DNA from: Fibrisoma montanum
Lineage (GTDB): Bacteria > Bacteroidota > Bacteroidia > Cytophagales > Spirosomataceae
Length of the DNA: 64,000 nucleotides
Reading direction: 5' to 3'
NCBI RefSeq assembly: GCF_003583365.1
Contig: NZ_QXED01000001.1
Location: 1-64,000, forward strand
The position numbers were made by a program, and so were the translations under genes. How positions within the stretch are numbered: the first letter of the stretch is position 1; every line of letters begins with the position of its first letter. Under the pieces are notes generated by a model. The model worked only from the letters and a program-made list of their open reading frames with translations, was not told where the DNA came from and did not search any database. This document shows positions 1 to 64,000 of the stretch, piece by piece.

Positions 1-61
1 GGGAAAACGCCACGCTCGCTAGGAACAGTAAGTAGTTCCCCGGCGAGCGTGGCGTTTTCCC
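1..61. terminator. Strong inverted repeat, probable bidirectional terminator
   Basis: Bases 1-19 and 43-61 are perfect inverse complements (19-bp stem), and a smaller GGAAC/GTTCC pair sits in the loop. The arms end in AAAA and TTTT runs, so either strand could terminate here. It lies just past the end of the leftward small gene at 76-363, so it probably ends that operon. Confidence 0.7.
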
Positions 62-75
62 GGCGCCCGTTGCGT

Positions 76-363
76 TTAGATGTAGTTTCCCACCAGTTCC
101 CGCCACTCCTCCTCCAGCGAACCGCTGAAGACCGGAGCCTTGGCCCGCCGGTACCAATACCCCGCGTTCCACTGATCGCCTTCTTTTCGGTGGAGGTAAG
201 CGTGCAGCCGGTCATACTCGGCCACCCCCTCGCGGCTTTGTGCAATATCATGAGCTTTAGCCCACTGATCACCGGCGTCATACCAGAGCGCTTCAAGGAT
301 TGGATGGAGGCCCGCAGGAGGCTGAGGTTGGCCGAGTGTGGTGGTAAATTCGTCGACAGTCAT
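76..363 (-). CDS. Small conserved hypothetical protein (95 aa)
   Basis: I cannot assign a function. The start chosen is the ATG whose A-T-G-A overlaps the stop of the upstream DUF2079 gene by 4 bp, which suggests translational coupling; longer readings run into that gene. The protein is soluble and rich in Trp, Tyr and His, with ALWYDAGDQW, AHDIAQ, YLHRKEGD and YWYRRA segments. From memory, short proteins with this Trp/Tyr/His pattern occur in several phyla without a characterised role. It has no signal peptide or membrane span. Co-translation with a membrane protein may only reflect operon structure. Confidence 0.7.
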   Translation of the reverse strand: MTVDEFTTTLGQPQPPAGLHPILEALWYDAGDQWAKAHDIAQSREGVAEYDRLHAYLHRKEGDQWNAGYWYRRAKAPVFSGSLEEEWRELVGNYI

Positions 364-1877
364 GGCAGTGCTTGTTTGAGATACGTTTCGTAAGCCGGGG
401 TTACGTAGATCGTGTATGTATTTAACCGAACGGCGCGGTAGGGTTGTTTCATCACCCGGGGCAGCCGGTCGCCCAACCTCTGGAAATCGTCGTTTGGAAT
501 AATAGCCAGATCCGCCTTTTCCCATTGTTTGTCCGTCGGCCAGATGTTGTAGTGTTTGTGAAAAAATGGAATCAGGAAATCAAACACGTACACGCTGGAA
601 CGGGCCGGAATAGCTTTCGCCAGCCGCTCAACCACGGCCACATCCGAATCGGGCAGCAAGGGCATCTTCTGCGGATCGAAGCGATACATAAAGGTATCGT
701 GCAGAATGGTACCAAGCCGAAAATCAGACCGGGCAACGTGAACAATCGGCAGTTGAATTATAAATAAGCCGGCTGCCAGCGCTACAGGCTGCCAGGTCGG
801 TGCCGGAGTCACCTCATCTTCGAACACCAGCCACACCATAGCTACATAGCACACCGAGAACGCATACATCAGCACGAACCGCGGTGGCCACGTCAGCGAG
901 ACCAGATCGAAGGCGGGGTTGGTGCCGTAATAGTGCGACCCCTGTACCCAGTTCGATGCCAGCAGTGCCCCCTGTGCTACGGCATAAATCAGCAGCAGAC
1001 TACCCACCTGCCGAAACCCGGTGCGGTAGAGCACATACAACAGCAAGAGGAATGAAGGCAGCAACAGCAACAGGTTATTCAGGAGCAGGCGCAGGTTCCG
1101 GGCCACGAAATCTGCCTGGTAAATACCCTCCCTAATGATCTGTAAGGCCTGCTGCAGGCGAGGCTCCGGCTCGGCCGCGTTGTTTTTGTACGACAGAAAC
1201 AGCATACCCGCCACAAACACCAATGCCCAACCACCCACAATGAACCAAAAGCGACGGCGGGTCAGAATACCAAAAACGGATTGTGTGGTTCGGTGTACGT
1301 ACTGTACGCATACGTACGCCAGGTGAATACCGCCGGCCAGCAACGCGCCATCTTCCTTTACCAGCACGATCAGAGCCGCGGTCAGCAGGAACCACCCCGT
1401 CCAGCCATCGAAGAGTGCCAGCACGAACAGAATAGCCAGCGGATAGTACGTCAGCTCCGGGTGCCAGCCAAAGCCGGGGTGATCGTTGAACCAGAACCAG
1501 ACCGGCCCGAACAGCATGACTGCCAGGGCCACCCAGGCGAACCAGCCGGTGTTACGTCGGCTCACCTCCCGCAGGAGCAACGTATAACTGAGGAGATACA
1601 GCCCAATCAGGACTATGAACGCCCCATAGGCCCCCAGTACGTAGATCAGCGGCCCCCAGAGCAGCATGGCGTAATTGTTATGAATCCGGTCGTCGTACCC
1701 CCAAACGTTCTCGTACAGTACCGGACGGCCATCGATCCAGCTACACGACAGTTGCAGAAAGGCGTACATGTCGTTGTAGGTGTAGTAAAGCGACTGAAAC
1801 CGAATGACTTTAAAGGTCAGAAAAAGTAATAGCAGCACGCTGCTCACGATGGTCAAACCAATCCATCTCCGCGTCAT
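360..1877 (-). CDS. DUF2079 family integral membrane protein, copy 2
   Basis: A protein of about 505 residues with many hydrophobic spans and little soluble sequence until a C-terminal tail of about 110 residues. The N-terminal region carries the block FKVIRFQSLYYTYNDMYAFLQ and then SWIDGRP, both shared with the upstream paralogue, and a WFNDHPGFGWHPELTYYP block typical of DUF2079. DUF2079 proteins resemble the GT-C class of polyprenyl-sugar glycosyltransferases, but their reaction is unknown. The start is the ATG that aligns with the paralogue; an in-frame GTG at 1964 would overlap the previous gene. It ends in a 4-bp overlap with the small gene downstream. Confidence 0.8.
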   Translation of the reverse strand: MTRRWIGLTIVSSVLLLLFLTFKVIRFQSLYYTYNDMYAFLQLSCSWIDGRPVLYENVWGYDDRIHNNYAMLLWGPLIYVLGAYGAFIVLIGLYLLSYTLLLREVSRRNTGWFAWVALAVMLFGPVWFWFNDHPGFGWHPELTYYPLAILFVLALFDGWTGWFLLTAALIVLVKEDGALLAGGIHLAYVCVQYVHRTTQSVFGILTRRRFWFIVGGWALVFVAGMLFLSYKNNAAEPEPRLQQALQIIREGIYQADFVARNLRLLLNNLLLLLPSFLLLLYVLYRTGFRQVGSLLLIYAVAQGALLASNWVQGSHYYGTNPAFDLVSLTWPPRFVLMYAFSVCYVAMVWLVFEDEVTPAPTWQPVALAAGLFIIQLPIVHVARSDFRLGTILHDTFMYRFDPQKMPLLPDSDVAVVERLAKAIPARSSVYVFDFLIPFFHKHYNIWPTDKQWEKADLAIIPNDDFQRLGDRLPRVMKQPYRAVRLNTYTIYVTPAYETYLKQALP

Positions 1878-1951
1878 AGGCAATGGGAATTCCGTCAAAT
1901 TAATGTAGTGAACACTAAGAGAACTATTTTTTGGGGCAACTGGCCGTTTTG

Positions 1952-3451
1952 TCAACGAATGCACTGTTTTACGGCACGTTTGTAGGGAGCCGACACGTAC
2001 AGGTTATACGCCTTAAGCCGAATGACCTCATAAGGCTCCCGCATCGGCAATACCTTCCGTAACCCCTGCGGATCGTCGATGGGCAGCAGCGCCACATCAG
2101 CCGGGCAGTACTGATTGCCCGTCGGCCAGATGCCGTAATGCCGGTGAAAAAACGGCACCAGAAAATCGAATGCAAACACATTGGAGCGGGGTGGCAACTG
2201 ATCGGCCAGGCAACGTATTATGGCCAGATCACCGGGCTGGAGATACGCCGGATTCTTTTCGGCATAATACCGCCCCCGCACCGTAGCGGCCCATTCGCGG
2301 GGCGTCGGAAAGTCCGGCCGGGCCAGGTATAGCAATGGCAGCTGCAACACGAACAACCCTCCCCCAACCAAACCCACCGGCCACTTTACAACGGACTGAA
2401 AGCCTCCCCCCAGTTCGTAGAGAAGAGTGGTCAGGAAGGCGGCCGAAAACGCCCAAAGCAACACGAATCGGGGAGGCCAGGTCAGCGAAACCATCGAAAA
2501 CAACGGCTGGCCATAGTAAAGCGAACTCTGCACAAAATTCAGCCCAGTCAGCACAGCGACGCCCGCCAGCCACATTACCAGCGCTTTGCTACCGATGCCT
2601 CTTCCCAAGGCTTTGCCAAACCAGAGCAGCAGCCCCAGCACCGGCAGCAGCAACAGCACCGACTGCCCGACCAGGATGAGCATCTGCCGCCAAAACGCCA
2701 GTTCCCCGCTACCACTACCAATCAGGTTCAGAGCCTGTTGCAACCGGGGCTCTGCAAAGTTGTTTTTGAACCCCAGCCAGACCATACCCAATACGAATAC
2801 GCAGCCCCAGCCCAGGCCGATCAGCCAGAACCGCGGCTGCGTGAGCCATTGCCACAGTGGTCGCTTCGGCTGGTCGCGCATGAACCTGACTCCGTCGTAG
2901 GCGAGGTGGATCAGCGCACCCAGTATAGCCCCGTCTTCTTTGATCAGCACGACACCCAAGCCTGCTGCGATCGCAGCGGGGCGGCTTGCTCCGCTGAGGG
3001 CCAAAGCAAACAGAAGAGCTGCAGGCAGGTACGTCAGTTCGGTATGCCAGCCAATGTTCGGGTGATCGTTGAGCCAGAACGAGACCGGGCCCAGCAGCAT
3101 CGTACCGAGCAGGGCGTACCGGGCCCAGGGTGGTACGGACCGACGGGCCAATCGTTCATTAACGAGCCCGTAGCTGATCAGCAACAGCGCCGTCTGGACC
3201 GCAAACAGGCCATACACACCGAAGAACCGGCAGAGCGGCCCCCACAATAAAACCGTGTAGTAATTATGAATTTTGTGATGATAGCCCCAGATATTCTCGT
3301 ACATAAACGGGCGACCGTCCATCCAGCTGCACGACATCTGCAAAAACGCATACATGTCGTTGTACGTATAGGCGAGCGTCTGGAAGCGTAGTACTTTAAA
3401 AGCAAAAAAAGCGAGCAGAAACAGCCCGATCCAGTAAGTTGAGCGTTGCAT
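1952..3451 (-). CDS. DUF2079 family integral membrane protein, copy 1
   Basis: A protein of about 499 residues and the first gene of a leftward three-gene operon. It shares its architecture and many blocks with the next gene (FKVLRFQTLAYTYNDMYAF, SWMDGRPFMYENIWGY, LNDHPNIGWHTELTYLPAAL, SLTWPPRFVLLWAFS, FDFLVPFFHRHYGIWPT), so the two are a tandem duplication that has since diverged. It has roughly ten or more membrane spans and a soluble C-terminal tail. Longer in-frame readings toward 3601 were rejected because they run into the intergenic region and the divergent gene. The family function is unknown; a GT-C-like glycosyl transfer role is plausible given the divergent methyltransferase-glycosyltransferase. 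Confidence 0.82.
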   Translation of the reverse strand: MQRSTYWIGLFLLAFFAFKVLRFQTLAYTYNDMYAFLQMSCSWMDGRPFMYENIWGYHHKIHNYYTVLLWGPLCRFFGVYGLFAVQTALLLISYGLVNERLARRSVPPWARYALLGTMLLGPVSFWLNDHPNIGWHTELTYLPAALLFALALSGASRPAAIAAGLGVVLIKEDGAILGALIHLAYDGVRFMRDQPKRPLWQWLTQPRFWLIGLGWGCVFVLGMVWLGFKNNFAEPRLQQALNLIGSGSGELAFWRQMLILVGQSVLLLLPVLGLLLWFGKALGRGIGSKALVMWLAGVAVLTGLNFVQSSLYYGQPLFSMVSLTWPPRFVLLWAFSAAFLTTLLYELGGGFQSVVKWPVGLVGGGLFVLQLPLLYLARPDFPTPREWAATVRGRYYAEKNPAYLQPGDLAIIRCLADQLPPRSNVFAFDFLVPFFHRHYGIWPTGNQYCPADVALLPIDDPQGLRKVLPMREPYEVIRLKAYNLYVSAPYKRAVKQCIR

Positions 3452-3472
3452 GGGCGGTATTAATGCTAGGCG

Positions 3473-3480
3473 CAAACATA
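3473..3480 (-). promoter_or_regulatory. Bacteroidetes -7 box of the DUF2079 operon
   Basis: On the minus strand the bases read TATGTTTG, matching the TAnnTTTG -7 consensus of the Bacteroidetes housekeeping sigma factor, about 22 bp before the ATG of the first DUF2079 gene. I found no convincing -33 element. Confidence 0.5.
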
Positions 3481-3599
3481 ATAGTTTCGGATTGTATCTA
3501 CCGAATTCTAAAACAACAACAACTGAATGGTCCTTTTTTTTATACTTGCGTAAGTATCGACCGACCTTTTCATTACTCAATACTTTAACATCACCCACC

Positions 3600-4982
3600 A
3601 TGAACGGCCCGGAACGCGATCGCTGGATACGGCGTAATCGCTTTTATTACAAGAGCCTGCTTGAGTTCTTACGGTACAATATTCCCGAAAACCGTTCAGT
3701 CCTGGAAATTGGCTGTGGAACCGGCTATGTCCTCGACCAGCTTCGTCCTGGCCACGGCGTTGGCATTGACCTGAATCCGGCCTTTATCGAACACGCCCGC
3801 CAGCAGTACCCACAGTATACGTTTCTCGTTGGTGACGCCAAGCACCTGGATGTTCTGGATGAGCAGTTCGATTATATCGTCCTCAGCGATACCATTGGCG
3901 CCTTCGACGACGTACAGCAGGTTTTCGCGCAGTTGCACCGGGTTTGCCGACCCGATACACGTATCCTTATTACGTATAAAAACTTTCTGTGGACGCCGAT
4001 TCTGAACCTGGCCGAAGCCCTGCGTCTGAAGATGCCTGAAGATCGGCAAAACTGGCTCGACCGGCAGGATATTACCAATCTGCTGGAAGTGGCCGACCTG
4101 GACGTTGTCCGGACGGGTCGGAAAATTCTGATGCCGCGCTACATCCCCATCCTGTCCTGGCTGCTCAATCGCTACGTAGTTAATCTACCGCTGATCAACC
4201 GGCTGGGCCTGCTCACCTTTCTGGTAGCCCGAAGCGTACGTGGACTTAAACCTGCGTCAGACTACTCCGTCAGTGTGATTGTGCCCGCCCGCAACGAACT
4301 CGGGAATATAGAAGCCATTGTTAACCGAACCCCCCAGATGGGCCGGCGTACCGAACTGATTTTTGTGGAAGGTAACTCGACCGACAACACCTGGGGCGAA
4401 ATCAACCGGGTTTGCCAGCAATACGGTCACCTGCGCGACATGAAGTGTGTTCAGCAGGATGGCCGAGGCAAAGGGGATGCAGTACGCAAGGGTTTTGCCA
4501 TGGCAACCGGCGACATTCTGATGATTCTGGATGCCGACATGACCGTGCCGCCCGAGGACCTGCCCAAGTTTTTCGACGCCATTGCATCGGGTAAAGGCGA
4601 ATACATCAACGGAACCCGGCTGGTTTATCCGATGGAGAAGGAAGCCATGCGAACCCTGAACCTGATCGGCAACAAGTTTTTCTCCATGGCGTTTTCGTGG
4701 CTGCTCAATCAGCGTATCAAAGATACCCTCTGCGGCACCAAGGTGCTGTCGAAGGCCAACTACGAACGGCTGATTGCCAACCGCTCCTATTTCGGCGACT
4801 TTGACCCGTTCGGCGACTTCGACCTGATTTTCGGCGCGGCTAAACTCAACCTGAAGTTTGTTGAAATTCCGATCCGGTACCGCGCCCGTACCTACGGCGA
4901 GACGAACATTTCGCGATTCAAACACGGGTGGCTTCTGCTGAAGATGACCTTCTTTGCCCTGAACAAGATAAAATTCGTCTGA
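3600..4982 (+). CDS. Fused SAM methyltransferase and family 2 glycosyltransferase
   Basis: 460 residues with two domains. Residues about 20-200 form a class I SAM-dependent methyltransferase: VLEIGCGTGYVLDQL is the SAM-binding loop, followed by GIDLNPAFIEHA, GDAKHL and FDYIVLSDTIG. Residues about 220-460 form a GT2 (GT-A fold) domain: VSVIVPARNELGNIE, FVEGNSTDNTW, the metal-binding DADMTVPPEDL, and a C-terminal YRARTYGETNISRF block as in dolichol-phosphate-mannose-synthase-like enzymes. It has no clear membrane span. The likely substrate is a lipid-linked or polymer sugar, which is inference. The start ATG is the one nearest the conserved N-terminus; a TATACTTG box lies about 60 bp upstream. 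It overlaps the GAF gene by one base (TGATG). Confidence 0.88.
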   Translation: MNGPERDRWIRRNRFYYKSLLEFLRYNIPENRSVLEIGCGTGYVLDQLRPGHGVGIDLNPAFIEHARQQYPQYTFLVGDAKHLDVLDEQFDYIVLSDTIGAFDDVQQVFAQLHRVCRPDTRILITYKNFLWTPILNLAEALRLKMPEDRQNWLDRQDITNLLEVADLDVVRTGRKILMPRYIPILSWLLNRYVVNLPLINRLGLLTFLVARSVRGLKPASDYSVSVIVPARNELGNIEAIVNRTPQMGRRTELIFVEGNSTDNTWGEINRVCQQYGHLRDMKCVQQDGRGKGDAVRKGFAMATGDILMILDADMTVPPEDLPKFFDAIASGKGEYINGTRLVYPMEKEAMRTLNLIGNKFFSMAFSWLLNQRIKDTLCGTKVLSKANYERLIANRSYFGDFDPFGDFDLIFGAAKLNLKFVEIPIRYRARTYGETNISRFKHGWLLLKMTFFALNKIKFV

Positions 4983-5572
4983 TGAAAAACGAGAACAGTT
5001 ACCGCCAGAATACCGTAGTCGGTGCAACGCCAAATCCGCTGATGCCCGAACCCGATGCCATCGACGAGGAATTTGCGGAGTCAGCTAACCAGATTCTCAG
5101 CAACGCGGTCGAACTGGTACGCACCCTGATCGGGGCGCATCAGGCTGCCATTGCCATTGTCATTGATAAAGACTGGCATTACGTCCGGAAGTACTTCTCT
5201 TTATCTGAAAAGTACAGCGCCTGGGCCGACTATAAGACACCGGCCGTCGGGTTTGGCACCCACGCCTGGTTACTGGAATACAATCAACTGGTGCGGTATA
5301 CCCAGGCAGAGCTGGAAGCCCATCCGCACTGGCATAATTTCGGCACCGAAAGCGCTAAGCATCCGCCCATGCGGGGCTGGATGGCTGTTCCCCTCGTTGA
5401 CAGGCAGCAGAAGAACTGGGGACTGATTCAGGTATCGGATAAATATGAGATGGGTCCGGCAGAAACGAACTTCGACGAAGAGGATGAAGTTCGTTTTCAG
5501 CAATTTGCTACGTTAACCTCACAGGCGCTGGATGCCATCTGGGAAGTTCGTAACCTGAAAAAAGCGAGGTAA
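4982..5572 (+). CDS. GAF domain protein
   Basis: 196 residues. Residues about 25-190 look like a single GAF domain, with a helical start (ANQILSNAVELVRTLIGAHQAAIA), a central GWMAVPLVDRQQKNWGLIQVSDK strand pair, and a final helix (FQQFATLTSQALDAIWEV). It has no kinase, cyclase or HTH output domain, so it would act as a stand-alone ligand or redox sensor, or as a partner of another protein. The start codon shares its A with the stop of the preceding fusion gene, so the two are probably coupled. Its stop abuts the stop of the convergent lipoprotein gene with no space between them. Confidence 0.78.
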   Translation: MKNENSYRQNTVVGATPNPLMPEPDAIDEEFAESANQILSNAVELVRTLIGAHQAAIAIVIDKDWHYVRKYFSLSEKYSAWADYKTPAVGFGTHAWLLEYNQLVRYTQAELEAHPHWHNFGTESAKHPPMRGWMAVPLVDRQQKNWGLIQVSDKYEMGPAETNFDEEDEVRFQQFATLTSQALDAIWEVRNLKKAR

Positions 5573-6379
5573 TCAATCGGCCTGCCAGTCGTCGTTCAGG
5601 ACAGTCTGTAACTGGCTGTAGGGTACCGTCACTTCGATGGGGCCCACCGCATAGGCGGCAATTTCATACGGATTGTAGTAAAACAGCAGGCCATCACGAG
5701 CCAATGCTACGTTAGCGGGCAGGAAAAATTTGCCGTCGCGCAGAAAGTAGCCGCGTTCTTCCAGGTTGTACTGGGGGAGCAGATCCTGGTGTTTCCGGAA
5801 CGCCTTCTCCACGATGCCAAGCAGCGCCGTTGTGTCGGTGACGAGATCCGTCAGAGACAGCGGCTTACCCGTCGTCCGGTCGAAGGTATACAGACTGGTG
5901 CTGGAATTTGGGTGAGCCCCACCCGTATAGGCATAGGCACTTAGCTTGACACTCAGAATTTTCGAGTTGGCATGGAGCGTATCACCTTTTGTCTGCAACT
6001 CCCAGCAGCCACCCAGTGCGCCAATGTCATTGGCCATGCTGTCGTAGCTGGCAGCCAGCAGGGTAGCGGCTTTGTTCAGATCGGTCTGGGCATCGGGGTG
6101 TTGAGCAACCGTTGCACTGTCGAGCCAGCTTGTTATGCTTTTGGCAGCCAGGTCGCGCAGGGCCGCATTGATAACACGGCCCGCATCCGACTCGTCACGC
6201 AGCTGGAAGTACGATACGGATACCGTTATACCCCGGCGGGTGGCCGTATCGCACTTACTTTCACCGGTAAAATTGTACCGCTGGGGCTCCAGAACGGGTG
6301 GATTTGGATTCGTAACAGAGTGGCAGGCCGTCCAGTAGATAGACGAGCAAAGAAAAAAAGCCCATAGAAAATACCTCAT
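5573..6379 (-). CDS. Lipoprotein with DUF4163/DUF3298-type (RsiV-like) domains
   Basis: 268 residues. An N-terminal hydrophobic segment ends in a lipobox with Cys at about residue 19 (YWTAC), so it is probably an anchored lipoprotein. The remainder resembles the DUF4163 plus DUF3298 arrangement of RsiV and PdaC-like proteins: an early antiparallel-strand region (GITVSVSYFQL), a YTGGAHPNSSTSLYTFD block typical of DUF3298, and a closing strand (YAVGPIEVTVPYSQL). In RsiV this region senses lysozyme. That role cannot be inferred here because no sigma-factor-binding segment or membrane helix is present. It lies downstream of the LytTR regulator on the same strand, about 96 bp away. Confidence 0.75.
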   Translation of the reverse strand: MRYFLWAFFLCSSIYWTACHSVTNPNPPVLEPQRYNFTGESKCDTATRRGITVSVSYFQLRDESDAGRVINAALRDLAAKSITSWLDSATVAQHPDAQTDLNKAATLLAASYDSMANDIGALGGCWELQTKGDTLHANSKILSVKLSAYAYTGGAHPNSSTSLYTFDRTTGKPLSLTDLVTDTTALLGIVEKAFRKHQDLLPQYNLEERGYFLRDGKFFLPANVALARDGLLFYYNPYEIAAYAVGPIEVTVPYSQLQTVLNDDWQAD

Positions 6380-6475
6380 GCAACGACACCGGCCCCCTAA
6401 AAAGACCGCTTTTAGGGCTATAAAAACAATTTGTCTGGTAATATGACAATTTCTGTAACCGGTTTCGTCCGATTG

Positions 6476-7210
6476 TTACAAACTTAGTAAATCTTTGAAC
6501 CGAATTGCCTGCCTCCGACTAATTTCGATTTTATCACCACCGCGTAACGTAACCAGCAACCCACCACTAAACCAGGGCTCGATTTTCTCGATCCACTGCA
6601 AATTGATGATGTGCTTGCGGTTAGCGCGGAAGAACGTAGCGGGGTCCAGTCGATCTTCCAGCGCATTCAGCGACTTAAGTACCAACGGCTTCTGATCGTC
6701 AAAGTAGAGCCGGACGTAGTTACCCATCGATTCGAACAGTCGTACTTTACCTAGTTTGACAAACCAGCACTTTTCGCCGTCTTTGACAAAGACCTGATCA
6801 TTTTCGCCGAGGATCTTGGTGGCCGTATCCCGGGGAGCGCCGGCCGGCTCATGCACGTGCTGCTCTTCTTCTACCCGGTGGATAGCCTCCGACAGCCGGG
6901 CCAGTTCGACGGGTTTGAGAAGGTAATCCAGTGCATTGAATTCAAACGCCTTGATCGCGTACTCATCGTAGGCAGTCGTGAAGATAACTTCAGGGGTTTT
7001 GCCTTCGATGGACTGAAGCAGTTCAAAGCCATTTTTACCCGGCATCTGAATGTCGAGAAAAAGCAGTTCGGGCTGCATGTCTTCAATCATGGGCAGGGCC
7101 TCGTCGGCGTTGGCAGCCTCACCAATGATCTCAATTTTAGGGAAGTTATCCAGCAAGCGACGCAATTCATTACGAGCCAGGCGCTCGTCATCAACGATAA
7201 GTGTTTTCAT
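6476..7210 (-). CDS. LytTR-family response regulator
   Basis: 244 residues. A receiver domain spans residues about 1-120 with the acidic pair at 7-8, phospho-acceptor Asp53 in FLDIQMPGKNG, and the conserved Lys in YLLKPVEL. A LytTR DNA-binding domain spans about 140-242, with MGNYVRLYFDDQ, FFRANRKHIINLQWIEKI and EISRRQAIRFKDLL typical of the fold. The histidine kinase gene upstream on the same strand is the obvious partner, 94 bp away. LytTR regulators bind direct repeats upstream of envelope or quorum-type genes; the target here is unknown, and the lipoprotein gene just downstream is a candidate. Confidence 0.93.
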   Translation of the reverse strand: MKTLIVDDERLARNELRRLLDNFPKIEIIGEAANADEALPMIEDMQPELLFLDIQMPGKNGFELLQSIEGKTPEVIFTTAYDEYAIKAFEFNALDYLLKPVELARLSEAIHRVEEEQHVHEPAGAPRDTATKILGENDQVFVKDGEKCWFVKLGKVRLFESMGNYVRLYFDDQKPLVLKSLNALEDRLDPATFFRANRKHIINLQWIEKIEPWFSGGLLVTLRGGDKIEISRRQAIRFKDLLSL

Positions 7211-7304
7211 ACTTTAGTTTTACAAGTTGCTGATCAGTGAACCGCCCCCCCACCCCGACAGGCTCAATACGTGGCTGTCGACGATGCAGGAACTATCCAC
7301 TGCT

Positions 7305-8426
7305 TCACTGGCTTAGGGACTGATCAACCGATTTTCGGAATATACTATCTGACTGGATTGGAATAATGATGTCGGCCCGAACGACGTTATCGTCTTCCTG
7401 CACAATGTCAAAACTGGCTTCAGGTCCATAAAGCAGATCGAGCCGCTGCGACGTATTTTTCAGCCCGAATCCGCCCGATGCTTCCTTATCGCCCAGCATG
7501 CCGGTATTGCGGATGATGATGTGCAACTGATCGGTCATGTTGGTGCGCGATCCGGAGCCAGACGACGCTTCATCGCGGGAGATAACCGATGAACGTACTT
7601 CCACGAACCCGCCACCCACCGCTTTCGATACGCCATGCTTGATGGCATTTTCGACTAGGGTCTGGAGCATCATGGGCGGCACCTGCCAGTAGAGCGTGCG
7701 CCCGTCGAGATCGATGCGCGATTTGAGCCGGTCTTCATACCGGACCTGCTCGAGCGCCAGGTAATCCTCGACGGTTTTGATTTCTTCGCGAAGTTCAACG
7801 GTTTTGCGCCGATCGGCCAGCAGTGAATTTCGAAGCAGGTTCGAGAGCTGCGTAATACCCTGCTGGGCTTTGTCAGGGTTTTCGTACACCAGGGCCCGAA
7901 TGCTGTTCAGCGCATTGAATACAAAGTGCGGATTCAACTGCGATCGGAGTACTTTAGCTTCGGTTTCGCGAATCGATGTTTTAAGCAGGATTCGCTCAAT
8001 TTCGGCGTTGCGGCTTTGTTCGAAGTAATGATACGTCGTGTAACTCAGTACCCAGGTCAGCATGGACTTCCCGAAGCTCAGTAAATAACCCAGCACAACG
8101 GCGGGTTCGTTCGTGAACATTTCGGGCATCAGTTGTCGATCGGCGGGCAGATTTACTACCGTCATAATCATCGACAGCACAAACACCGATACCAGCACCC
8201 GGGGGGCTAGCCGGAAAAACGGCAACCGTACCCAATTCCAGCGTTTGATCATCAGCCGGTAGAGGTGCGTCAGGGTAATGCCGAGCAGAATATTGGCAAT
8301 GCCCAGATAAAACATATCCGGGTCAAACCCAAAATCCAGCAGATAGGTGAGGTACTCCACACCAATGAGGAGCGTCCACCCAAAAACTTGGCAAAACCAA
8401 TATATTTTTTGCTTTGATATATCCAT
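7305..8426 (-). CDS. LytS-type sensor histidine kinase
   Basis: 373 residues. Four hydrophobic segments lie in residues about 8-135 (a small 4-TM sensor without a large extracellular loop). A short coiled linker (residues 136-160) leads to the His_kinase (PF06580) motif QLNPHFVFNALNSIRAL, with His167 as the phospho-acceptor. The C-terminal ATPase region has ENAIKHG and GGFGLKNTSQRL (N and G boxes). It is upstream of the LytTR regulator in one transcription unit. The absence of a large extracytoplasmic domain suggests that it senses a membrane or intracellular signal. Confidence 0.92.
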   Translation of the reverse strand: MDISKQKIYWFCQVFGWTLLIGVEYLTYLLDFGFDPDMFYLGIANILLGITLTHLYRLMIKRWNWVRLPFFRLAPRVLVSVFVLSMIMTVVNLPADRQLMPEMFTNEPAVVLGYLLSFGKSMLTWVLSYTTYHYFEQSRNAEIERILLKTSIRETEAKVLRSQLNPHFVFNALNSIRALVYENPDKAQQGITQLSNLLRNSLLADRRKTVELREEIKTVEDYLALEQVRYEDRLKSRIDLDGRTLYWQVPPMMLQTLVENAIKHGVSKAVGGGFVEVRSSVISRDEASSGSGSRTNMTDQLHIIIRNTGMLGDKEASGGFGLKNTSQRLDLLYGPEASFDIVQEDDNVVRADIIIPIQSDSIFRKSVDQSLSQ

Positions 8427-8580
8427 TCCTTACTTAACCCTTTTTCGGTTAATAAGCGAATGTACAATTTTTCACCCTAAACCGTCTGATAAATACACCA
8501 GCGGGCAAATAACTCAATAACGTTACGTATCGAATGATGAGAGAAATAAATAAACGTATGCTAATGCAATCAATCGACGA

Positions 8581-9237
8581 TCAGGCGAGGGCCAGCGTCA
8601 GCAGGTGCGTACTGTCGTTAGCCAGTTCAATAACGCACGCCTTCGTATCGTACTCATAGCGGAGCTTGTAGAGGCAGAGGTTACTGTGTTCAAACTGGTC
8701 CATGTTAGCCAGCGACCGTCCCGTCAGCCACGACAGCAGAATACGCATGGCCCGGCCGTGCATCGCTACGAGCACCGGCTCTTCGTCGGGCCGCGAGAGA
8801 ATGGTATCGATGGCGGGCTTCTGGCGGGTAGCCACCTCCTCAGGACTTTCCCCGCCGTCGGTTGTCAGGCTGGTTTGGCCGGCCGCCCAGCTTTCGATCA
8901 GGTTCCGGTAGTATTCGTTGTCGATGCTGTTGGGCACCTTACCTTCCATTACCCCCCAGCTGATTTCGTTCAACCCAGGCAGGATCTCGTAGGACAACCC
9001 GAGTTCAATGAATGGCTCTACCGTCTGATACGTCCGCTTGAGCGATGAGATATAGATCTTACTGAACGGGACGTGCTGATACGCCTGAAAAAACGCCATA
9101 GCCTGAGCGCGGCCCATGTCATTCAGATCCGAATCTACTCCGCTGCCCTGTACGATTCCCCGCCGATTATAATCCGTCTCGCCATGGCGAATCAGATATA
9201 TAGTTTTTTGTCGCAAGCCGTTAGCTTTGTCTTCCAT
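8581..9237 (-). CDS. Histidine phosphatase (phosphoglycerate mutase-like) protein
   Basis: 218 residues from the ATG at 9237; an upstream in-frame start would overlap the divergent gene. The catalytic RHGE motif is at residues 17-20 (His18 is the phospho-acceptor), followed by TDYNRRGIVQG and then ISSLKRTYQTVEP, LNEISWGVMEG, and the second His in VAMHGRAMRILLSWL. These place it in the branch of cofactor-dependent mutase-like phosphatases (CobC/GpmB type). The substrate cannot be told. A minus-strand TATTTTTG box at 9250-9257 would serve as its promoter and sits in the 37-bp gap before the divergent thioesterase. Confidence 0.9.
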   Translation of the reverse strand: MEDKANGLRQKTIYLIRHGETDYNRRGIVQGSGVDSDLNDMGRAQAMAFFQAYQHVPFSKIYISSLKRTYQTVEPFIELGLSYEILPGLNEISWGVMEGKVPNSIDNEYYRNLIESWAAGQTSLTTDGGESPEEVATRQKPAIDTILSRPDEEPVLVAMHGRAMRILLSWLTGRSLANMDQFEHSNLCLYKLRYEYDTKACVIELANDSTHLLTLALA

Positions 9238-9274
9238 AGAAATTGGGTGCAAAAATACGTAAAACCTCCTCATT

Positions 9275-9691
9275 ATGAAAGCAGGCTTCGAATTAGCTAA
9301 CCTTCAGTTCATTCACAACGACTCCATCGTCAAGCATTTGGGCATCGAGTTTACCGAAGCCGGTGAAGGCTATCTCATTGCCCGGATGCCGGTCGATAGC
9401 CGCACTCACCAGCCCTTTGGCATTCTGCACGGCGGGGCGTCGGTCGTGCTGGCCGAATCGCTGGGCAGCGTGGCTTCTTACATGATGCTGCCCGACCCGA
9501 CCAAACAACAGGCCGTTGGGCTGGAGATCAACGCCAACCACATCCGGGCCGTCCGCGAGGGCTGGGTCTACGGCCGCGTCACGCCGATTCATGTTGGTCG
9601 TACAACACACGTCTGGGACATCCGTATCACCGACGAACAAGCGCGTCTGGTCTGCGTCAGCCGGCTGACCATCGCCATCATTACGTCCTGA
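9275..9691 (+). CDS. Hotdog-fold acyl-CoA thioesterase (YdiI/EntH-like)
   Basis: 138 residues, the usual length for a single hotdog domain. The motif HGGASVVLAESLGS (His52, catalytic Glu61) matches the YdiI/MenI and EntH branch, in which the Glu acts as the base on aryl- or acyl-CoA. In menaquinone makers a protein of this type hydrolyses 1,4-dihydroxy-2-naphthoyl-CoA. The isochorismate synthase gene lies 5 kb downstream on the same strand, which is compatible with that role but does not prove it. The gene is divergent from the phosphatase and ends well before the hybrid regulator. Confidence 0.85.
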   Translation: MKAGFELANLQFIHNDSIVKHLGIEFTEAGEGYLIARMPVDSRTHQPFGILHGGASVVLAESLGSVASYMMLPDPTKQQAVGLEINANHIRAVREGWVYGRVTPIHVGRTTHVWDIRITDEQARLVCVSRLTIAIITS

Positions 9692-9800
9692 TTTACCAGC
9701 TTTTCGCCTGCTTTCCTGCCTTTATTCAGGACGTATCGCCTGCCGGTATAGCTGCGTTGGCCCGGCAATACGTAAGGTTTTTCCATTGCTGCGAATACGT

Positions 9801-9808
9801 TATATTTG
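9801..9808 (+). promoter_or_regulatory. -7 box of the hybrid two-component gene
   Basis: The bases read TATATTTG, matching TAnnTTTG, and lie about 125 bp upstream of the start of the hybrid regulator. The -33 region is only T-rich, so the call rests on the -7 box and its position. Confidence 0.45.
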
Positions 9809-9933
9809 TTAAATAATGGTACCTGCCGGGTAAGCTAACAGGAGAGATTGGGCTGGGTTTGGATGTATTCGGCACAGTAGGCAACCACGTTTCTTGCCAT
9901 GGTCGCAGGTATCTGCGTTCTAGCAATGACAGT

Positions 9934-12900
9934 ATGGCGTTTTTTTACCGATTCTATATTTTTTTAGTTTTTTTCACAGCATTCGTCACGACTGCGTTCA
10001 CCCAGCCGGCAAATGAGTCGTTCAGGCATCTGTCGGCGAAGGATGGACTATCGCACAATTCCATCAATTGCATTCTCCAGGACCGTGATGGGTTTCTCTG
10101 GTTTGGTACCAACGACGGTCTGGATAAGTACGATGGGCATACCTTTACGGTTTTCCAGCCGAACCCGGCCCAGCCGACGCACAGCTTTCAGGGCAATCAG
10201 GTAATGGGCCTGTGTGAGGACCGCAACGGACACATCTGGGCGGTCACCATGAATGGCGGTCTGCATGAACTCATCAAAGAAACCGGTCAGGTTATCCCTC
10301 ACCCGATTCATGTTGCCACCCATGCCAGCTGGTGGAATGCTCAGTGGTCGATCTGCATGGATCACGAGGGTCTTTTGTGGATCAGCACCTATGGAGGTTT
10401 AGCCCGCTACAACCCCACTACCCATCATTTCAGCTTGTTTCCATCACCCGAGACCGAGCTTCCGCTACGGTCGGTGTTTGAAGATCGGCAGCACCGGCTC
10501 TGGGTGGGTTCGCTCAGAGGCCTGTACGTATTTGACCGGAAAACGGCCCGCTATTCTCTTGTTCCTCTGAATCAACCCACTGATCATCAACCTTTTTTTG
10601 TTGCATTCTTCGCCGATCGGAACGATACGTTATGGCTGGGAACGGTCGGCGATGGCCTGTTCCGAATCAATTTGCGCGATCCGGCCCTCCGGCTGACTCC
10701 GTATAACCCGGGCGGGCAGATCAACCGGTATATTTTTCTGAACGGAATTCAACAAGACCGAAACGGCTACGTGCTGGTGGGCACAAACAACGGTCTGCAA
10801 CGCATCAACCCGAAAACCGATCAGGTAACTACGTGCCGGGCTGATCCGGAAAAGCAGGGCTGCCTCAGCAGTAACAACGCCCAGGCGGTCTTTCTGGATC
10901 GCAGTGGTACGCTGTGGGTCGGCACCGACAACGGCATCGACTGGCAATCGGCCACCCCAAAACAGTTTAATGCATTCCGGGTAACGCCGAATTCGGGCGA
11001 GGTGCATATGCTTGAGAACCGGGTCAATACCGTAATTCAGGATGATCAGGCCACTGTCTGGTTTTCGAATTTCAACAAGGTTCACCAGCTCGACCTCCGC
11101 CAGAATCGGCTCACCAGCCTTGATCCTAGTCGACTAGGAACGCGGGGAACGTATACAAACTACGTTTGCTCGCTGCTTCCCGATGGTCCATCGGGCGTAT
11201 GGCTGGGTACCTGGGACGCCCTTTACCGGTACGACAACCGCTCGGGCCGGCTTACAACCTACCCCTCGGAAATACCGGCTCAGTTCATTAGCCGCAGCCC
11301 GACGGGTCAGATCTGGTTCGGGGGCGAAGGCGGACTGGCTTCCTTTGATCCGCGTACCGAGCAGTTCACATTCTTTAAGTACCGGCCGGGCGACGTTCGG
11401 CTCCTCGACAAGTATGTGTATGGGATACTGGCCAGTCGGACGGGCGATGTGTGGGTCTCCATCAATGGGAAAGGCGTCAGTCGGCTTTCGCCCAAAACCG
11501 GCCGCTATCAGCACTACCTGGCCAGCCGCCGTCCCGGGCAGTTAAACGACAACGTCGTGCTGACCTTCTACGAAGATGCCAATCATATCATCTGGCTCGG
11601 CACCAACCAGGGGGGACTTAACCGATTTGATCCCAAAACCAACACGTTTTCCCAGTTTACAACCCAGGACGGCCTCCCCAGCAATAATATTGTCGGCATC
11701 GTCGGCGACAACGCCGGTCGGTTGTGGCTTAGCACAAACCGGGGTCTTTGCCGATTTGACCCACGTACGAAAGTCATTCGGAACTACGATGTCAACGACG
11801 GCCTGCCGAGCAACGATTTTTTACCCGGTGCCGTCTTCCGGAAAGGCAACGTACTGTATTTCGGCAGCCTGAATGGATTTGTTCATTTTGATCCGGCTGC
11901 CATACGGGATAATACCCAGCCGTTTCCCGTGCACATCACGGGTTTTAAGGTGCTGGATAAAACTGTGCCGGTTACCAGCCGACACATTGACCTGAATCAC
12001 GACGAAAATTTCCTTTCCTTCGAGTTTGTCGCCTTGACGTACGGGATGCCGGAACGCAATCAGTACACGTTCCGGCTGGAGAATGTTGATAAAAACTGGG
12101 TCAAAAGTGGTAATCGTCGATTCGCCAGCTACACAGACCTGCCCCCCGGCAATTATACCTTTCGGGTCAAAGCCGCGAACAGCGATGGCATCTGGAACCA
12201 GGAGGGCACCGCCCTGCAACTTACCATTCATCCGCCCTGGTGGGCCAGCTGGTGGGCATACGGCCTCTACGCGCTGCTGTTTGCAGGCGGTATCTTCGGG
12301 CTTGTTCGGGCGTATACCAATCGGCTGAAAGAGCGGCAGGAAATGGAACTGCAACGCCGGGAATCGGAGCAGCTGAAACAGATCGACGAACTGAAAACGC
12401 GCTTTTTTTCCAACATCACGCACGAACTGCGCACACCACTTTCACTGATCATAAGCCCGGTTGAGCAACTGGCCCAGAACACCACCGTACCCGAGCCGGT
12501 ACGTCGGCAGTTGACTGTTGTCGAACGCAACGCGCAGAAACTGCTACGGCTGATCAATCAGTTACTGGACTTATCCAAGCTGGAAGCCGGTCGTATGGAC
12601 CTTGATGAAGCCCGGGGCGACGTAGCGGGTTTTGTGGAGCAACTGATCGACTCGTTCCGCCCGGCGGTGGAACGGAAAGGCATTACGCTCACATTCATCA
12701 ACCGGTACCCCAATCGGAACGAAGCCCTGTTTGATGCCGATAAGTGGGAAAAAATCCTGTACAACCTGCTGTCGAACGCCTTTAAATTCACCTCAGCTCC
12801 CGGATTGATTCAGGTCGAACTCTGGGAATCGGCCGATCAGCAGGTAAGCATACGCGTGTCTGATACAGGCATTGGTATTCCAGCCCAGGCTCAGCCGCGC

Positions 12901-13944
12901 ATCTTTGAGCGCTTTTATCAGGTCGACGATTCCCGGACCCGCTCGTACGAGGGCACTGGTATTGGTTTGTCGCTGGTGAAGGAACTGATCGACATACTCG
13001 GAGGTACCATTCAGATGACGAGTCAGGACTCCCCAACCGCCGTCGACCGGGGAACAACGTTTACGCTGACGTTGCCCATCCGTCAGACCGAAGCAGAAAC
13101 GATTGACGCAACCTCCGTGAAAGCTGCCACCGACTTCATTAAGCCCGTTTCCTCCGACGCGCCGGTGCTCACTACGGCTGGTCTCGCCGACGAAACCGCT
13201 CCCCTGATTTTGATCGTTGAAGATAGCGACGATTTGCGCGAGTTCGTCGCCAACGAGCTAAGCCGTGATTACCGCGTGCTGACGGCCGCCAATGGCCGGG
13301 CAGGTTGGGAAATAGCCCGGCAGGAACTCCCCGATGTGATCATTACTGATCAGATGATGCCGGAGATGGACGGTCTGGCGCTGACCCGACAGTTAAAAAC
13401 TGATCCGACTACCAATCACATTGCGGTGGTGATGCTCACGGCCCGGGCTTCGCAGCAGAGCCGCCTTGACGGGCTGGAGCAGGGTGCCGATGATTATATG
13501 TCGAAACCGTTCAACCTCGACGAACTCCGACTCCGGCTGCGTAACCTCCTCGACCGGCAACGGAAACTACAGGAGCGCTACCAGCAGCAGCTCACCTCCG
13601 TCGACACTCCGCTGAAAGTGGACCAGATTGAGGATTCGTTCCTGAAAGAAATCTACCAGCACATTGAGGAACGGCTGGACGACTCTCAGCTAACCGTAGA
13701 AAACCTGGCGTTGATGAGTAGCATGAGCCGCCGGACGTTACACCGTAAGCTGACCGCCCTCACCAACCTATCCGCAAACGACATTATTCGCAATTACCGT
13801 CTGCGCCGGGCTACCGATTTTTTGCGGGCCGGACACAGTGTTTCCGATACCGCCTACCGGGTTGGTTTCGATAACCCAGCGTATTTCACGACCGTCTTCA
13901 AACAAGTCTACCAACGTACCCCGAGCGATTTTATAGGCAAGTAG
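9934..13944 (+). CDS. Hybrid two-component system (propeller sensor, kinase, receiver, AraC)
   Basis: 1336 residues. An N-terminal signal or membrane segment (residues about 3-24) is followed by two seven-bladed beta-propellers of Reg_prop repeats (DRDGFLWFGTNDGLDKYD, IWLGTNQGGLNRFD and others) to about residue 670. Next comes a Y_Y_Y immunoglobulin-like domain, one membrane helix (about 770-795), HisKA with His830 in ITHELRTPL, HATPase, a receiver with phospho-acceptor Asp1139 in ITDQMMPEMDG, and a C-terminal AraC HTH (RRTLHRKLTALT, AYRVGFDNPAYFTTVFKQVY). All catalytic positions look intact. HTCS proteins usually sense a glycan fragment in the periplasm and activate a utilisation locus. No susC/susD genes are nearby. 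The TGTCCC repeats just downstream may be its target. Confidence 0.95.
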   Translation: MAFFYRFYIFLVFFTAFVTTAFTQPANESFRHLSAKDGLSHNSINCILQDRDGFLWFGTNDGLDKYDGHTFTVFQPNPAQPTHSFQGNQVMGLCEDRNGHIWAVTMNGGLHELIKETGQVIPHPIHVATHASWWNAQWSICMDHEGLLWISTYGGLARYNPTTHHFSLFPSPETELPLRSVFEDRQHRLWVGSLRGLYVFDRKTARYSLVPLNQPTDHQPFFVAFFADRNDTLWLGTVGDGLFRINLRDPALRLTPYNPGGQINRYIFLNGIQQDRNGYVLVGTNNGLQRINPKTDQVTTCRADPEKQGCLSSNNAQAVFLDRSGTLWVGTDNGIDWQSATPKQFNAFRVTPNSGEVHMLENRVNTVIQDDQATVWFSNFNKVHQLDLRQNRLTSLDPSRLGTRGTYTNYVCSLLPDGPSGVWLGTWDALYRYDNRSGRLTTYPSEIPAQFISRSPTGQIWFGGEGGLASFDPRTEQFTFFKYRPGDVRLLDKYVYGILASRTGDVWVSINGKGVSRLSPKTGRYQHYLASRRPGQLNDNVVLTFYEDANHIIWLGTNQGGLNRFDPKTNTFSQFTTQDGLPSNNIVGIVGDNAGRLWLSTNRGLCRFDPRTKVIRNYDVNDGLPSNDFLPGAVFRKGNVLYFGSLNGFVHFDPAAIRDNTQPFPVHITGFKVLDKTVPVTSRHIDLNHDENFLSFEFVALTYGMPERNQYTFRLENVDKNWVKSGNRRFASYTDLPPGNYTFRVKAANSDGIWNQEGTALQLTIHPPWWASWWAYGLYALLFAGGIFGLVRAYTNRLKERQEMELQRRESEQLKQIDELKTRFFSNITHELRTPLSLIISPVEQLAQNTTVPEPVRRQLTVVERNAQKLLRLINQLLDLSKLEAGRMDLDEARGDVAGFVEQLIDSFRPAVERKGITLTFINRYPNRNEALFDADKWEKILYNLLSNAFKFTSAPGLIQVELWESADQQVSIRVSDTGIGIPAQAQPRIFERFYQVDDSRTRSYEGTGIGLSLVKELIDILGGTIQMTSQDSPTAVDRGTTFTLTLPIRQTEAETIDATSVKAATDFIKPVSSDAPVLTTAGLADETAPLILIVEDSDDLREFVANELSRDYRVLTAANGRAGWEIARQELPDVIITDQMMPEMDGLALTRQLKTDPTTNHIAVVMLTARASQQSRLDGLEQGADDYMSKPFNLDELRLRLRNLLDRQRKLQERYQQQLTSVDTPLKVDQIEDSFLKEIYQHIEERLDDSQLTVENLALMSSMSRRTLHRKLTALTNLSANDIIRNYRLRRATDFLRAGHSVSDTAYRVGFDNPAYFTTVFKQVYQRTPSDFIGK

Positions 13945-13983
13945 TCGACTAAAAACAAGATTCGGTGACCTTCTACTCAATAA

Positions 13984-14031
13984 TGTCCCTTTTTTTCGGC
14001 ACCCTGTCCCAAATTCAAAAGCCGCTGTCCC
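13984..14031 (+). promoter_or_regulatory. Three TGTCCC direct repeats at exact 21-bp period
   Basis: TGTCCC begins at 13984, 14005 and 14026, so the spacing is exactly 21 bp, two turns of the helix. The second and third copies extend to TGTCCCAAATTCAAAAG and TGTCCCAAAATTGAAAG. They lie 40 bp past the end of an AraC-type regulator gene and about 30 bp before a TATGTTTG box. AraC-family proteins commonly bind direct repeats spaced by about 21 bp, so this is a candidate operator for the hybrid regulator. Confidence 0.55.
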
Positions 14032-14062
14032 AAAATTGAAAGGCTGGGTCGGGCAATCCTCG

Positions 14063-14070
14063 TATGTTTG
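14063..14070 (+). promoter_or_regulatory. -7 box downstream of the TGTCCC repeats
   Basis: The bases read TATGTTTG, a full match to TAnnTTTG. A TTG lies at 14036-14038, 24 bp upstream, longer than the usual 19 bp, as expected for a promoter that needs an activator. Transcription would run toward isochorismate synthase. Confidence 0.5.
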
Positions 14071-14393
14071 ATGCACTTCCACACCAGGGTTCAACCTGTC
14101 CTCTAAACTTTGGGAAAGTTAGCCCAGTCCGTTACGAATCGTGCTGACTGGGCTTACCACCCAACCACACAGACCCCGGTCTGTTCGTGCGCTCTTCTGA
14201 CCAATTCTATCCAGCACCCAACCTCGGTTCCGACTCTGCTGCTTACGGTCGTAGGCAGCAGAGCTTCGGAGCTGACAAGCGTGAGCGCATCCTGAACAGA
14301 CGTTCCGATTGGATTTCATCCTTATCTTTCGCACAAATTTTCCAGACAAATTGTTATCCTCATAGCCGACCTTCACCGGGCCGGTCGTTGGCT
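14071..14393 (+). other. Long structured leader between regulator and isochorismate synthase
   Basis: There is no convincing gene in this stretch. It contains several stem-loops: CTAAACTTT/AAAGTTAG near 14103-14122, AGCCCAGTC/GACTGGGCT near 14121-14155, and CTCTGCTGC (14234-14242) with GCAGCAGAG (14255-14263). A second weak box, TATCTTTC, lies at 14323-14330. It is either a long 5' leader of the downstream gene or a separate small transcript. Confidence 0.4.
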
Positions 14394-15671
14394 ATGCAAT
14401 CTGACTTATCAACGATAACCGTAACCGCTCCGCATACCGTCGCTGAACCCACGGCGACCCACTTCTGGGAATCAGCCCGGCAACTGGGCTGCCCGGCGGC
14501 TTTGTGGCGGCTGCCGAATCAGCAGGACAAGCACCTGATCATTCACCTGACCGACGTACTGCCCCGGGTTTCGGCCGACCTTGAAGAACTGCCGGCCGGT
14601 TTTGCCGTCAGTCCGTTTGACAACCTCGACAATGGTCCCGATAATCCGGCCCGAACGCTCTTTCTGCGGGCCGACGTTCACGTAGTATTCTCGGAGGGTA
14701 CGATAACACACCTCAATTACGCAGCCGGAAACAAGGCTGAAGCGCTGCGGCAGTCGGTCGCTGAGCAGGCCAACCGTCCGCGCAAACCGCGACCCACACG
14801 GATAGCCGGTAAGACTATTGCCGATGGCGACGCGCAGCAGCTGTACGAACAGAACGTAGCTGAAGCAGTGGCCGAGATGCAGCAGGAGCACTTTCGAAAA
14901 GTCGTACTGTCGCGGACCAAGCGGGTTGAGTTTGATCATACTCCGGATGTGGTTGCCCTATTCGACAAACTGTGCCTGGCTTATCCGACGGCTTTCGTAT
15001 CGGCGGTCTTTTTGCCCGAGCGGGGGCAGGTCTGGATCAGCGCTACTCCTGAGCGGCTGGTCAGTGTCGACGACAAGGGCGTATTCCGAACCGTATCGCT
15101 GGCCGGAACCCAGTCGGCGTTCGATGCAGCCGGGCAGCCCAAGCGCCCGTCGGAAGCGATGTGGTCGCAGAAAGAAATTGAAGAACAGGCGCTTGTTAGC
15201 CGTTACATCATTGAATGCTTTAAGAAGATTCGGCTACGTGAATACCTGGAAGAAGGCCCCAAGACGATTGTGGCCGGGAACCTCATGCACCTGGGCACCC
15301 GGTTTACGGTGGATACGCAGGCCGTTCGGTACCCACAGCTTGGTACCGTAATGCTCCGGCTGCTTCACCCCACGTCGGCGGTGTGTGGTATGCCCCGCGA
15401 CGTGGCCTATGACTTCATCCGGACCCATGAGCCGCATGACCGCGAACTTTACAGCGGTTTTCTGGGGCCGGTTAACGTAACCACTGAACATAGCGGCCCG
15501 GAGAGTCACCTGTTTGTTCACATCCGCTGCCTTAAGCTGGAGGGTAACGTAGCAACCTTATACGCCGGTGCCGGCCTGACCGAGGATTCGGTTCCTGAAC
15601 GGGAATGGCAGGAAACCGAAATGAAATGCCAGACTCTCCTGAACGTGCTGGCTACCCAAAAAGACTCGTAA
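14394..15671 (+). CDS. menF: Isochorismate synthase
   Basis: 425 residues from the ATG at 14394; an upstream in-frame reading runs through the structured leader and was rejected. The chorismate-binding domain occupies the C-terminal two-thirds, with KVVLSRTKRVEF, ISATPERLVSVDDKG, SLAGTQSAF, and the closing ELYSGFLGPVN and YAGAGLTEDSVPEREW blocks typical of MenF/EntC/anthranilate synthase enzymes. Lack of a glutamine amidotransferase partner and the overall pattern favour isochorismate synthase, the first step of menaquinone synthesis. The other men genes are not in the window, so a siderophore-type EntC role cannot be excluded, but menaquinone is the usual quinone in this group. Confidence 0.87.
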   Translation: MQSDLSTITVTAPHTVAEPTATHFWESARQLGCPAALWRLPNQQDKHLIIHLTDVLPRVSADLEELPAGFAVSPFDNLDNGPDNPARTLFLRADVHVVFSEGTITHLNYAAGNKAEALRQSVAEQANRPRKPRPTRIAGKTIADGDAQQLYEQNVAEAVAEMQQEHFRKVVLSRTKRVEFDHTPDVVALFDKLCLAYPTAFVSAVFLPERGQVWISATPERLVSVDDKGVFRTVSLAGTQSAFDAAGQPKRPSEAMWSQKEIEEQALVSRYIIECFKKIRLREYLEEGPKTIVAGNLMHLGTRFTVDTQAVRYPQLGTVMLRLLHPTSAVCGMPRDVAYDFIRTHEPHDRELYSGFLGPVNVTTEHSGPESHLFVHIRCLKLEGNVATLYAGAGLTEDSVPEREWQETEMKCQTLLNVLATQKDS

Positions 15672-15819
15672 TATTGACTCCGAGCAGCCTTTGCGTATGA
15701 TCCCAATCCGGCCTGGCGCACCGCTCCGAATGGGGCTTTCGTTGCTACGGTCCGAAGACAGCTTAAGCAGCATCGCCCCCCTTCATCAAGTTTAAATAAG
15801 CAGTATCAGAACAAAATAA

Positions 15820-15867
15820 CAGCCGGTCGGCCCGCACTATCGCTGGATAGTGCGGGCCGACCGGCTG
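15820..15867 (-). terminator. 22-bp perfect hairpin terminator
   Basis: Bases 15820-15841 and 15846-15867 are exact inverse complements with a 4-base loop. On the minus strand the stem is followed by a T-rich run (GTTATTTTG). It lies 8 bp past the stop of the small acidic gene at 15876-16061. It could also terminate rightward transcripts from isochorismate synthase, but without a T-run on that side. Confidence 0.75.
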
Positions 15868-15875
15868 TGCAGCGT

Positions 15876-16061
15876 TTACTGGTTGTCAAAATCGGCTCCT
15901 TCGGCCGGGTTTTCGGTTGCCCGTGAACCTTCTTCGGTTGTCCGATCGCCCTGGGCACTGGCGGCCGACGACTGTGTTTCGCTATCGGGCGCGGTGCCTG
16001 CGTTATCACCTTTCGATGAATAAGACTCTTCCTGTTCCTGCGTTGTTTCAGCTGGCGTCAT
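15876..16061 (-). CDS. Small acidic, Ser/Thr/Glu-rich disordered protein
   Basis: 61 residues made almost entirely of Glu, Asp, Ser, Thr, Ala, Gly, Gln and Asn, with no hydrophobic core, signal peptide or cysteine. It should be intrinsically disordered. It starts 20 bp after the stop of the Asp-rich gene and is followed by a strong terminator, which supports a real two-gene unit. I recognise no family. Similar low-complexity acidic proteins can be stress or hydration proteins, but this is only analogy. Confidence 0.55.
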   Translation of the reverse strand: MTPAETTQEQEESYSSKGDNAGTAPDSETQSSAASAQGDRTTEEGSRATENPAEGADFDNQ

Positions 16062-16081
16062 TTCGTAAGGGGTTGAAGTGA

Positions 16082-16342
16082 TTAATAGTACGAACGGAGC
16101 GTTGTACCATCGTCGTCCAGATCATCATCTACGTCATCGTCGAGATCTTCGTCCAGATCGTCATCATCGAGATCGTCTTCGTCCAGATCATCTTCACTGA
16201 TGTCGTCTAAATCATCTTCGCCGTAGCCGCTGGTTGCGCCGGAGCCGGTATCGTCATAATCGGCCCCTTCCCGATCCGGGGTTAACATCAACACATCGTC
16301 AAGTACATCCACGTCGTGGTTTAGATTCGCTGGGTGCAACAT
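16082..16342 (-). CDS. Asp-rich low-complexity protein (86 aa)
   Basis: 86 residues. After an ordinary N-terminus of about 35 residues the protein is a run of DDLD, EDDL and DEDL units, with a very low predicted pI, and ends in GTTLRSYY. There is no membrane segment or signal peptide. The repeat at DNA level is imperfect (gatcat, gatctt, gtccag units), so it has expanded by short-unit duplication. Such runs can bind Ca2+ or basic partners; the function here is unknown. It is transcribed with the acidic small gene downstream and divergently from the GH130 gene. Confidence 0.6.
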   Translation of the reverse strand: MLHPANLNHDVDVLDDVLMLTPDREGADYDDTGSGATSGYGEDDLDDISEDDLDEDDLDDDDLDEDLDDDVDDDLDDDGTTLRSYY

Positions 16343-16524
16343 AACTGAGAAAAATTTGATGGTTCGCCTAGAAAATTACAACACTTAACCCAACCTACCG
16401 ACGAAGGTTTGAGCCCTTGAAAAAATATTTGATTGAATGGCCCGGACGGAGTTGGCCGTTGTCGGTTTACTGAATACCGCTTTCAGAAATGTTAGTACGG
16501 TGCATAAACCGTAAGCCAATCCGT

Positions 16525-17568
16525 ATGAAGAAGTATTCGCTCCGGCGTCTCTCTGATCAACCCATTTTGCAAACCAGCGACGTAAAACCTTCCATCGATG
16601 GATTCTCCGTACTGGGAGCCTTCAACCCGGCGGCCTGCCGGGTTGGCGATGAAATTATCCTTTTGTTACGCGTAGCAGAAGCCCCCATTGCCGAAAAGGG
16701 CTGGTTGTCTATTCCTATCATCGAAGAATCCGACGGGGTTCCGCAGCTGGTTGTTAAAACGTTTCGAGCCCCAACAGACGACCACGACCCGCGGGTCATT
16801 ACCCTCGACGGCCATGTGTACCTATCGTCGCTCAGCCACCTCCGGCTAGCCCGCAGCCGCGACGGCATTCATTTCGAGATAGACGATAAACCGTTTATGT
16901 TTCCGACCCGGATGGACGAATCGTTCGGTATTGAAGACGCCCGGGTTACGTTCCTGGAGGGCAAGTACTGGATTACCTACACGTCCGTGTCGACACATGG
17001 ACCAGGTGTTGGCCTGGCTGTTACGTCCGATTTCAGGACCGTCGAACGCATGGGTATGATTCTCCCTCCACCCAACAAGGACGTAGCCCTTTTTCCGGAG
17101 CGTATCAACGACAAATACATGCTGCTGCACCGGCCCATGGTGTCAGACATCGGAAAGCCTTCTATCTGGCTGGCCGAGTCGGTCGATGGCGTTCACTGGG
17201 GAAATCACCAGTTTCTGTTCGGTGCATCGGGGGCCGACTGGGAGTTTCAGAAAATCGGCGCTGGACCGGAGCCAATCCTGACCGACGAAGGCTGGCTTGT
17301 TCTCTACCACGGCACCAGCCGGTCAACGGAATACTCACTGGCCCTGGCCCTTCTCGACCGCGATAATCCGGCCCGCGTGATTGACCGCTCCACTACACCG
17401 CTGCTCAGCCCGGAACTCCCCTGGGAACGCGAGGGCTTCTTCCCGAATGTCGTTTTTTCAAATGGCTGGGTGCAGGCCCCGCCCGCCAGCAACCGGCCTG
17501 ACTCAATCTGGGTGTATTACGGTGCTGCTGATTCTGGCGTCGGATTAGCCGAATTAGTACAGGAATAA
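16525..17568 (+). CDS. Glycoside hydrolase family 130 protein
   Basis: 347 residues, the family length. GH130 enzymes are five-bladed beta-propellers, mostly phosphorylases of beta-1,4-mannosides. The signature is clear: AFNPAACRV and LLLRVAEAP near the start, DDHDPRVITLDG, the catalytic-acid block GIEDARVTFLEGKYWITYT, then NKDVALFPERIND and LLHRPM with the Arg and His that bind phosphate in phosphorylases, and GAGPEPILTDEGWLVLYHG. No signal peptide, so it is probably cytoplasmic. The start is the ATG before KKYSLRRL; an earlier in-frame ATG at 16489 is less likely. No sugar transporter or other glycosidase is adjacent, so the substrate is open. Confidence 0.9.
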   Translation: MKKYSLRRLSDQPILQTSDVKPSIDGFSVLGAFNPAACRVGDEIILLLRVAEAPIAEKGWLSIPIIEESDGVPQLVVKTFRAPTDDHDPRVITLDGHVYLSSLSHLRLARSRDGIHFEIDDKPFMFPTRMDESFGIEDARVTFLEGKYWITYTSVSTHGPGVGLAVTSDFRTVERMGMILPPPNKDVALFPERINDKYMLLHRPMVSDIGKPSIWLAESVDGVHWGNHQFLFGASGADWEFQKIGAGPEPILTDEGWLVLYHGTSRSTEYSLALALLDRDNPARVIDRSTTPLLSPELPWEREGFFPNVVFSNGWVQAPPASNRPDSIWVYYGAADSGVGLAELVQE

Positions 17569-17608
17569 CGCTAAGATTTTGTATCTTCGCTTTTCCTCAG
17601 TAGAAAAT

Positions 17609-20608
17609 ATGGCCTATCGTACATTTTTTACAATCTTTTGCACTTTAGCAACCCACTTACTGTTTGCGCAAACTGCCAAACGCCCACTTGTTCATGCGGA
17701 TTATGACCGTTGGCAAAGTGTTCGTTTCGAAAAACTTTCGGACAACGGCCAATGGATTGCTTACCAGATCGACCCTCAGGAGGGCGACGGCATGCTGCAC
17801 GTTACCCGCGCAGCCCAAACGCAGCCGACCGGCGGTATGGTTCGCCCTACGTATTCATTCCCACGCGGCTATCAGGCTCAGTTTACACCCGACAGTAAAT
17901 TTCTGGTAGCAAAACTGAAAGCACCGATTGCTGACACCCGCAAGGCGAAACTCAAAAAGAAGAAGGCAGACGATATGCCTAAAGACAGCCTGCTGGTGCT
18001 GAACCTGGCTACGGGAGAAGCCACGAAGCTGCCAAACCTGAAATCCTTTACGTTTGGAAAGGAAGGCGGTAGCTGGCTGGCTGTTCTGCAGGATGCCAAC
18101 GCACCCAAACTGTTGACAGAAGCCAAAGCAACCTCTAAAAAAGACACGCTGACGCCTACTCAACCGACCTCGGCAACGTCGGCCACCGCTTCGTCGGCCC
18201 GAAGAGGTAAGAAGCTGAAAGGCGATGACCTGACACTCCTGAACCTGGCCGATGGTACCCGCAAATCGTTCCGCAACGTATCGAACGTAGTCATTTCCGA
18301 CAACGGCCGCACGATCTTCTACAGCAAGGAAATCTCGGATTCGCTCCGGAAGTCAGCCACGGTGGTGCCGGGTGTGTACCGGTTTGATACCGACAAACAA
18401 GCCGAAGTGCTGGTTGACACAAACTCGCGGATGAAACAATACAAAGGGCTGGTCGTCGATAAGGCCGGGCAACAACTGGCGTGGATGGCGTCAGCCGATT
18501 CAACCGGGGCCGACGTACGGGTCTTTTCACTGTATTACAAACCATTGCAGGCACCGGTCGTCGCTAAAGGCAAACGCGCCCGGCCGGTTAGTAACGAAAC
18601 GCGGGTGCTGGTCGATACCGTATCCAAAACTCTGCCGAGAGGCTGGTCGGCCAACGAATTCCGCGAGCCCAGATTCAGCGACGATGGTACGCGTCTGTAT
18701 TTCTCTACGGCCCCTATTCCGCCCCGCGCCCGGAAAGACACGTTGACGCCCGACGACGAAAAAGTTAAAATGGACGTCTGGAGCTGGACCGATAATCGCC
18801 TGCAGCCCATGCAGCAACGGCGGCTTAAAGAAGAAAAAGAACGTGGCTTCCTGACCATGTGCGACCTGGCTCCGGGGAGTCCAACATATGGCAAGGTAAC
18901 ATTACTGGCCAACCGCGAAGTGCCAACCGTTACGTTCGATACCAAAACCAACGCGCGTCACCTCCTTGGCCTGAGCGACCTGCCGTATCAGGTGCAGGCG
19001 TCCTGGGACCCGGGCCACACGGATTTGTACCTCATTGACACGCAGACCGGCGAGAAAAAGAAAATTGCCAACGACATTATGGCCTCCGATGTAAAGCTGT
19101 CGCCGGGCGGCCAGTATGCCATCTGGTTCGACGAACGCGACTCGCTCTGGCGGGCCTGGTCGGTACAGGCCGGCAAACGGATCGACCTGACCCGAGGCCT
19201 GCCGGCTAAGTTTTTCGACGAAGAACACGACACGCCCAATCTGCCCGGCAGCTACGGTGCCGCCGGCTGGACCAAAGGTGAGCGCTACGTCTGGCTTTAC
19301 GACCGCTACGACATCTGGCAGATTGACCCAACCGGCCAGCAGAAGCCGGTAAACCTGACCAAAGGCTGGGGCCGCCAAAACCGGGTGCGTCTACGGGTAG
19401 CTGACCTTGACGATTCACGCGGATCACGCACGCAGGGATTTACCAGCGAGCAGTTCATTGACCCGAATGAGGAGCTGTATCTGACCGGTTTCTGGGAAGA
19501 TGACAAACATACCGGTATTCTGAAAGGCACTGCCCCCGCTAAAGGAGACGTTGCACTTACGACTGTAGCCAGCAGTAACCACCGGTATTTTGGGCTCAGC
19601 AAGGCTAAAAACGGAGCCACGATGACGTATTACCGTGGCAATTTTCAGGAGCCGATCAACCTGTATGTTACAGACACGACCTTCCGGACCCCGGTGCAGC
19701 TGACCCGTGTCAATCAGCAGCAGGACAGCATCCGCTGGGGCAGCGTCGAACTGGTGAAATGGATTGGTACCAACGGGGTGCAGCTGGAAGGACTGCTTTA
19801 CAAACCGGAAGGATTCGACCCGGCCAAAAAATACCCGATGCTGGTGTACTATTACGAACGTAATACGGAAACCCTGAACGACTACCGCGCTCCGGCGCCG
19901 AGCCGTTCAACGATCAATATCCCGTACTGCATTTCCAACGGGTACCTGGTCTTTGTACCGGATATTATTTACACAACCGGTCAGCCCGGCCCCAACGCCT
20001 ACGATTGCATCGTGCCGGGGGTACTGAGCCTGATCAACCGGGGCTTTGTTGACCGCGAGCGCATCGGTCTGCAGGGGCAGAGCTGGGGAGGTTACCAGAC
20101 GGCCTACATCGTTACGCGTACCAACATGTTCCGGGCCGCCATGGCTGGTGCTCCCGTAGCCAACATGACGAGTGCCTACGGTGGCATCCGTTGGGAAACC
20201 GGTGTGGTCCGGCAGTTTCAGTACGAGAAAACGCAGAGCCGCATCGGCGGAACGCTCTGGGACAAGCCGATGAACTACATCGAAAACTCGCCCCTGTTCT
20301 TTGCCAATCGGATAGAGACGCCCCTGCTGATGATGCACAACGACGCCGACGGAGCCGTGCCCTGGTATCAGGGCATCGAGATGTTTACGGCGCTGCGCCG
20401 ACTCAACAAGCCGGTCTGGATGCTGGTCTACAACGGCGAAGGCCACAACCTGACCCAGCGCCATAATGCTAAAGACCTGAGCATCCGGATGTACCAGTTC
20501 TTCGACCATTACCTCAAAGACGGCCCGGTGCCCGTCTGGATGAAAGAAGGACGTACCGCCGTTGAAAAGGACCGGGGCGAAATGAAGTACGAAATCGGCG
20601 ACAATTAA
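17609..20608 (+). CDS. Secreted prolyl-oligopeptidase family (S9) serine peptidase
   Basis: 999 residues. A signal peptide covers residues about 1-22 (ends LLFAQT). A beta-propeller follows to about residue 700, and then the alpha/beta-hydrolase peptidase domain with Ser825 in GQSWGGYQTAY, Asp in HNDADGAVPWYQG, and His in NGEGHNLTQRHN. These form the S9 triad. It probably degrades oligopeptides in the periplasm. Long inserts rich in Lys, Thr and Ser (near residues 110-200) lie between propeller blades. A TATCTTCG box at about 17581-17589 is a plausible -7 element with the GH130 stop just upstream. Its end overlaps the convergent response-regulator gene by 4 bp. Confidence 0.92.
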   Translation: MAYRTFFTIFCTLATHLLFAQTAKRPLVHADYDRWQSVRFEKLSDNGQWIAYQIDPQEGDGMLHVTRAAQTQPTGGMVRPTYSFPRGYQAQFTPDSKFLVAKLKAPIADTRKAKLKKKKADDMPKDSLLVLNLATGEATKLPNLKSFTFGKEGGSWLAVLQDANAPKLLTEAKATSKKDTLTPTQPTSATSATASSARRGKKLKGDDLTLLNLADGTRKSFRNVSNVVISDNGRTIFYSKEISDSLRKSATVVPGVYRFDTDKQAEVLVDTNSRMKQYKGLVVDKAGQQLAWMASADSTGADVRVFSLYYKPLQAPVVAKGKRARPVSNETRVLVDTVSKTLPRGWSANEFREPRFSDDGTRLYFSTAPIPPRARKDTLTPDDEKVKMDVWSWTDNRLQPMQQRRLKEEKERGFLTMCDLAPGSPTYGKVTLLANREVPTVTFDTKTNARHLLGLSDLPYQVQASWDPGHTDLYLIDTQTGEKKKIANDIMASDVKLSPGGQYAIWFDERDSLWRAWSVQAGKRIDLTRGLPAKFFDEEHDTPNLPGSYGAAGWTKGERYVWLYDRYDIWQIDPTGQQKPVNLTKGWGRQNRVRLRVADLDDSRGSRTQGFTSEQFIDPNEELYLTGFWEDDKHTGILKGTAPAKGDVALTTVASSNHRYFGLSKAKNGATMTYYRGNFQEPINLYVTDTTFRTPVQLTRVNQQQDSIRWGSVELVKWIGTNGVQLEGLLYKPEGFDPAKKYPMLVYYYERNTETLNDYRAPAPSRSTINIPYCISNGYLVFVPDIIYTTGQPGPNAYDCIVPGVLSLINRGFVDRERIGLQGQSWGGYQTAYIVTRTNMFRAAMAGAPVANMTSAYGGIRWETGVVRQFQYEKTQSRIGGTLWDKPMNYIENSPLFFANRIETPLLMMHNDADGAVPWYQGIEMFTALRRLNKPVWMLVYNGEGHNLTQRHNAKDLSIRMYQFFDHYLKDGPVPVWMKEGRTAVEKDRGEMKYEIGDN

Positions 20609-21111
20609 CCGTTCTGGCCGGGCAGCGTCACAGTTTCCCACCAGTATTGACGCATTGACCGGAAATAGGCCAGCCACTGGTCAAACGATGAGGGTTTAAC
20701 AATGTAGGACGTACCGCCGTAGCGATACAGTTCGTTGATATCCTCCTGTAAATTTGAATAGCTGAACACAACGACCGGCATCCGGATGTAGGGCGAGTTG
20801 GCCTGCTTGATTTTTCGAAGCAGCACCCACGACTGCTCTGCATCCGGAAGGTACAGATCCAGCAGCATTATTTTAGGCAGACTGGCCTGATTGGTCAGGC
20901 AGTGGGCCAGATACGTTTCGGCTTCTCCGGCAGTTGAAACCCGCAACGCCCGCACTTCGGGCAGGCATTGTTCAAGCGCTTCCTGAATTAATGACCAATG
21001 GTCGGCATTATCTTCAACGACCAGTATGCTGGCTTTATAAAAATTCTGTTTTACTGTCGATCTTCCCGAAAACTGATCATTCATAACAGAATGGGATAGT
21101 TTGTTTAACAT
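20605..21111 (-). CDS. Single-domain response regulator
   Basis: 168 residues with one receiver domain and short tails (MNDQ at residue 10 is an alternative start). The acidic pair is in VVEDNADHW, the phospho-acceptor is Asp85 in LLDLYLPDAEQ, and Lys is in YIVKPSSF. Its closest relatives are the Rcp1-like receivers that follow phytochrome-type kinases. It is divergent from the histidine kinase gene at 21251, with about 140 bp between them, and is its most likely partner. It overlaps the S9 peptidase at the 3' end. Confidence 0.85.
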   Translation of the reverse strand: MLNKLSHSVMNDQFSGRSTVKQNFYKASILVVEDNADHWSLIQEALEQCLPEVRALRVSTAGEAETYLAHCLTNQASLPKIMLLDLYLPDAEQSWVLLRKIKQANSPYIRMPVVVFSYSNLQEDINELYRYGGTSYIVKPSSFDQWLAYFRSMRQYWWETVTLPGQNG

Positions 21112-21250
21112 TTAGTGAAAAGTAGATCGTGCTGTAAGACCAACTCATCAGACTAACAACTATCTCAAACAAACACAGTTTGTTCTTTTGTGTTTTATCG
21201 AACAGACCAGTAAGTCGATACTGATCGATAGAACACAGACAAATACCACT

Positions 21251-22534
21251 ATGACTACCGATTCTGATGAGCCTGCTAAGCCACCAGTTGAACTAGCCAC
21301 CTATTTGTTTGCCCGCCGGGAAGCGCTGCTGAACCTTTGGCGGACGGCCTGTGAGGCAGACGTAACAATTCCCAATACGGCCAATCTTTCCCGGGAAGAA
21401 TTTAATGATCAGGTACCGGTCGTTCTTGATTTGTTTGATCAGCAACTGCGAGGACAGCCGCTGGCGCACGACCTGAGCTACCTGGCCTCCGAGCACGGCC
21501 TGCACCGCTGGCACAAAGGTTATTCACTTCGCGCGCTGCTTGCCGAATTAAGCCACCTGTATCAATGCCTGGCCGCTGAGGTAACGGCCTACAGCCACCA
21601 TTACCCCAACGCCGAACCGGCCGTATTACACAAAGCGTATGAATCGATCGTTCGCTTCAGCAGCCTGCTGACCAGCGGCAGCGTAACGCGTTATGCGGAG
21701 CTTCAACGTGAACAGGCCGCAGGCCGGGCAGAAGCCTTGCAGTTAACCTTAAACCGGGTACAGGAGCTAACCCGCCAGCGAAGTGCGATCTTACGGACCG
21801 CTACGCACGATCTGCGTGGAGGATTTGGCATCATTCAGGGCGCGGCTTCGCTGCTGACCAAACCGAACGCTACGGACGAAGAGCAGGCCGGCCGCCTGAG
21901 TATGCTTCAGCGAAACCTGCTTTCCATCAGCGATATGCTAAGCCAACTGACGGATCTGGCTCGCCTGGAAGCCGGGCAGGAAACGGTCCATAGCGATACG
22001 TTTAATGCGAGTGAACTGCTCCGAAGTACGGTGCAGAGCATTGAGCCACTGGCGCACGAACGCGGCCTGTTTGTGCAGGCCGATGGTCCCGAGGAACTGA
22101 TCGTGCAGACTGACCGGATACTGGTGCAGCGAATCATCCAGAATCTGCTGCTGAATGCAATCAAATACACACCCAGCGGATTTGTGTCGGTGTCCTGGTC
22201 TGCCATTGATAGTCACCACTGGATTATCGGCATTCAGGATACGGGCCCCGGTTTACCCAAAAGTCTGGCTTCGTCTCTTTTGGAACCGCTGAAACCAACC
22301 GTCGAATTTTCCAGCGTATTGCAGAACACCGTCCAGCCGGCCAGTGCGACCAGTGAAGACATAGAGCCGGTTGCCCCGCCCAAAACCCATACAGACCAAT
22401 CCGCAGGTGAGGGCATTGGTCTGTATGTTGTCAAACGTCTTTGTGAACTGCTCAGAGCCAATCTGGATATTGAAACCCAACCGAACCGCGGCACGCTATT
22501 CAGGCTCCGTCTGGCTACTCACCACGAAAACTAA
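21251..22534 (+). CDS. Soluble sensor histidine kinase
   Basis: 427 residues without membrane segments. The N-terminal 160 residues are helical (ARREALLNLWRTACEA, DLSYLASEHGLHRW), with no recognisable PAS or GAF domain. HisKA has His186 in TATHDLRGGFGIIQG, and the HATPase has NLLLNAIKYTPSG, DTGPGLP and GEGIGLYVVKRLCELL. An insert of about 45 residues (rich in Pro, Ser and Thr) lies between the D and G boxes. The ATG at 21251 is preferred to one 63 bp upstream. The divergent receiver at 20605-21111 is the probable substrate. Confidence 0.88.
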   Translation: MTTDSDEPAKPPVELATYLFARREALLNLWRTACEADVTIPNTANLSREEFNDQVPVVLDLFDQQLRGQPLAHDLSYLASEHGLHRWHKGYSLRALLAELSHLYQCLAAEVTAYSHHYPNAEPAVLHKAYESIVRFSSLLTSGSVTRYAELQREQAAGRAEALQLTLNRVQELTRQRSAILRTATHDLRGGFGIIQGAASLLTKPNATDEEQAGRLSMLQRNLLSISDMLSQLTDLARLEAGQETVHSDTFNASELLRSTVQSIEPLAHERGLFVQADGPEELIVQTDRILVQRIIQNLLLNAIKYTPSGFVSVSWSAIDSHHWIIGIQDTGPGLPKSLASSLLEPLKPTVEFSSVLQNTVQPASATSEDIEPVAPPKTHTDQSAGEGIGLYVVKRLCELLRANLDIETQPNRGTLFRLRLATHHEN

Positions 22535-22552
22535 CCAGGCCGGCGTTCCCCG

Positions 22553-22590
22553 TTAGCCGCCGACACCTGACTGTGCCGGCGGCTAATCGT
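22553..22590. terminator. Bidirectional terminator between kinase and DUF1573 genes
   Basis: TTAGCCGCCG (22553-22562) pairs with CGGCGGCTAA (22577-22586), a 10-bp stem, and T-rich sequence follows on the plus side (TCGTTTTC). It lies between two convergent genes. Confidence 0.6.
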
Positions 22591-22592
22591 TT

Positions 22593-22973
22593 TCAGCGGA
22601 TCACTTCCCCCTTAATGTGGAGCGTGGCGATCCCCCCTTCCGCGTTTGATTCAACCGTGACGGTTTTGTTGAACGCTCCCGGCGAAGCGGCATTGAACGT
22701 AGCTTTAATCGTACTTGTCTGGCCAGGCATGACTGCTGCTTTAGGATAGTCGACACCCGTGCAGCCGCAAGACCCTCTGGCGTTGGCGATGACGAGCGGA
22801 ACCTCACCCTTGTTCGTAAATTCAAACGTAGCCGTCACGGGCTTACTCTGCTGAATGCGGCCAAAATCGTGGCTCGTCTGCATCCACCCGAAAAGAGCAG
22901 CCGCCCTGTAGGCCGACGTTGACACCGCTGCGGCCAAGAGCAGCATGACACCAAAAAACAGAATGCGTTTCAT
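22593..22973 (-). CDS. DUF1573 secreted protein
   Basis: 126 residues. The first 21 residues are a signal peptide. The mature part is a single immunoglobulin-like DUF1573 domain with the family blocks HDFGRIQQSKPVTATFEF, NKGEVPLVI and RGSCGCTGVDYPKAAVMPGQ. These proteins are widespread in Bacteroidetes, located in the periplasm or outer envelope, and of unknown role. A TACGTTTG -7 box (23025-23032) and a short inverted repeat lie just upstream. Confidence 0.9.
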   Translation of the reverse strand: MKRILFFGVMLLLAAAVSTSAYRAAALFGWMQTSHDFGRIQQSKPVTATFEFTNKGEVPLVIANARGSCGCTGVDYPKAAVMPGQTSTIKATFNAASPGAFNKTVTVESNAEGGIATLHIKGEVIR

Positions 22974-23004
22974 GTAAACTGGTTGTTTTGAAGGTTATAA
23001 CACT

Positions 23005-23020
23005 GTACTCAATCGAGTAC
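23005..23020. promoter_or_regulatory. Inverted repeat GTACTC-N4-GAGTAC, possible operator
   Basis: Perfect 6-bp arms with a 4-base centre sit between the -7 box of the DUF1573 gene and its start, at or just after the expected transcription start. The position suits a repressor site. Which protein binds is unknown. Confidence 0.35.
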
Positions 23021-23024
23021 GTCA

Positions 23025-23032
23025 CAAACGTA
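23025..23032 (-). promoter_or_regulatory. -7 box of the DUF1573 gene
   Basis: On the minus strand the bases read TACGTTTG, matching TAnnTTTG, about 52 bp upstream of the DUF1573 start. No clear -33 element is seen. Confidence 0.5.
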
Positions 23033-23199
23033 GACGATGCTGTGCGTCCACCTTGTTAAGCACTTGCTAACGTTTGTTAATGAGTTGTTAACAGATAGCC
23101 ATTCGCGAAAAAGCCGTTTAGCAGCTACGTATTTAATCCGTATTTTTCCATCGAAATGATTCTGCCGGAACCCGTCTGGCCTGTTCACCCCAACGTAGT

Positions 23200-24471
23200 A
23201 TGTCGCGTCGTCTGATCCGCTTGCTGGTTGCCTTATCCGTATTGTCGATTATCGGCATTCTGTGCGTGCAGGCTGTCTGGGTACGTAATGCGTATGCCCT
23301 CCGCGAACGGCAGTTCCGGCAGTCGGCTTTTATTGCGCTGCAGGACGTAGCCGACGAGGTCGCCCGCCTGAATCGGTTTACCCTGAATCGGTACGCGGTC
23401 ACCCAGCTTTCGCCGGATTATTTCATTGTCAACACAGATGCGCCGATCGATCCCGTCACGCTGGAATCGCTCATCCAGAATTCGCTTCAACAGCATAAAC
23501 TCATCACTGATTTTGAGTACGGCATTTACAATTGCGAGTCGGATCGGATGCTGTACGGCGCCTACGTCAGTACCAGTGCGGCCGGGCAGCCCGCCACGAC
23601 GCGTAACCGGAGCCTGCCTAAATTTTCGCGGTATACGTATTATTTCGGTATTCGTTTTCCGAATCAGGCGGGGTTTGTTGCCGGGCAGTTAAACGGCTGG
23701 CTCTGGTCAACGGCCGCCGTGCTGATCGTCGTTATGTTCTTTGGCTATACCCTGACCGTAGTATTGCGGCAACGGCGACTCACCGAAGTGCAGCGGGACT
23801 TCATCAACAACATCACCCACGAGTTGCAAACCCCTGTCTCAACCCTGCGCATTGCCGCTGATGTGCTCCAGTCAGACGCCATCACCCGCCAGCCCGACCG
23901 GCTTCGGCAATACGCCCGCATAGTTCAGGAAGAAAGCGCGCGGTTGCAGAAACAAGTCAGCCGTGTGCTGCAGCTAGCCCGCACCGAACGCATTGGCTTT
24001 TCGCTAAATCTGACCGAAGTTGATCTGCACGATGTTCTGCGGGCCACCGCCGACACCTTTGGGCCTCATGTACTGCTTGATCTGCAAGCGCCCTTTGCCA
24101 CCATCCAGGCGGACCGATACCACCTGGAAAATTTCATCAACAACCTGGTTGACAATGCCATCAAATACTGCGACACAACCCCCGAGGTGACGCTCCGGAC
24201 CCAGCTTGATGCCGGGCAGTTGGTCTGGTCGGTGGAGGACAACGGCATTGGCATTGCCCCCGAGCATCAAAAAGCCGTCTTCCGGCAGTTCTATCGGATT
24301 CCGTCGGGTCGGGTACACAATGCCGCCGGCTTTGGCCTGGGGTTGTACTACGTTCAGCAGGTTGTTCGGGCACACCGCTGGCGACTGCGGCTGGTGAGCC
24401 AATCGGGCTGTGGCAGTACGTTCTCGATTACCTGCCCTTTGTCTGTTGTTTCACACTATGAACCCGCCTAA
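23200..24471 (+). CDS. Membrane sensor histidine kinase (RprX-like)
   Basis: 423 residues. Two membrane helices (residues about 5-27 and 168-190) flank a periplasmic sensor of about 140 residues with no recognised domain. HisKA has His207 in INNITHELQTPVSTL, and the ATPase has NNLVDNAIKYC, EDNGIGIAPEH and GFGLGLYYVQQV. The order matches the RprX-type kinases of Bacteroidetes that pair with OmpR-class regulators. The regulator gene overlaps its 3' end by 14 bp, so the two are co-translated. Confidence 0.92.
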   Translation: MSRRLIRLLVALSVLSIIGILCVQAVWVRNAYALRERQFRQSAFIALQDVADEVARLNRFTLNRYAVTQLSPDYFIVNTDAPIDPVTLESLIQNSLQQHKLITDFEYGIYNCESDRMLYGAYVSTSAAGQPATTRNRSLPKFSRYTYYFGIRFPNQAGFVAGQLNGWLWSTAAVLIVVMFFGYTLTVVLRQRRLTEVQRDFINNITHELQTPVSTLRIAADVLQSDAITRQPDRLRQYARIVQEESARLQKQVSRVLQLARTERIGFSLNLTEVDLHDVLRATADTFGPHVLLDLQAPFATIQADRYHLENFINNLVDNAIKYCDTTPEVTLRTQLDAGQLVWSVEDNGIGIAPEHQKAVFRQFYRIPSGRVHNAAGFGLGLYYVQQVVRAHRWRLRLVSQSGCGSTFSITCPLSVVSHYEPA

Positions 24472-25153
24472 GGCCCACATCCTGTTCGTTGAAGACGACG
24501 TAAATCTTGGTTTCGTAACGCGCGACAACCTTGAGATGGCCCAATTTGCCGTAACCCACTGCACAACCGGCACGCAGGCCTGGCACACGTTCAAACCCGG
24601 CAAATTTGACGTTTGTCTGCTGGATGTGATGCTCCCGCAGTGCGACGGGTTCACTCTGGCTCGCCAGATCCGTACCGTTGACCCCGAAGTTCCCATTCTT
24701 TTTCTGAGCGCCTTGTCCGACAAAGACGACCGACTCCAGGGGCTGCGGCTCGGTGCCGACGATTACCTGACCAAGCCCTTCAGCATTGAAGAACTGGTTT
24801 TGAAAATTGAGGTTTTTCTGCGCAGAACCCGCTCGAATTCTAAACCCATCCGTGTCGAAAACCGCTCGTCGGTGGTAGCGTTCGATCACCAGAACCTGAC
24901 GTTGACGGTCAACCACCAGCCGCAACTATTAACCCACCGCGAAGCCGACGTACTGGCTTATTTACTGGATCGGCCCAACACGCTCATTCGCCGGGAAGAA
25001 CTGTTGCGGGCCATCTGGGGCGACGACGATTATTTCATGGGCCGTAGCCTGGACGTGTTTATTTCGCGCCTGCGCAAACGATTTGCCGATCACCCCGCTG
25101 TCCGCATCGAGAATGTACACGGCGTTGGCTTTGTTTTTCGCCAAAATGCCTAG
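24458..25153 (+). CDS. OmpR-family response regulator (RprY-like)
   Basis: 231 residues from the ATG at 24458. The receiver has phospho-acceptor Asp56 in CLLDVMLPQCDG and Lys in YLTKPFSIEEL. The C-terminal winged helix (residues about 130-229) has LTHREADVLAYLL, RREELLRAIWGDDDYFMGRSLDVFISRLRKRF and VHGVGFVF. It overlaps the kinase gene by 14 bp and is followed closely by a lipoprotein gene on the same strand, which may share its transcript. Confidence 0.93.
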   Translation: MNPPKAHILFVEDDVNLGFVTRDNLEMAQFAVTHCTTGTQAWHTFKPGKFDVCLLDVMLPQCDGFTLARQIRTVDPEVPILFLSALSDKDDRLQGLRLGADDYLTKPFSIEELVLKIEVFLRRTRSNSKPIRVENRSSVVAFDHQNLTLTVNHQPQLLTHREADVLAYLLDRPNTLIRREELLRAIWGDDDYFMGRSLDVFISRLRKRFADHPAVRIENVHGVGFVFRQNA

Positions 25154-25182
25154 TTTGCGGCATCTTTTCCCGTGTACACACC

Positions 25183-26295
25183 ATGAACCGCCGACTAGCG
25201 CTCCTGCTTTTTCTTCCGTGTCTGATTACCGTCAGCTGCCGAACGTCTAAACCATCGGTTTCGGCTAAAGCCCCTACCTCGGCCCGCCTGGTTGACGAAG
25301 GTTTCCTGACCTGCTTCGCTCCCGGTACGTCGCTGAGTGGTCAGCTTGTCTGGTGCGAAGTATCGGCGGTTGTGCTCAACGGCCAACAGGCGCTGTTCGC
25401 TAACGACAAGGATGTGCCGGCAGGTTTAAGCCCTGTGTTCAGTAAGCCCGTAGCGGCCCTGTCGGATTCCACGCAGTCGCCTGCGTATCTGACGGAGGGT
25501 GCGTTTATAGCCACCCGGAAATATGAAGATTTCGCCCAGACACCCGATCAGCAGCTCGTCCTGCTGACGACGGCCTTTGACCGGGTCAAATCAGGCAGCT
25601 CCGACTGGGATGGCTACAATACGGTGCTGTACTGGCCAAAGGGCCATGAACATCAACCCCGGGTGCTGGCTCCGTCTGATACGGCCCGGACGTCGATAGC
25701 CTACCGGCAGCCCATTGCGCAGGTATTGGCCAACGACGAATTTCCCGGTGCGATGCCCTACTTCAAAATCGAAGGGTTGGCCGCTACTGACAAGCACTTG
25801 TTGTTCGGCATTCGGGAAGAAGGCCAGTCGTACGACAATTTCAAGCACCGGGTCAAAGTCATCAGCGTTTCCTACAAACTGGAAGGCACCGGTACGGACC
25901 GACGGCTGCGGCTTCAAAACGACTGGAAACTGATTGCAGACTTTAATCCGGCTAGCGTCGAGCCATCGCTGCCGGGTCCCCTGGCGTTATCGAGCCTTGA
26001 ATATGATCCGGCGCGGGGGCGGTTCTGGCTGCTTACCTCACTCGAAGCGAATGGACAAGTCGATGCGTATCTGTGGACTATTACCCAGGCCGACCTGTTT
26101 GCCAATAAACCGTTCACATTGATCCGGGACGAAATGGGCAAGCCGCTGCATTTTGGCCACAAAGCCGAAGACCTCACCCTGCTGGCGCCGAACCGCCTGC
26201 TGGTCGTTCATGACGACGATCGGGTTCAAACCACCGTGGGTGGACAAACCCGCCAGCCAAACCAGGCCGCGTACACCGTTGTCGAAATCCGGTAG
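25183..26295 (+). CDS. Hypothetical lipoprotein, probable beta-propeller
   Basis: 370 residues. The lipobox ends at Cys19 (ITVSC), so it is anchored in the envelope. The body has repeated strands with short turns (YLTEGAFIATRKYED, LVLLTTAFDRV, HLLFGIREEG, LSSLEYDPARGRFWLLTSL, EDLTLLAPNRLLVVHDDDR), which resembles a propeller of the phytase-like esterase or DUF3616 kind. I cannot name the family firmly. It follows the RprX/RprY-like pair by 29 bp on the same strand, so it may be co-transcribed with them. Confidence 0.7.
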   Translation: MNRRLALLLFLPCLITVSCRTSKPSVSAKAPTSARLVDEGFLTCFAPGTSLSGQLVWCEVSAVVLNGQQALFANDKDVPAGLSPVFSKPVAALSDSTQSPAYLTEGAFIATRKYEDFAQTPDQQLVLLTTAFDRVKSGSSDWDGYNTVLYWPKGHEHQPRVLAPSDTARTSIAYRQPIAQVLANDEFPGAMPYFKIEGLAATDKHLLFGIREEGQSYDNFKHRVKVISVSYKLEGTGTDRRLRLQNDWKLIADFNPASVEPSLPGPLALSSLEYDPARGRFWLLTSLEANGQVDAYLWTITQADLFANKPFTLIRDEMGKPLHFGHKAEDLTLLAPNRLLVVHDDDRVQTTVGGQTRQPNQAAYTVVEIR

Positions 26296-26349
26296 TTTCA
26301 GCGTCGGCCGTACTTTGGTATAAGCAGTATATTCAACTGCGGCCGACCC

Positions 26350-27282
26350 ATGAAGCTTTCTCTGTTGATCGCTCTTTACAATTTAATTCTGATCAGTACG
26401 TCTATGGCGCAATCCGTTGTGAGCCGGCTGGAGACTTATGACCTGGCCACGGGAAAGCGACGGACTATCCGAACGGATTCGGCTCGTTTTGAAGCGCCAA
26501 ACTGGACCCACGACGGCAAGTATCTGCTTATCAACGAGGGTGGCCGAATGTATCAGGTGGCCGTTGCTGATGGCCACCGGGAACAACTGGATATTGGTCC
26601 ACTCGCCCAGTGCAACAACGACCACGGCCTGACACCCGACGGCCGGACGCTGATTATCAGCAACAACACCAAAGGGGCTACGCGGTCGCCATCGCTTATT
26701 TATACCGTACCGCTGAAGGTGGGAACCGGCTCAACCCAGACGCCCCAGCTCATTACGCCCACCGGCCCATCGTACTGGCACGGCGTATCGCCCGATGGCA
26801 AGACCCTGGCGTTTGTGGGTGAACGTACCGGACCGGATGGAAAATCCGATTTTGATATTTACACTATTCCGATCACGGGTGGGCAGGAAGCCCGCATGAC
26901 CAACTCGCCGGGTCTCGACGACGGACCGGAGTATTCGCCCGATGGTCAGTACATCTATTTCAACTCGATGCGGACAGGCCGAATGCAGCTCTGGCGGATG
27001 CGGGCTGACGGCTCACAACCCGAGCAGATTACCAATGATGCCTACGCCAACTGGTTCCCACACGTATCGCCCGATGGGCGCTGGATCGTGTTCATCAGCT
27101 ACTTTCAGGACCAGGGCTCGGCGCACCCCGCCGATAAAGACGTAATGCTCCGGCTGATTGATCTAAAAGCCGGTAAGAACGGTCCAATCCGGGAGTTGGC
27201 CCGGTTCCGGGGCGGACAGGGAACGATCAACGTACCGAGTTGGTCGCCCGATAGTAAGTCGTTTGCCTTTGTCAGTTATTGA
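26350..27282 (+). CDS. Secreted TolB-like WD40/PD40 propeller protein
   Basis: 310 residues with a signal peptide (residues 1-20, ends SMAQ). The mature part is a six-bladed PD40 propeller with regular motifs: APNWTHDGKYLLIN, HGLTPDGRTLIISNN, HGVSPDGKTLAFVGE, GPEYSPDGQYIYFNS, FPHVSPDGRWIVFIS and VPSWSPDSKSFAFVS. TolB itself belongs to the Tol-Pal complex, but proteins of this short stand-alone form are also found beside peptidases and lipoproteins. The role is unknown. A bidirectional terminator follows directly. Confidence 0.85.
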   Translation: MKLSLLIALYNLILISTSMAQSVVSRLETYDLATGKRRTIRTDSARFEAPNWTHDGKYLLINEGGRMYQVAVADGHREQLDIGPLAQCNNDHGLTPDGRTLIISNNTKGATRSPSLIYTVPLKVGTGSTQTPQLITPTGPSYWHGVSPDGKTLAFVGERTGPDGKSDFDIYTIPITGGQEARMTNSPGLDDGPEYSPDGQYIYFNSMRTGRMQLWRMRADGSQPEQITNDAYANWFPHVSPDGRWIVFISYFQDQGSAHPADKDVMLRLIDLKAGKNGPIRELARFRGGQGTINVPSWSPDSKSFAFVSY

Positions 27283-27283
27283 T

Positions 27284-27320
27284 CGCAAAAAAGGCCAGTC
27301 AGTGACTGGCCTTTTTTGCG
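27284..27320. terminator. Bidirectional rho-independent terminator
   Basis: CGCAAAAAAGGCCAGT (27284-27299) pairs perfectly with its inverse complement at 27305-27320, giving a 16-bp stem with A/T runs at its foot on both strands. It lies between two convergent genes. Confidence 0.88.
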
Positions 27321-27322
27321 CG

Positions 27323-28522
27323 TTATAAGTTGGACGGATTGGTAAAGAACGAATACGTTCCGAGAATGAACTCCACCAGTCCCGTTGCGTGAGTTGCGTT
27401 GCGAATTGGATAGAGCTTTACGTTCGTGGCTCCGCGCTTCTGCATGGCATCATACGCGTGCTGCGAATTGAAAAAGAAAACCAGATTGTCAGCCGTTCCA
27501 TGATAAAGGCGGGTAGGCGTCCGGGGTTTCCAGTCGTACACGTCATTATCCGCGACAGCATCTACAAAAGCCTGATCGGTTCCTTCGTTGGCTGCTTTTT
27601 TAAATGAATCCGTAAACGCATCGTTCAGGCTCACACTAATGCTGGCATTACGACCGCTCTGAGCAACCCGGGTTGCATAGGGCTCTTTGAAGTAATACGA
27701 CGCGGGCCGGTTTAACCCGTAGATACGGTCGTAGGTAAGCAGAACCCAGGTGTACAGCCGATTATAATCCGAATTCGTGGTCGTCCGACTGGTAACCAGG
27801 TAGCGCATGGTAGCCGTTTTATCGTAGGCACCAGCCCCCAGGCTCGACGCTACCAGGTTGAACTCGTTGCCGGTTTCTTCTTCGATTTTCTTCTGGAGCG
27901 CCATGCTGGCGTACCCGCCTTCAGAATAGCCAGTGATAAACAACCGATTATCCCAATTTACTTTCTGCCCGGCCAGAAACTCGCGGGATGCACGTAACAT
28001 ATCGAGCGACGCCGTTGCCAGTCCCTCACGATGTTCGTAGGTATGAGGCAAATCCTTTGACGCACCGTAGCCAATGTAATCCGGCGCGGCCACAATGTAG
28101 CCCTGTGCCGCAAAGAGGGTTCCGAACGTGTAGATTTCGCTCCCCGATTTATAATAGGATGGCGCTTCGGCATCACTGGCAATCGTTCCGTGCTGAGCAC
28201 TAATCAAGGGCATCGCCCCCTCTTTGTTCGGAACCAGCAATGCGCCGGAAGCTTTTACCGGTTTGCCATCCGTATTTGTCGTTGTGTACTCAATCCGGTA
28301 TACTTTGATCCCATATCGTACGAACAACTGAACCGGTGCCAAAGCGCCTGAGAACCGGCCACGTAACTCATTCGCCTGATACTCACCAATTAGTTTGCTG
28401 CTGACCAACACACGCTCGGGGGCAACCGGCTGGGTTGATTCGGTTTTTGTACAACCGGTTGGCGTCACCAATACCATGTAGCCTACCAACAGTAGAGCAA
28501 GAAAAGTTTTTAACGTTAGCAT
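27323..28522 (-). CDS. Secreted alpha/beta hydrolase lipoprotein
   Basis: 399 residues. A signal sequence ends in a lipobox with Cys24 (TPTGC). The catalytic Ser200 is in TGYSEGGYAS, the Asp in HGTADNLVFF and the His in NATHATGLVEF. An early SAQHGT block and APDYIGYGAS resemble the secretory lipase/prolyl-aminopeptidase-like group of alpha/beta hydrolases. The substrate is unknown. It is the last leftward gene before a long AT-rich intergenic region that starts the stress island. Confidence 0.87.
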   Translation of the reverse strand: MLTLKTFLALLLVGYMVLVTPTGCTKTESTQPVAPERVLVSSKLIGEYQANELRGRFSGALAPVQLFVRYGIKVYRIEYTTTNTDGKPVKASGALLVPNKEGAMPLISAQHGTIASDAEAPSYYKSGSEIYTFGTLFAAQGYIVAAPDYIGYGASKDLPHTYEHREGLATASLDMLRASREFLAGQKVNWDNRLFITGYSEGGYASMALQKKIEEETGNEFNLVASSLGAGAYDKTATMRYLVTSRTTTNSDYNRLYTWVLLTYDRIYGLNRPASYYFKEPYATRVAQSGRNASISVSLNDAFTDSFKKAANEGTDQAFVDAVADNDVYDWKPRTPTRLYHGTADNLVFFFNSQHAYDAMQKRGATNVKLYPIRNATHATGLVEFILGTYSFFTNPSNL

Positions 28523-28981
28523 AACGATGAAATAAACCAGTCAAAGACCGTTAATGAGTAGCTGTTTGTATAAATACAACGTTGGCAATAAGGCTTTCGT
28601 TTCAGAATCAAGACGTTAAACCCACAAATATAAAATAATAAATCTCTGACAATTAACGCTTTATACAAATAATCACTGTCTCTTATTTGAAAAAAAAGCA
28701 CTATAGACTGAGTTACTTCTTTCTATACATACTTCCCGGGCGGTCAGTCACAAAAACGGGAAATGTGGAGTCGGTTCCACAGGATTAGGCACTGTACTTC
28801 ACGCTTTACTCTATCAGGTTAGTCACCTTTCGAGGCCATTTAATCACGTATTGTATTAGTAATCTACAATAACTCATTGCTATACAGCAAGTTCAACAAT
28901 GCCTGCTCCTACTTTTCAGACGCAGCTTACATTCTGGTATGGCATTTGGCAATTACTGGTTAGTAACATGAGTTCCCCACT
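28523..28981. other. AT-rich intergenic region upstream of the OmpA-like operon
   Basis: About 460 bp without a credible gene; possible reading frames are short and lack family signals. It holds the TGTGGA/TCCACA inverted repeat at 28764-28781 and a poor -24/-12-like element (TGGTATGGCATTTGGC) at 28935-28950, whose GG-to-GC distance is one base too long for sigma-54. Divergent promoters for the hydrolase and the OmpA-like gene must lie here. Confidence 0.5.
28764..28781. promoter_or_regulatory. Candidate enhancer dyad TGTGGA-N6-TCCACA
   Basis: Perfect 6-bp arms at 18-bp total length, the same length as the dyad at 34240-34257 and sharing the TGTGGA half-site with the 34.2 kb and 42.9 kb sites. 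It lies about 200 bp upstream of the OmpA-like gene. Assignment to the NtrC-type regulator is inference. Confidence 0.35.
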
Positions 28982-29689
28982 ATGAACAAACAGAATGTAA
29001 ATACGAAGATGATTGCGGTGGCACTGGCAATGAGCCTGCTGACTACCGACGTCCTCACCAGTTGTCAATCTGTCAAACGAAATACAAATAAAACCCAGCG
29101 TGGTGCCGCTATTGGTGCCGGTGCGGGTGCAGTGGTCGGTGGTGTTGTCGGCCGACGGTCAGGTAATACAGCAGTAGGCGCAATTTTGGGTGCCACAGTA
29201 GGTGGTGCAGCCGGTGCTGTTATTGGTCGCCGGATGGACAAACAGGCTGAAGAAATGAAGCGCGACCTGCCCAATGCTCAGGTTGAACGGGTTGGTGAGG
29301 GTATCAAAATTACGTTTGGCTCGGATATACTTTTTGATGTTGACTCCTATCAACTCAAGTCTGAGACAAAACGGCAGCTCACTGAGTTTGCGCAAACCCT
29401 GAATAAGTACGAAGACACTAACATTCTGGTTGAAGGCCACGCCGACGCTACGGGCTCCGACGACTACAACCTGAAGTTATCGCGGCAACGAGCCGATGCT
29501 GTAGCTAATTACTTGCGTGACCAGGGTGTAAAAGCATCCCGGCTCGATGAGAAGGGCTATGGCGAAGAGCAGCCTGTTGCCGATAACAGTTCGGAATCCG
29601 GCCGTCAGAAAAACCGCCGGGTTGACATCGCGGTCTATGCCAATAAGGACATGCAGCGGGCCGCCAAGAAGGGTGCGTTAGACAATTAA
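28982..29689 (+). CDS. OmpA-family lipoprotein with glycine-zipper segment
   Basis: 235 residues. The lipobox ends at about Cys28 (VLTSC). Residues about 40-85 form a glycine-zipper membrane-associated segment (GAAIGAGAGAVVGGVVG, GAILGATVGGAAGAVIG). The C-terminal 120 residues are an OmpA-like peptidoglycan-binding domain: ILFDVDSYQLK, VEGHADATGSDDYNLKLSRQRADAV, RLDEKGYGEEQPVADN and RQKNRRVDI. It probably ties the outer membrane to the wall. It starts a four-gene rightward run with DUF2945, DUF3140 and a PA2169-like gene, at gaps of 25, 17 and 77 bp. Confidence 0.92.
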   Translation: MNKQNVNTKMIAVALAMSLLTTDVLTSCQSVKRNTNKTQRGAAIGAGAGAVVGGVVGRRSGNTAVGAILGATVGGAAGAVIGRRMDKQAEEMKRDLPNAQVERVGEGIKITFGSDILFDVDSYQLKSETKRQLTEFAQTLNKYEDTNILVEGHADATGSDDYNLKLSRQRADAVANYLRDQGVKASRLDEKGYGEEQPVADNSSESGRQKNRRVDIAVYANKDMQRAAKKGALDN

Positions 29690-29714
29690 TCAGCTACAGC
29701 GAAACCTGAGAACG

Positions 29715-29927
29715 ATGGCAACGGCGAAGAAAGGCGATGAGGTAGAATGGAAGTACGGGAAAGGGAAAGCCTCCGGAACCGTTGCCGAAGTTCATAAAGA
29801 CGATGTCACAAAGAATACGCAGGGGTCAAAAACCAAGCGTAAAGGGTCTGATAAAGAGCCGGCTTTAGTGATCAAACAGGGCGATAAGCAGATTGTGAAG
29901 TCAGCAAGTGAAGTCAAGAAAAAGTAA
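29715..29927 (+). CDS. DUF2945 (hypervirulence-associated Tudor-like) protein
   Basis: 70 residues, Lys-rich. The pattern GDEVEWKYGKGKASGTV near the start and PALVIKQGDKQIVKSASEV near the end is the DUF2945 family, with a small Tudor/SH3-like barrel. It has no signal peptide. From knowledge of the family, it is found in stress clusters with DUF3140, as here, and its role is not established. It lies 25 bp after the OmpA-like gene and 17 bp before the DUF3140 gene. Confidence 0.88.
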   Translation: MATAKKGDEVEWKYGKGKASGTVAEVHKDDVTKNTQGSKTKRKGSDKEPALVIKQGDKQIVKSASEVKKK

Positions 29928-29944
29928 CTGAACGCAGATACGTT

Positions 29945-30310
29945 ATGGCAACCGCAGCAAAAGAAGCTACCGACAAGCAGGAACAGGAAAATCAGCAAAC
30001 TGAAAAAGAGTTTAAGGAACTGGTTAACATGTCTGCTTCGGAGTTGAAAAAGTGGCTTGACACAGACGAGTCAAAATCTGTGGGTCAGAAGAAAGACGAC
30101 GCTAAAGAATCAACCGGTCACGAATCCGGTCGCAAAATCATCGAAATCCTCGACAAGAAAAAGAAGGATTATGATGAAGACGACTACGACCAGATGCATC
30201 GGACCATCAGCTATATCAAGCGGCATATGGCTCAGAAACCAAAGGAAACGGAGGGCAGCAACTGGGCTTATTCGCTGAAGAACTGGGGACACGACCCCAA
30301 TAAAAAATGA
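29945..30310 (+). CDS. DUF3140 protein
   Basis: 121 residues, very hydrophilic. The core is FKELVNMSASELKKWLDTDESKSVGQK, GHESGRKIIEILDKKKKDYDEDDYDQMHRTISYIKRHM and SNWAYSLKNWGHDP, which is diagnostic of DUF3140. Family members often sit next to DUF2945, and the same order occurs here. The function is unknown; a nucleic-acid link has been guessed for the family, but no catalytic or zinc-binding residues stand out. Confidence 0.9.
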   Translation: MATAAKEATDKQEQENQQTEKEFKELVNMSASELKKWLDTDESKSVGQKKDDAKESTGHESGRKIIEILDKKKKDYDEDDYDQMHRTISYIKRHMAQKPKETEGSNWAYSLKNWGHDPNKK

Positions 30311-30327
30311 CCATTACAATTGCTTTC

Positions 30328-30342
30328 TGATTTACTCAACGA
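30328..30342 (+). repeat. Copy 1 of the CTGATTTACTCAACG intergenic repeat
   Basis: The 15-base sequence CTGATTTACTCAACG lies 46 bp upstream of the PA2169-like gene. The same 15 bases occur at 45446-45460 after the second YtxH gene, and a form with two extra bases occurs at 43066-43082. All three are intergenic in the stress island. Confidence 0.4.
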
Positions 30343-30387
30343 CCAGTTAATAGTACACTTGAACACAGTAAGATAGACAAATTGATC

Positions 30388-30843
30388 ATGAACGTTAAAG
30401 AAACACGGGGAGAGATCCTCGACCAGCTCAACAAACTGCTGACCCGTAATCACGATGCCGAAAAAGGGTATCAGGAGGCAGCCGATAATGTAAAAGACGC
30501 CGAACTGAAAAGTCTGTTCCTGGCTCAGTCGCGGCAGCGTAGCGAATTTGGGGGTGAATTAGCCCGCGAAATCCGGACGCTGGGTGGCGACCCTGATAAT
30601 GGTACGAGCTTTGCCGCCGACCTGCATCGGGCTTGGATTAACGTAAAGTCGACTTTTGCCAACAACGACGATAAAGCAACGGTGGAAGAATGCCGTCGGG
30701 GCGACCAGGAGGCCCTCGACGATTACAACACCGTACTGCAAGAAACTGATCTGGTTGCCAGCACGCGTGAAATGTTGCTGCGCCAGAAACAGAGCATCGA
30801 GACAGCCCATGCCTCGATGGCTCGCCTGGCCTTGGTAGTGTAG
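30388..30843 (+). CDS. PA2169-type four-helix-bundle protein
   Basis: 151 residues. It resembles the ferritin-like four-helix family around PA2169/DUF2383, with EILDQLNKLLTRNHDAEKGYQEAADNV, FLAQSRQRSEFGGELAREI, and TVEECRRGDQEALDDYNTVL. The pattern of Glu, Asp and His in helices could bind a metal pair, but I cannot verify a di-iron site. It has no signal peptide, so it is cytoplasmic. The ATG at 30388 is preferred to a TTG six bases upstream. Its own terminator lies directly downstream. Confidence 0.87.
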   Translation: MNVKETRGEILDQLNKLLTRNHDAEKGYQEAADNVKDAELKSLFLAQSRQRSEFGGELAREIRTLGGDPDNGTSFAADLHRAWINVKSTFANNDDKATVEECRRGDQEALDDYNTVLQETDLVASTREMLLRQKQSIETAHASMARLALVV

Positions 30844-30860
30844 TGAATGGTGGGATCGGA

Positions 30861-30895
30861 AAGCCTGCGTCCGCTGGATGCAGGCTTTTTTGTTT
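30861..30895 (+). terminator. Rho-independent terminator after the PA2169-like gene
   Basis: GCCTGCGTCC (30863-30872) pairs with GGATGCAGGC (30876-30885) with one G-T pair, extended by AA/TT, and is followed by TTTTTTGTTTT. It ends the OmpA-DUF2945-DUF3140-PA2169 run. Confidence 0.85.
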
Positions 30896-30957
30896 TAATC
30901 TACTTGTCTAATCGGTATGATCTTTTTACTTCGTTAATCCCTCAGCTTCTTTAGCCC

Positions 30958-31686
30958 TTATTTACTGAGCCGCCACGTAAGAACATCGATGGGTGCATCA
31001 TGTAATGCATTATATAACTCGTTGTCCGACGAAAAAACCAGTTGAGTCAGTTTGAACGATTCTACGTGAACCTCAAAAGTATCTGTTTCAAATGGCCAGG
31101 GGTCTATTTGCAGCATACCATCCTTCCGCTGCAGGATGAAATACGGAACGCCCTCAGGCCCCAGACTAATTTCCAGCCGGCGCTGCTCCGGTGGGACCTG
31201 ATCCTGACACAGAATCAATGACAACGCATCGCACCACTGTACAAACGCATAAGCGTATTCAGCTTCCGCTTTAGTAGCGTTACACTGCTTTCGCCATTTT
31301 GGTTGGTTATCCTTCCGCTGCTGATCCAGGAACGCATCTAATTCTTTATTCTCGCCCCGCATGGATTCATATAAAAAGGACGTATGCATGGAGAGCATCA
31401 ATGCATTCCATCGACTTTTTTCAAGTCCAATCTGGATCATTTTCTGAACCTGGTCGACGGAGTATTCTAGTACCTGAAAATCCATGGGAGCCCCGGCCGA
31501 GGTCAGATGGTTCCTCCCCTCCCAGGCATCCTGGCCATCGTCGTGTTCAGTCAGAGCTACTAATGTTTCTACCCAATGGCTCGGACGTTTATCAATTTGC
31601 CATTGCAGGGCAATCTGAAAAGCCAGTAAGCCATGAGCCTGTTGATGAATAATGCGCCAGCCCGTGTCAGTTTGTGTTACAATCAT
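30958..31686 (-). CDS. DUF3891 protein
   Basis: 242 residues, cytoplasmic. The N-terminal blocks IIHQQAHGLLAFQIALQW and LTEHDDGQDAWEG match the DUF3891 family, whose members are HD-like helical proteins with conserved His and Asp residues. Here they are in QQAHGLLA and EHDDGQ. A metal-dependent hydrolase fold has been suggested for the family, but the reaction is unknown. It is on the minus strand with the receiver gene upstream, about 115 bp away. Confidence 0.85.
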   Translation of the reverse strand: MIVTQTDTGWRIIHQQAHGLLAFQIALQWQIDKRPSHWVETLVALTEHDDGQDAWEGRNHLTSAGAPMDFQVLEYSVDQVQKMIQIGLEKSRWNALMLSMHTSFLYESMRGENKELDAFLDQQRKDNQPKWRKQCNATKAEAEYAYAFVQWCDALSLILCQDQVPPEQRRLEISLGPEGVPYFILQRKDGMLQIDPWPFETDTFEVHVESFKLTQLVFSSDNELYNALHDAPIDVLTWRLSK

Positions 31687-31800
31687 TGCCGAAATCAGTT
31701 ATACCTAATCTGAAAACCGCAGGAAACTCTGCGTTCAGTTAGTAAACGTCAAAATTCGCTGATTGTCTTTTTGCACTACAAGCGGGTAAAACGTCTTTGT

Positions 31801-32229
31801 CTACAACGGGCTTTCGGTGGCTGAAAACAGACATTGGCTCATAAGATCACCAATAGCCTGGACCAGTTGCGGATAACTTTTAATCTTACTGACGAACGCA
31901 GCAGCCCCTAAGGCGAAGCATTGATGCATGACCGGTTCCTGGTCGGCTCCGCTCAAAACCGCTACAGGGATGGTTTGAAACTGATCATCACAAGCCAATA
32001 ATTGTAGGGTTTCTTTACCATTGAGAATTGGCAAGTTCAGATCAAGTAGAATAAGATTGGGGAGTCGCCCGTCGAGGAGATGAGTCAGCCGAAGCATCAG
32101 ATCGGAGCCATTCTCCATAAAACAAACTTTGTACTCTTTGTAATAGTCGTTGAACATGGCAGACAATACATAAGCGTCGTCTGCGTCGTCTTCAACAACG
32201 TAGATTAGTGGGCAATTACGGGAAGGCAT
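31801..32229 (-). CDS. Single-domain response regulator with altered Lys-Pro motif
   Basis: 142 residues, one receiver. Acidic residues lie in VVEDDADDAY, the phospho-acceptor Asp63 in LLDLNLPILNGKE and the Ser in AVLSGADQ. The canonical Lys-Pro is replaced by Lys-Ile (FVSKIKSYP), so signalling geometry may differ. It has no output domain. It is co-directional with the DUF3891 gene downstream, and no kinase is adjacent. Confidence 0.85.
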   Translation of the reverse strand: MPSRNCPLIYVVEDDADDAYVLSAMFNDYYKEYKVCFMENGSDLMLRLTHLLDGRLPNLILLDLNLPILNGKETLQLLACDDQFQTIPVAVLSGADQEPVMHQCFALGAAAFVSKIKSYPQLVQAIGDLMSQCLFSATESPL

Positions 32230-32534
32230 AAATAGAGTAGTATTGTTTCAAATGCGACTGATGAGTTACTCAAACACTATAATATTTTAAGTCCAGTAAG
32301 ACGGAGTAGATAGCGGGGTAAATATATTAACAAAATTTATTTGTCAAGTAGGCTCTTAATTGGATCAGGTTGTTATTTATAAAATAAACATATTAATTAT
32401 ATATCAATTGTTTTATTTGTTTGACTTGAAAAAGAAGTAGCATTTACATCCGGCTGTTGGTTATGATTATTTGTCCTTTTTAACAAGTCGTCATTTTGGG
32501 GCATGTAGTCCCTGGCTCCTGAACCGGTTTACAT
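32230..32534. other. AT-rich intergenic region without a visible gene
   Basis: About 300 bp, strongly AT-rich, with runs such as TTATTTATAAAATAA near 32374-32388. I see no credible gene, and no sigma-54-like element. It carries the promoter of the leftward receiver gene and is bounded by the terminator at 32535-32560. Confidence 0.45.
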
Positions 32535-32560
32535 AAAAAAAGCCACTCATTGGAGTGGCT
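32535..32560 (-). terminator. Terminator of the stress flavin-oxidase-like gene
   Basis: AGCCACTC (32541-32548) pairs with GAGTGGCT (32553-32560). On the minus strand the stem is followed by a run of seven T, so it ends leftward transcription from the gene at 32582-33088. Confidence 0.85.
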
Positions 32561-32581
32561 CTGAGCAATATACGATTCAAA

Positions 32582-33088
32582 TCAGCTGTTATAAACCTTC
32601 TGATTCTCTCCTTCCTTGTAAGTGTCGCCCGTAACTACCGCCCGGGCCATTTCGAGGAACCGCACCATTCGACTCGACGTAGAGTCCCAGTATTCGGCCA
32701 GTTCGGTGTGTACTTTCAACAAAGTAAGATCCGGATCATCCTTACCATCCGGAAACCAGGGCTTGGCTGCCGGCGACCAAAGTTCGTCAATTTTAGCCCG
32801 GTCATATACTTCATCAGCCGTTCCTGATACAGACACGTAAGAGGCTTCATCCGGATGCGCAAAAGCCAGATTAACCCGGTGTTCATGCTTATCGATCTGA
32901 TCTACCTTCGGCGCACTTTTCTTTGTGAAAAACCAGAATGTACCGTTTTCATCCATCTGCATGGTAGCCATAGGGCGGCTCACCAGGTTTCCCTGATCAT
33001 CAATGGTGGTCATCATGGCAATCCGAATGTCTTTGACCAACTCCCGGATTTTTTCGAGCTGTTCGTTGCGCTGCGTTTTTGTTTCCAT
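32582..33088 (-). CDS. General-stress pyridoxamine-phosphate-oxidase-fold protein
   Basis: 168 residues. The split-barrel pattern is clear: IRIAMMTTIDDQGNLVSRPMATMQMDENGTFWFFTKKSAPKV, and later VSVSGTADEVYDRAKIDELWSPAAKPWFPDG, which is the general stress protein 26 branch. Proteins of this type bind FMN, FAD or F420 in related families; here FMN is likely but not shown. It is a single leftward gene with its own terminator and is one of several stress-type genes in this island. Confidence 0.88.
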   Translation of the reverse strand: METKTQRNEQLEKIRELVKDIRIAMMTTIDDQGNLVSRPMATMQMDENGTFWFFTKKSAPKVDQIDKHEHRVNLAFAHPDEASYVSVSGTADEVYDRAKIDELWSPAAKPWFPDGKDDPDLTLLKVHTELAEYWDSTSSRMVRFLEMARAVVTGDTYKEGENQKVYNS

Positions 33089-33151
33089 AACGTGTGTGTT
33101 TTACAATCCAACTCCTTAGAAGTCGATTTGTTTACAAACCAACTTCGGATG

Positions 33152-33197
33152 AAAAACGCCAGCCATTAGTCGTTTAAGAACGAGCTAACGGCTGGCG
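33152..33197 (-). terminator. Terminator of the Cys-rich four-helix operon
   Basis: CGCCAGCC (33157-33164) pairs with GGCTGGCG (33190-33197), with further pairing inside (TTAG/CTAA type). On the minus strand it is followed by five T. It ends the leftward operon of the two genes at 33375-34050. Confidence 0.75.
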
Positions 33198-33374
33198 CTT
33201 CTTTGTGAATATATAGTCAGTTGCCGGAAGCAGCGGGCGGTTGTCAGCAGTTCCGCTTTGTTATTCACGCCACATCATCAGCCGGTATGCATTAGCATCA
33301 TTACTTACCTTCTACTACCGCTTTGGTGCCGTCAACCGCCCAAACTTCCGGATGTCTTTATTATCCTGATTTCT

Positions 33375-33794
33375 TTAGTTATACAACGTATCGCGCAGGT
33401 CAATGCCGTAAAACAGCGACGCAGGCGTAGTGGCCGGGTTTTTCAAATCGGCATCCGACTGGTACGCCATTTCCAGAATGCTCACGCAGCTACGGATTGT
33501 CTGCTGACACATTGCATGCACTTGCTGGCAACGATCATGATCGGTAAACTGATTCACTTCCTGTGCACATTTCTCACAAACCTCAATGCAGGCTTTAGCC
33601 AGCAGTCGGGTGTTTTCTGAACCGCGCACATAAAGCATTGCCAACTGACGACACATATCCGCGCAGTCGAGATTAAGAAAAATGCACCGGTACCAGTTTT
33701 CTATGTCCTCTGACCGTGAACATTCGGTAGCAAACTCGTCGCACAGTGCCGCGCAGCCGGTTAGTGAGTCGTAAATATTTTTCTTCCAGATCAT
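33375..33794 (-). CDS. Cys-rich four-helix-bundle protein, probable copper-binding
   Basis: 139 residues with 12 cysteines set along predicted helices (GCAALCDEFATEC, YRCIFLNLDCADMC, KACIEVCEKC, DRCQQVHAMCQQTIRSC). This spacing resembles the DUF326 and copper storage (Csp) type of four-helix bundle, which binds Cu(I) by Cys inside the bundle. No signal peptide, so a cytosolic Csp3-like role is the closest analogy. It is the second gene of an operon after the YdaT-like gene (25-bp gap), and a sigma-54-like promoter stands in front of that gene. Confidence 0.82.
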   Translation of the reverse strand: MIWKKNIYDSLTGCAALCDEFATECSRSEDIENWYRCIFLNLDCADMCRQLAMLYVRGSENTRLLAKACIEVCEKCAQEVNQFTDHDRCQQVHAMCQQTIRSCVSILEMAYQSDADLKNPATTPASLFYGIDLRDTLYN

Positions 33795-33819
33795 AGCTCT
33801 TGATAGCTTTCAAATGAGG

Positions 33820-34050
33820 TTAAAGGGCTCTCTCACGCCGGGCGTATTGACGTGAATGTACGTTTACCATATCCGGCTCAACCGGAGAACGACGGGCCCA
33901 GCGACGAGCCTCATAAATGCTTGTGGCAATTACCTCATTCTTCCCTAATTGCCCCTGCTCCATCAGCAAATTCGCAATTTCAATAGCCTTGGCACGGGTG
34001 CTGGGGCTAAGCGAGCGCATGGCAGCAGGAAAGTGAGTTGTTGTCCACAT
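33820..34050 (-). CDS. Small YdaT/ChaB-like protein
   Basis: 76 residues. The N-terminal part (THFPAAMRSLSPSTRAKAIEIANLLMEQG, then NEVIATSIYEARRW) recalls the short N-terminal segment of Bacillus YdaT-type proteins and ChaB-like folds, in which similar residues precede other domains. I recognise only this similarity, and no function is known. It is the first gene of an operon with the Cys-rich bundle gene. The best sigma-54-like promoter in the window lies 33-48 bp upstream. Confidence 0.72.
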   Translation of the reverse strand: MWTTTHFPAAMRSLSPSTRAKAIEIANLLMEQGQLGKNEVIATSIYEARRWARRSPVEPDMVNVHSRQYARRERAL

Positions 34051-34082
34051 GATTGCGATCGTTGTTATCTCATCTTTTTCAA

Positions 34083-34098
34083 TGCCTATTTCGTGCCA
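34083..34098 (-). promoter_or_regulatory. Near-consensus sigma-54 (-24/-12) promoter
   Basis: On the minus strand the bases read TGGCACGAAATAGGCA: a perfect TGGCACG -24 element, then GG-N10-GC spacing, with AGGCA in place of TTGCA at -12. A transcription start is expected near 34072, giving a leader of about 22 bases before the ATG at 34050. The window encodes an NtrC-type activator that would be needed. Confidence 0.6.
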
Positions 34099-34217
34099 GT
34101 CATGTATGGAGTACGTATATAGCTAATTTTACTAAAATAATTTATTCATTATCAGCTTCTTAAAATTCTGTTACGTGAGTAGTTTTCAAGTATTATTCAT
34201 CAAAGGCCAATTGCTAA

Positions 34218-34257
34218 TGTGGAAATTTTACAAGGTCACTGTGTAAAGTTTTACACA
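34218..34257 (-). promoter_or_regulatory. Two dyad sites upstream of the sigma-54-like promoter
   Basis: TGTGGAAATTTTACA (34218-34232) and the near-perfect dyad TGTGTAAAGTTTTACACA (34240-34257, 8-bp arms). Their centres are about 23 bp apart and 128 and 151 bp upstream of the -24 GG. This is the usual place for an NtrC-class enhancer site. The first half-site recurs at 42852. They sit between the promoter and the terminator of the neighbouring gene. Confidence 0.55.
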
Positions 34258-34267
34258 CTCGAATTCA

Positions 34268-34297
34268 ACAAAAAAGCCGCTCCTCAGGGAGTCGGCT
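34268..34297 (-). terminator. Terminator of the coiled-coil lipoprotein gene
   Basis: On the minus strand an AAGCCGAC/GGAGCGGCTT-type stem (with a bulge) is followed by TTTTTTG. It lies about 30 bp past the stop of the gene at 34327-34830. Confidence 0.7.
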
Positions 34298-34326
34298 TGC
34301 TGGTTGTAATTGGTTGTTGACGGCGG

Positions 34327-34830
34327 CTAATCAGCTCGTACGGCGTTAACCTGAGCGTCTGTCTTACTCACTAGATATTCCATACGTGCTTTTACTTCCG
34401 GCCAGTTTTCAGCGGATGTAAATTCCAGGTTTTTAAGCTCATCCGCCATCCGCTGCCGATAGGTTTTCAACGTTAGAATAGCCTGCTGCAGGTTTTTTTT
34501 CCGACTGGCGTCTACCTCAGGAACGCTACGTTCAAAATAAGCTATCTTATCATCAATATCCTCGATGGTCGCGTTAACATCCTCGCGGGCATTGTCACGC
34601 TCTGTCCGCCATTGCCGGGTATACTCTTTCCGCGCACTGTCGACTTCAGCCTGTTGCTCACGAACCTCGTCAACATCGGCTCCGGATTCGGCCGCATCCA
34701 GCACATCCTTTTGTTCGTCCCGTATCTGGTCTGCTTTTTTCTCCGTACTGGAATTGCAGCCGGTGGGGAACGTAACAACTGATAGTATGGCCCACAACGC
34801 CATAACGAACCGGTTAATGCTGGTTTTCAT
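34327..34830 (-). CDS. Coiled-coil lipoprotein
   Basis: 167 residues. The signal sequence ends at a lipobox Cys of about residue 25 (FPTGC). The rest is helical, charged and heptad-rich (EKKADQIRDEQKDVLDAAES, DDKIAYFERSVPEVDASRKKNLQQAIL), and resembles sll1863-like stress lipoproteins. There is no catalytic motif. A CCCGTAG/CTACGGG hairpin lies upstream (34877-34897). It is a single leftward gene with its own terminator. Confidence 0.8.
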   Translation of the reverse strand: MKTSINRFVMALWAILSVVTFPTGCNSSTEKKADQIRDEQKDVLDAAESGADVDEVREQQAEVDSARKEYTRQWRTERDNAREDVNATIEDIDDKIAYFERSVPEVDASRKKNLQQAILTLKTYRQRMADELKNLEFTSAENWPEVKARMEYLVSKTDAQVNAVRAD

Positions 34831-34948
34831 AGTATCGCTGTTTTGAAAACTAACCGGCGCGCTCGCTGAATGTTTGCCCGTAGCAGAACACTACGGGATT
34901 ATTTGCCTGCAGATGGGTACAATTTTCCAGACAATGGCTTTTGCCCGC

Positions 34949-36436
34949 TTACTGCTGCTTTGGGAAATATAACCGGAACGTAGTACCGTGGCCCGGCTGA
35001 CTTTCTACTTCGATGCTCCCCCGGTGGCTGTTAACAATGTTCTGGGTAGCGGTAAGCCCCAGCCCCATGCCGCCCGATTTGCCCGTAAAGAACGGATCAA
35101 AGAGCCGTTGCCGGTCTGCTTCCTTAATTCCGCTGCCATTGTCAGAAACCTGAACGAACACCCGATTATCGTCGGTGCAGTCCGTTTTTACGCGCAGTAT
35201 GCCCTGACCGGCTTCCATGGCTTCAACGGCATTAATGAGGATGTTGAGCAGGGCCGTCTTTACCTGCTCGCGGTCAAGCGGAGCGCGGCAGTCATCGGTC
35301 GAAAACTCGGTTTCCAACCGCATGTTTTTTAACTTGATCCGATCAGCCACCAACTGGATGGTAGTCTTCACAACGGGGTTCAGATCCTGCACCTGCCGGT
35401 CGAGCTCGCGGGGCTTCGACGAGTTCAGCATCTCGGTAATGAGCTGCCCGATCCGATCTACGTTCCGACCAATGATGTCGGTGAACATAGTGGTGTATTC
35501 ATCGTCAGTAGGCAACTCTTCCTTAAGCTGCTCCAGCGCCAGGCTCAGGTTTGTCAGCGGATTACGCACTTCGTGAGCAATACTGCGGGCAATCTTGCCG
35601 GTCATGCTTAACTTTTCGGCAATCAATAACTCCTGTTGGGCTTTTTTCTGCTCGGTTATATCCCGCACGATCCCCTGATACCACTGTGGCCGGCCAGACG
35701 CATCTTCGACGGCCCAAACTGAAATCAGGCAGATTCGCTTTCGCCCGCCTTTGCTGTTCAGGACCGTTTCGAAGTCTTTTAGCTGACCATGTTCCCGCAC
35801 GGTGAAGCGCAGTTGGCGGAGGTGGTTAAAGTCAACAAAAAGGCGGGCTGGATTGAGTTGACGCAACTCGTCGCGACTGTAGCCCAGCAGTTTTTCTACC
35901 GACGGATTCGCATCCTGAAACCGCATGAGGCTATCAGCTACGAAAATGGCATCGATAGACCGCTCGAACAACGAGCGATACTTGTTTTCCTTCTCCGCAA
36001 TTTCGGCAAGTACTTCTGCCTGCTTAAGCGCGTACCGGATGCTGCGACCGAGAACCTGCGCATCAATCTGGCCTTTAACCAGATAATCGGCGGCTCCCAG
36101 TTCCAGCGCCGACTGGTCGACGGTCAGGTCGTCCTGCCCCGTCAAAAGGATCATCGGCGCCCGGCATCCCATCCGGAACGCCTGCTGAATAAATTCGATA
36201 CCAGTGCGGCTGCCAAGCCGGTAATCGACCAGATAAATGTCGTAATGTTCGGTTTCTACGGCCGCCAGCGCATTGTCATAATCATCGACCCATTCGAGTC
36301 TGATATTGGCATTCTCACGCCCTGAAACCAGCGTCTTGGTTAAAATATAGTCGTCTTCGTCGTCTTCAACCAGAAGAACGCGAATGGCTGTCTGCTTTCT
36401 TTGCGAAACGTCGAGTGAAAAATCTACAGCATCCAT
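34949..36436 (-). CDS. Receiver-PAS-histidine kinase hybrid
   Basis: 495 residues. A receiver (residues about 18-140) has acidic residues in LLVEDDEDDY, phospho-acceptor Asp in IYLVDYRLGSRTG, and Lys followed by Gly rather than Pro (YLVKGQID). Next comes a PAS domain (about 165-270; YRSLFERSIDAIFVADSL). HisKA has His in ARSIAHEVRNPLTNLSLALEQL. The ATPase has NILINAVEAM, SDNGSGIKEAD and GGMGLGLTATQNIV. Receiver-first hybrids are often fed by another kinase. The RR gene upstream (36448) is 11 bp away, so the two form an operon. Confidence 0.9.
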   Translation of the reverse strand: MDAVDFSLDVSQRKQTAIRVLLVEDDEDDYILTKTLVSGRENANIRLEWVDDYDNALAAVETEHYDIYLVDYRLGSRTGIEFIQQAFRMGCRAPMILLTGQDDLTVDQSALELGAADYLVKGQIDAQVLGRSIRYALKQAEVLAEIAEKENKYRSLFERSIDAIFVADSLMRFQDANPSVEKLLGYSRDELRQLNPARLFVDFNHLRQLRFTVREHGQLKDFETVLNSKGGRKRICLISVWAVEDASGRPQWYQGIVRDITEQKKAQQELLIAEKLSMTGKIARSIAHEVRNPLTNLSLALEQLKEELPTDDEYTTMFTDIIGRNVDRIGQLITEMLNSSKPRELDRQVQDLNPVVKTTIQLVADRIKLKNMRLETEFSTDDCRAPLDREQVKTALLNILINAVEAMEAGQGILRVKTDCTDDNRVFVQVSDNGSGIKEADRQRLFDPFFTGKSGGMGLGLTATQNIVNSHRGSIEVESQPGHGTTFRLYFPKQQ

Positions 36437-36447
36437 ACGGGCGTAGG

Positions 36448-36870
36448 TTATTGAGGAAGTTTAACGGTATCCATCCAGTAGGTTTTCAGGGCACCGATCA
36501 TTTCGACAAGCCGGTTGAAATTGAACGGCTTCGTCACGAACGAGTTAACCCCAAGATTATACGTCTTCACTACATCTTCATCGGCCGATGATGTAGTCAT
36601 CACTACCACAGGCAATCGACGTAATTTCGGGTCTTCTTTAATCTCTTCCAGAGCCTGAAAGCCATTTTTGCGGGGCATGTTCAAGTCGAGAATGAGCAGG
36701 TTTGGCCAGGGAGCGTTCAACTCATTATAGCGGCCAGTATGATGCAGGTATTCCATCAACTCCTCTCCATCTTCTACAAACTGAATTTCCTGGGTATAGC
36801 CATTTTGCCGCAACGCCCGTTCGATGAACATCCGGTCATCTACATCGTCATCGGCAATCAGGATTGTCAT
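36448..36870 (-). CDS. Rcp1-like single-domain response regulator
   Basis: 140 residues from the ATG at 36870 (a slightly longer form starts at 36891). Acidic residues are in IADDDVDDR, the phospho-acceptor Asp62 is in LILDLNMPRKNG, and the Thr/Ser and Lys are in MTTSSADED and FVTKPFNF. The family is the Rcp1 kind that serves phytochrome-like kinases. It is just upstream of the hybrid kinase gene and downstream of the large PAS kinase gene, so it may relay between the two. Confidence 0.88.
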   Translation of the reverse strand: MTILIADDDVDDRMFIERALRQNGYTQEIQFVEDGEELMEYLHHTGRYNELNAPWPNLLILDLNMPRKNGFQALEEIKEDPKLRRLPVVVMTTSSADEDVVKTYNLGVNSFVTKPFNFNRLVEMIGALKTYWMDTVKLPQ

Positions 36871-37061
36871 GGCTGGAAGTTTACGGTGCATACGGTTCGA
36901 TAAAGTTGGTAAAGCAATACTGGTTCGTTACTAGACGATCTTGAGTGATTATGAATTAGCGCGTATATGCCTCCCAATGCGACGTGCCGGACAACACCGG
37001 AAAAGAAGTCTCATTGACAGACAATAATCAGGTTAGTTCAGTCAAATTTACTATAAAACTT

Positions 37062-39707
37062 TCAGTACACGTTCTCGGTAGGAAACAAAATGACAAACGA
37101 GGCTCCCTGCCCGGACCGGCCCTCCGCCCGGATGATTCCATGGTGGTTTTCCACTACTTTCTGGACGATGGATAAACCGATTCCCGTACCGCTGTAATTA
37201 GATCGGGTATGCAACCGCTGGAAGAGTTGAAAAATTCGCTCGGCATAGGTCTGCTCAAACCCAATACCGTTGTCGGAAACAGTGACTTCAACAAACTTCT
37301 GCCCGACCGGGACAGATAGCTGATCTGTGTTCTGGTCGGATACCAGACGCGAAGCGATGGTGACCGACGGCTGAACGTCTTCCTTTGAAAACTTCAGCGC
37401 GTTACTCAACAGGTTCTGAAATAACTGCCTCAGTTGAAGAGCATCGCCATGAATGGTTGGCAGCGGCTCTACGTGCAGTACCGCTTTTTTGCTGTGGATA
37501 GTCGCTTCCAGATCCATAATCACCTCATCAAGTACCTGGCTGAGATCAACCTTCTGGAACGCATTCCGTTTGTTAGCAATCCGCGAGTAGGTCAGCAAAT
37601 CCTGAATAAGCGTCTGCATTCGCTGAGCCGCCGATTGCATTCGCCGAACCATATCGGCACCCGATTCGCTCAACTGATCCGCATATTGATTTTGCAGCAC
37701 ATCGCCGAACGTGATCACCTTCCGTAGCGGCTCCTGCAGGTCGTGCGAAGCTACGTAGGCGAATTGTTCGAGGTTGGCGTTCGAGCGTTTCAGCTCCTGT
37801 ACCGACAGTTCCAGTCGCTGCTGCAACCGCTTCAGTGGGGTAAAGTCAGCGAACGTAACCAGTACGTCATCGCCGAGTCTGGTGGCGGCAATATCGAGCC
37901 AGCTATCAATACCATCGGCCTGGTAATAAAAGTCGAACCGGATACTCTGCCCTGTTTCGTAGGTCTGCAGGTAACGCTCAAACAACCCATTGTTTTTATA
38001 CGCCGGGAACCATCGGCTGCCCAGTTCACCCCGCAGACCTTCCGGTTTTTGCCCTACGTACTCAGCCAGCATCCGGTTGGCTGTCCTGAACCGGAAGTCG
38101 ACTATTACCCCGGCTTCATCGCATACCGGACTAAAGAGAAATATTCCGGTTTGCGACGTATCGATTATACCCTGAAGCTGCGCAGCGGCTTCATTGATAG
38201 CGAGTGCTGCCTGTTTCGACTGGCTTATGTCCGTGAACGTAACCACACAACCGTCGTCCAGCCTGGCAACCGACAGCAAGTACCATTTATCAATCGTATC
38301 AGTGGTATCCTGCACCTCCTGCGTGGCTGACTGGCCCGACGAGATAACCTGGTCGGCGATGGTCAGTATTTCGTTTGACACCACACCGGAATACACCCCA
38401 AGCAGTGTGCAACCAATGACGTCATCGGGCAAGTGGGCCATCTGATGAGCGGCCCGGTTGCATTGGACGTACCGGAGATCGATCAGGCGACCGGTGACGT
38501 CATGAATGCTTTCGAACGTAATGACGCCGTCGGGCGAACCATCCAGAATGGTCTCAAAACGACGCGTCTGGTCCTGTTCGCGCAACTGCGTTTCCTTTAA
38601 CGCGCTGATATCCAGAAACGATACGATTACCTGCTCGCTGGTGAAACGCACGACCGATATCTCCAGCCAGCGCTGATTAGGCTCAAAATAGTATTCAATC
38701 TGTAGCGGCTCGCCCGTGGCCAGTACGTGCAGGTAGCCTTCGTGCATTCCGCCGGTAGCCCCGGTCGGATCCAGCGCCGACAGCTTCAGACTCGTGACTT
38801 GTTCTGCTGTATAGCCGGTGATTGCCAGCGCCGATTCATTGTGAAATATAACCTGAAAATCAACTATTTCTCCGGTTTCATTCGCCACAGCCTGGCACAT
38901 GAGCATACCGGTTATCGAGCTGTTCAGGACTTTAACTAATTCGTCTTTCCGCCGTTCTGCTTCCAGAGTCGCGGCTTTTTTTGCGTTGATAGCTACGTAT
39001 ACGGCAACTGCCCCCTCCGACCCTGACGGCGCAACCGATACGTTGTACCAGCCGCCAAACGACGAAATCAGTACGTCTGCGTTGATCGTTTGTTTTGTTT
39101 CTACTGCCTTGGCTAACTGATCAAATACCGCTCGTTGATCGGGATACAATTGCAGCAGCGTAGATGACAGCATCTGCGCTTCAGTAAGGCCGGAAATGTC
39201 AAGGGCCTTCTGGTTCATACTGATCTGTCTGAAATCGACAATCTCGTCGTACTGATCACGCTTAGCCTTATACGACACAATGCAGGCAGGCGACGTATCG
39301 AGGAGTTGATTGAGCAAACGAGCCTGGCGCTGTTGCTCCGTTACGTCGCGGATGGTTACGAGAACGCCATCGCTCAGCTTTTTTACCCGCAAGGCAAGGT
39401 GCGCATCCAGATTTGGATCATAAAACGAATATTCTGCTATCTCATCCTGCTCAACAACCAGCGCATACTGGTTTACAATTGGCCTTAAAATGTCTTCCTG
39501 ACCGGAATTATCGGCAATCATTCGAACTCCGATAGCCAATTGGTAGGGCGGTGGAGCGATTGCTCGAAACTGATCGTTGAAGTACGTTAACCTGAAATCG
39601 ACAATGTCCCCGGCTTTGTTCCGAACAGCATCGTAACAGACAACCCCATCCGGAAGCAGATCGAGTAATTGAGCGAAGAGTACGGCAGTCGGCTGATCGG
39701 TTAGCAT
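37062..39707 (-). CDS. Multi-PAS sensor histidine kinase (881 aa)
   Basis: About 881 residues from the ATG at 39707. Five PAS-like domains follow in tandem (residues about 10-120, 130-245, 255-375, 385-500, 510-630; several begin LDTSPAC, LDGSPDGVITF, IDTSQTGIFLF). No membrane segment is seen. HisKA has His in FAYVASHDLQEPLRKVITFGDVLQNQYADQL, and the ATPase has FQNLLSNALKFSKED, SDNGIGFEQTYAERIF and GTGIGLSIVQKVVENHHG. This is the phytochrome-type HWE-like or HisKA-2 class; no chromophore Cys can be told. The short region upstream, 39708-39945, also carries the outer-membrane barrel's promoter. Confidence 0.88.
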   Translation of the reverse strand: MLTDQPTAVLFAQLLDLLPDGVVCYDAVRNKAGDIVDFRLTYFNDQFRAIAPPPYQLAIGVRMIADNSGQEDILRPIVNQYALVVEQDEIAEYSFYDPNLDAHLALRVKKLSDGVLVTIRDVTEQQRQARLLNQLLDTSPACIVSYKAKRDQYDEIVDFRQISMNQKALDISGLTEAQMLSSTLLQLYPDQRAVFDQLAKAVETKQTINADVLISSFGGWYNVSVAPSGSEGAVAVYVAINAKKAATLEAERRKDELVKVLNSSITGMLMCQAVANETGEIVDFQVIFHNESALAITGYTAEQVTSLKLSALDPTGATGGMHEGYLHVLATGEPLQIEYYFEPNQRWLEISVVRFTSEQVIVSFLDISALKETQLREQDQTRRFETILDGSPDGVITFESIHDVTGRLIDLRYVQCNRAAHQMAHLPDDVIGCTLLGVYSGVVSNEILTIADQVISSGQSATQEVQDTTDTIDKWYLLSVARLDDGCVVTFTDISQSKQAALAINEAAAQLQGIIDTSQTGIFLFSPVCDEAGVIVDFRFRTANRMLAEYVGQKPEGLRGELGSRWFPAYKNNGLFERYLQTYETGQSIRFDFYYQADGIDSWLDIAATRLGDDVLVTFADFTPLKRLQQRLELSVQELKRSNANLEQFAYVASHDLQEPLRKVITFGDVLQNQYADQLSESGADMVRRMQSAAQRMQTLIQDLLTYSRIANKRNAFQKVDLSQVLDEVIMDLEATIHSKKAVLHVEPLPTIHGDALQLRQLFQNLLSNALKFSKEDVQPSVTIASRLVSDQNTDQLSVPVGQKFVEVTVSDNGIGFEQTYAERIFQLFQRLHTRSNYSGTGIGLSIVQKVVENHHGIIRAEGRSGQGASFVILFPTENVY

Positions 39708-39739
39708 ACTAAGGAACATTGAACAAAATTTCCCCATTT

Positions 39740-39751
39740 TGTGGAAGCACA
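39740..39751. promoter_or_regulatory. TGTG-GAAG-CACA dyad, possible enhancer site
   Basis: The bases TGTGGAAGCACA form TGTG/CACA arms with the TGTGGAA half-site, and AATTTCCCC lies just upstream. It is about 124 bp before the -24 GG of the barrel gene's sigma-54-like element. The match is weaker than at 34.2 and 42.9 kb. Confidence 0.3.
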
Positions 39752-39867
39752 TCCGCACGGAGAAAGAAACTTCAGACTGGAGGGGCAGCGTAAATAATCA
39801 ATCAAAAGTATTGAAAACTCCTGATATATAGACAAAGTGCCGTTCAAAGGGTTAGGCCGGTTAAGAA

Positions 39868-39883
39868 TGGCACGAATTTGTCA
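39868..39883 (+). promoter_or_regulatory. Sigma-54-like -24/-12 element before the barrel gene
   Basis: TGGCACGAATTTGTCA: a perfect TGGCACG at -24, and GG-N10-TC at -12 in place of GC. It is 63 bp before the ATG at 39946. The -12 half is poor, so it is only a candidate. Confidence 0.35.
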
Positions 39884-39945
39884 TAGAAGATAGCTGATAA
39901 GCAGCCTTTCATCGGGCGCTCATACTCAACAGATTGTTTAATCCT

Positions 39946-40590
39946 ATGAAAAAACCATTCAACATGCTTTTCCTGACCGCAGCTCTGGCGGTCGGTTCAT
40001 ACGCACTCCAGTCAACAAACGCTCAGGCGCAAACTACCCCACGAGTTGGAATTAAGGGAGGCTTCAACGCGAGTACGTTGTACTACGATAATGATGGAGT
40101 TAGTGACAAGAACGAACGGTATGGCTTCCATGCCGGTGTCTTTGCCCAAATTCCGGCCGGCGACTTCTTTGCCATTCAGCCGGAACTTTTGTATACGACT
40201 AAAGGAGCGTCGGGCAACTACAACATCCTGGGTATTAATGGTACTAATACGTTCCGCCTGAATTATGCCGAACTGCCTGTGCTGGCAACGTTCAAATTAG
40301 GTAACGTAGTGGATCTGCAGCTTGGGCCCTACGTAGCTTACCTGCTAAACTCCGACATTAATTCAAATGGCGATTTTGGTACGGGTGTAGCCCGGATCGA
40401 CCGCGATAATTTTAACAAGGTAGACTACGGCGTAGCGGGTGGTCTGAATCTGTATCTTGGCAAAGCATTGATTGGCGTTCGGTACGGCCAGGGCATCCAG
40501 CGTATCGCCGACAGTGGTGTTGCGCGAACCATTCTGGGTAACGCCAAAAACGGCGTCGGTATGATTTCAATCGGATATAGCTTCAACTAA
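39946..40590 (+). CDS. Outer-membrane beta-barrel (porin-family) protein
   Basis: 214 residues. A signal peptide covers residues 1-25 (ends AQAQ). The mature chain begins RVGIKGGFNASTLYY and has eight or so amphipathic strands with alternating hydrophobic residues (YGFHAGVFAQIP, FFAIQPELLYTTKGA, RLNYAELPVLATFKLG, VDLQLGPYVAYLL, YGVAGGLNLYLGKALIGVRYGQGI), ending in Phe-Asn (ISIGYSFN). This is the small OMP_b-brl_2 type of barrel. The start is the ATG at 39946, not the TTG 12 bases earlier. The sigma-54-like element upstream and a strong terminator downstream make it a single gene. Confidence 0.9.
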   Translation: MKKPFNMLFLTAALAVGSYALQSTNAQAQTTPRVGIKGGFNASTLYYDNDGVSDKNERYGFHAGVFAQIPAGDFFAIQPELLYTTKGASGNYNILGINGTNTFRLNYAELPVLATFKLGNVVDLQLGPYVAYLLNSDINSNGDFGTGVARIDRDNFNKVDYGVAGGLNLYLGKALIGVRYGQGIQRIADSGVARTILGNAKNGVGMISIGYSFN

Positions 40591-40600
40591 TCGATGGGTA

Positions 40601-40646
40601 CCCAAAAGAAAAGGTCGGCACTTCTATGCCGACCTTTTCTTTTGGG
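40601..40646. terminator. 20-bp bidirectional terminator
   Basis: CCCAAAAGAAAAGGTCGGCA (40601-40620) pairs perfectly with its inverse complement at 40627-40646, loop CTTCTA. It lies between the convergent barrel and NtrC-type genes. Confidence 0.9.
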
Positions 40647-40664
40647 TTAGAGTTCTTGTGAACT

Positions 40665-42137
40665 CTACAGATGAATGTCGTATGCTTTAAGCTTGTTGTA
40701 AAGTGTTTTCCGATCAATGTTAAGCACTTCAGCTGCTTTGGTTTTATTGTAACCAGTCTTTTCGAGGACTTTGAGAATAGCCGCCCGTTCGGCGCTTTCA
40801 GAAACTGACTTAAGGTTATTGGCTGGCTGCGAAATAACGGGTATTCCCGGCCGGAGCGGATCATAACTCACCTGAGCACCACCTGTATCCTCAGCGGTCA
40901 GATACTGTGGCGAAATAATCTCCTGCGGTAACACATCAGCTTCAATATAATCGCTCTGAGTAAGCAGTACCGCCCGCTTGACTACGTTTTGTAACTCACG
41001 CAGGTTACCGTGCCAGTAGTACTCTTTCAGTTTCTCACGGGATTCGTCATCGAAGCCAACTATATCCTTATCGAGTTGTTCGTTGGCCAGCTCAAGAAAA
41101 TGTTCCGCGAAGATCATGATGTCGGCCTTGCGCTCGCGCAGGGGCGACAGGTGAATTTCAAATTCATTGATCCGGTGGTAAATATCCTCCCGGAAACGTC
41201 CCTGCCGAACGGCATCCCGCAGGTCTTCGTTGGTCGCGCAGATAATTCGTACATCGACCGCAACGTCCTGATTGCTGCCAATGCGCCGGATTTTACGCTC
41301 CTGCAGCACCCGCAACAATTTAATCTGATTGTCGTAAGACAGGTTGCCTACTTCATCGAGGAAGAGCGTTCCTCCATTGGCGTATTCAAAACTACCGGCT
41401 TTATCCGACAAAGCCCCCGTAAAGGCACCTTTTACGTGACCGAACAGTTCGCTGCCGGCCAGTTCCTTTGATAAAGCTCCACAGTCAATAGCGACAAACG
41501 GTTTATCGGCTCGTTTGCTCTTGAGGTGGATTGCGTTGGCTACAAACTCCTTTCCCGTACCCGTTTCGCCGGTAATAATGACCGACATATTGGTTGGAGC
41601 AATGAGTTCGACGTGCTTCTGAAGCTGTTCGGCAGCCCGGCTCTTACCAAAGATAAATCGTTTGCCGTTGGGAGCCAGAGATGTTTTGGAAGCAGCTTTA
41701 GGAGCAGTTTTCGGAGCAGCAGTTGCCGGCGAAGCAGTTGCGGCCGACGTAGGCGCGGCTGTGTTCAGCGACTGACTGCGCCGTTCGAGGGCACCTTTGA
41801 TGGTGTATAAAATCTCGTCGGGGTAAAGTGGCTTTGTAACGTAGTCGTAGGCACCGTGCTTAACCGTTTGTACGGCTACCCGCACATCCGAGTACCCTGT
41901 AATGATAATCACGGCCGTTGCCGGATTAAGCACTTTAATCCGGCGGAGCATTTCCAGACCGTCAATATCGGGTAATTTAAAGTCGCAGATTACTAACTCA
42001 AACGGCTCCTTTCGCAATAAGACGAGACCATCCTCCCCCCGTTGCGCTGAAGCCGTTTTATAGCCTTGCTTGCTCAGGAAACGCTCTAACAGCAAGCATA
42101 TATCATTATTATCGTCAACTATCAGAATCTTTTCCAT
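40665..42137 (-). CDS. NtrC-family sigma-54-dependent response regulator
   Basis: 490 residues from the ATG at 42137. The receiver has phospho-acceptor Asp52 in VICDFKLPDIDG and Lys in YVTKPLYPD. An Ala/Thr/Pro-rich linker follows (residues about 125-155). The AAA+ domain (about 165-395) has Walker A GETGTGKE, the sigma-54-contacting GAFTGA loop (GHVKGAFTGALSDKAG), Walker B GGTLFLDEVG, and R-fingers in RFREDIYHRI. The C-terminal Fis HTH is KTKAAEVLNIDRKTLYNKLKAYDIHL. All motifs needed for activation are intact. It is the only sigma-54 activator in the window, and the candidate -24/-12 elements nearby are its likely targets. Another receiver gene lies 98 bp upstream. Confidence 0.95.
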   Translation of the reverse strand: MEKILIVDDNNDICLLLERFLSKQGYKTASAQRGEDGLVLLRKEPFELVICDFKLPDIDGLEMLRRIKVLNPATAVIIITGYSDVRVAVQTVKHGAYDYVTKPLYPDEILYTIKGALERRSQSLNTAAPTSAATASPATAAPKTAPKAASKTSLAPNGKRFIFGKSRAAEQLQKHVELIAPTNMSVIITGETGTGKEFVANAIHLKSKRADKPFVAIDCGALSKELAGSELFGHVKGAFTGALSDKAGSFEYANGGTLFLDEVGNLSYDNQIKLLRVLQERKIRRIGSNQDVAVDVRIICATNEDLRDAVRQGRFREDIYHRINEFEIHLSPLRERKADIMIFAEHFLELANEQLDKDIVGFDDESREKLKEYYWHGNLRELQNVVKRAVLLTQSDYIEADVLPQEIISPQYLTAEDTGGAQVSYDPLRPGIPVISQPANNLKSVSESAERAAILKVLEKTGYNKTKAAEVLNIDRKTLYNKLKAYDIHL

Positions 42138-42235
42138 GGGCAGTCGAACCGCAGAAGCGGCAGCTTGTTCGGACAGCCTCCGGTTCAAACAAGCATTGCG
42201 TAAGTACCGTCAGTGGGCTGCTTAAACAAAGTTAC

Positions 42236-42601
42236 TCAAACCTGAATGGTTTGCAAAGCCTGTTCAATGGAACGGCGCGTAAAGGGTTTTCCGATAAAAT
42301 AATCGGCTCCCTGCTCAGTAGCCCGACGACGTTCAGCCTGTCCGTCGAAGGCGCTGATCATAACAACTTTGGCCTCAGACTGCCCTTCTTTGATGTGCGG
42401 CAATAAATCGAACCCAATGCCATCCGGCAAATTCAGATCAAGAAAAACAGCATCAAACTGTTGAGTTGTCAGAAACTGACGTCCCTCTTCAATGAAGTGT
42501 GCGCAGGTGGGCTGGTATCCCAGGCGACGTAATAAACCGGATAATAATAAACATATATCCGACTCATCGTCGATAATTAACACCCTTTTTACGCTGCTCA
42601 T
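42236..42601 (-). CDS. Single-domain response regulator next to the NtrC-type gene
   Basis: 121 residues from the ATG at 42601. Acidic residues are in LIIDDESDICLLL, the phospho-acceptor Asp55 is in FLDLNLPDGIGFDLL, and Lys is in YFIGKPFTRRS. Its start (ICLLLSGLLRRLGYQ) is like that of the NtrC-type receiver, so the two may be related by duplication. No output domain. It lies upstream of the NtrC-type gene on the same strand, 98 bp away, and may share its transcript. Confidence 0.87.
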   Translation of the reverse strand: MSSVKRVLIIDDESDICLLLSGLLRRLGYQPTCAHFIEEGRQFLTTQQFDAVFLDLNLPDGIGFDLLPHIKEGQSEAKVVMISAFDGQAERRRATEQGADYFIGKPFTRRSIEQALQTIQV

Positions 42602-42797
42602 CGTGTTTATTACGGCCGGTCTAAACTGTTGCCCCGCGTTCACACCCCTTATATTCCCTACCACGGTGTAAATGAATTAATGTTGTGTACTATTAACTGT
42701 ATATAAAATTTAATGCCGAATATGTATGATACACTGAAGTTTAAAGTTTTATAATTGATAAAGTGCAATAAAAGAACTACTTACGCTAAAATAGAGC
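42602..42797. other. AT-rich intergenic region upstream of the NtrC-type operon
   Basis: About 200 bp of AT-rich sequence without a gene. It must carry the promoter of the leftward receiver and NtrC-type pair; I see no clear -7 or -24/-12 element for that side. The dyad cluster begins just to its right. Confidence 0.4.
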
Positions 42798-42899
42798 AAT
42801 TTCCACCTTTATTAATCGCAATTTTCACTTCAATCATTGGTATACCATACCGTGGAAATTCTACACAATTTTCTACACCTGTGGATTTTTGTCTACACA
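42798..42899. promoter_or_regulatory. Cluster of TGTGGAAA/TTTACACA-type half-sites
   Basis: AATTTCCAC (42798-42806), GTGGAAATTCTACAC (42852-42866), TTTTCTACACC (42869-42879), and TGTGGATTTTTGTCTACACA (42880-42899). The second nearly repeats the 34218 site. The dyad centres (about 42859 and 42889) lie 161 and 131 bp upstream of the -24 GG at 43020. It is shared between the NtrC-type operon and the small membrane gene, so autoregulation is possible. Confidence 0.5.
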
Positions 42900-43018
42900 T
42901 TTATAATGTACCCTAAACCTGACAGGATGATACAACTTTTCACTTTACACTTTATTTAAAGCTCATTTACAAGCGTATACAATGATCTGCCACCAATTTT
43001 GGCTTAACCAATTCTGTT

Positions 43019-43034
43019 TGGCATAACTTTTTCT
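43019..43034 (+). promoter_or_regulatory. Sigma-54-like element before the 53-aa membrane gene
   Basis: TGGCATAACTTTTTCT: TGGCAT at -24 and GG-N10-TC at -12 (TTTCT for TTGCT). A related TGGCTTAACCAATTCT lies at 43000-43015. The ATG is 51 bp further on. The -12 base change makes this a candidate only. Confidence 0.35.
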
Positions 43035-43084
43035 AATCAGTCTATCAAATGCGAGATAAATTGTTCTGATTTACTCACAACGTT

Positions 43085-43246
43085 ATGGGAAATCTGTTGT
43101 ACACGATTGCCGTTATCCTGATCATAGTCTGGTTGTTAGGCTTTCTTGGGTTCAACAGTTTCGGACTGGGCAATCTGATTCACGTCCTGCTGGTGATTGC
43201 GATCATTGCGATTGTGCTCCGCCTGATTCAGGGACGAGGAGTATAG
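43085..43246 (+). CDS. Lmo0937-type small membrane protein (53 aa)
   Basis: 53 residues, read directly from the sequence: ATG at 43085 and TAG at 43244-43246. The product starts MGNLLYTIAVILIIVWLLGF, then LGFNSFGLGNLIHVLLVIAIIAIVLRLIQGRG, two hydrophobic helices with a Gly-rich turn. This matches the Lmo0937 family of tiny membrane proteins, common in stress clusters of Bacteroidetes and Firmicutes. It is preceded by the enhancer-like cluster and the -24/-12-like element, and followed by non-coding sequence that ends at a terminator. Confidence 0.85.
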   Translation: MGNLLYTIAVILIIVWLLGFLGFNSFGLGNLIHVLLVIAIIAIVLRLIQGRGV

Positions 43247-43430
43247 TACAGTAGATTCTCTCCGGCACATTGATTAACACCCGGCAATTTTATATAACTT
43301 GCCGGCCAAAATAAACAGACATCTACATTTAGAGTGGTACGTTTAGGTTTAGGTGGTTTCATTTTAGGTTAAGTACAAGTTACGGTGGGTACGGAATCCC
43401 TGCGCCAAGTTGAGCGCAGGGATTTTTTTT
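43247..43430 (+). ncRNA. Possible small RNA or long 3' UTR ending in a terminator
   Basis: No reading frame is credible here. CCGGCAA/TTGCCGG stem sequence (near 43293-43317) is followed by a G/T-rich stretch (TTTAGGTTTAGGTGG, TTTTAGGTT) and then AATCCCTGCGC/GCGCAGGGATT (43395-43405, 43414-43424) with T8. It may be a structured 3' end of the small membrane gene's mRNA or a separate RNA. Confidence 0.35.
43395..43430 (+). terminator. Rho-independent terminator
   Basis: An 11-bp perfect stem (43395-43405 with 43414-43424) followed by a run of eight T. It ends rightward transcription from the small membrane gene region, just before the convergent nuclease-fold gene. Confidence 0.88.
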
Positions 43431-43450
43431 ACCCATTCGAAACATAACCT

Positions 43451-44524
43451 CTAACTAGCCTCTCTAATGGTCTCGTTAGTCTCCTGAACATCGTCACCCT
43501 CTGGCTGAGGGATGTCAACCGCCCGTGCGGGGTCCGGCGCATAAGTGAGGTCTACCAGAATCGGAAAATGATCGGAACCGCAGTTTGGTAACCGTTTCAG
43601 ATACCGCAGTCGAAAATGGTGCGATACAAAGACATGGTCCAATGGCCAGCGAAGAAAAAAGTAACGCGCATGGAACGTACTGAACAAACCCCGCCCCACG
43701 CGTGGATCAAGCAACCCGCTGATTCGCTGAAACAACCGGGTTGTGTGCGACCACGCTACATCATTCAAATCACCGGCTACTATTACAGGTCCCTTTTGTT
43801 GCCGGGCCTCTTTACCAACCAGCAGTAACTCTGCATCACGCTCCGTAGAACGGTAATGTTCGGTTGGGCTGGGAGGCATCGGATGAACTCCGTAAAAATG
43901 AATCAATTGCTCTGAAGGGAGTTTGATCTGACCGTATATAGACGGAATGTCGTCCTGAATTAGAAAACGCAGTTCGGCGTTCTGCAACGGCAAACGGGAA
44001 TAAAATAACATACCGTACGTATTCTCGAGTGGATGCAGCAACCGGAACGGATACTCCTCCTGAACCGATTCCAATGCATCAGCCCAGGCTTTGTTCCCTT
44101 CCAGAATCAGAAAAACATCCGGTTTGTATCTCTTGATTAGCTGGCAGACGTCCGGTGTGCGCGTATTATACATATACACATTGGCAATCATCAGACGTAT
44201 CGTCGCCTTATCATTGGTTTCTTCTCCGGCCTTGCGAAAAATTCGATGCACCTGTTTCGCATGCAGTGGTGTGTAGGGATAAATAAGCCAGGCTTGATAC
44301 AAAAGAGCCGCCGACAGCCCAACCGGCATGAGCGCATCCGACCATCCGTTGTTTTCACCCAGGAAAATCCATGCAACCAACCCCACTAACGCCAGAACAC
44401 CTAGCTGCAGGTGGGGAAAATCCCAGATACGTATCCACCAGTAGTCCAGTCGAATCAGGTGAATAAACGATGCCACAATCACGAACCAGATAAACGTCGG
44501 CAGAAGCAGAGTGAGAAAATCCAT
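43451..44524 (-). CDS. Membrane-anchored endonuclease/exonuclease/phosphatase-family protein
   Basis: 357 residues. Three hydrophobic helices (residues about 3-25, 40-57, 63-83) precede a cytoplasmic or periplasmic EEP domain: LMIANVYMYNTRT (N of the EEP metal site), FLILEGNKAW (catalytic Glu), FYGVHPMPPS, VIVAGDLNDVAWS (Asp and Asn), WPLDHVFVSHHF and GSDHFPILV (Asp-His). All key positions are present. EEP members cut nucleic acids, phospholipids or inositol phosphates; the substrate cannot be told. It is a single leftward gene in the island. Confidence 0.88.
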   Translation of the reverse strand: MDFLTLLLPTFIWFVIVASFIHLIRLDYWWIRIWDFPHLQLGVLALVGLVAWIFLGENNGWSDALMPVGLSAALLYQAWLIYPYTPLHAKQVHRIFRKAGEETNDKATIRLMIANVYMYNTRTPDVCQLIKRYKPDVFLILEGNKAWADALESVQEEYPFRLLHPLENTYGMLFYSRLPLQNAELRFLIQDDIPSIYGQIKLPSEQLIHFYGVHPMPPSPTEHYRSTERDAELLLVGKEARQQKGPVIVAGDLNDVAWSHTTRLFQRISGLLDPRVGRGLFSTFHARYFFLRWPLDHVFVSHHFRLRYLKRLPNCGSDHFPILVDLTYAPDPARAVDIPQPEGDDVQETNETIREAS

Positions 44525-44637
44525 GAAGTAGTGGCTGATTGTATGTATTATAAAATTGGTTTTACAGTCATCTGCCGACGGCAGATTGCTGCTTTTTTAA
44601 AGTCAACCCGACTTGTTGAGGAAATGTTGGACATCGT

Positions 44638-44649
44638 TGTAGAATTTTA
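44638..44649 (+). promoter_or_regulatory. TGTAGAATTTTA, weak candidate enhancer half-site
   Basis: It resembles the half-site TGTGGAAATTTTA of 34218 with a few changes, and lies about 90 bp before the -24 GG at 44734. A single weak copy, so it is a low-confidence call. Confidence 0.2.
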
Positions 44650-44732
44650 TCCTCAACTATTGCGAATCAACCACTTAGAAGATATTTAAGTAAAAATCTA
44701 TCAATCAACACCTTATGGCGTTAAGAAGAAAG

Positions 44733-44748
44733 TGGTACAAAATTTTCT
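44733..44748 (+). promoter_or_regulatory. Sigma-54-like element before the first YtxH gene
   Basis: TGGTACAAAATTTTCT: GG-N10-TC spacing with TGGTACA at -24 and TTTCT at -12. The same -12 form (TTTCT) is seen at 43019-43034. The ATG is 43 bp beyond. Confidence 0.35.
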
Positions 44749-44790
44749 TGTAAGCAGTCGTACCGAATCACACACTAAAACGATAACGGC

Positions 44791-45042
44791 ATGAAATCGT
44801 TACCTGGCATTCTTATAGGACTTGCAGTGGGCGCTGTCGTCGGTGTTATGCTGGCTCCGCAAAGTGGTCGCAAGACTCGCAAGCGGATTACGTCCGAATC
44901 AGATTCATTTTTCAAGGACTTGCAGGATCAACTGCAGTCAGGCCTTGAGAATATCAAGAATCAATACAACGATTACGTTGATACGGCCGCGACCCGATCG
45001 CAGGAACTAGTGAGCCGGGCCGAACGCCGGACCAAGAAATAA
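44791..45042 (+). CDS. YtxH-type small envelope stress protein 1
   Basis: 83 residues. One N-terminal hydrophobic helix with Gly pattern (GILIGLAVGAVVGVMLAPQSGRKTR) and a charged coiled-coil tail (FKDLQDQLQSGLENIKNQYNDY). This is the YtxH domain: a single membrane helix, then APxSGxxTR, found in general-stress proteins. It is followed by a second YtxH gene, 24 bp away, and the two are probably one operon. Confidence 0.9.
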   Translation: MKSLPGILIGLAVGAVVGVMLAPQSGRKTRKRITSESDSFFKDLQDQLQSGLENIKNQYNDYVDTAATRSQELVSRAERRTKK

Positions 45043-45066
45043 TCAATCACCTAAAAACAAACAACA

Positions 45067-45435
45067 ATGAGAAGCACAAGAGATTTTCTGACGGGTATTA
45101 TAACAGGGATTGCAATTGGTATGTTGACCGCCCCTCGCAGTGGTAAAGAAACCCGCGACAAACTGGTTGACGAAGCAAACAAACGTTCTGGCGACCTGAA
45201 AGATCAGTGGAGCAAAGGCGTTGAGCAGGTAAAACAAGGCTATGAGCAGGCGAAAACACAGGTTAACGAGTACGCTCAGCAGGCTAAAGATCAGATCAAT
45301 CAATACAAGGATAAAGCTCAGTCTGAGACCAATCAGGATCAGGCTAAGCAGCAGTATAATAATCAGGTTGACAACCTGGCAAACAAGGCCGAATCAGGTA
45401 TTGAGGATGCCCGTGGCGCTGTTCGCGTAAGCTAA
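45067..45435 (+). CDS. YtxH-type small envelope stress protein 2, with long coiled coil
   Basis: 122 residues. The N-terminal helix (LTGIITGIAIGMLTAPRSGKETRDKL) is the YtxH domain; the remaining 80 residues form a Gln/Lys/Asn/Ala-rich coiled coil with repeats (QVKQGYEQAKTQVNEYAQQAKDQINQYKDKAQ). Such tails resemble LEA-like or apolipoprotein-like helices that may cover membranes. It ends 42 bp before a clear terminator and before the repeat copy at 45446. Confidence 0.88.
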   Translation: MRSTRDFLTGIITGIAIGMLTAPRSGKETRDKLVDEANKRSGDLKDQWSKGVEQVKQGYEQAKTQVNEYAQQAKDQINQYKDKAQSETNQDQAKQQYNNQVDNLANKAESGIEDARGAVRVS

Positions 45436-45445
45436 TGTCGTTTCA

Positions 45446-45460
45446 CTGATTTACTCAACG
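45446..45460 (+). repeat. Copy 2 of the CTGATTTACTCAACG intergenic repeat
   Basis: Exact match to 30328-30342, and near match to 43066-43082 (two extra bases). It lies between the second YtxH stop and its terminator. Confidence 0.4.
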
Positions 45461-45476
45461 TTTTGAAAGATTGATA

Positions 45477-45505
45477 AGCCCCCGGTAGCAGCCGGGGGCT
45501 TTTTC
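45477..45505 (+). terminator. Rho-independent terminator after the YtxH operon
   Basis: AGCCCCCGG (45477-45485) pairs with CCGGGGGCT (45492-45500), loop TAGCAG, followed by TTTTTCTTT. Confidence 0.88.
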
Positions 45506-45576
45506 TTTACCTGAGTTTAAGAGCCTTTTAATTTGGCTTTAAGAAGCGTTTAATTAGGGTTGGACAACTTTGGGAT

Positions 45577-45831
45577 ATGAAAAAGCGCACAATTATTCCT
45601 CCCTGTTCCCGGCCTTTGCAGCTGCGAAATCTGTTCGGTAATGATTTGGCCATGCCGGGCGGAACCTCATTTGGTATTATCGTGCGGAAAAACCAGATAT
45701 CTGGTTATCGACAGGTTATAGCCGCGGTTACCGCGCTGTTATTAGCTAGCAGCCTATCTTCAGCCAGTCCCGAAAATGTAGCTACCAAACAGGCGTATCA
45801 AACTGTTGATACCAGATCAACAGTGCAGTAA
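45577..45831 (+). CDS. Hypothetical protein, low support
   Basis: 84 residues with an odd N-terminus (KKRTIIPPCSRPLQLRNLFGNDLAMPGG) and a hydrophobic segment near residues 47-63. A CAACTTTG box lies only about 8 bp upstream of the ATG, so any transcript would be nearly leaderless. I recognise no family. The codon composition is plausible, but there is no supporting context, so it may be non-coding. Confidence 0.35.
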   Translation: MKKRTIIPPCSRPLQLRNLFGNDLAMPGGTSFGIIVRKNQISGYRQVIAAVTALLLASSLSSASPENVATKQAYQTVDTRSTVQ

Positions 45832-46285
45832 ACATAGCACACCTGAACACAATCCCTAACAAAGTTGATCTAATCAGTAAGATCATGTCCGATCAGGATA
45901 GAGCTGTAAAGGACAATCCTGCTGATAGGCAAATCTACTGAGCCGGTATAAATCGACCAGGTTAATTTGTGACGACGTCCCCTCATCGCCTGTTACGCAG
46001 CCAGGCCGAGACAAGTTTCAATAGACCTGACTTGCCACGAAAATTCAAGCTAGGCTCAAAAACGCTGATTCCTGGACAAAGCAACAAAGGTGTGCTTCCG
46101 TATCCTTGCGAGCCTGTTAAGCTTAAAAAACACCGACCGTTTAATAATATAAGTTGTTTTGTTCTGTAGGTGAACAAGTTCGGCTGAATTTGTGTTTATC
46201 TAACATAAGACAGCGTAAATCTTCGGGTAGAAAGTAATTTTTAAGCGAATATTAACGTTATATTGTTAAGTAATCGCCACCTTTG
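45832..46285. other. Intergenic region without a convincing gene
   Basis: About 450 bp. Short frames exist (a 66-codon frame at 45969-46169) but have no family signal or start context. The right end holds a CACCTTTG box (46278-46285), a possible -7 element for the candidate small RNA. Confidence 0.35.
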
Positions 46286-46470
46286 TGTGGTGAACAGTAC
46301 AAGGTAGTAGATAGTATTATTTTGAACTGTCAAAGATATTGCTCAATTTAGCAAACGATCCTTTACAAAGGGAAGGTTGAACATCAAGATTCGGCGGCCG
46401 CCCGGTCGTCGGTCTTGAAATGGTGTGGATAGAAGCGGAAAGCCGCCCCGATTTTCGGAGCGGCTTTTTT
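46286..46470 (+). ncRNA. Candidate structured small RNA ending in a terminator
   Basis: About 185 bases without a reading frame (stops in all frames), following a CACCTTTG box at 46278-46285. It holds CCTTT/AAAGG hairpin sequence near 46361-46374, a longer CAAGA/TCTTG-closed arm with GC-rich core near 46388-46419, and the terminator at 46439-46470 (AGCCGCCCCG/CGGAGCGGCT then T6). I do not recognise a known RNA family. Confidence 0.4.
46439..46470 (+). terminator. Rho-independent terminator of the candidate small RNA
   Basis: AGCCGCCCCG (46441-46450) pairs with CGGAGCGGCT (46456-46465) with one mismatch, followed by TTTTT. It lies about 120 bp before the next gene. Confidence 0.8.
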
Positions 46471-46593
46471 GTTGCCTCACAACGGCCGCTTTCCTTTTAA
46501 CCATCTGTTAATTAGCAACTAACGTTGGTTTAATAGGCTATATAGAGCTTTGTAGGCACTACTATACAATAACCGCTTACCTCCTGCACTGCC

Positions 46594-47523
46594 ATGCCTA
46601 CTGTTTTTGCAAACCTGGTTCGTTGGCTAAAGATGTCGACAAAGAAGCACGAACCAGCTTTCCAGGGCTCAAACCCTGCCTTTTGGGATTTACCAAGCCA
46701 TTCTTTCTATACGGCTTTGTTGTCAACGGCTAATGAAGAGATCTTTCTTAGCTCCGCTCACGATTCTTACCTGTCTTTTTTCAAACATGGATCTCTGGCT
46801 GTTGTGCCACCGCAACAAGGCGATAAACTCAATGCGTATCTTTTGCTTGCCTTTGAAAAAGAGTGTTTGCGTCTGGGATTACACTCACTTTACATAGGTG
46901 TCGGGAGACCAGACCTGGCTTTTTTCAACACGATCAACAAGCAATATCGCCTTATCGGCTACGAGGGATTTGCCAATATACAGCTCAGCGAACTAGACTG
47001 GGCCAACGATGCACTTCTTCTGGCTAACGACCGCAACCTGAGTGTCCACGTCTATGAATCACCCCTGTTGGATGGCTTAGTGCAGCAATTGGAGGCAGTA
47101 GCAATTGACAGAAACATCACCCGGCAACCAATCGGGTATGCGGCCTCGGTTACATCCCGCCGGGCACTGACGCGTAAATTAAAATTCTGCTCTGTAGCCG
47201 TTCTCGAAAACTCTGAAGGGAAGGTGTTCGCATTTTCGAAACTGAACGCTTCTTCCGGCAATGGAACCGGCTCTTTCGGAACCATCTCACAAACCTTTGA
47301 TGCACCTGCTAACGCCCAGCGTTTACTTATTGCGGGAATCATACGTCATTTTCGCCGACAGGGTCGTCGGCAAATCAGCCTTGGCAGTGTATCGGCAACA
47401 TCGTCAAAACTATCGTCTGAAAAAAACCTGAATCAGTACGTCCATGAGTGGCATCCACACTATGCAGTGTTCAGTAAGTCGTTGAACCCCAACCAGGTTT
47501 TATATGACCTTGCATGGCTTTAA
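46594..47523 (+). CDS. DUF2156 / MprF C-terminal-like protein without membrane domain
   Basis: 309 residues, no membrane span. Two GNAT-like halves are visible. The C-terminal part (residues about 170-285) has TSRRALTRKLKFCSVAVLENSEGKVFAFSKLNAS and DAPANAQRLLIAGIIRHFRRQGRRQISLGS, which match the DUF2156 (lysylphosphatidylglycerol synthase C-domain) pattern of pdAPngv...aeLi..a...G...isLG. The first half has SLAVVPPQQGDKLNAYLLLAFEKECLRLGL and a YRLIGYEGFANIQL segment. In MprF this domain transfers an amino acid from tRNA to a lipid; here the flippase domain is missing, so the substrate may differ. Confidence in the family is moderate. Confidence 0.6.
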   Translation: MPTVFANLVRWLKMSTKKHEPAFQGSNPAFWDLPSHSFYTALLSTANEEIFLSSAHDSYLSFFKHGSLAVVPPQQGDKLNAYLLLAFEKECLRLGLHSLYIGVGRPDLAFFNTINKQYRLIGYEGFANIQLSELDWANDALLLANDRNLSVHVYESPLLDGLVQQLEAVAIDRNITRQPIGYAASVTSRRALTRKLKFCSVAVLENSEGKVFAFSKLNASSGNGTGSFGTISQTFDAPANAQRLLIAGIIRHFRRQGRRQISLGSVSATSSKLSSEKNLNQYVHEWHPHYAVFSKSLNPNQVLYDLAWL

Positions 47524-47714
47524 CACCCTTTTAATATAGCTTTTATACCCTTTTAATGTAGCAGTATCACTTTCGGGCCACCAGTACTAAACGGATGGCT
47601 TTTTCTCTTCCTTTTTCAGTAAAAAGGCGGTCTGTTAATACAATAGCAATTATTGTTCACTAAGAACTTCACAAGACGTTTTTAAAATTAAGTATAGCTA
47701 TGTATGTTGCAGAC

Positions 47715-48392
47715 ATGAAAATCCTGGTGGTGGAAGACGAACCCAAACTGGCATCGTTCGTCAAGAAAGGTTTAGAAGAGCAGTCCTGTGAAGTGGACGT
47801 TGCCTTTGACGGTCAGGTTGGCCGTAATATGGCTCTTCATAACACGTACGATGTTATCGTACTGGATGTCAACCTTCCAAAAATGAATGGCTTTGACGTC
47901 GTTCAGTCATTACGGGAGGAACACATCCGGACACCAGTGCTGATGCTGACGGCCATGGGATCGGTTGATGATAAGTTAACCGGCTTCGATTCAGGCGCAG
48001 ATGACTACCTGGTTAAGCCTTTTGAATTCCGCGAGCTAATGGCCCGTTTGCGAGCGCTTAACAAACGGGGAAGCGACCCGGGCACTCAGGCAAATGTGCT
48101 GAAAGTAGCTGACCTTGAACTGGACCTGAACGAAAAAGTTGCCCGCCGGGGAGGTAACCGGATTGAATTAACAGCTAAAGAGTTTGGCTTACTCGAATAC
48201 CTTATGCGGAACCGGGGTCGCGTTGTCTCCCGGGTTGACATTGCCGAAAAGGTTTGGGACATTCACTTCGATACCGGCACAAACGTTATTGACGTTTATG
48301 TTAATTTCCTTCGCAAAAAGGTTGATAAAGACTACCCAGCCAAACTCATACACACGGTAATTGGCATGGGCTATATGCTGAAGGAAGAATAA
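47715..48392 (+). CDS. OmpR-family response regulator
   Basis: 225 residues from the ATG at 47715 (an in-frame ATG at 47700 adds five). The phospho-acceptor is Asp51 in VIVLDVNLPKMNGF, and Lys is in YLVKPFEFRELM. The winged helix (residues about 130-224) has ELTAKEFGLLEYLMRNRGRVVSRVDIAEKVWDIHFDTGTNVIDVYVNFLRKKVD. It is 97 bp upstream of a kinase on the same strand and is its partner. It resembles CusR-type regulators, but a metal role is not shown. Confidence 0.93.
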   Translation: MKILVVEDEPKLASFVKKGLEEQSCEVDVAFDGQVGRNMALHNTYDVIVLDVNLPKMNGFDVVQSLREEHIRTPVLMLTAMGSVDDKLTGFDSGADDYLVKPFEFRELMARLRALNKRGSDPGTQANVLKVADLELDLNEKVARRGGNRIELTAKEFGLLEYLMRNRGRVVSRVDIAEKVWDIHFDTGTNVIDVYVNFLRKKVDKDYPAKLIHTVIGMGYMLKEE

Positions 48393-48431
48393 AGTGTAGC
48401 CGACGAGTTAGTCAGTATGAGAGGTGTTTAA

Positions 48432-48460
48432 GGATATTGCATGGCCTACAGGCAATATCC
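48432..48460 (+). promoter_or_regulatory. Hairpin between regulator and kinase genes
   Basis: GGATATTGC (48432-48440) pairs with GCAATATCC (48452-48460). The T run comes 15 bases further on (TTTGTTTTTTAC), so it may be an attenuator that lowers kinase expression relative to the regulator. Confidence 0.45.
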
Positions 48461-48489
48461 GCGGGGGATTTGTTTTTTACTGACTGATT

Positions 48490-49908
48490 ATGAACATCCG
48501 CACCCGTCTGACATTATTGTTTGTGATGCTGGTAGCGTCTATTCTCCTGTTGTTCTCCGTTACGATTTATTATTTATATGATCAGTTCAGGGCGCAGGAA
48601 TTTGAACAGCGCCTGGAAGAGAAAGCCCTCACCACCGCCAGACTCTGGGAAAACGAAAACCAGGCCCTGTCTAATGATTTGCCGGCTATGGCAAATGAGC
48701 AGGTTACAATTTACAATGAACAGGAACGCATTCTCTACAAGAGTAATAAACAATTAGCCCCATTTTCTCTTCCATCCGGCTTTTTGCGTAACGTCCTCCG
48801 AAAACATACTCAAACCATTCAATCAGGTACGCTTGAGGCTCTGGGCGTTAGTCATTACAACCGACAGGGTGACAAGTTGATAATTGTCGCTTCGGCCTTT
48901 GACCGCTACGGTTTTAGTAAACTCAAACGGCTTCGTGAGATCTTGTTTTTTGGGTGGGTGCTCTGTCTCGCAATTACGGGCATTTCGGGGTACCTGTTCG
49001 CTAATGATGCCTTACGCCCTGTCTCAGAAATTGTTGCTCAGGTTAATACCATATCGGCTACAAATATTCACCGGCGGCTTCGGGTCGGTCGCCAGCGGGA
49101 TGAATTGGCTTACCTGGCCCGAACGTTTAACGACATGCTGACACGACTGGAAGAAGCGTTCATTTCTCAGAAAAGTTTTGTTTCCCACGCTTCTCACGAG
49201 CTACGTACCCCCCTGACGGTAATGATGGGGCAAATTGAGGTAACCCTCCTACAAACACGTTCACAGGCCGACTATCAGGCGGCTCTGGATGGCTTGCTTG
49301 ATGAAGTGAAAAGTATGATTCGGCTGGTCAACGGTTTGCTGGAACTAGCAAGAGCCAGCGCTGATGCTACGACCCTGAATTACCAGCCTGTACGCATTGA
49401 CGAACTGTTGTGGCAGGCCCAAAGCCATATTATCCAGCGAAAACCACAGTACGAAATAGACATTGATTTTGAAAATCTTCCGGCTCAGGAGGAAGATCTG
49501 GTCATAGTCGCTGAAGAATCGCTGTTGCAAACCGCTCTCCAGAATTTAATGGAGAATGGTTGCAAGTACTCCCCCGACGAGCGGGTAACTGTTCGAATTT
49601 CGTTTGAGGCAGGTCAGGTTCACCTGATCATCAGTGACAACGGGTATGGCATCCCACGAGCCGATTTGCCTCATATATTTGAACCGTTTTTCCGGTCGTC
49701 GAGCACGATGACCGTCAGTGGGCATGGCATCGGCCTGGCCCTCACCCGCCGGATTGTTGAACTACACCACGGGCAGATTATCGTAGAATCAGAGGTTGGA
49801 CACGGCACGACCTTCCGCATAAGCCTCCCCACTCAACAGCAAACACCCACCACCCGGTCCACTACGTTTTCGTCGGATCGGGAACGTCTGGCAGGTTTGA
49901 ATCATTGA
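48490..49908 (+). CDS. Membrane sensor histidine kinase (CusS/EnvZ-like)
   Basis: 472 residues. Two membrane helices (residues about 7-29 and 150-173) flank a periplasmic sensor of about 120 residues. A HAMP domain follows (ANDALRPVSEIVAQVNTISATNIHRRLRVGRQRDELAYLARTFNDMLTRLEEAF). HisKA has His236 in SHASHELRTPLTVMM. The ATPase has NLMENGCKYSPDE, SDNGYGIPRADLPHIFEPFFRSS and GHGIGLALTRRIV. It is downstream of the OmpR-type regulator with a small hairpin between. Confidence 0.93.
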   Translation: MNIRTRLTLLFVMLVASILLLFSVTIYYLYDQFRAQEFEQRLEEKALTTARLWENENQALSNDLPAMANEQVTIYNEQERILYKSNKQLAPFSLPSGFLRNVLRKHTQTIQSGTLEALGVSHYNRQGDKLIIVASAFDRYGFSKLKRLREILFFGWVLCLAITGISGYLFANDALRPVSEIVAQVNTISATNIHRRLRVGRQRDELAYLARTFNDMLTRLEEAFISQKSFVSHASHELRTPLTVMMGQIEVTLLQTRSQADYQAALDGLLDEVKSMIRLVNGLLELARASADATTLNYQPVRIDELLWQAQSHIIQRKPQYEIDIDFENLPAQEEDLVIVAEESLLQTALQNLMENGCKYSPDERVTVRISFEAGQVHLIISDNGYGIPRADLPHIFEPFFRSSSTMTVSGHGIGLALTRRIVELHHGQIIVESEVGHGTTFRISLPTQQQTPTTRSTTFSSDRERLAGLNH

Positions 49909-49923
49909 GCCAGTTACTAAGCA

Positions 49924-49973
49924 CAAACGGTCCAGTGGGCAGTACATGGATGCACCGTCAACTGGACCGTTTG
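49924..49973. terminator. Inverted repeat between convergent genes
   Basis: CAAACGGTCCAGT (49924-49936) pairs perfectly with ACTGGACCGTTTG (49961-49973). It lies between the kinase stop and the stop of the convergent Lys-rich gene. There is no long T-run. Confidence 0.6.
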
Positions 49974-49989
49974 CCAACATTTAGCTGAA

Positions 49990-50220
49990 CTAATACTCTT
50001 TTTTAACCTGCTTTTTAGCGTCTTTTGCCGCCTTCTTTGTTACGTCAGCGGCTTCTTCTTTGGCTTTATTGCCCGATTCGACCGCGTCCTTCTTCATTTG
50101 TTTGGCTTTATCCTCAGCGATTTTTGTCGTCTTCTTCGCTTCTTTCTTTGTTACGTCCTGAGCGACGACATTCGCCGATAAAAACAGCATTGTGATAGCT
50201 GCGGTGATTAAGGTTTTCAT
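49990..50220 (-). CDS. Small secreted Lys/Ala-rich protein
   Basis: 76 residues. A signal peptide (residues 1-20, ends NVVAQ) is followed by a highly charged helix (KKEAKKTTKIAEDKAKQMKKDAVESGNKAKEEAADVTKKAAKDAKKQVKK). The regular Lys/Ala/Glu pattern suggests one long amphipathic helix, similar to LEA-like or histone-H1-like proteins. I recognise no firm family. It is the second of two small secreted genes (2-bp gap). Confidence 0.7.
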   Translation of the reverse strand: MKTLITAAITMLFLSANVVAQDVTKKEAKKTTKIAEDKAKQMKKDAVESGNKAKEEAADVTKKAAKDAKKQVKKEY

Positions 50221-50222
50221 GG

Positions 50223-50504
50223 CTATTTGCTGGTTGTTGATTGTGGCCGTTTGATCCGGTTTCCGTTTTCAGTTTGCCCCTGAATGGGCTGCTTCCCCTT
50301 CTGAGAGTTTTGTTGCATCGGTTGGGCCGGTCGTTGTCCATTGAATTTTTCGGCGGCTGCCTTCTGCTTTTCCTTGTCGCTAACCCGGCCTGCGCTTCCG
50401 TTGTAAGGCGAACTACTCCTTACGCTTTCGCGGGATTGCGCATAAACAGCTGCCGGAGCCATCAGCAACGTAACGATTCCAATCTTGATCCATCTACTTT
50501 GCAT
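50223..50504 (-). CDS. Small secreted Gln/Pro/Ser-rich protein
   Basis: 93 residues from the ATG at 50504; an earlier one at 50531 adds nine residues. A signal peptide ends AVYAQ. The mature part is disordered (RESVRSSSPYNGSAGRVSDKEKQKAAAEKFNGQRPAQPMQQNSQKGKQPIQ). No family is recognised. It precedes the Lys-rich secreted gene with a 2-bp gap, so the two are co-expressed. Role unknown; secretion into the periplasm or outside is likely from the signal peptide. Confidence 0.65.
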   Translation of the reverse strand: MQSRWIKIGIVTLLMAPAAVYAQSRESVRSSSPYNGSAGRVSDKEKQKAAAEKFNGQRPAQPMQQNSQKGKQPIQGQTENGNRIKRPQSTTSK

Positions 50505-50594
50505 AACGCTGACCTGCTTGTTGATAAACATACTACTTAGCTATTAACTCTATAAATCAACAGTAGTTATCTAAACTGAACGACCGGCACCAAT

Positions 50595-50641
50595 TTTCCA
50601 CAAAAAAAGGTCAGCCCTCGGCTGACCTTTTTTTGTGGAAA
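50595..50641. terminator. 22-bp bidirectional terminator
   Basis: TTTCCACAAAAAAAGGTCAGCC (50595-50616 by position) pairs perfectly with 50620-50641, loop CTC, with A7/T7 runs inside the stem. It ends leftward transcription of release factor 3. Confidence 0.88.
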
Positions 50642-50652
50642 TCAATCGCACG

Positions 50653-52242
50653 TTAAACTGCCACTTTGAACTCGGAAGTCTGGTGGAACTGGATATCCGG
50701 ATTGTTCTGCTGATTCATGCGCAGCATCCACTCCGATTCGGCCAGAAACACCGGGTTCTGGTCTTTGTCGTAGCCAATCTGATTGCCTTTCAGTCGGACA
50801 AACTCTGCCAGTTTCTTAGGATCGTCGCTGGTGACCCAGGTCGCCTTCGAATAATTCATTGGTACCCATCGGCATTTTGCTCCGTACTCATGCTCAAGCC
50901 GGTACTGGATGACGTCGAACTGGAGGTCGCCCACCGTGCCGACCACCTTGCGGTTACCCGGCTGAAGCGTAAACAATTGAGCCACCCCCTCGTCCGTCAA
51001 CTGCTCGATACCCTTATCCAGTTGTTTGGATTTCATAGGGTCAAGGTTGATAAGTTCTTTAAAAATCTCCGGAGAAAAGCTCGGGATTCCCTGAAACTGC
51101 AAATCCTCGCCTTCGGTCAACGTATCACCTATCTTAAAGGTACCGGTGTCGTATAATCCAACCACATCGCCGGGAAAGCCTTCTTCCAGTACGCTTTTGC
51201 TATCGGCCATGAAGCTGAATGGGCTCGAGAAGCGAACATTTTTATCAAGGCGGGTATGATGATAGAACTTACCCCGTTCGAATACGCCGGAGCAAATGCG
51301 CAGAAACGCAATGCGGTCGCGGTGGCGGGGATCAAGGTTAGCGTGAATTTTAAAAACAAACCCACTAAACTGCTTTTCTTCCGGTTTCACCTCCCGCTTA
51401 TCGGTCTGCCGGGCAATTGGCTCAGGTGAGTACTGGCAGAATCCATCCAGGAGTTCTTTGACACCGAAATTATTGACGGCCGACCCGAAAAACACCGGGG
51501 CCAGTTTGCCGCTCAGATAAGCGTCCCGATCAAACTGGTCATAAACGCCTTCGATCAGCTCAACATCTTCGCGAAGCTGGGCCGCATCGCGTTCACCTAC
51601 TTTTTCGTCAAGAACGGCTTCTTCGAGCTTAATCGGCAGCACGTCGTCCTCAACCTTGGTCTTATTGGCCTTGAAAAAATATAATTTTTGCTCGATCAGA
51701 CTGTAAACACCTTTAAAGTCTGATCCCATGTTAACGGGCCAGGTTAACGGCCGTACGCGAATATTTAGTTTCTCTTCCAGTTCGTCCAGCAGATCGAACG
51801 GATTTCGTCCCTCCCGGTCGAGTTTATTGATGAAGATGATCACGGGTGTATCACGCATCCGGCACACTTCCATCAACCGTTCGGTTTGTTCCTCAACGCC
51901 TTTTACGCAGTCGATCACGAGAATAACGCTGTCAACAGCCGTCAGGGTCCGGTACGTATCTTCCGCAAAATCTTTGTGACCCGGCGTATCGAGAATGTTG
52001 ATTTTTAAGTTATTGTACTCAAACGTCATCACCGACGTTGCAACCGAAATACCCCGTTGCTTTTCGATTTCCATAAAATCGGACGTCGCCGATTTTTTGA
52101 TCTTATTGGACTTCACAGCCCCGGCAGTCTGTATGGCACCGCCAAAAAGCAGTAATTTCTCCGTTAACGTAGTTTTACCGGCGTCGGGGTGGCTAATGAT
52201 GGCGAACGTCCGACGGCGGGCTGTTTCCTGTGTTATACTCAT
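50653..52242 (-). CDS. prfC: Peptide chain release factor 3
   Basis: 529 residues, the family length. G1 is [15 protein letters not shown] (residues about 17-31), G2 lies in [19 protein letters not shown]3 is DTPGHKDF, and G4 is [10 protein letters not shown]. The C-terminal domain has [43 protein letters not shown]3 is a GTPase that removes RF1/RF2 from the ribosome after peptide release. A -7 box TACCTTTG lies just upstream (52287-52294). The strong terminator below ends the unit. Confidence 0.96.
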
Positions 52243-52286
52243 TTTAACTGGTCCTCCAGTTTTGTATTTTTCTTATAAACAACGGA

Positions 52287-52294
52287 CAAAGGTA
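52287..52294 (-). promoter_or_regulatory. -7 box of prfC
   Basis: On the minus strand the bases read TACCTTTG, matching TAnnTTTG, about 45 bp before the start of release factor 3. Confidence 0.6.
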
Positions 52295-52311
52295 CAAAAT
52301 TCCGGTCGCCA

Positions 52312-52689
52312 TTATAGAAACGCCCATAACAACAGCGCCCAGCCGGCAATCATGAATACCCCACCTATCGGGGTGATAGCCCCAAGCCACGTTACGCCGG
52401 TGAAGCACAGGATGTAAAGCGAGCCGGAAAATATCAGCACTCCCCCCAGAAACGAATAACCGGCCCAGTTAAGCAACCGCACAGCCGCCGGATTCGCACT
52501 CAGTAGCTGCATTAGTATGCCAACAGCTAACAGGGCGAGGGCATGGTAAAACTGGTATTTTACGGCTGTTTCGAACGTATCACTTCGTCCTGACGCTTCG
52601 AGCATAGTCCGCAGCGCGTGTGCGCCAAAAGCGCCTAAACCAACGCCCAGCAATCCGAGAACAGCGCCTGCCTGAATGAAAAATTTCAT
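52312..52689 (-). CDS. DUF423 membrane protein
   Basis: 125 residues with four hydrophobic helices. It has the DUF423 blocks GVGLGAFGAHAL, TAVKYQFYHALALLAVG, and SLYILCFTG with a C-terminal GAITPIGGVFMIAGWALL. The family (E. coli YgdD) is a small inner-membrane protein without established function. It is upstream of prfC on the same strand, about 70 bp away, and downstream of the YggS-type gene. Confidence 0.92.
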   Translation of the reverse strand: MKFFIQAGAVLGLLGVGLGAFGAHALRTMLEASGRSDTFETAVKYQFYHALALLAVGILMQLLSANPAAVRLLNWAGYSFLGGVLIFSGSLYILCFTGVTWLGAITPIGGVFMIAGWALLLWAFL

Positions 52690-52781
52690 AGTTGTGACCG
52701 GATGGTTTGTACCGGTGGTTAAAGTTAATTGTCAATGCTGACTGTACTGGTTGATAACGGATGGTCAAAACTGCCGGTCTG

Positions 52782-53438
52782 TCAACGAGCTCCGAAGATG
52801 GCGCTGCCAACCCGCACCATCGTGCTGCCTTCCTCGATCGCAATGGCATAATCACCGCTCATGCCCATCGACAGTTCGCGGAATACGACATTTGGTCGGC
52901 GGATAGCCCCAAGGCGATCATACAACGTCTTCAACTCCCGAAACTCCCGGCGAACCTGCCCGTCGTCATCGGTGTTGGTAGCCAGCCCCATCAGGCCAAC
53001 GATGCGCACGTTTGCCAATTCGTCAAGTTGGGCATCGTTCAGCAGATGCTCCGCTTCATCGGCCAGCAAACCAAACTTGGTTTCTTCCTGAGCAATGTGA
53101 ATCTGAAGCAGGCAATCAATAACACGCTGATTTTTCAGAGCCTGCTTATTAATCTCCTGTAACAGCTTAAGACTATCGACGGATTGGATCAACGCAACAA
53201 AGGGTGCAATGTACTTAACCTTGTTTGTTTGAAGATGCCCAATCAAATGCCATTCTATGTCGGCCGGAAGCAACGGCTGTTTTTCAACCATCTCCTGCAC
53301 TTTGTTTTCGCCGAAGCGCCGGCAACCGGCATCGTACGCTTCCTGCAGCAAGGATACTGGCTTTGTTTTTGTGACGGCAATAAGCTTGGCACGGTCATTG
53401 ATCCTGGCCTTGATACGTTGGATGTTATCGGCAATCAT
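52782..53438 (-). CDS. YggS-type pyridoxal-phosphate homeostasis protein
   Basis: 218 residues, a PLP-binding TIM barrel of the alanine-racemase N-domain type. The PLP Lys is in LIAVTKTKPVSLLQEAY, and the pattern GENKVQEMVEKQPLL, WHLIGHLQTNKVKYI, SVDSLKLLQEIN, and LSMGMSGDYAIAIEEGSTMVRVGSAIFG is typical of PLPBP/YggS. It controls free PLP rather than acting as an enzyme. It is a lone leftward gene upstream of DUF423, about 92 bp away. Confidence 0.95.
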   Translation of the reverse strand: MIADNIQRIKARINDRAKLIAVTKTKPVSLLQEAYDAGCRRFGENKVQEMVEKQPLLPADIEWHLIGHLQTNKVKYIAPFVALIQSVDSLKLLQEINKQALKNQRVIDCLLQIHIAQEETKFGLLADEAEHLLNDAQLDELANVRIVGLMGLATNTDDDGQVRREFRELKTLYDRLGAIRRPNVVFRELSMGMSGDYAIAIEEGSTMVRVGSAIFGAR

Positions 53439-53625
53439 AGAAGTAGATGAGCCCGGCCTGCCTCAGGCCGATTGAAAACAATATGCAAAGATAGGTTTGA
53501 GAAATTAGCAGAAACACGTAGTTTTTCGCCGAAAAGCGGCAAAATGGTTTCGTTAACGCAATAACTGCGCGTTTCTTCATCGTTAGTTAACGACCCTAAC
53601 CACCAATCCGTTTCTTTAAACACTC

Positions 53626-54567
53626 ATGGAAACAAAAACCCAACCGCGTAATAACAGCCGAAGTTATCTCCTGGCTGCGCTGCTGATACTGGCTGCGCTG
53701 AACGTACTGCTCCTGTATTTTTATTACCAGGAGCGTCAGGATAACAAGACGAAGGATGCGGCAATTGCTACTAAAACCGAAGAAGTACTGGCCACCAAAA
53801 CGAAACTGGATTCGATCTCGGCCCAACTCGACGCCAAGATCGCCGAGATTCGACAGCTCGGCGGCAGTGTTGATTCGCTACTGAAAGTCAAAGAGCAACT
53901 CGAAATCGATAAGCGCGAACTGCGTAACGTCAATAATTTCAGTGCTGCCAAATACGATCAGAAAATCCGGTCCTATCAGGCCCTGTTGGCTCAGAAAGAT
54001 CAGGAAATCGTTCGCCTGAAAGAAGAAAACGGAATGCTCGTACAACGGAATGACTCCCTGACGCAGGAGAATACGGTGCTTCGCACGGAACGTCAGAATT
54101 TGAGCGATTCGGTGAATTCGGTCGTAGCTAGGAATCAGGAGTTAAACGAGAAGGTGACGGTGGCTTCGGCACTTCGGGCTGAAAACATCCTGGTCAATGC
54201 CATCAATTCGCGGGGTAAAGAGCGCGACGGCGGGAGTTACAAAGCCCGGCGTGTTGACAAGATTCGCATCTCGTTCCGGCTGGCCCCTAATCCGGTAGCT
54301 CAACAAAACGAAAAAGAAATTTACCTACGTATTCTGGACCCCAGCGGAGCCGTCATTTCCGATATGGCGACGGGGTCCGGCGAGTTCGTACACAACGGAC
54401 AGGGCATGATTTACACAGCAGCCCAGCGCATTAACTTTGATAACAGCCGTCAGCAGGTCGATTTTGTTTACGGCCGCGGGGGGCAACGCTTTAACGAAGG
54501 TCGCCATGCGGTTGAGCTTTATTCAGAAGGGTTCAAGATCGGCGAAGGTGAATTTACGGTAAAATAA
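53626..54567 (+). CDS. Membrane-anchored coiled-coil protein
   Basis: 313 residues. One N-terminal membrane helix (residues about 12-34, LLAALLILAALNVLLLYFYY) is followed by a long coiled coil (about 40-190; LDSISAQLDAKIAEIRQLGGSVDSLLKVKEQLEIDKRELRNV) and a C-terminal beta domain with IYLRILDPSGAVISD and HAVELYSEGFKIGEGEFTV. It resembles proteins near gliding or cell-division genes of Bacteroidetes, but I cannot name it. It precedes the rpsF operon, separated by a terminator. Confidence 0.8.
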   Translation: METKTQPRNNSRSYLLAALLILAALNVLLLYFYYQERQDNKTKDAAIATKTEEVLATKTKLDSISAQLDAKIAEIRQLGGSVDSLLKVKEQLEIDKRELRNVNNFSAAKYDQKIRSYQALLAQKDQEIVRLKEENGMLVQRNDSLTQENTVLRTERQNLSDSVNSVVARNQELNEKVTVASALRAENILVNAINSRGKERDGGSYKARRVDKIRISFRLAPNPVAQQNEKEIYLRILDPSGAVISDMATGSGEFVHNGQGMIYTAAQRINFDNSRQQVDFVYGRGGQRFNEGRHAVELYSEGFKIGEGEFTVK

Positions 54568-54579
54568 GAGAAGGTAGAC

Positions 54580-54660
54580 AAGGTAGAACCAGGGCAGAGA
54601 AAAGGCGTTGCAGCTGTAATTTCCTTTTCTATATTCTCTGGTTCTACCTTTTTTCTTTTT
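54580..54660 (+). terminator. Long hairpin terminator before rpsF
   Basis: AAGGTAGAACCAG (54580-54592) pairs with CTGGTTCTACCTT (54638-54650), with AGAAAAGG/CCTTTTCT inside, then TTTTCTTTTT. It ends the coiled-coil gene's transcript. Confidence 0.8.
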
Positions 54661-54671
54661 ACATTTTTCCT

Positions 54672-54679
54672 TATCTTTG
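54672..54679 (+). promoter_or_regulatory. -7 box of the rpsF operon
   Basis: TATCTTTG, the TAnnTTTG consensus, about 28 bp before the rpsF start. The leader is short (about 22 bases), so there is no room for an S6:S18-binding leader structure. Confidence 0.7.
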
Positions 54680-54706
54680 CGCCCTCATTTTAAACCAATT
54701 ATCATA

Positions 54707-55084
54707 ATGTTCCCAAAGAACTACGAAACGGTGTTCATTTTAACTCCCGTTTTATCTGATGCTCAGATGAAGGACGCCGTTGATAAGTTCCGCAAAGTGC
54801 TGACCGACAATGGGGCGGAACTTATTCACGAAGAAAATATGGGCTTGCGAAAACTGGCCTATACCATTCAGCACAAGAATACGGGTTACTACCAACTCTT
54901 CGAGTTCAAGGCACCGGGTACTATTGTTGAAAAACTCAACACCGAGTACCTGCGCGATGAGCGCATCATTCGTTTCCTGACAACGGCTCTTGACAAGCAC
55001 GCAGTTGATTACAACGAGCGGAAGCGCAATGGCTTAGTGGGTAAGAAGAAACAACAAACCGAAAACGCCGGAGAGGCCAAGTAA
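54707..55084 (+). CDS. rpsF: 30S ribosomal protein bS6
   Basis: 125 residues from the ATG at 54707. It has the S6 pattern [52 protein letters not shown] and [23 protein letters not shown]. bS6 binds bS18 and the platform of the 30S subunit. The C-terminal tail ([13 protein letters not shown]) is longer than the E. coli core. It is followed by rpsR after 2 bp. Confidence 0.97.
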
Positions 55085-55086
55085 TC

Positions 55087-55338
55087 ATGAGCTTGCAAAA
55101 CGAATCAGTATCAAAAAACGAGAACCGGAAGAAATATTGCCGTTTCAAGAAGGCCGGTATCAAATACATTGACTACAAAGACGGTCAGTTCCTGCTGCGT
55201 CTGCTGAACGAACAGGGCAAAATCCTGCCGCGTCGTCTGACCGGTACGAGCCTGAAGTATCAGCGGAAAGTGGCTCAGGCTGTTAAGCGGGCACGTCACC
55301 TGGCGATTTTACCTTACGTTGGCGATTCACTCAAATAG
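55087..55338 (+). CDS. rpsR: 30S ribosomal protein bS18
   Basis: 83 residues with the family core [65 protein letters not shown]. Cys21-like position in KYC is present. It starts two bases after rpsF and forms the usual bS6-bS18 pair. An inverted repeat lies between it and rplI. Confidence 0.97.
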
Positions 55339-55344
55339 TTTACG

Positions 55345-55408
55345 GTTTTCGGTTTACGGGATTCTGTTCTGACAGTGCTCTGTAAACCACGAACTGTTAA
55401 CCGAAAAC
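55345..55408 (+). promoter_or_regulatory. Inverted repeat between rpsR and rplI
   Basis: GTTTTCGGTT (55345-55354) pairs with AACCGAAAAC (55399-55408), with a 44-base loop. It is just before the rplI start at 55419. It may shape the transcript or hold a regulatory site. Confidence 0.4.
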
Positions 55409-55418
55409 TTGTTTAAAA

Positions 55419-55859
55419 ATGGAAATCATTCTAAAAACTGATATCGCCGGCCTGGGCTATAAAAATGACATCGTATCCGTGAAGCCCGGTTACGGCCGCA
55501 ACTACCTCATTCCGCAGGGATATGCCGTAATGGCTACTGACTCGAATAAGCGTGTAGTTGCCGAAAACATTCGTCAGGCTGCTCACAAGGCCGAAAAAAT
55601 CAAGAACGATGCCCTGGCGCTTGCCGAAGGCATTGGCGATACGTTGCTGACTATCCCTGCGAAAGCCGGTGAAAGCGGTCGTATCTTCGGACGCGTGACC
55701 AACACACAGGTTGCTGACGCGCTGCGTGAGAAAGGGTTCGACATTGACCGCAAAAAGATTACGGTTGAAGACGTGAAAAGCCTCGGCACATACGAAGCAT
55801 CGCTTGACCTCCACAAGGACGTAAAGCACAAAGTGAAATTTGAAGTAGTTGCCGAGTAA
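55419..55859 (+). CDS. rplI: 50S ribosomal protein bL9
   Basis: 146 residues. N-terminal MEIILKTDIAGLGYKNDIVSVKPGYGRNYLIPQGYAVMAT and a long helix lead to the C-terminal domain (GRIFGRVTNTQVADALREKGFDIDRKKITVEDVKSLGTYEASLDLHKDVKHKVKFEVV). This is the standard bL9. Last gene of the operon; a terminator follows. Confidence 0.97.
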   Translation: MEIILKTDIAGLGYKNDIVSVKPGYGRNYLIPQGYAVMATDSNKRVVAENIRQAAHKAEKIKNDALALAEGIGDTLLTIPAKAGESGRIFGRVTNTQVADALREKGFDIDRKKITVEDVKSLGTYEASLDLHKDVKHKVKFEVVAE

Positions 55860-55878
55860 TCAGGCTGCAATTCTGTGT

Positions 55879-55917
55879 AAACCGCCCGGCGCTCGTAGTG
55901 TCGGGCGGTTTCTTTTT
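55879..55917 (+). terminator. Rho-independent terminator after rplI
   Basis: AAACCGCCCG (55879-55888) pairs with CGGGCGGTTT (55902-55911), followed by CTTTTT. Confidence 0.88.
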
Positions 55918-55971
55918 GGTTAGACCCGAAACAGACAGGGACACACTCACCAGCTGGATCCTTCGTGTGGC

Positions 55972-56247
55972 TTACCGCAGCTTGTAGATCAGTAAAACGG
56001 TAACCCGTGTATACCGAATCTGGCCGTTAAAATAGTACGTAAGGCCCGTGGGTACTGTAAATAGGCTGCCAGCAATACGACCAATAGCAGCGTCAAAAAC
56101 TGGCTTATTAACGCCGGTTCTGAGACCGTTGAACAGTACGTACGGAGCCTAAAGCCGGAAGAATACCACGCAGCTGGTACGTTTATTAGCCGCGATACAC
56201 TGTCGGCTGATTAGGTCATAGCCTTTCAAGTTGCGTTGCTGGCTCAT
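55972..56247 (-). pseudogene. Possible broken reading frame (in-frame TAG)
   Basis: Read on the minus strand from the ATG at 56247, 32 codons (starts MSQQRNLKGY) reach an in-frame TAG, and then the same frame continues for 58 codons (including LFNGLRTGVNKPV, AIGRIAGSLF, TYYFNGQIRYTRVT) to a TAA at 55972-55974. The second half reads like ordinary protein with strand-like alternation. I recognise no family. It may be a decayed gene or chance; support is weak. Confidence 0.3.
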
Positions 56248-56369
56248 TTTAACATGCACATTCTTACCGTACTCCAAAGCAGCCTCTTTACCTTAATAAT
56301 CAGCTGGTTATGCAACAAAAAGTTTAGTAATAAACGGACCTATCCGGCTCAGTTTTTTGTTATGTAAGT

Positions 56370-57395
56370 ATGCTATTCCATACTGAATTAATACCCGAAT
56401 CACTACCCGTGCCAATCCGGTTGACAGACCGGATTGTGACTATTGGATCGTGCTTTGCCGACGTAATGGGTCGCCAACTGACCGACCATAAATTGTCCGT
56501 TCTGAACAACCCGTTTGGTACGGTATTCAATCCTGTTTCTATCGCCAAATTATTGACAATGGCCCTGCGCGGCACAAAGCCCGATGAGTCATTGTACATT
56601 GAACGGGACGGCATCTGGTTTCATTACGATTTTCACTCATCGCTCTGGGCACACAGCCAAACCGAGCTGTGTGAGCGCCTGACAGAACGGCTGACGCAAA
56701 CCGCCGACGCCCTGCGCCAGGCCGACTGGTTGCTGCTCACCCTGGGAACGGCTGTAGTGTATCGCCACATTCAGACGGGGCAGGTTGTCGCTAATTGCCA
56801 CAAAACCCCCGGCTCTCAATTCGAAAAGTACCTGTATCAGATCGACCATCTGCGCGACGACCTGGTGAAGGTCTTGAAACTGCTACGTCGGGCTAACCCA
56901 AACCTTCGGATACTGCTGACCGTTAGCCCTGTTCGGCATACGAGCGATACGTTACCACTTAACCAGGCCAGTAAGTCTGTCTTACGGGTCATTGCGCACG
57001 AGTTGACCGTCTGGAATGATTGGGTGCAGTACTTTCCCAGCTACGAAATCATGGTCGATGACCTCCGCGACTACCGTTTCTACGAGGCCGATCTGATCCA
57101 CCCAAATGCACTGGCACAGAACTATATTTTCGAGAAGTTTGCCCAGAGTGCGTTTGATCACGAACTTCGCGGCTTCGTAACCGAGTGGGCTAGTATTCGC
57201 AAAGCCCTGGCTCACCGTCCGCTGTACGGCGATACGCCCGGCCACCGGTCGTTTCTGAACAGTTTATTGAAGCGACTGGACACGCTGCGAGACCTCGTGG
57301 ACGTAGAGGCTGAGCGGTCTGTTGTTCTTGATCAGTTAGTGTTGTCGGTTCCGGCGCAAAAGGGTGAATCACTACAAACCAATTCAGCCGAATAG
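56370..57395 (+). CDS. GSCFA domain protein
   Basis: 341 residues. The signature TIGSCFADVMGRQLTDHKL (with the GSCFA motif at about residues 27-31) opens a SGNH-like fold, and the block LLLTLGTAVVYRH and RILLTVSPVRHTSD, with a late DLIHPN, follow. GSCFA proteins are proposed esterase- or acyltransferase-like SGNH hydrolases of Bacteroidetes and Proteobacteria, with no proven substrate. It precedes the mrp gene by 28 bp. Confidence 0.93.
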   Translation: MLFHTELIPESLPVPIRLTDRIVTIGSCFADVMGRQLTDHKLSVLNNPFGTVFNPVSIAKLLTMALRGTKPDESLYIERDGIWFHYDFHSSLWAHSQTELCERLTERLTQTADALRQADWLLLTLGTAVVYRHIQTGQVVANCHKTPGSQFEKYLYQIDHLRDDLVKVLKLLRRANPNLRILLTVSPVRHTSDTLPLNQASKSVLRVIAHELTVWNDWVQYFPSYEIMVDDLRDYRFYEADLIHPNALAQNYIFEKFAQSAFDHELRGFVTEWASIRKALAHRPLYGDTPGHRSFLNSLLKRLDTLRDLVDVEAERSVVLDQLVLSVPAQKGESLQTNSAE

Positions 57396-57423
57396 CTGTT
57401 GTGAACCAAATTGACCTACCGAA

Positions 57424-58527
57424 ATGTCTGAGTATAAATTAAGTAAGGAATCCGTTCTCCAAGCCCTGAGTCATGTAGAAGAGCCGGATCTGAAGCGCGA
57501 CATTGTATCGCTCAACATGGTGAAAGACATCCAGTTGGGTATCGATCAGGTGCGCTTTACGGTCGTGCTGACTACTCCGGCCTGCCCGCTGAAGGAAGTG
57601 ATTCGGAAACGGTGTGAAGACGCAATCCACAGCCATATTGGAGCCAACATCGAAGTGACTATCGATATGACATCCGACGTGACATCAACGCGCAACAATG
57701 CGCCGGTGCTTCCGGGTGTTAAAAACATCATTGCTGTTTCATCGGGCAAGGGCGGGGTTGGCAAATCGACCGTAACGGCAAATCTGGCAGTAGCTCTGCA
57801 TAAGTCCGGCGCAAAGGTTGGAATCATCGACGCCGACATCTACGGTCCTTCTATCCCTACCATGTTTGGGGCGGAAGACATGCAGCCTATGATCTCGCAG
57901 GTAAATGGCCAGAATCGGCTGCAGCCAATTCAGCAATTCGGTATCAAGTTATTATCGATGGGCTTTCTGGTAGCCCCGGGACAGGCAATTATCTGGCGGG
58001 GCACCATGGCCGGCCGCGCCTTGCAGCAATTCTTCTCCGATGCCGACTGGGGGGAACTGGATTACCTTCTGATTGATATGCCTCCGGGCACGGGCGACAT
58101 TCACCTGACGCTGGTGCAGACCGTACCGGTAACCGGCGCTATCATCGTAACGACGCCCCAGAAAGTAGCGTTGGCCGATGCGACCAAGGGCCTGGCAATG
58201 TTCCGGCAGCCGCAAATCAACGTACCGGTTCTGGGTGTCATTGAGAATATGTCCTATTTCACCCCGGCCGAACTTCCGAACAGTCAGTATTTTATCTTCG
58301 GCAAAGGTGGTGGCAAACAACTGGCCGATATGTTTAGTGTACCGCTGCTCGGGCAGATTCCGCTCGTACAAAGTATTCGGGAAGCCGGTGATGAGGGTCG
58401 CCCGGCCATCAACAGTACGGAACCGCTGGTAAGTGATGCGTTCCGCTCAACGGCCGAAGCCCTGGCACAGCACGTAGCCATCCGGAACGCAACCCTCGAC
58501 CGTACGCAGCGGGTTGAAGTTGCGTAA
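57424..58527 (+). CDS. mrp: Mrp/NBP35-type Fe-S cluster carrier ATPase (CXXC-less)
   Basis: 367 residues. An N-terminal MIP18/DUF59 domain (residues about 5-85; LKRDIVSLNMVKDIQ, TPACPLKEVIRKRC) is followed by a deviant Walker A (SSGKGGVGKSTV, residues about 106-117), then DADIYGPSIPTMFG and LIDMPPGTGDIHLTLVQ. The usual C-terminal CXXC that bridges the dimer is missing: the site reads MSYFTPAELPNSQYFIFG. It probably still carries an Fe-S cluster, perhaps on other ligands. It is followed by the NifU-like gene, the usual partner. Confidence 0.93.
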   Translation: MSEYKLSKESVLQALSHVEEPDLKRDIVSLNMVKDIQLGIDQVRFTVVLTTPACPLKEVIRKRCEDAIHSHIGANIEVTIDMTSDVTSTRNNAPVLPGVKNIIAVSSGKGGVGKSTVTANLAVALHKSGAKVGIIDADIYGPSIPTMFGAEDMQPMISQVNGQNRLQPIQQFGIKLLSMGFLVAPGQAIIWRGTMAGRALQQFFSDADWGELDYLLIDMPPGTGDIHLTLVQTVPVTGAIIVTTPQKVALADATKGLAMFRQPQINVPVLGVIENMSYFTPAELPNSQYFIFGKGGGKQLADMFSVPLLGQIPLVQSIREAGDEGRPAINSTEPLVSDAFRSTAEALAQHVAIRNATLDRTQRVEVA

Positions 58528-58569
58528 GCAGCCGATTAATTGTATATTTACATCAAATCGTAGGGTTCA

Positions 58570-58836
58570 ATGGAGACGGTAACGAACAACGATCAGTTGA
58601 TAACAAGAATAGAGCGTGCTTTGGACAGTATGCGGCCCTATCTGGAAGCGGATGGCGGTAACGTAAAGGTTCTGGAGATTACTGAAAACAAGACAGTTCG
58701 TCTGGAACTGATGGGCTCCTGCGGGTCATGCCCCATGTCTGCCATGACGTTTAAAGGCGGGCTTGAAGAAGCCATCCTGAAAGCGGTGCCCGAAATAGCC
58801 AGGGTTGAAGCGGTAAATATCACCCCGGCGTTTTAA
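58570..58836 (+). CDS. NifU-like Fe-S scaffold domain protein
   Basis: 88 residues, a stand-alone NifU C-terminal domain. ALDSMRPYLEADGGNVKVLEI, the ligand motif CGSCPMS (Cys51 and Cys54), and GGLEEAILKAVPEIARVEAV are all typical. It assembles or delivers Fe-S clusters, and its place 42 bp after mrp supports a common role. A terminator follows. Confidence 0.95.
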   Translation: METVTNNDQLITRIERALDSMRPYLEADGGNVKVLEITENKTVRLELMGSCGSCPMSAMTFKGGLEEAILKAVPEIARVEAVNITPAF

Positions 58837-58880
58837 TCACAGAACAAAGGGACGTAATCATCTACCTGATAAATCTAATG

Positions 58881-58911
58881 AGCCGCCTGTCTCCAAACAG
58901 GCGGCTTTTTC
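58881..58911 (+). terminator. Rho-independent terminator after the NifU-like gene
   Basis: AGCCGCCTGT (58881-58890) pairs with ACAGGCGGCT (58897-58906), loop CTCCAA, followed by TTTTCGTTTC. Confidence 0.9.
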
Positions 58912-58945
58912 GTTTCTTTGCGAATCTCATTATCTCCTCTGTTTC

Positions 58946-60592
58946 GTGAAAGTAGGTATTTTCTTTGGTGGGCCGGCGCGGGAGCGCGAGGTGTCGTTTG
59001 CCGGGGGCCGTACGGCGCTGGCTAATCTGGACAAAGGGTTATTTCAACCGGTTCTGATCTTCGTAGATGGTCGCGGGCGATTCCGGCGCGTTGAGCCGTC
59101 GTTTTTGCAGGCGACTTCTCTGCGGGACGTAATTCCACAGGATACTTCCGGTTTCTCGGTATATGACGAGTCCCTGGAAACCGACGCGCTGGCAGCCGGT
59201 TATCCAGAAATTCGTCCTGAAACGTTCAGCACCCATTTCGACATTGCCTTCCTGGCGATGCACGGTCCCGACTGCGAGGATGGTGCCATTCAGGGCTTGC
59301 TGGAGTGGTATAAAATGCCGTACACGGGCCCGGGCCTGGTTGGTTCGGCCATCGGCATCAACAAGATTCTGCAAAACGAACTGATTGCGCTGGCGAACGG
59401 GCAGCAGAAAAAAACGGCCACCATCGACCGCGATGCGTGGGAACGAGCCGATAAAGCGCAATTCTTTCAGTCGCTGACTGAACATCTGGGTCTGCCAATT
59501 GTCGTTAAGGCTCCTCATCAGGGTTCATCCATTGGGGTAGCAATTGTTCGCGAACCCGATCTTGCTACGTTCTGCCGGTCGGTGGAGCAATGCTTTTTTA
59601 CAATGAGCGTTCAGCCGGATGGGTTCACTAAACTCAGCGAATGGGCGGAGTTATCGGCCGACGAGAAGCGCGACCTGGCTCAGACTATGGTGAGTCTGGA
59701 TTCGGGGATCAGCTTTCCGGTGGTTATTGAACAAACCGGCGAAGTCATCCGGCACCCGCAGGTTTTGATCGACAAGCTGGATTCAATGAAGGGGCAACCT
59801 CTGACACTGGCCTCGGTCAATGCCGAAGATGACGTATTGTTCGAAGAGTTTATCAGCGGCCAGGAGTTTTCGTGTGGCGTCATCCAGGACGACGACGGCC
59901 GCGCTATTGCCCTCCCCCCTACTGAGATTTATAACGTAACCAGCTTTGACTTTGAGTCGAAGTACAAGCTCAACACCACCAAGAAGCGGATTCCGGTTGC
60001 GACCAGCCTTGAAAACAACCGGAAAATTCAACTGGCCGTGGCAGAGGTTTTTACGAAACTCGGCATCAACGTGTACGCCCGCATTGATGGCTTCCTGACA
60101 CCGGATGAGCGGGTATTGCTCCACGACCCGAACACCATACCGGGCATGTCGCCCTCGTCACTGATCTTCAAGCAGATGGCTGAGATTGGTCTGAACCTGA
60201 CGAATGCGCTTACGTACCTGATCCGGCAATCGCTCCGGGAGCGCATCCGTACGGGCAAAAACACGTTCCACCTTAAACGCCTGCTGGCCAACTTAGACGC
60301 CAAGTTGGCGAATCGCAAGGCCAATCCCCTGCCAGAACGAGTGGTATCGTTTGGTCCCAGTGACGAAGGATTTGCCGAAGCTAAACAGGAATACAATCGG
60401 CTGGCCGCTTCGGGCGACGTCCGGCCCTCGCTGGTGTACCTGAAAAGTAAGGTGGAGAATTACGAGATTCCGGTCAATCTTCTGTTCAAAGAGACCATTG
60501 AGGAACTAGAAACGGCGCTGTCTCAGCCCCGGCATCCGCTGCTGGTTGAAACAACCGAGCAGGCGCGCCACATTACGGAGCGGTACGTATAG
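58946..60592 (+). CDS. D-Ala-D-Ala-ligase-like ATP-grasp protein, oversized
   Basis: 548 residues with a GTG start, far longer than the usual 310-360 of Ddl. The Ddl core is visible: VGIFFGGPAREREVSFAGGRTAL at the N-terminus, LAMHGPDCEDGAIQGLLEWYKMPYTGPG, the ATP-grasp Lys strand LGLPIVVKAPHQGSSIGV, ARIDGFL, and HDPNTIPGMSPSSLIFKQM (substrate and Mg loop). An insert of about 70 residues lies before the second ATP-grasp half, and a C-terminal extension of about 120 residues is unlike Ddl. It may be a distinct carboxylate-amine ligase. Gene context gives no partner. Confidence 0.85.
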   Translation: MKVGIFFGGPAREREVSFAGGRTALANLDKGLFQPVLIFVDGRGRFRRVEPSFLQATSLRDVIPQDTSGFSVYDESLETDALAAGYPEIRPETFSTHFDIAFLAMHGPDCEDGAIQGLLEWYKMPYTGPGLVGSAIGINKILQNELIALANGQQKKTATIDRDAWERADKAQFFQSLTEHLGLPIVVKAPHQGSSIGVAIVREPDLATFCRSVEQCFFTMSVQPDGFTKLSEWAELSADEKRDLAQTMVSLDSGISFPVVIEQTGEVIRHPQVLIDKLDSMKGQPLTLASVNAEDDVLFEEFISGQEFSCGVIQDDDGRAIALPPTEIYNVTSFDFESKYKLNTTKKRIPVATSLENNRKIQLAVAEVFTKLGINVYARIDGFLTPDERVLLHDPNTIPGMSPSSLIFKQMAEIGLNLTNALTYLIRQSLRERIRTGKNTFHLKRLLANLDAKLANRKANPLPERVVSFGPSDEGFAEAKQEYNRLAASGDVRPSLVYLKSKVENYEIPVNLLFKETIEELETALSQPRHPLLVETTEQARHITERYV

Positions 60593-60599
60593 TTCCAGA

Positions 60600-61166
60600 T
60601 TACGCAAATAAGTTTTTTAATTCGAGCGGTAAGCTGGTTAATACGTTGGAGGTAAGCTGACCTTCCTCCAGCGATGCCGCGCTCAGCAGTTGACACTGCC
60701 CCTCGACTAATGTAAAAATTTCGACATATTCATCCGCAGGGTCAACCAGCCAATACGCCTGAACGCCGAACCGCTCGTACAACGCTTTCTTCGTTACCCG
60801 GTCTCGATAAACAGGCGAAGGAGAAATTACTTCAACAACCAGTGTTGGCACACCGACGATACCGTCGTTGGTTATCAGATCGGCTTTGGTTTTATCTACA
60901 TAAACCAGATCAGGTTGCGGAGAATTATATTCGTCCAGAAACACATCAACAGGAGCGAAGATAACTTCGTCCAACGGCTGCTGCTTCGCAAACGAATGCA
61001 TGGCAAATGCCAAATCGCGTACTAATAGTTGATGCTCAGGCGTAGAAGCTTCCTTTTTCACAAGTTCACCGTCAAGGAGTTCGTACAGGTGGGTATCGTT
61101 ATCGTCGAACTCCATCCGGTGAAATTCGGCAACGGTCAGCTTGCGGGTTTCGACGTGTAGTGCCAT
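60600..61166 (-). CDS. Uma2-family (DUF820) endonuclease-fold protein
   Basis: 188 residues from the ATG at 61166. The PD-(D/E)XK pattern is complete: LYELLDGELVKKEASTPEH, PQPDLVYVDK (Asp) and LVVEVISPSPVYRDRVTKKALYERFGVQAYWLVDP (Glu and Lys). Uma2 genes are abundant, often in many copies, and resemble restriction-like nucleases; the cellular role is unknown. It sits between two unrelated housekeeping genes and has no transposon features nearby. Confidence 0.88.
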   Translation of the reverse strand: MALHVETRKLTVAEFHRMEFDDNDTHLYELLDGELVKKEASTPEHQLLVRDLAFAMHSFAKQQPLDEVIFAPVDVFLDEYNSPQPDLVYVDKTKADLITNDGIVGVPTLVVEVISPSPVYRDRVTKKALYERFGVQAYWLVDPADEYVEIFTLVEGQCQLLSAASLEEGQLTSNVLTSLPLELKNLFA

Positions 61167-61231
61167 GACGGAACGATTTGATCGTGTTCGAAGATAACAG
61201 AAAACCAGGGTCCTTAAATCTACTCTCCGGA

Positions 61232-61262
61232 TTTGCCAGGCGGCCTGGCAGTAGTAACTTTG
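61232..61262 (+). promoter_or_regulatory. Full Bacteroidetes promoter before the phosphohexomutase
   Basis: TTTG at 61232-61235 and TAACTTTG at 61255-61262 with exactly 19 bp between: the -33 and -7 consensus in canonical spacing. It lies 38 bp before the ATG at 61300. Confidence 0.8.
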
Positions 61263-61299
61263 GCGCATTGTCTTTACCAAACAAATTCACCCTTCAGCA

Positions 61300-63057
61300 A
61301 TGACAACTGCCATTGATTCCTCAACCCAGCAACGTATTGATCGCTGGCTGAACGGCAACTACGATGCCGATACAAAGAGCGCCATTCGCCAGATGATGGA
61401 AGGCGATACAACGGCCGATTTAATTGACTCTTTTTATCGTGATCTTGAATTTGGTACGGGTGGATTACGGGGGGTAATCGGTGTAGGCTCCAACCGCATG
61501 AACCGCTACACCGTTGGGGCGGCTACGCAGGGACTCGCCAACTACCTGAATGCGACGTTTCAAGGCGAAGACATCAGCGTGGCCATCGCCCACGACAGCC
61601 GACGGATGAGTCCGGAATTTGCCCGTCTGGTCGCCGATATTTTTTCGGCCAACAACATTAAAGTGTATCTGTTCACTTCGCTGCGCCCAACGCCCGAGCT
61701 ATCGTTCGCTATCCGGCAGCTGGGGTGTCAGAGTGGTATCGTCGTGACCGCTTCGCACAACCCGCCGGAGTACAACGGCTACAAAGTGTACTGGAACGAC
61801 GGCGGACAGGTCGTCGCTCCGCACGACAAAAACATTATCGAGGAGGTGAACAAGATTACCTCGGTTGACGATATCAAATTCGAGGGCGTGCCGGAAAAGA
61901 TTCAGATGATCGACGAGGAAATTGATGCCCCCTACGTTGAGCGGATCAAAACCAACGCGGTAAATCCGGACGTCATTGCCCGGCAGTCGGATCTGAACAT
62001 CGTCTATACGCCTATCCACGGAACGGGTATCACGATGGTGCCGCGAACCCTGGAAGCGCTCGGCTTTACCAACGTACACATCGTTGACGAGCAGGCCACC
62101 CCCGACGGCAACTTCCCGACGGTTAAATCGCCGAACCCCGAAGAGCGGGCGGCCATGAAACTGGCCCTCGATCTGGCGCAGTCGCTGAACGCGGATCTGG
62201 TAATGGCTACCGACCCCGATTCGGACCGGGTTGGCGCGGGTGCCCGCAACCACCACGGCGAATTTGAGTTGCTGAACGGCAACCAGATGGCCAGCCTGAT
62301 CATCTACTACCTGCTCAATGCCTGGAAAGAGGCTGGTAAGCTGACCGGTAAAGAGTTTGTGGCGAAAACAATCGTAACGACCGACCTCATCGACCGGATG
62401 TGCGAGCGCTACGGCGTAACCTGTTACAATACCCTGACCGGCTTCAAATACATCGCATCGGTCATTCGTGAGCTGGAAGGCCAGGAGCAATTCATCGGTG
62501 GTGGCGAAGAAAGCTATGGTTATCTGATCGGTGACTTTGTCCGCGACAAAGATGCGATTGCCTCTTGCGCCATCATTGCTGAACTGACGGCCTCCGCAAA
62601 AGACAAGGGCCTGAGTCTGTTCGACATGCTGATGGAAATGTACCAGGAGAACGGTTTCTACTACGAAGCACTGGTGTCGCTGACCAAAAAAGGGAAGTCA
62701 GGTGCCGAGGAAATTCAGCAGATGATGGCCGATTTTCGGGCCAATCCGCCGAAGGAAATTGCAGGTTCGCCGGTTATTCGCATCGACGATTACAAACAAC
62801 TGACCCGCACCGACATCGGCAATGAAGTGACCGTACCGATCGAAGCTGGTAAAATGGGCATCGAATCGTCGAACGTACTGCAGTTCTTCACCGCCGACGG
62901 CACAAAGGTATCGGCTCGTCCTTCCGGTACGGAGCCGAAGATAAAGTTCTACGTCAGCGTTCGCGAGCCTCTTGCGAGTAAGGAAGCCTTCGACGAAACC
63001 TACGAACAATTGAAAGCGAAAGTGCAGCGGGTGATTGACGATATGAATCTGAAATAG
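61300..63057 (+). CDS. Phosphoglucomutase/phosphomannomutase (alpha-phosphohexomutase)
   Basis: 585 residues. The catalytic Ser motif is TASHNPPEYNGYKVYWNDGGQ; the metal loop is DPDSDRVGAG; the sugar-binding loop is GGEESYGYLIGDFVRDKDAI; and the phosphate loop is RPSGTEPKIKFYVSV. The length and the long N-terminal region match the group II PgcA/PgmB2 type. It interconverts hexose 1- and 6-phosphates for polysaccharide and cell-wall precursors. A canonical promoter and a bidirectional terminator frame it as a single gene. Confidence 0.96.
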   Translation: MTTAIDSSTQQRIDRWLNGNYDADTKSAIRQMMEGDTTADLIDSFYRDLEFGTGGLRGVIGVGSNRMNRYTVGAATQGLANYLNATFQGEDISVAIAHDSRRMSPEFARLVADIFSANNIKVYLFTSLRPTPELSFAIRQLGCQSGIVVTASHNPPEYNGYKVYWNDGGQVVAPHDKNIIEEVNKITSVDDIKFEGVPEKIQMIDEEIDAPYVERIKTNAVNPDVIARQSDLNIVYTPIHGTGITMVPRTLEALGFTNVHIVDEQATPDGNFPTVKSPNPEERAAMKLALDLAQSLNADLVMATDPDSDRVGAGARNHHGEFELLNGNQMASLIIYYLLNAWKEAGKLTGKEFVAKTIVTTDLIDRMCERYGVTCYNTLTGFKYIASVIRELEGQEQFIGGGEESYGYLIGDFVRDKDAIASCAIIAELTASAKDKGLSLFDMLMEMYQENGFYYEALVSLTKKGKSGAEEIQQMMADFRANPPKEIAGSPVIRIDDYKQLTRTDIGNEVTVPIEAGKMGIESSNVLQFFTADGTKVSARPSGTEPKIKFYVSVREPLASKEAFDETYEQLKAKVQRVIDDMNLK

Positions 63058-63087
63058 TGGGCAGTGTACCGCGTCGCAACGTACCTT

Positions 63088-63118
63088 CAGCAAGGCCGCT
63101 TAGAGAGCGGCCTTGCTG
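63088..63118. terminator. Bidirectional terminator between convergent genes
   Basis: CAGCAAGGCCGCT (63088-63100) pairs perfectly with AGCGGCCTTGCTG (63106-63118). It lies between the phosphohexomutase and the oxidoreductase ends; the T-run is short on both sides. Confidence 0.75.
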
Positions 63119-63132
63119 CATTTATAACGGAT

Positions 63133-64000
63133 TTAAAAGGGAAGAATGGCTCGTGTTGCGCTGCTTTCCCGCGCCAGTTCCATAATCCGGATTACGGCCA
63201 GCGCCTGCTCCGGCGCAACCTCCTGGGGAATTTCACCAATGATGGCCCAGTACAGGTTATCGTAAAACGGGTGGTAGTTCCCCGGCAAACTGTCGACAAC
63301 GTTCTGCCCTTCGGCGGTTGTTAACGTACCATACTGACGTTCAGGCTCATAACCCCAATCAGCCGAATCAGGCAGCTGGTTTTTGCGCAGGGTCTCCTCC
63401 TGAATATCGAGCCCGCTTTTAACAAACGAACCCAGCGATCCATGAATGACGTATCGAAGCTGGTTATCGGCCGCGACCATGTTTGATTTCAGCCGAACAC
63501 GTTTGTTGGGATAATAGAGTACAATGTCAAAGTAATCGTCCTGCGGGCCGTTTGGTCGAATAATCCGTACATCTCCCCATACTGCTTCCGGAGGACCGAA
63601 CAGCACAACGGCCTGATCGATCAGGTGTGGCCCCAGGTTGTAGAGATTGCCGCCCCCGTCGGGATCGTATTCTTTCCAGCTATCGAGCACCTGCGGCCGG
63701 TAGCGGTCAAAGTGAGCTTCAAACTCATTCACCTCGCCGATCCGATTCGCCTGCAACAGTTGCTGAATGGTCAGAAAGTCGGCATCGTAGCGTCGGTTCT
63801 GGTACGGCATCGCCACCAGCCCCCGCTGCTGCGCCAGTGCCAGCAGTTCCTGCGCCTGAGCCGACGTATTGGCGAAGGGTTTTTCGATCAATACGTGCTT
63901 GCCGGCTTCCAGGGCGGCTTTAGCGTAGGGAAAGTGCGTATCGTTGGGCGTACTGACAATGATCAGATCAATGGCCGGGTCAGCAAACAGCTCATCGTGG
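63133..64000 (-). CDS. Gfo/Idh/MocA-family oxidoreductase (partial, cut by window end)
   Basis: The 5' end is outside the window, so about 289 codons are visible. Near the right edge the frame reads IDLIIVSTPNDTHFPYAKAALEAGKHVLIEKPFA, the typical EKP motif of the NAD(P)-binding domain. The C-terminal domain has a YDPDGGGNLYNLGPHLIDQAVVLFGPP block, where the conserved GGG, Asp and His-Leu-Ile-Asp residues are seen. It probably oxidises a sugar or sugar derivative with NAD(P). A reading from 63891 would lose the Rossmann part and is not the true start. Confidence 0.93.
   Translation of the reverse strand, partial: HDELFADPAIDLIIVSTPNDTHFPYAKAALEAGKHVLIEKPFANTSAQAQELLALAQQRGLVAMPYQNRRYDADFLTIQQLLQANRIGEVNEFEAHFDRYRPQVLDSWKEYDPDGGGNLYNLGPHLIDQAVVLFGPPEAVWGDVRIIRPNGPQDDYFDIVLYYPNKRVRLKSNMVAADNQLRYVIHGSLGSFVKSGLDIQEETLRKNQLPDSADWGYEPERQYGTLTTAEGQNVVDSLPGNYHPFYDNLYWAIIGEIPQEVAPEQALAVIRIMELARESSATRAILPF

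Follow-up and report, generated by a model that had tools for sequence, protein, structure and literature searches.

NtrC-class activators bind paired dyads about 80-200 bp upstream of -24/-12 promoters. As for the promoters themselves, the accessible part of a comparative study published in 2025 gives the sigma-54 consensus as TGGCACN5-7TTGCT and states that deviating promoters are missed, while some validated E. coli sigma-54 promoters deviate at -12 too (PMC12316311). According to the accessible portions of other papers, a role of sigma-54 as controller of the bacterial exterior has been proposed (PMC3162934), envelope-stress genes of Flavobacterium psychrophilum have mapped sigma-54 promoters with typical -24/-12 elements (PMC9723704), and lmo0937 is lowered in a Listeria sigB-sigL double mutant (PMC7690807). 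No paper describing the gene island considered below stood among the titles listed in searches of the open-licence PMC literature.

The locus lies in a 64-kb stretch (hereafter the window) of the 7.8-Mb genome of Fibrisoma montanum. The predicted -24/-12 promoter of its small-protein/DUF326 operon, TGGCACGAAATAGGCA, occupies positions 34083-34098 of the minus strand, 33-48 bp 5' of the ATG at 34050. This position and the spacings between the promoter and two upstream elements had been given in a preliminary description and proved correct on re-reading, and both the -24 GG and the -12 GC (10 bp after GG) are present. The operon encodes a 76-aa small protein (33820-34050, minus strand), which has a sub-threshold DUF2188 match only, and a Cys-rich protein (33375-33794, minus strand) assigned to the DUF326 family with 20.7 bits at a cut-off of 20.4; the latter is distantly Csp1-like, reaching 30.3 of the 100 bits set as the cut-off for the Csp1 copper storage protein (TIGR04401). 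Taken alone, the -24/-12 motif is at chance level, because TGGCA-N8-GCA has nine mismatch-free matches in the window and 69 with at most one mismatch against 61.6 expected, the score of TGGCACGAAATAGGCA (13.6) was equalled to one decimal in 8 of 8 simulated first-order Markov windows, and TGGCACG-N6-GCW has 13 matches genome-wide against 26 for its reversed control. It is conservation, not the motif match alone, that makes the combination of promoter and dyad stand out. The DUF326 gene is carried by 23 loci of Fibrisoma, Spirosoma, Fibrella, Fibrivirga and Larkinella (the best protein match among named genomes being Fibrisoma limi, 94% identical, locus L060), and the small-protein gene precedes it in all 23. 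All 23 upstream regions compared (the window and 22 loci, L073 having been dropped because its contig is too short) have TGGCAY 45-58 bp ahead of the small-protein start. With family genomes added the motif stands 35-75 bp before the start in 49 of 49 recognised regions, 36 of them distinct after removal of 13 duplicates; three of the 29 loci L031-L059 were left out because the start pattern failed to recognise them. The same scan over other genes of these loci gave 1/19 for RR2, 1/6 for the lipoprotein, 1/2 for RR1, 7/19 for OmpA, 1/11 for YtxH and 0 for the rest, and the partially positive OmpA and YtxH genes were later recognised as targets that carry TGGTAY.

The two upstream elements, described earlier as two dyads, TGTAAAATTTCCACA at 34218-34232 and TGTGTAAAACTTTACACA at 34240-34257, were placed correctly, and the outer one is indeed a conserved dyad; the inner one is conserved mainly as one half-site, and after comparison of upstream regions the reading of two equivalent dyads was replaced by that of a dyad and a half-site. 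The predicted enhancer dyad, TGTGTAAA-N2-TTTACACA (34240-34257), stands 141 bp from TGGCA and has the highest score in the window (21.4 bits). As a pattern of 18 bp it is the sole window match at up to three mismatches, where 0.22 were expected and 20 of 100 shuffles had one. In the predicted second element (34218-34232, minus strand) the conserved part is a TTYYACA half-site, 20-22 bp from the inner half-site of the dyad. When the regions are aligned by TGGCA, repeated TTCYACA / TGTRGAA half-sites are seen upstream of the small-protein promoters and also of the promoters of an outer-membrane barrel gene; they resolve into a dyad of 18 bp, TGKRKA-N6-TMYMCA, to which most regions add a further half-site at a distance of 20-22 bp. 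With at most one mismatch the dyad is present in 36/36 small-protein, 15/15 lmo0937 and 15/18 barrel regions, being weaker in the last, and in the 36 distinct small-protein regions TGGCAY and this dyad are kept at fixed, helically phased distances.

The same dyad together with TGGYAY occurs at four more promoters of the window, those of an OmpA-like gene (28982), the barrel gene (39946), an lmo0937-family gene (43085) and a YtxH gene (44791); dyads upstream of other -24 promoters in relatives, on which the preliminary description had made its proposal depend, were thus found at four further types. The OmpA/glycine-zipper promoter, the fourth type to be found, has an exact dyad (28764-28781, 16.5 bits) and the promoter TGGTATGGCATTTGGCA (28935-28951, plus strand), which begins 47 bp before the ORF of the OmpA-domain/glycine-zipper protein (28982-29689, plus strand) and shows TGGTAY in 18 of 18 regions. 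Genes for Hva1-TUDOR, DUF3140 and DUF2383 proteins (29715-30843) follow the OmpA-like gene and may share its transcript. The enhancer of the barrel gene (39729-39757, plus strand) consists of a half-site and a dyad at 39740-39757 (16.0 bits), and is followed by the promoter TGGCACGAATTTGTCA (39868-39883, plus strand) and the gene for the outer membrane beta-barrel protein (39946-40590, plus strand, PF13568), with TGGCAY 29-75 bp before the extrapolated protein start in 18 of 18 regions. The lmo0937 promoter, third to be found and detected through a composite pattern, combines TGGCATAACTTTTTCT (43019-43034, plus strand) with a half-site array (the whole spanning 42859-43034), in which the enhancer at 42859-42897 (plus strand) comprises several half-sites including a dyad at 42880-42897 (19.1 bits). 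It precedes a 53-aa membrane protein of the lmo0937 family/DUF5670 (43085-43246, plus strand; 64.5 bits at a cut-off of 30), an ORF below the 60-aa limit of the ORF list, and TGGCAY is present in 15 of 15 usable regions, L062 having been left out because its upstream region ends with the locus. Between this enhancer and promoter, at about 42961-42974, GCTCATTTACAAGC or a close variant is conserved, as judged by eye, in Fibrisoma and Spirosoma, and it has no match to the IHF consensus. YtxH is the fifth type, found by a dyad matrix: its enhancer dyad TGTAGAATTTTATCCTCA (44638-44655, plus strand, 18.8 bits) and promoter TGGTACAAAATTTTCT (44733-44748, plus strand) precede two YtxH proteins (44791-45042 and 45067-45435, plus strand; PF12732, 66.6 and 62.8 bits at a cut-off of 37.5), and TGGTAY with a dyad of at least 15.3 bits recurs in 11 of 11 further loci. 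Altogether, the -24 GG within TGGYAY is found in 23/23 small-protein, 18/18 barrel, 18/18 OmpA, 12/12 YtxH (11 loci and the window) and 15/15 usable lmo0937 regions.

Four of the five promoter types, all but YtxH, went into the training of the dyad matrix, so the high scores of these four arise by construction and the informative evidence is therefore YtxH, the scarcity of other sites and the distant loci. The window contains five dyads of 16.0-21.4 bits, one per promoter; the next best (12.2 bits, at 34914) is not accompanied, as judged by eye, by a TGGYAY ahead of the lipoprotein start. Within 449 kb of related loci 79 dyads reach at least 13.5 bits and 78 of them stand at the five promoter types (22 small-protein, 17 OmpA, 14 lmo0937, 14 barrel and 11 YtxH), the remaining dyad (L063, position 48) being at a locus edge with ytxH expected just outside. 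Searched alone over four genomes, the dyad occurs in 27 places against 12 for the control, 11 of the 27 within the island. The window's genome has seven exact dyads, four of them off the island, and no conserved -24 motif was found at the off-island ones when two genomes were compared. In three cases (L162/L164, L163/L165 and L147/L150) an off-island dyad is conserved in both genomes of the genus, the genes behind two of them being a putative NlpC/P60-like gene (L162, L164) and a putative parA (L147, L150). As sigma-54 targets these were rejected: the TGGCAT downstream of the L162/L164 dyad is inside a coding frame, the parA dyad has no TGGYAY at 80-175 bp, and that of L163, before another small ORF, has TGGCAT 97 bp away with no counterpart in the second genome (L165). 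The L151 dyad, likewise discarded, is part of a longer inverted repeat. The composite pattern occurs 70 times against 26 in 14 genomes and TGGCAYRAWWTTNNCA 13 times against 6 for the control in ten genomes; defining the regulon by genome-wide patterns was given up as too weak, judging by TGGCAYRAWWTTNNCA and by the TGGCACG-N6-GCW counts given above.

Outside these relatives, the ntrC neighbourhood was retrieved from six of the 25 genomes whose ntrC is 51-55% identical, one per genus. Over 114 kb these loci contain 14 dyads scoring 13.5 bits or more (4, 3, 2, 1, 4 and 0) against one in a background of 27 loci and 88 kb, with a matrix untrained on these loci, and the dyads are enriched around ntrC in five of the six. 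For dyads of at least 11 bits, TGGYAY follows 60-175 bp downstream in 4 of 17, with TGGCA nearer in three more as judged by eye. In all six loci an rpoN gene with all three sigma-54 domains directly precedes ntrC on the same strand (L206, 7182-8612; L207, 7453-8907; L208, 7204-8637; L209, 10394-11836; L210, 7634-9058; L211, 10689-12149), and this adjacency is a link between the dyad-bearing island and sigma-54 that does not depend on the promoter motif. Five of these RpoN proteins (L211 left out) are 49-80% identical to one another and 40-44% identical to the RpoN of the window's genome, the latter value suggesting that the distant island rpoN may be a dedicated sigma-54 paralog.

The geometry of the sites agrees with the NtrC-class arrangement, as expected in the preliminary description: the gaps between dyad and TGGYA range over 66-164 bp and are helically phased. 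They cluster at 66, 77-78, 98-101, 108-111, 118-122, 129-132, 137-143, 152-155 and 164 bp and fit a period of 10.8 bp (14 class-by-class values in hand-set clusters, R 0.81, p 5e-5 versus uniform gaps), a p-value that is indicative only because the lineages are related. Between dyad and promoter of the small-protein operon the site TAAGAAGCTGATA (reverse of WATCARNNNNTTR; 34150-34162, minus strand) matches the IHF consensus. Perfect matches to this consensus are present in 15/36 small-protein, 8/18 OmpA and 6/12 YtxH regions, where shuffles gave 0.81, 0.45 and 0.19, and in none of the barrel (0/18) or lmo0937 (0/15) regions. In L032 and L039 the enhancer is shifted by one turn and the IHF-like site is shifted along with it. 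A motif search of the small-protein regions reached 496 bits, where ten shuffles gave no more than 306, with 3 restarts per shuffle and 15 for the real set. One gene of the HU/IHF family (PF00216) was found in the window's genome.

The proposed activator is an NtrC-type response regulator encoded at 40665-42137 (minus strand) with a receiver, an AAA+ sigma-54-interaction domain and a Fis-type HTH, as befits an enhancer-binding protein, and its translation confirms the intact GAFTGA loop reported earlier. Also syntenic are the genes for a receiver-PAS-histidine kinase (34949-36436, minus strand), a candidate partner kinase, and a single-domain response regulator (36448-36891, minus strand); a second single-domain response regulator (42236-42664, minus strand) lies directly 5' of ntrC, and both of them have a receiver domain only. 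The window's genome has one PF04552 (RpoN) match, carrying ARRTVAKYR and all three sigma-54 domains. For 8 of 11 Spirosoma and all six Larkinella, ntrC, the barrel gene, the kinase and the small-protein operon lie together in the fetched locus; the genomes of the remaining three Spirosoma (L061, L067, L068) have an ntrC of 84-88% identity at another place. The fetched 20 kb of four Fibrella/Fibrivirga loci contain no ntrC and the DUF326 operon there retains its dyad, and the ntrC of Fibrella-type genomes has dyad-bearing barrel and/or lmo0937 promoters alongside, with DUF326 outside the same 20 kb. Among 121 family genomes sampled, those with an ntrC of at least 79% identity and those with a strong small-protein match (a best E of 9e-16 or lower, the next genome reaching 5e-7) are one and the same set of 33, a co-occurrence that follows seven related genera; below these thresholds the overlap is loose, with 13 genomes shared between the 23 with a weak small-protein match and the 25 with a 51-55% identical ntrC.

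It can be said, with a probability of roughly 0.85 as judged from sequence comparison, that enhancer and promoter here serve one unit out of five in a local sigma-54 regulon under the island ntrC. A neighbouring histidine kinase would presumably phosphorylate the NtrC-type activator (40665-42137), which would bind the dyad TGKRKA-N6-TMYMCA and the flanking half-site; the DNA would then loop, with an IHF-like bending protein assisting at three of the five promoter types, and RNA polymerase-sigma-54 held at TGGYAY (-24) would be remodelled by the activator, so that the stress/envelope genes (OmpA-like, small protein/DUF326, outer-membrane barrel, lmo0937-family and YtxH) may be induced together. 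The sequences themselves show the conserved sites and their phasing, the co-occurrence and, in distant loci, the adjacent rpoN; binding and phosphorylation of the activator, dependence on sigma-54, the inducing signal and a role in stress are what we infer. The preliminary description is right on promoter and enhancer and probably right on the identity of the regulator. Its proposal that the NtrC-type gene turns on this operon is favoured by conservation, recurrence and co-occurrence, with two amendments: the likely targets are five and not one, and the -12 element is atypical and weaker than that reading implied.

This element also bears on a rival reading, in which another sigma factor, for example an ECF sigma, would read TGGYAYRAWWTT and an ordinary activator or repressor would use the dyad. 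Most promoters lack GC at -12, which is present in 17 of 99, all of them of the small-protein type (17/36), and in 0 of 63 of the other four types, which mostly have TTTC, TTTGG or nnC; such a reading could also draw on the three conserved off-island dyads, placed before genes without a conserved -24 motif. Nevertheless, 92 of 99 promoters retain G13 or C14, TGGYA is present in 99 of 99 rows (aligned by TGGYA, with no usable region lacking it), validated E. coli sigma-54 promoters deviating at -12 exist according to the accessible part of the source (PMC12316311), and sigma-54 agrees with the phased dyads at a distance, the IHF sites, the NtrC gene and the adjacent rpoN, all of which makes a different sigma factor quite unlikely. 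Slightly less improbable is that sites and sigma-54 promoters are real and the dyads are bound by a different regulator, an NtrC paralog or another island regulator, given that the window's genome has 11 strong sigma-54-activator AAA+ matches and the island encodes single-domain response regulators too. Against this, the dyads are enriched around this very ntrC even at 50-55% identity and amid other gene content, they accompany it at barrel and/or lmo0937 promoters in Fibrella-type genomes without DUF326 in 20 kb, ntrC and the small protein share the same 33 of 121 genomes, and the two single-domain regulators show a receiver domain alone. Chance resemblance without function could appeal to the chance-level -24/-12 match alone, but it is rejected as practically negligible because of the conservation, together with the recurrence at five promoter types.

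With respect to the origin of the local regulon under the island ntrC, a tentative scenario, possible rather than probable, is that of a self-contained, family-wide stress island whose activator would travel in distant genera together with a dedicated sigma-54; the Spirosoma-Fibrisoma-Larkinella branch would have lost this sigma and kept the enhancers, and the odd -12 would reflect either the dedicated factor or the change to the general RpoN. Both the drift at -12 and the island rpoN are relevant to the evolution of sigma-54 specificity. Moreover, the sites amount to a predicted cis-code (enhancer, bend, -24) for an apparently uncharacterised sigma-54 regulon in Spirosoma relatives, by which genes of unknown function (DUF326, DUF5670/lmo0937, YtxH and the 76-aa protein) would be linked to one switch.

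In comparison with known systems, the island shares with those of the NtrC/AtoC type (AtoSC, ZraSR, NtrBC) a receiver-AAA+-Fis-HTH regulator, a PAS histidine kinase, dyads upstream of -24 (here 66-164 bp) and, at three promoter types, IHF-consensus sites between them. In contrast to these systems, it has a dyad of its own, stress/envelope targets and an atypical -12, and its regulator is below the NCBIfam curated cut-offs for AtoC (396/714 bits), NtrC (386/559) and ZraR (376/760). The sigma-54 (SM4) regulon of F. psychrophilum, as far as the accessible part of its description goes, likewise belongs to Bacteroidota and comprises protein-quality and envelope-stress genes, including an OmpA-like lipoprotein, but it is a different, genome-wide gene set to which that part assigns no enhancer site (PMC9723704). 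The Listeria SigB regulon has lmo0937 in common with the island, the gene being listed as SigB-dependent in the accessible part of the source (PMC2813243); SigB, however, is of another sigma-factor class, whereas the island homologue of lmo0937 stands under a sigma-54-type promoter.
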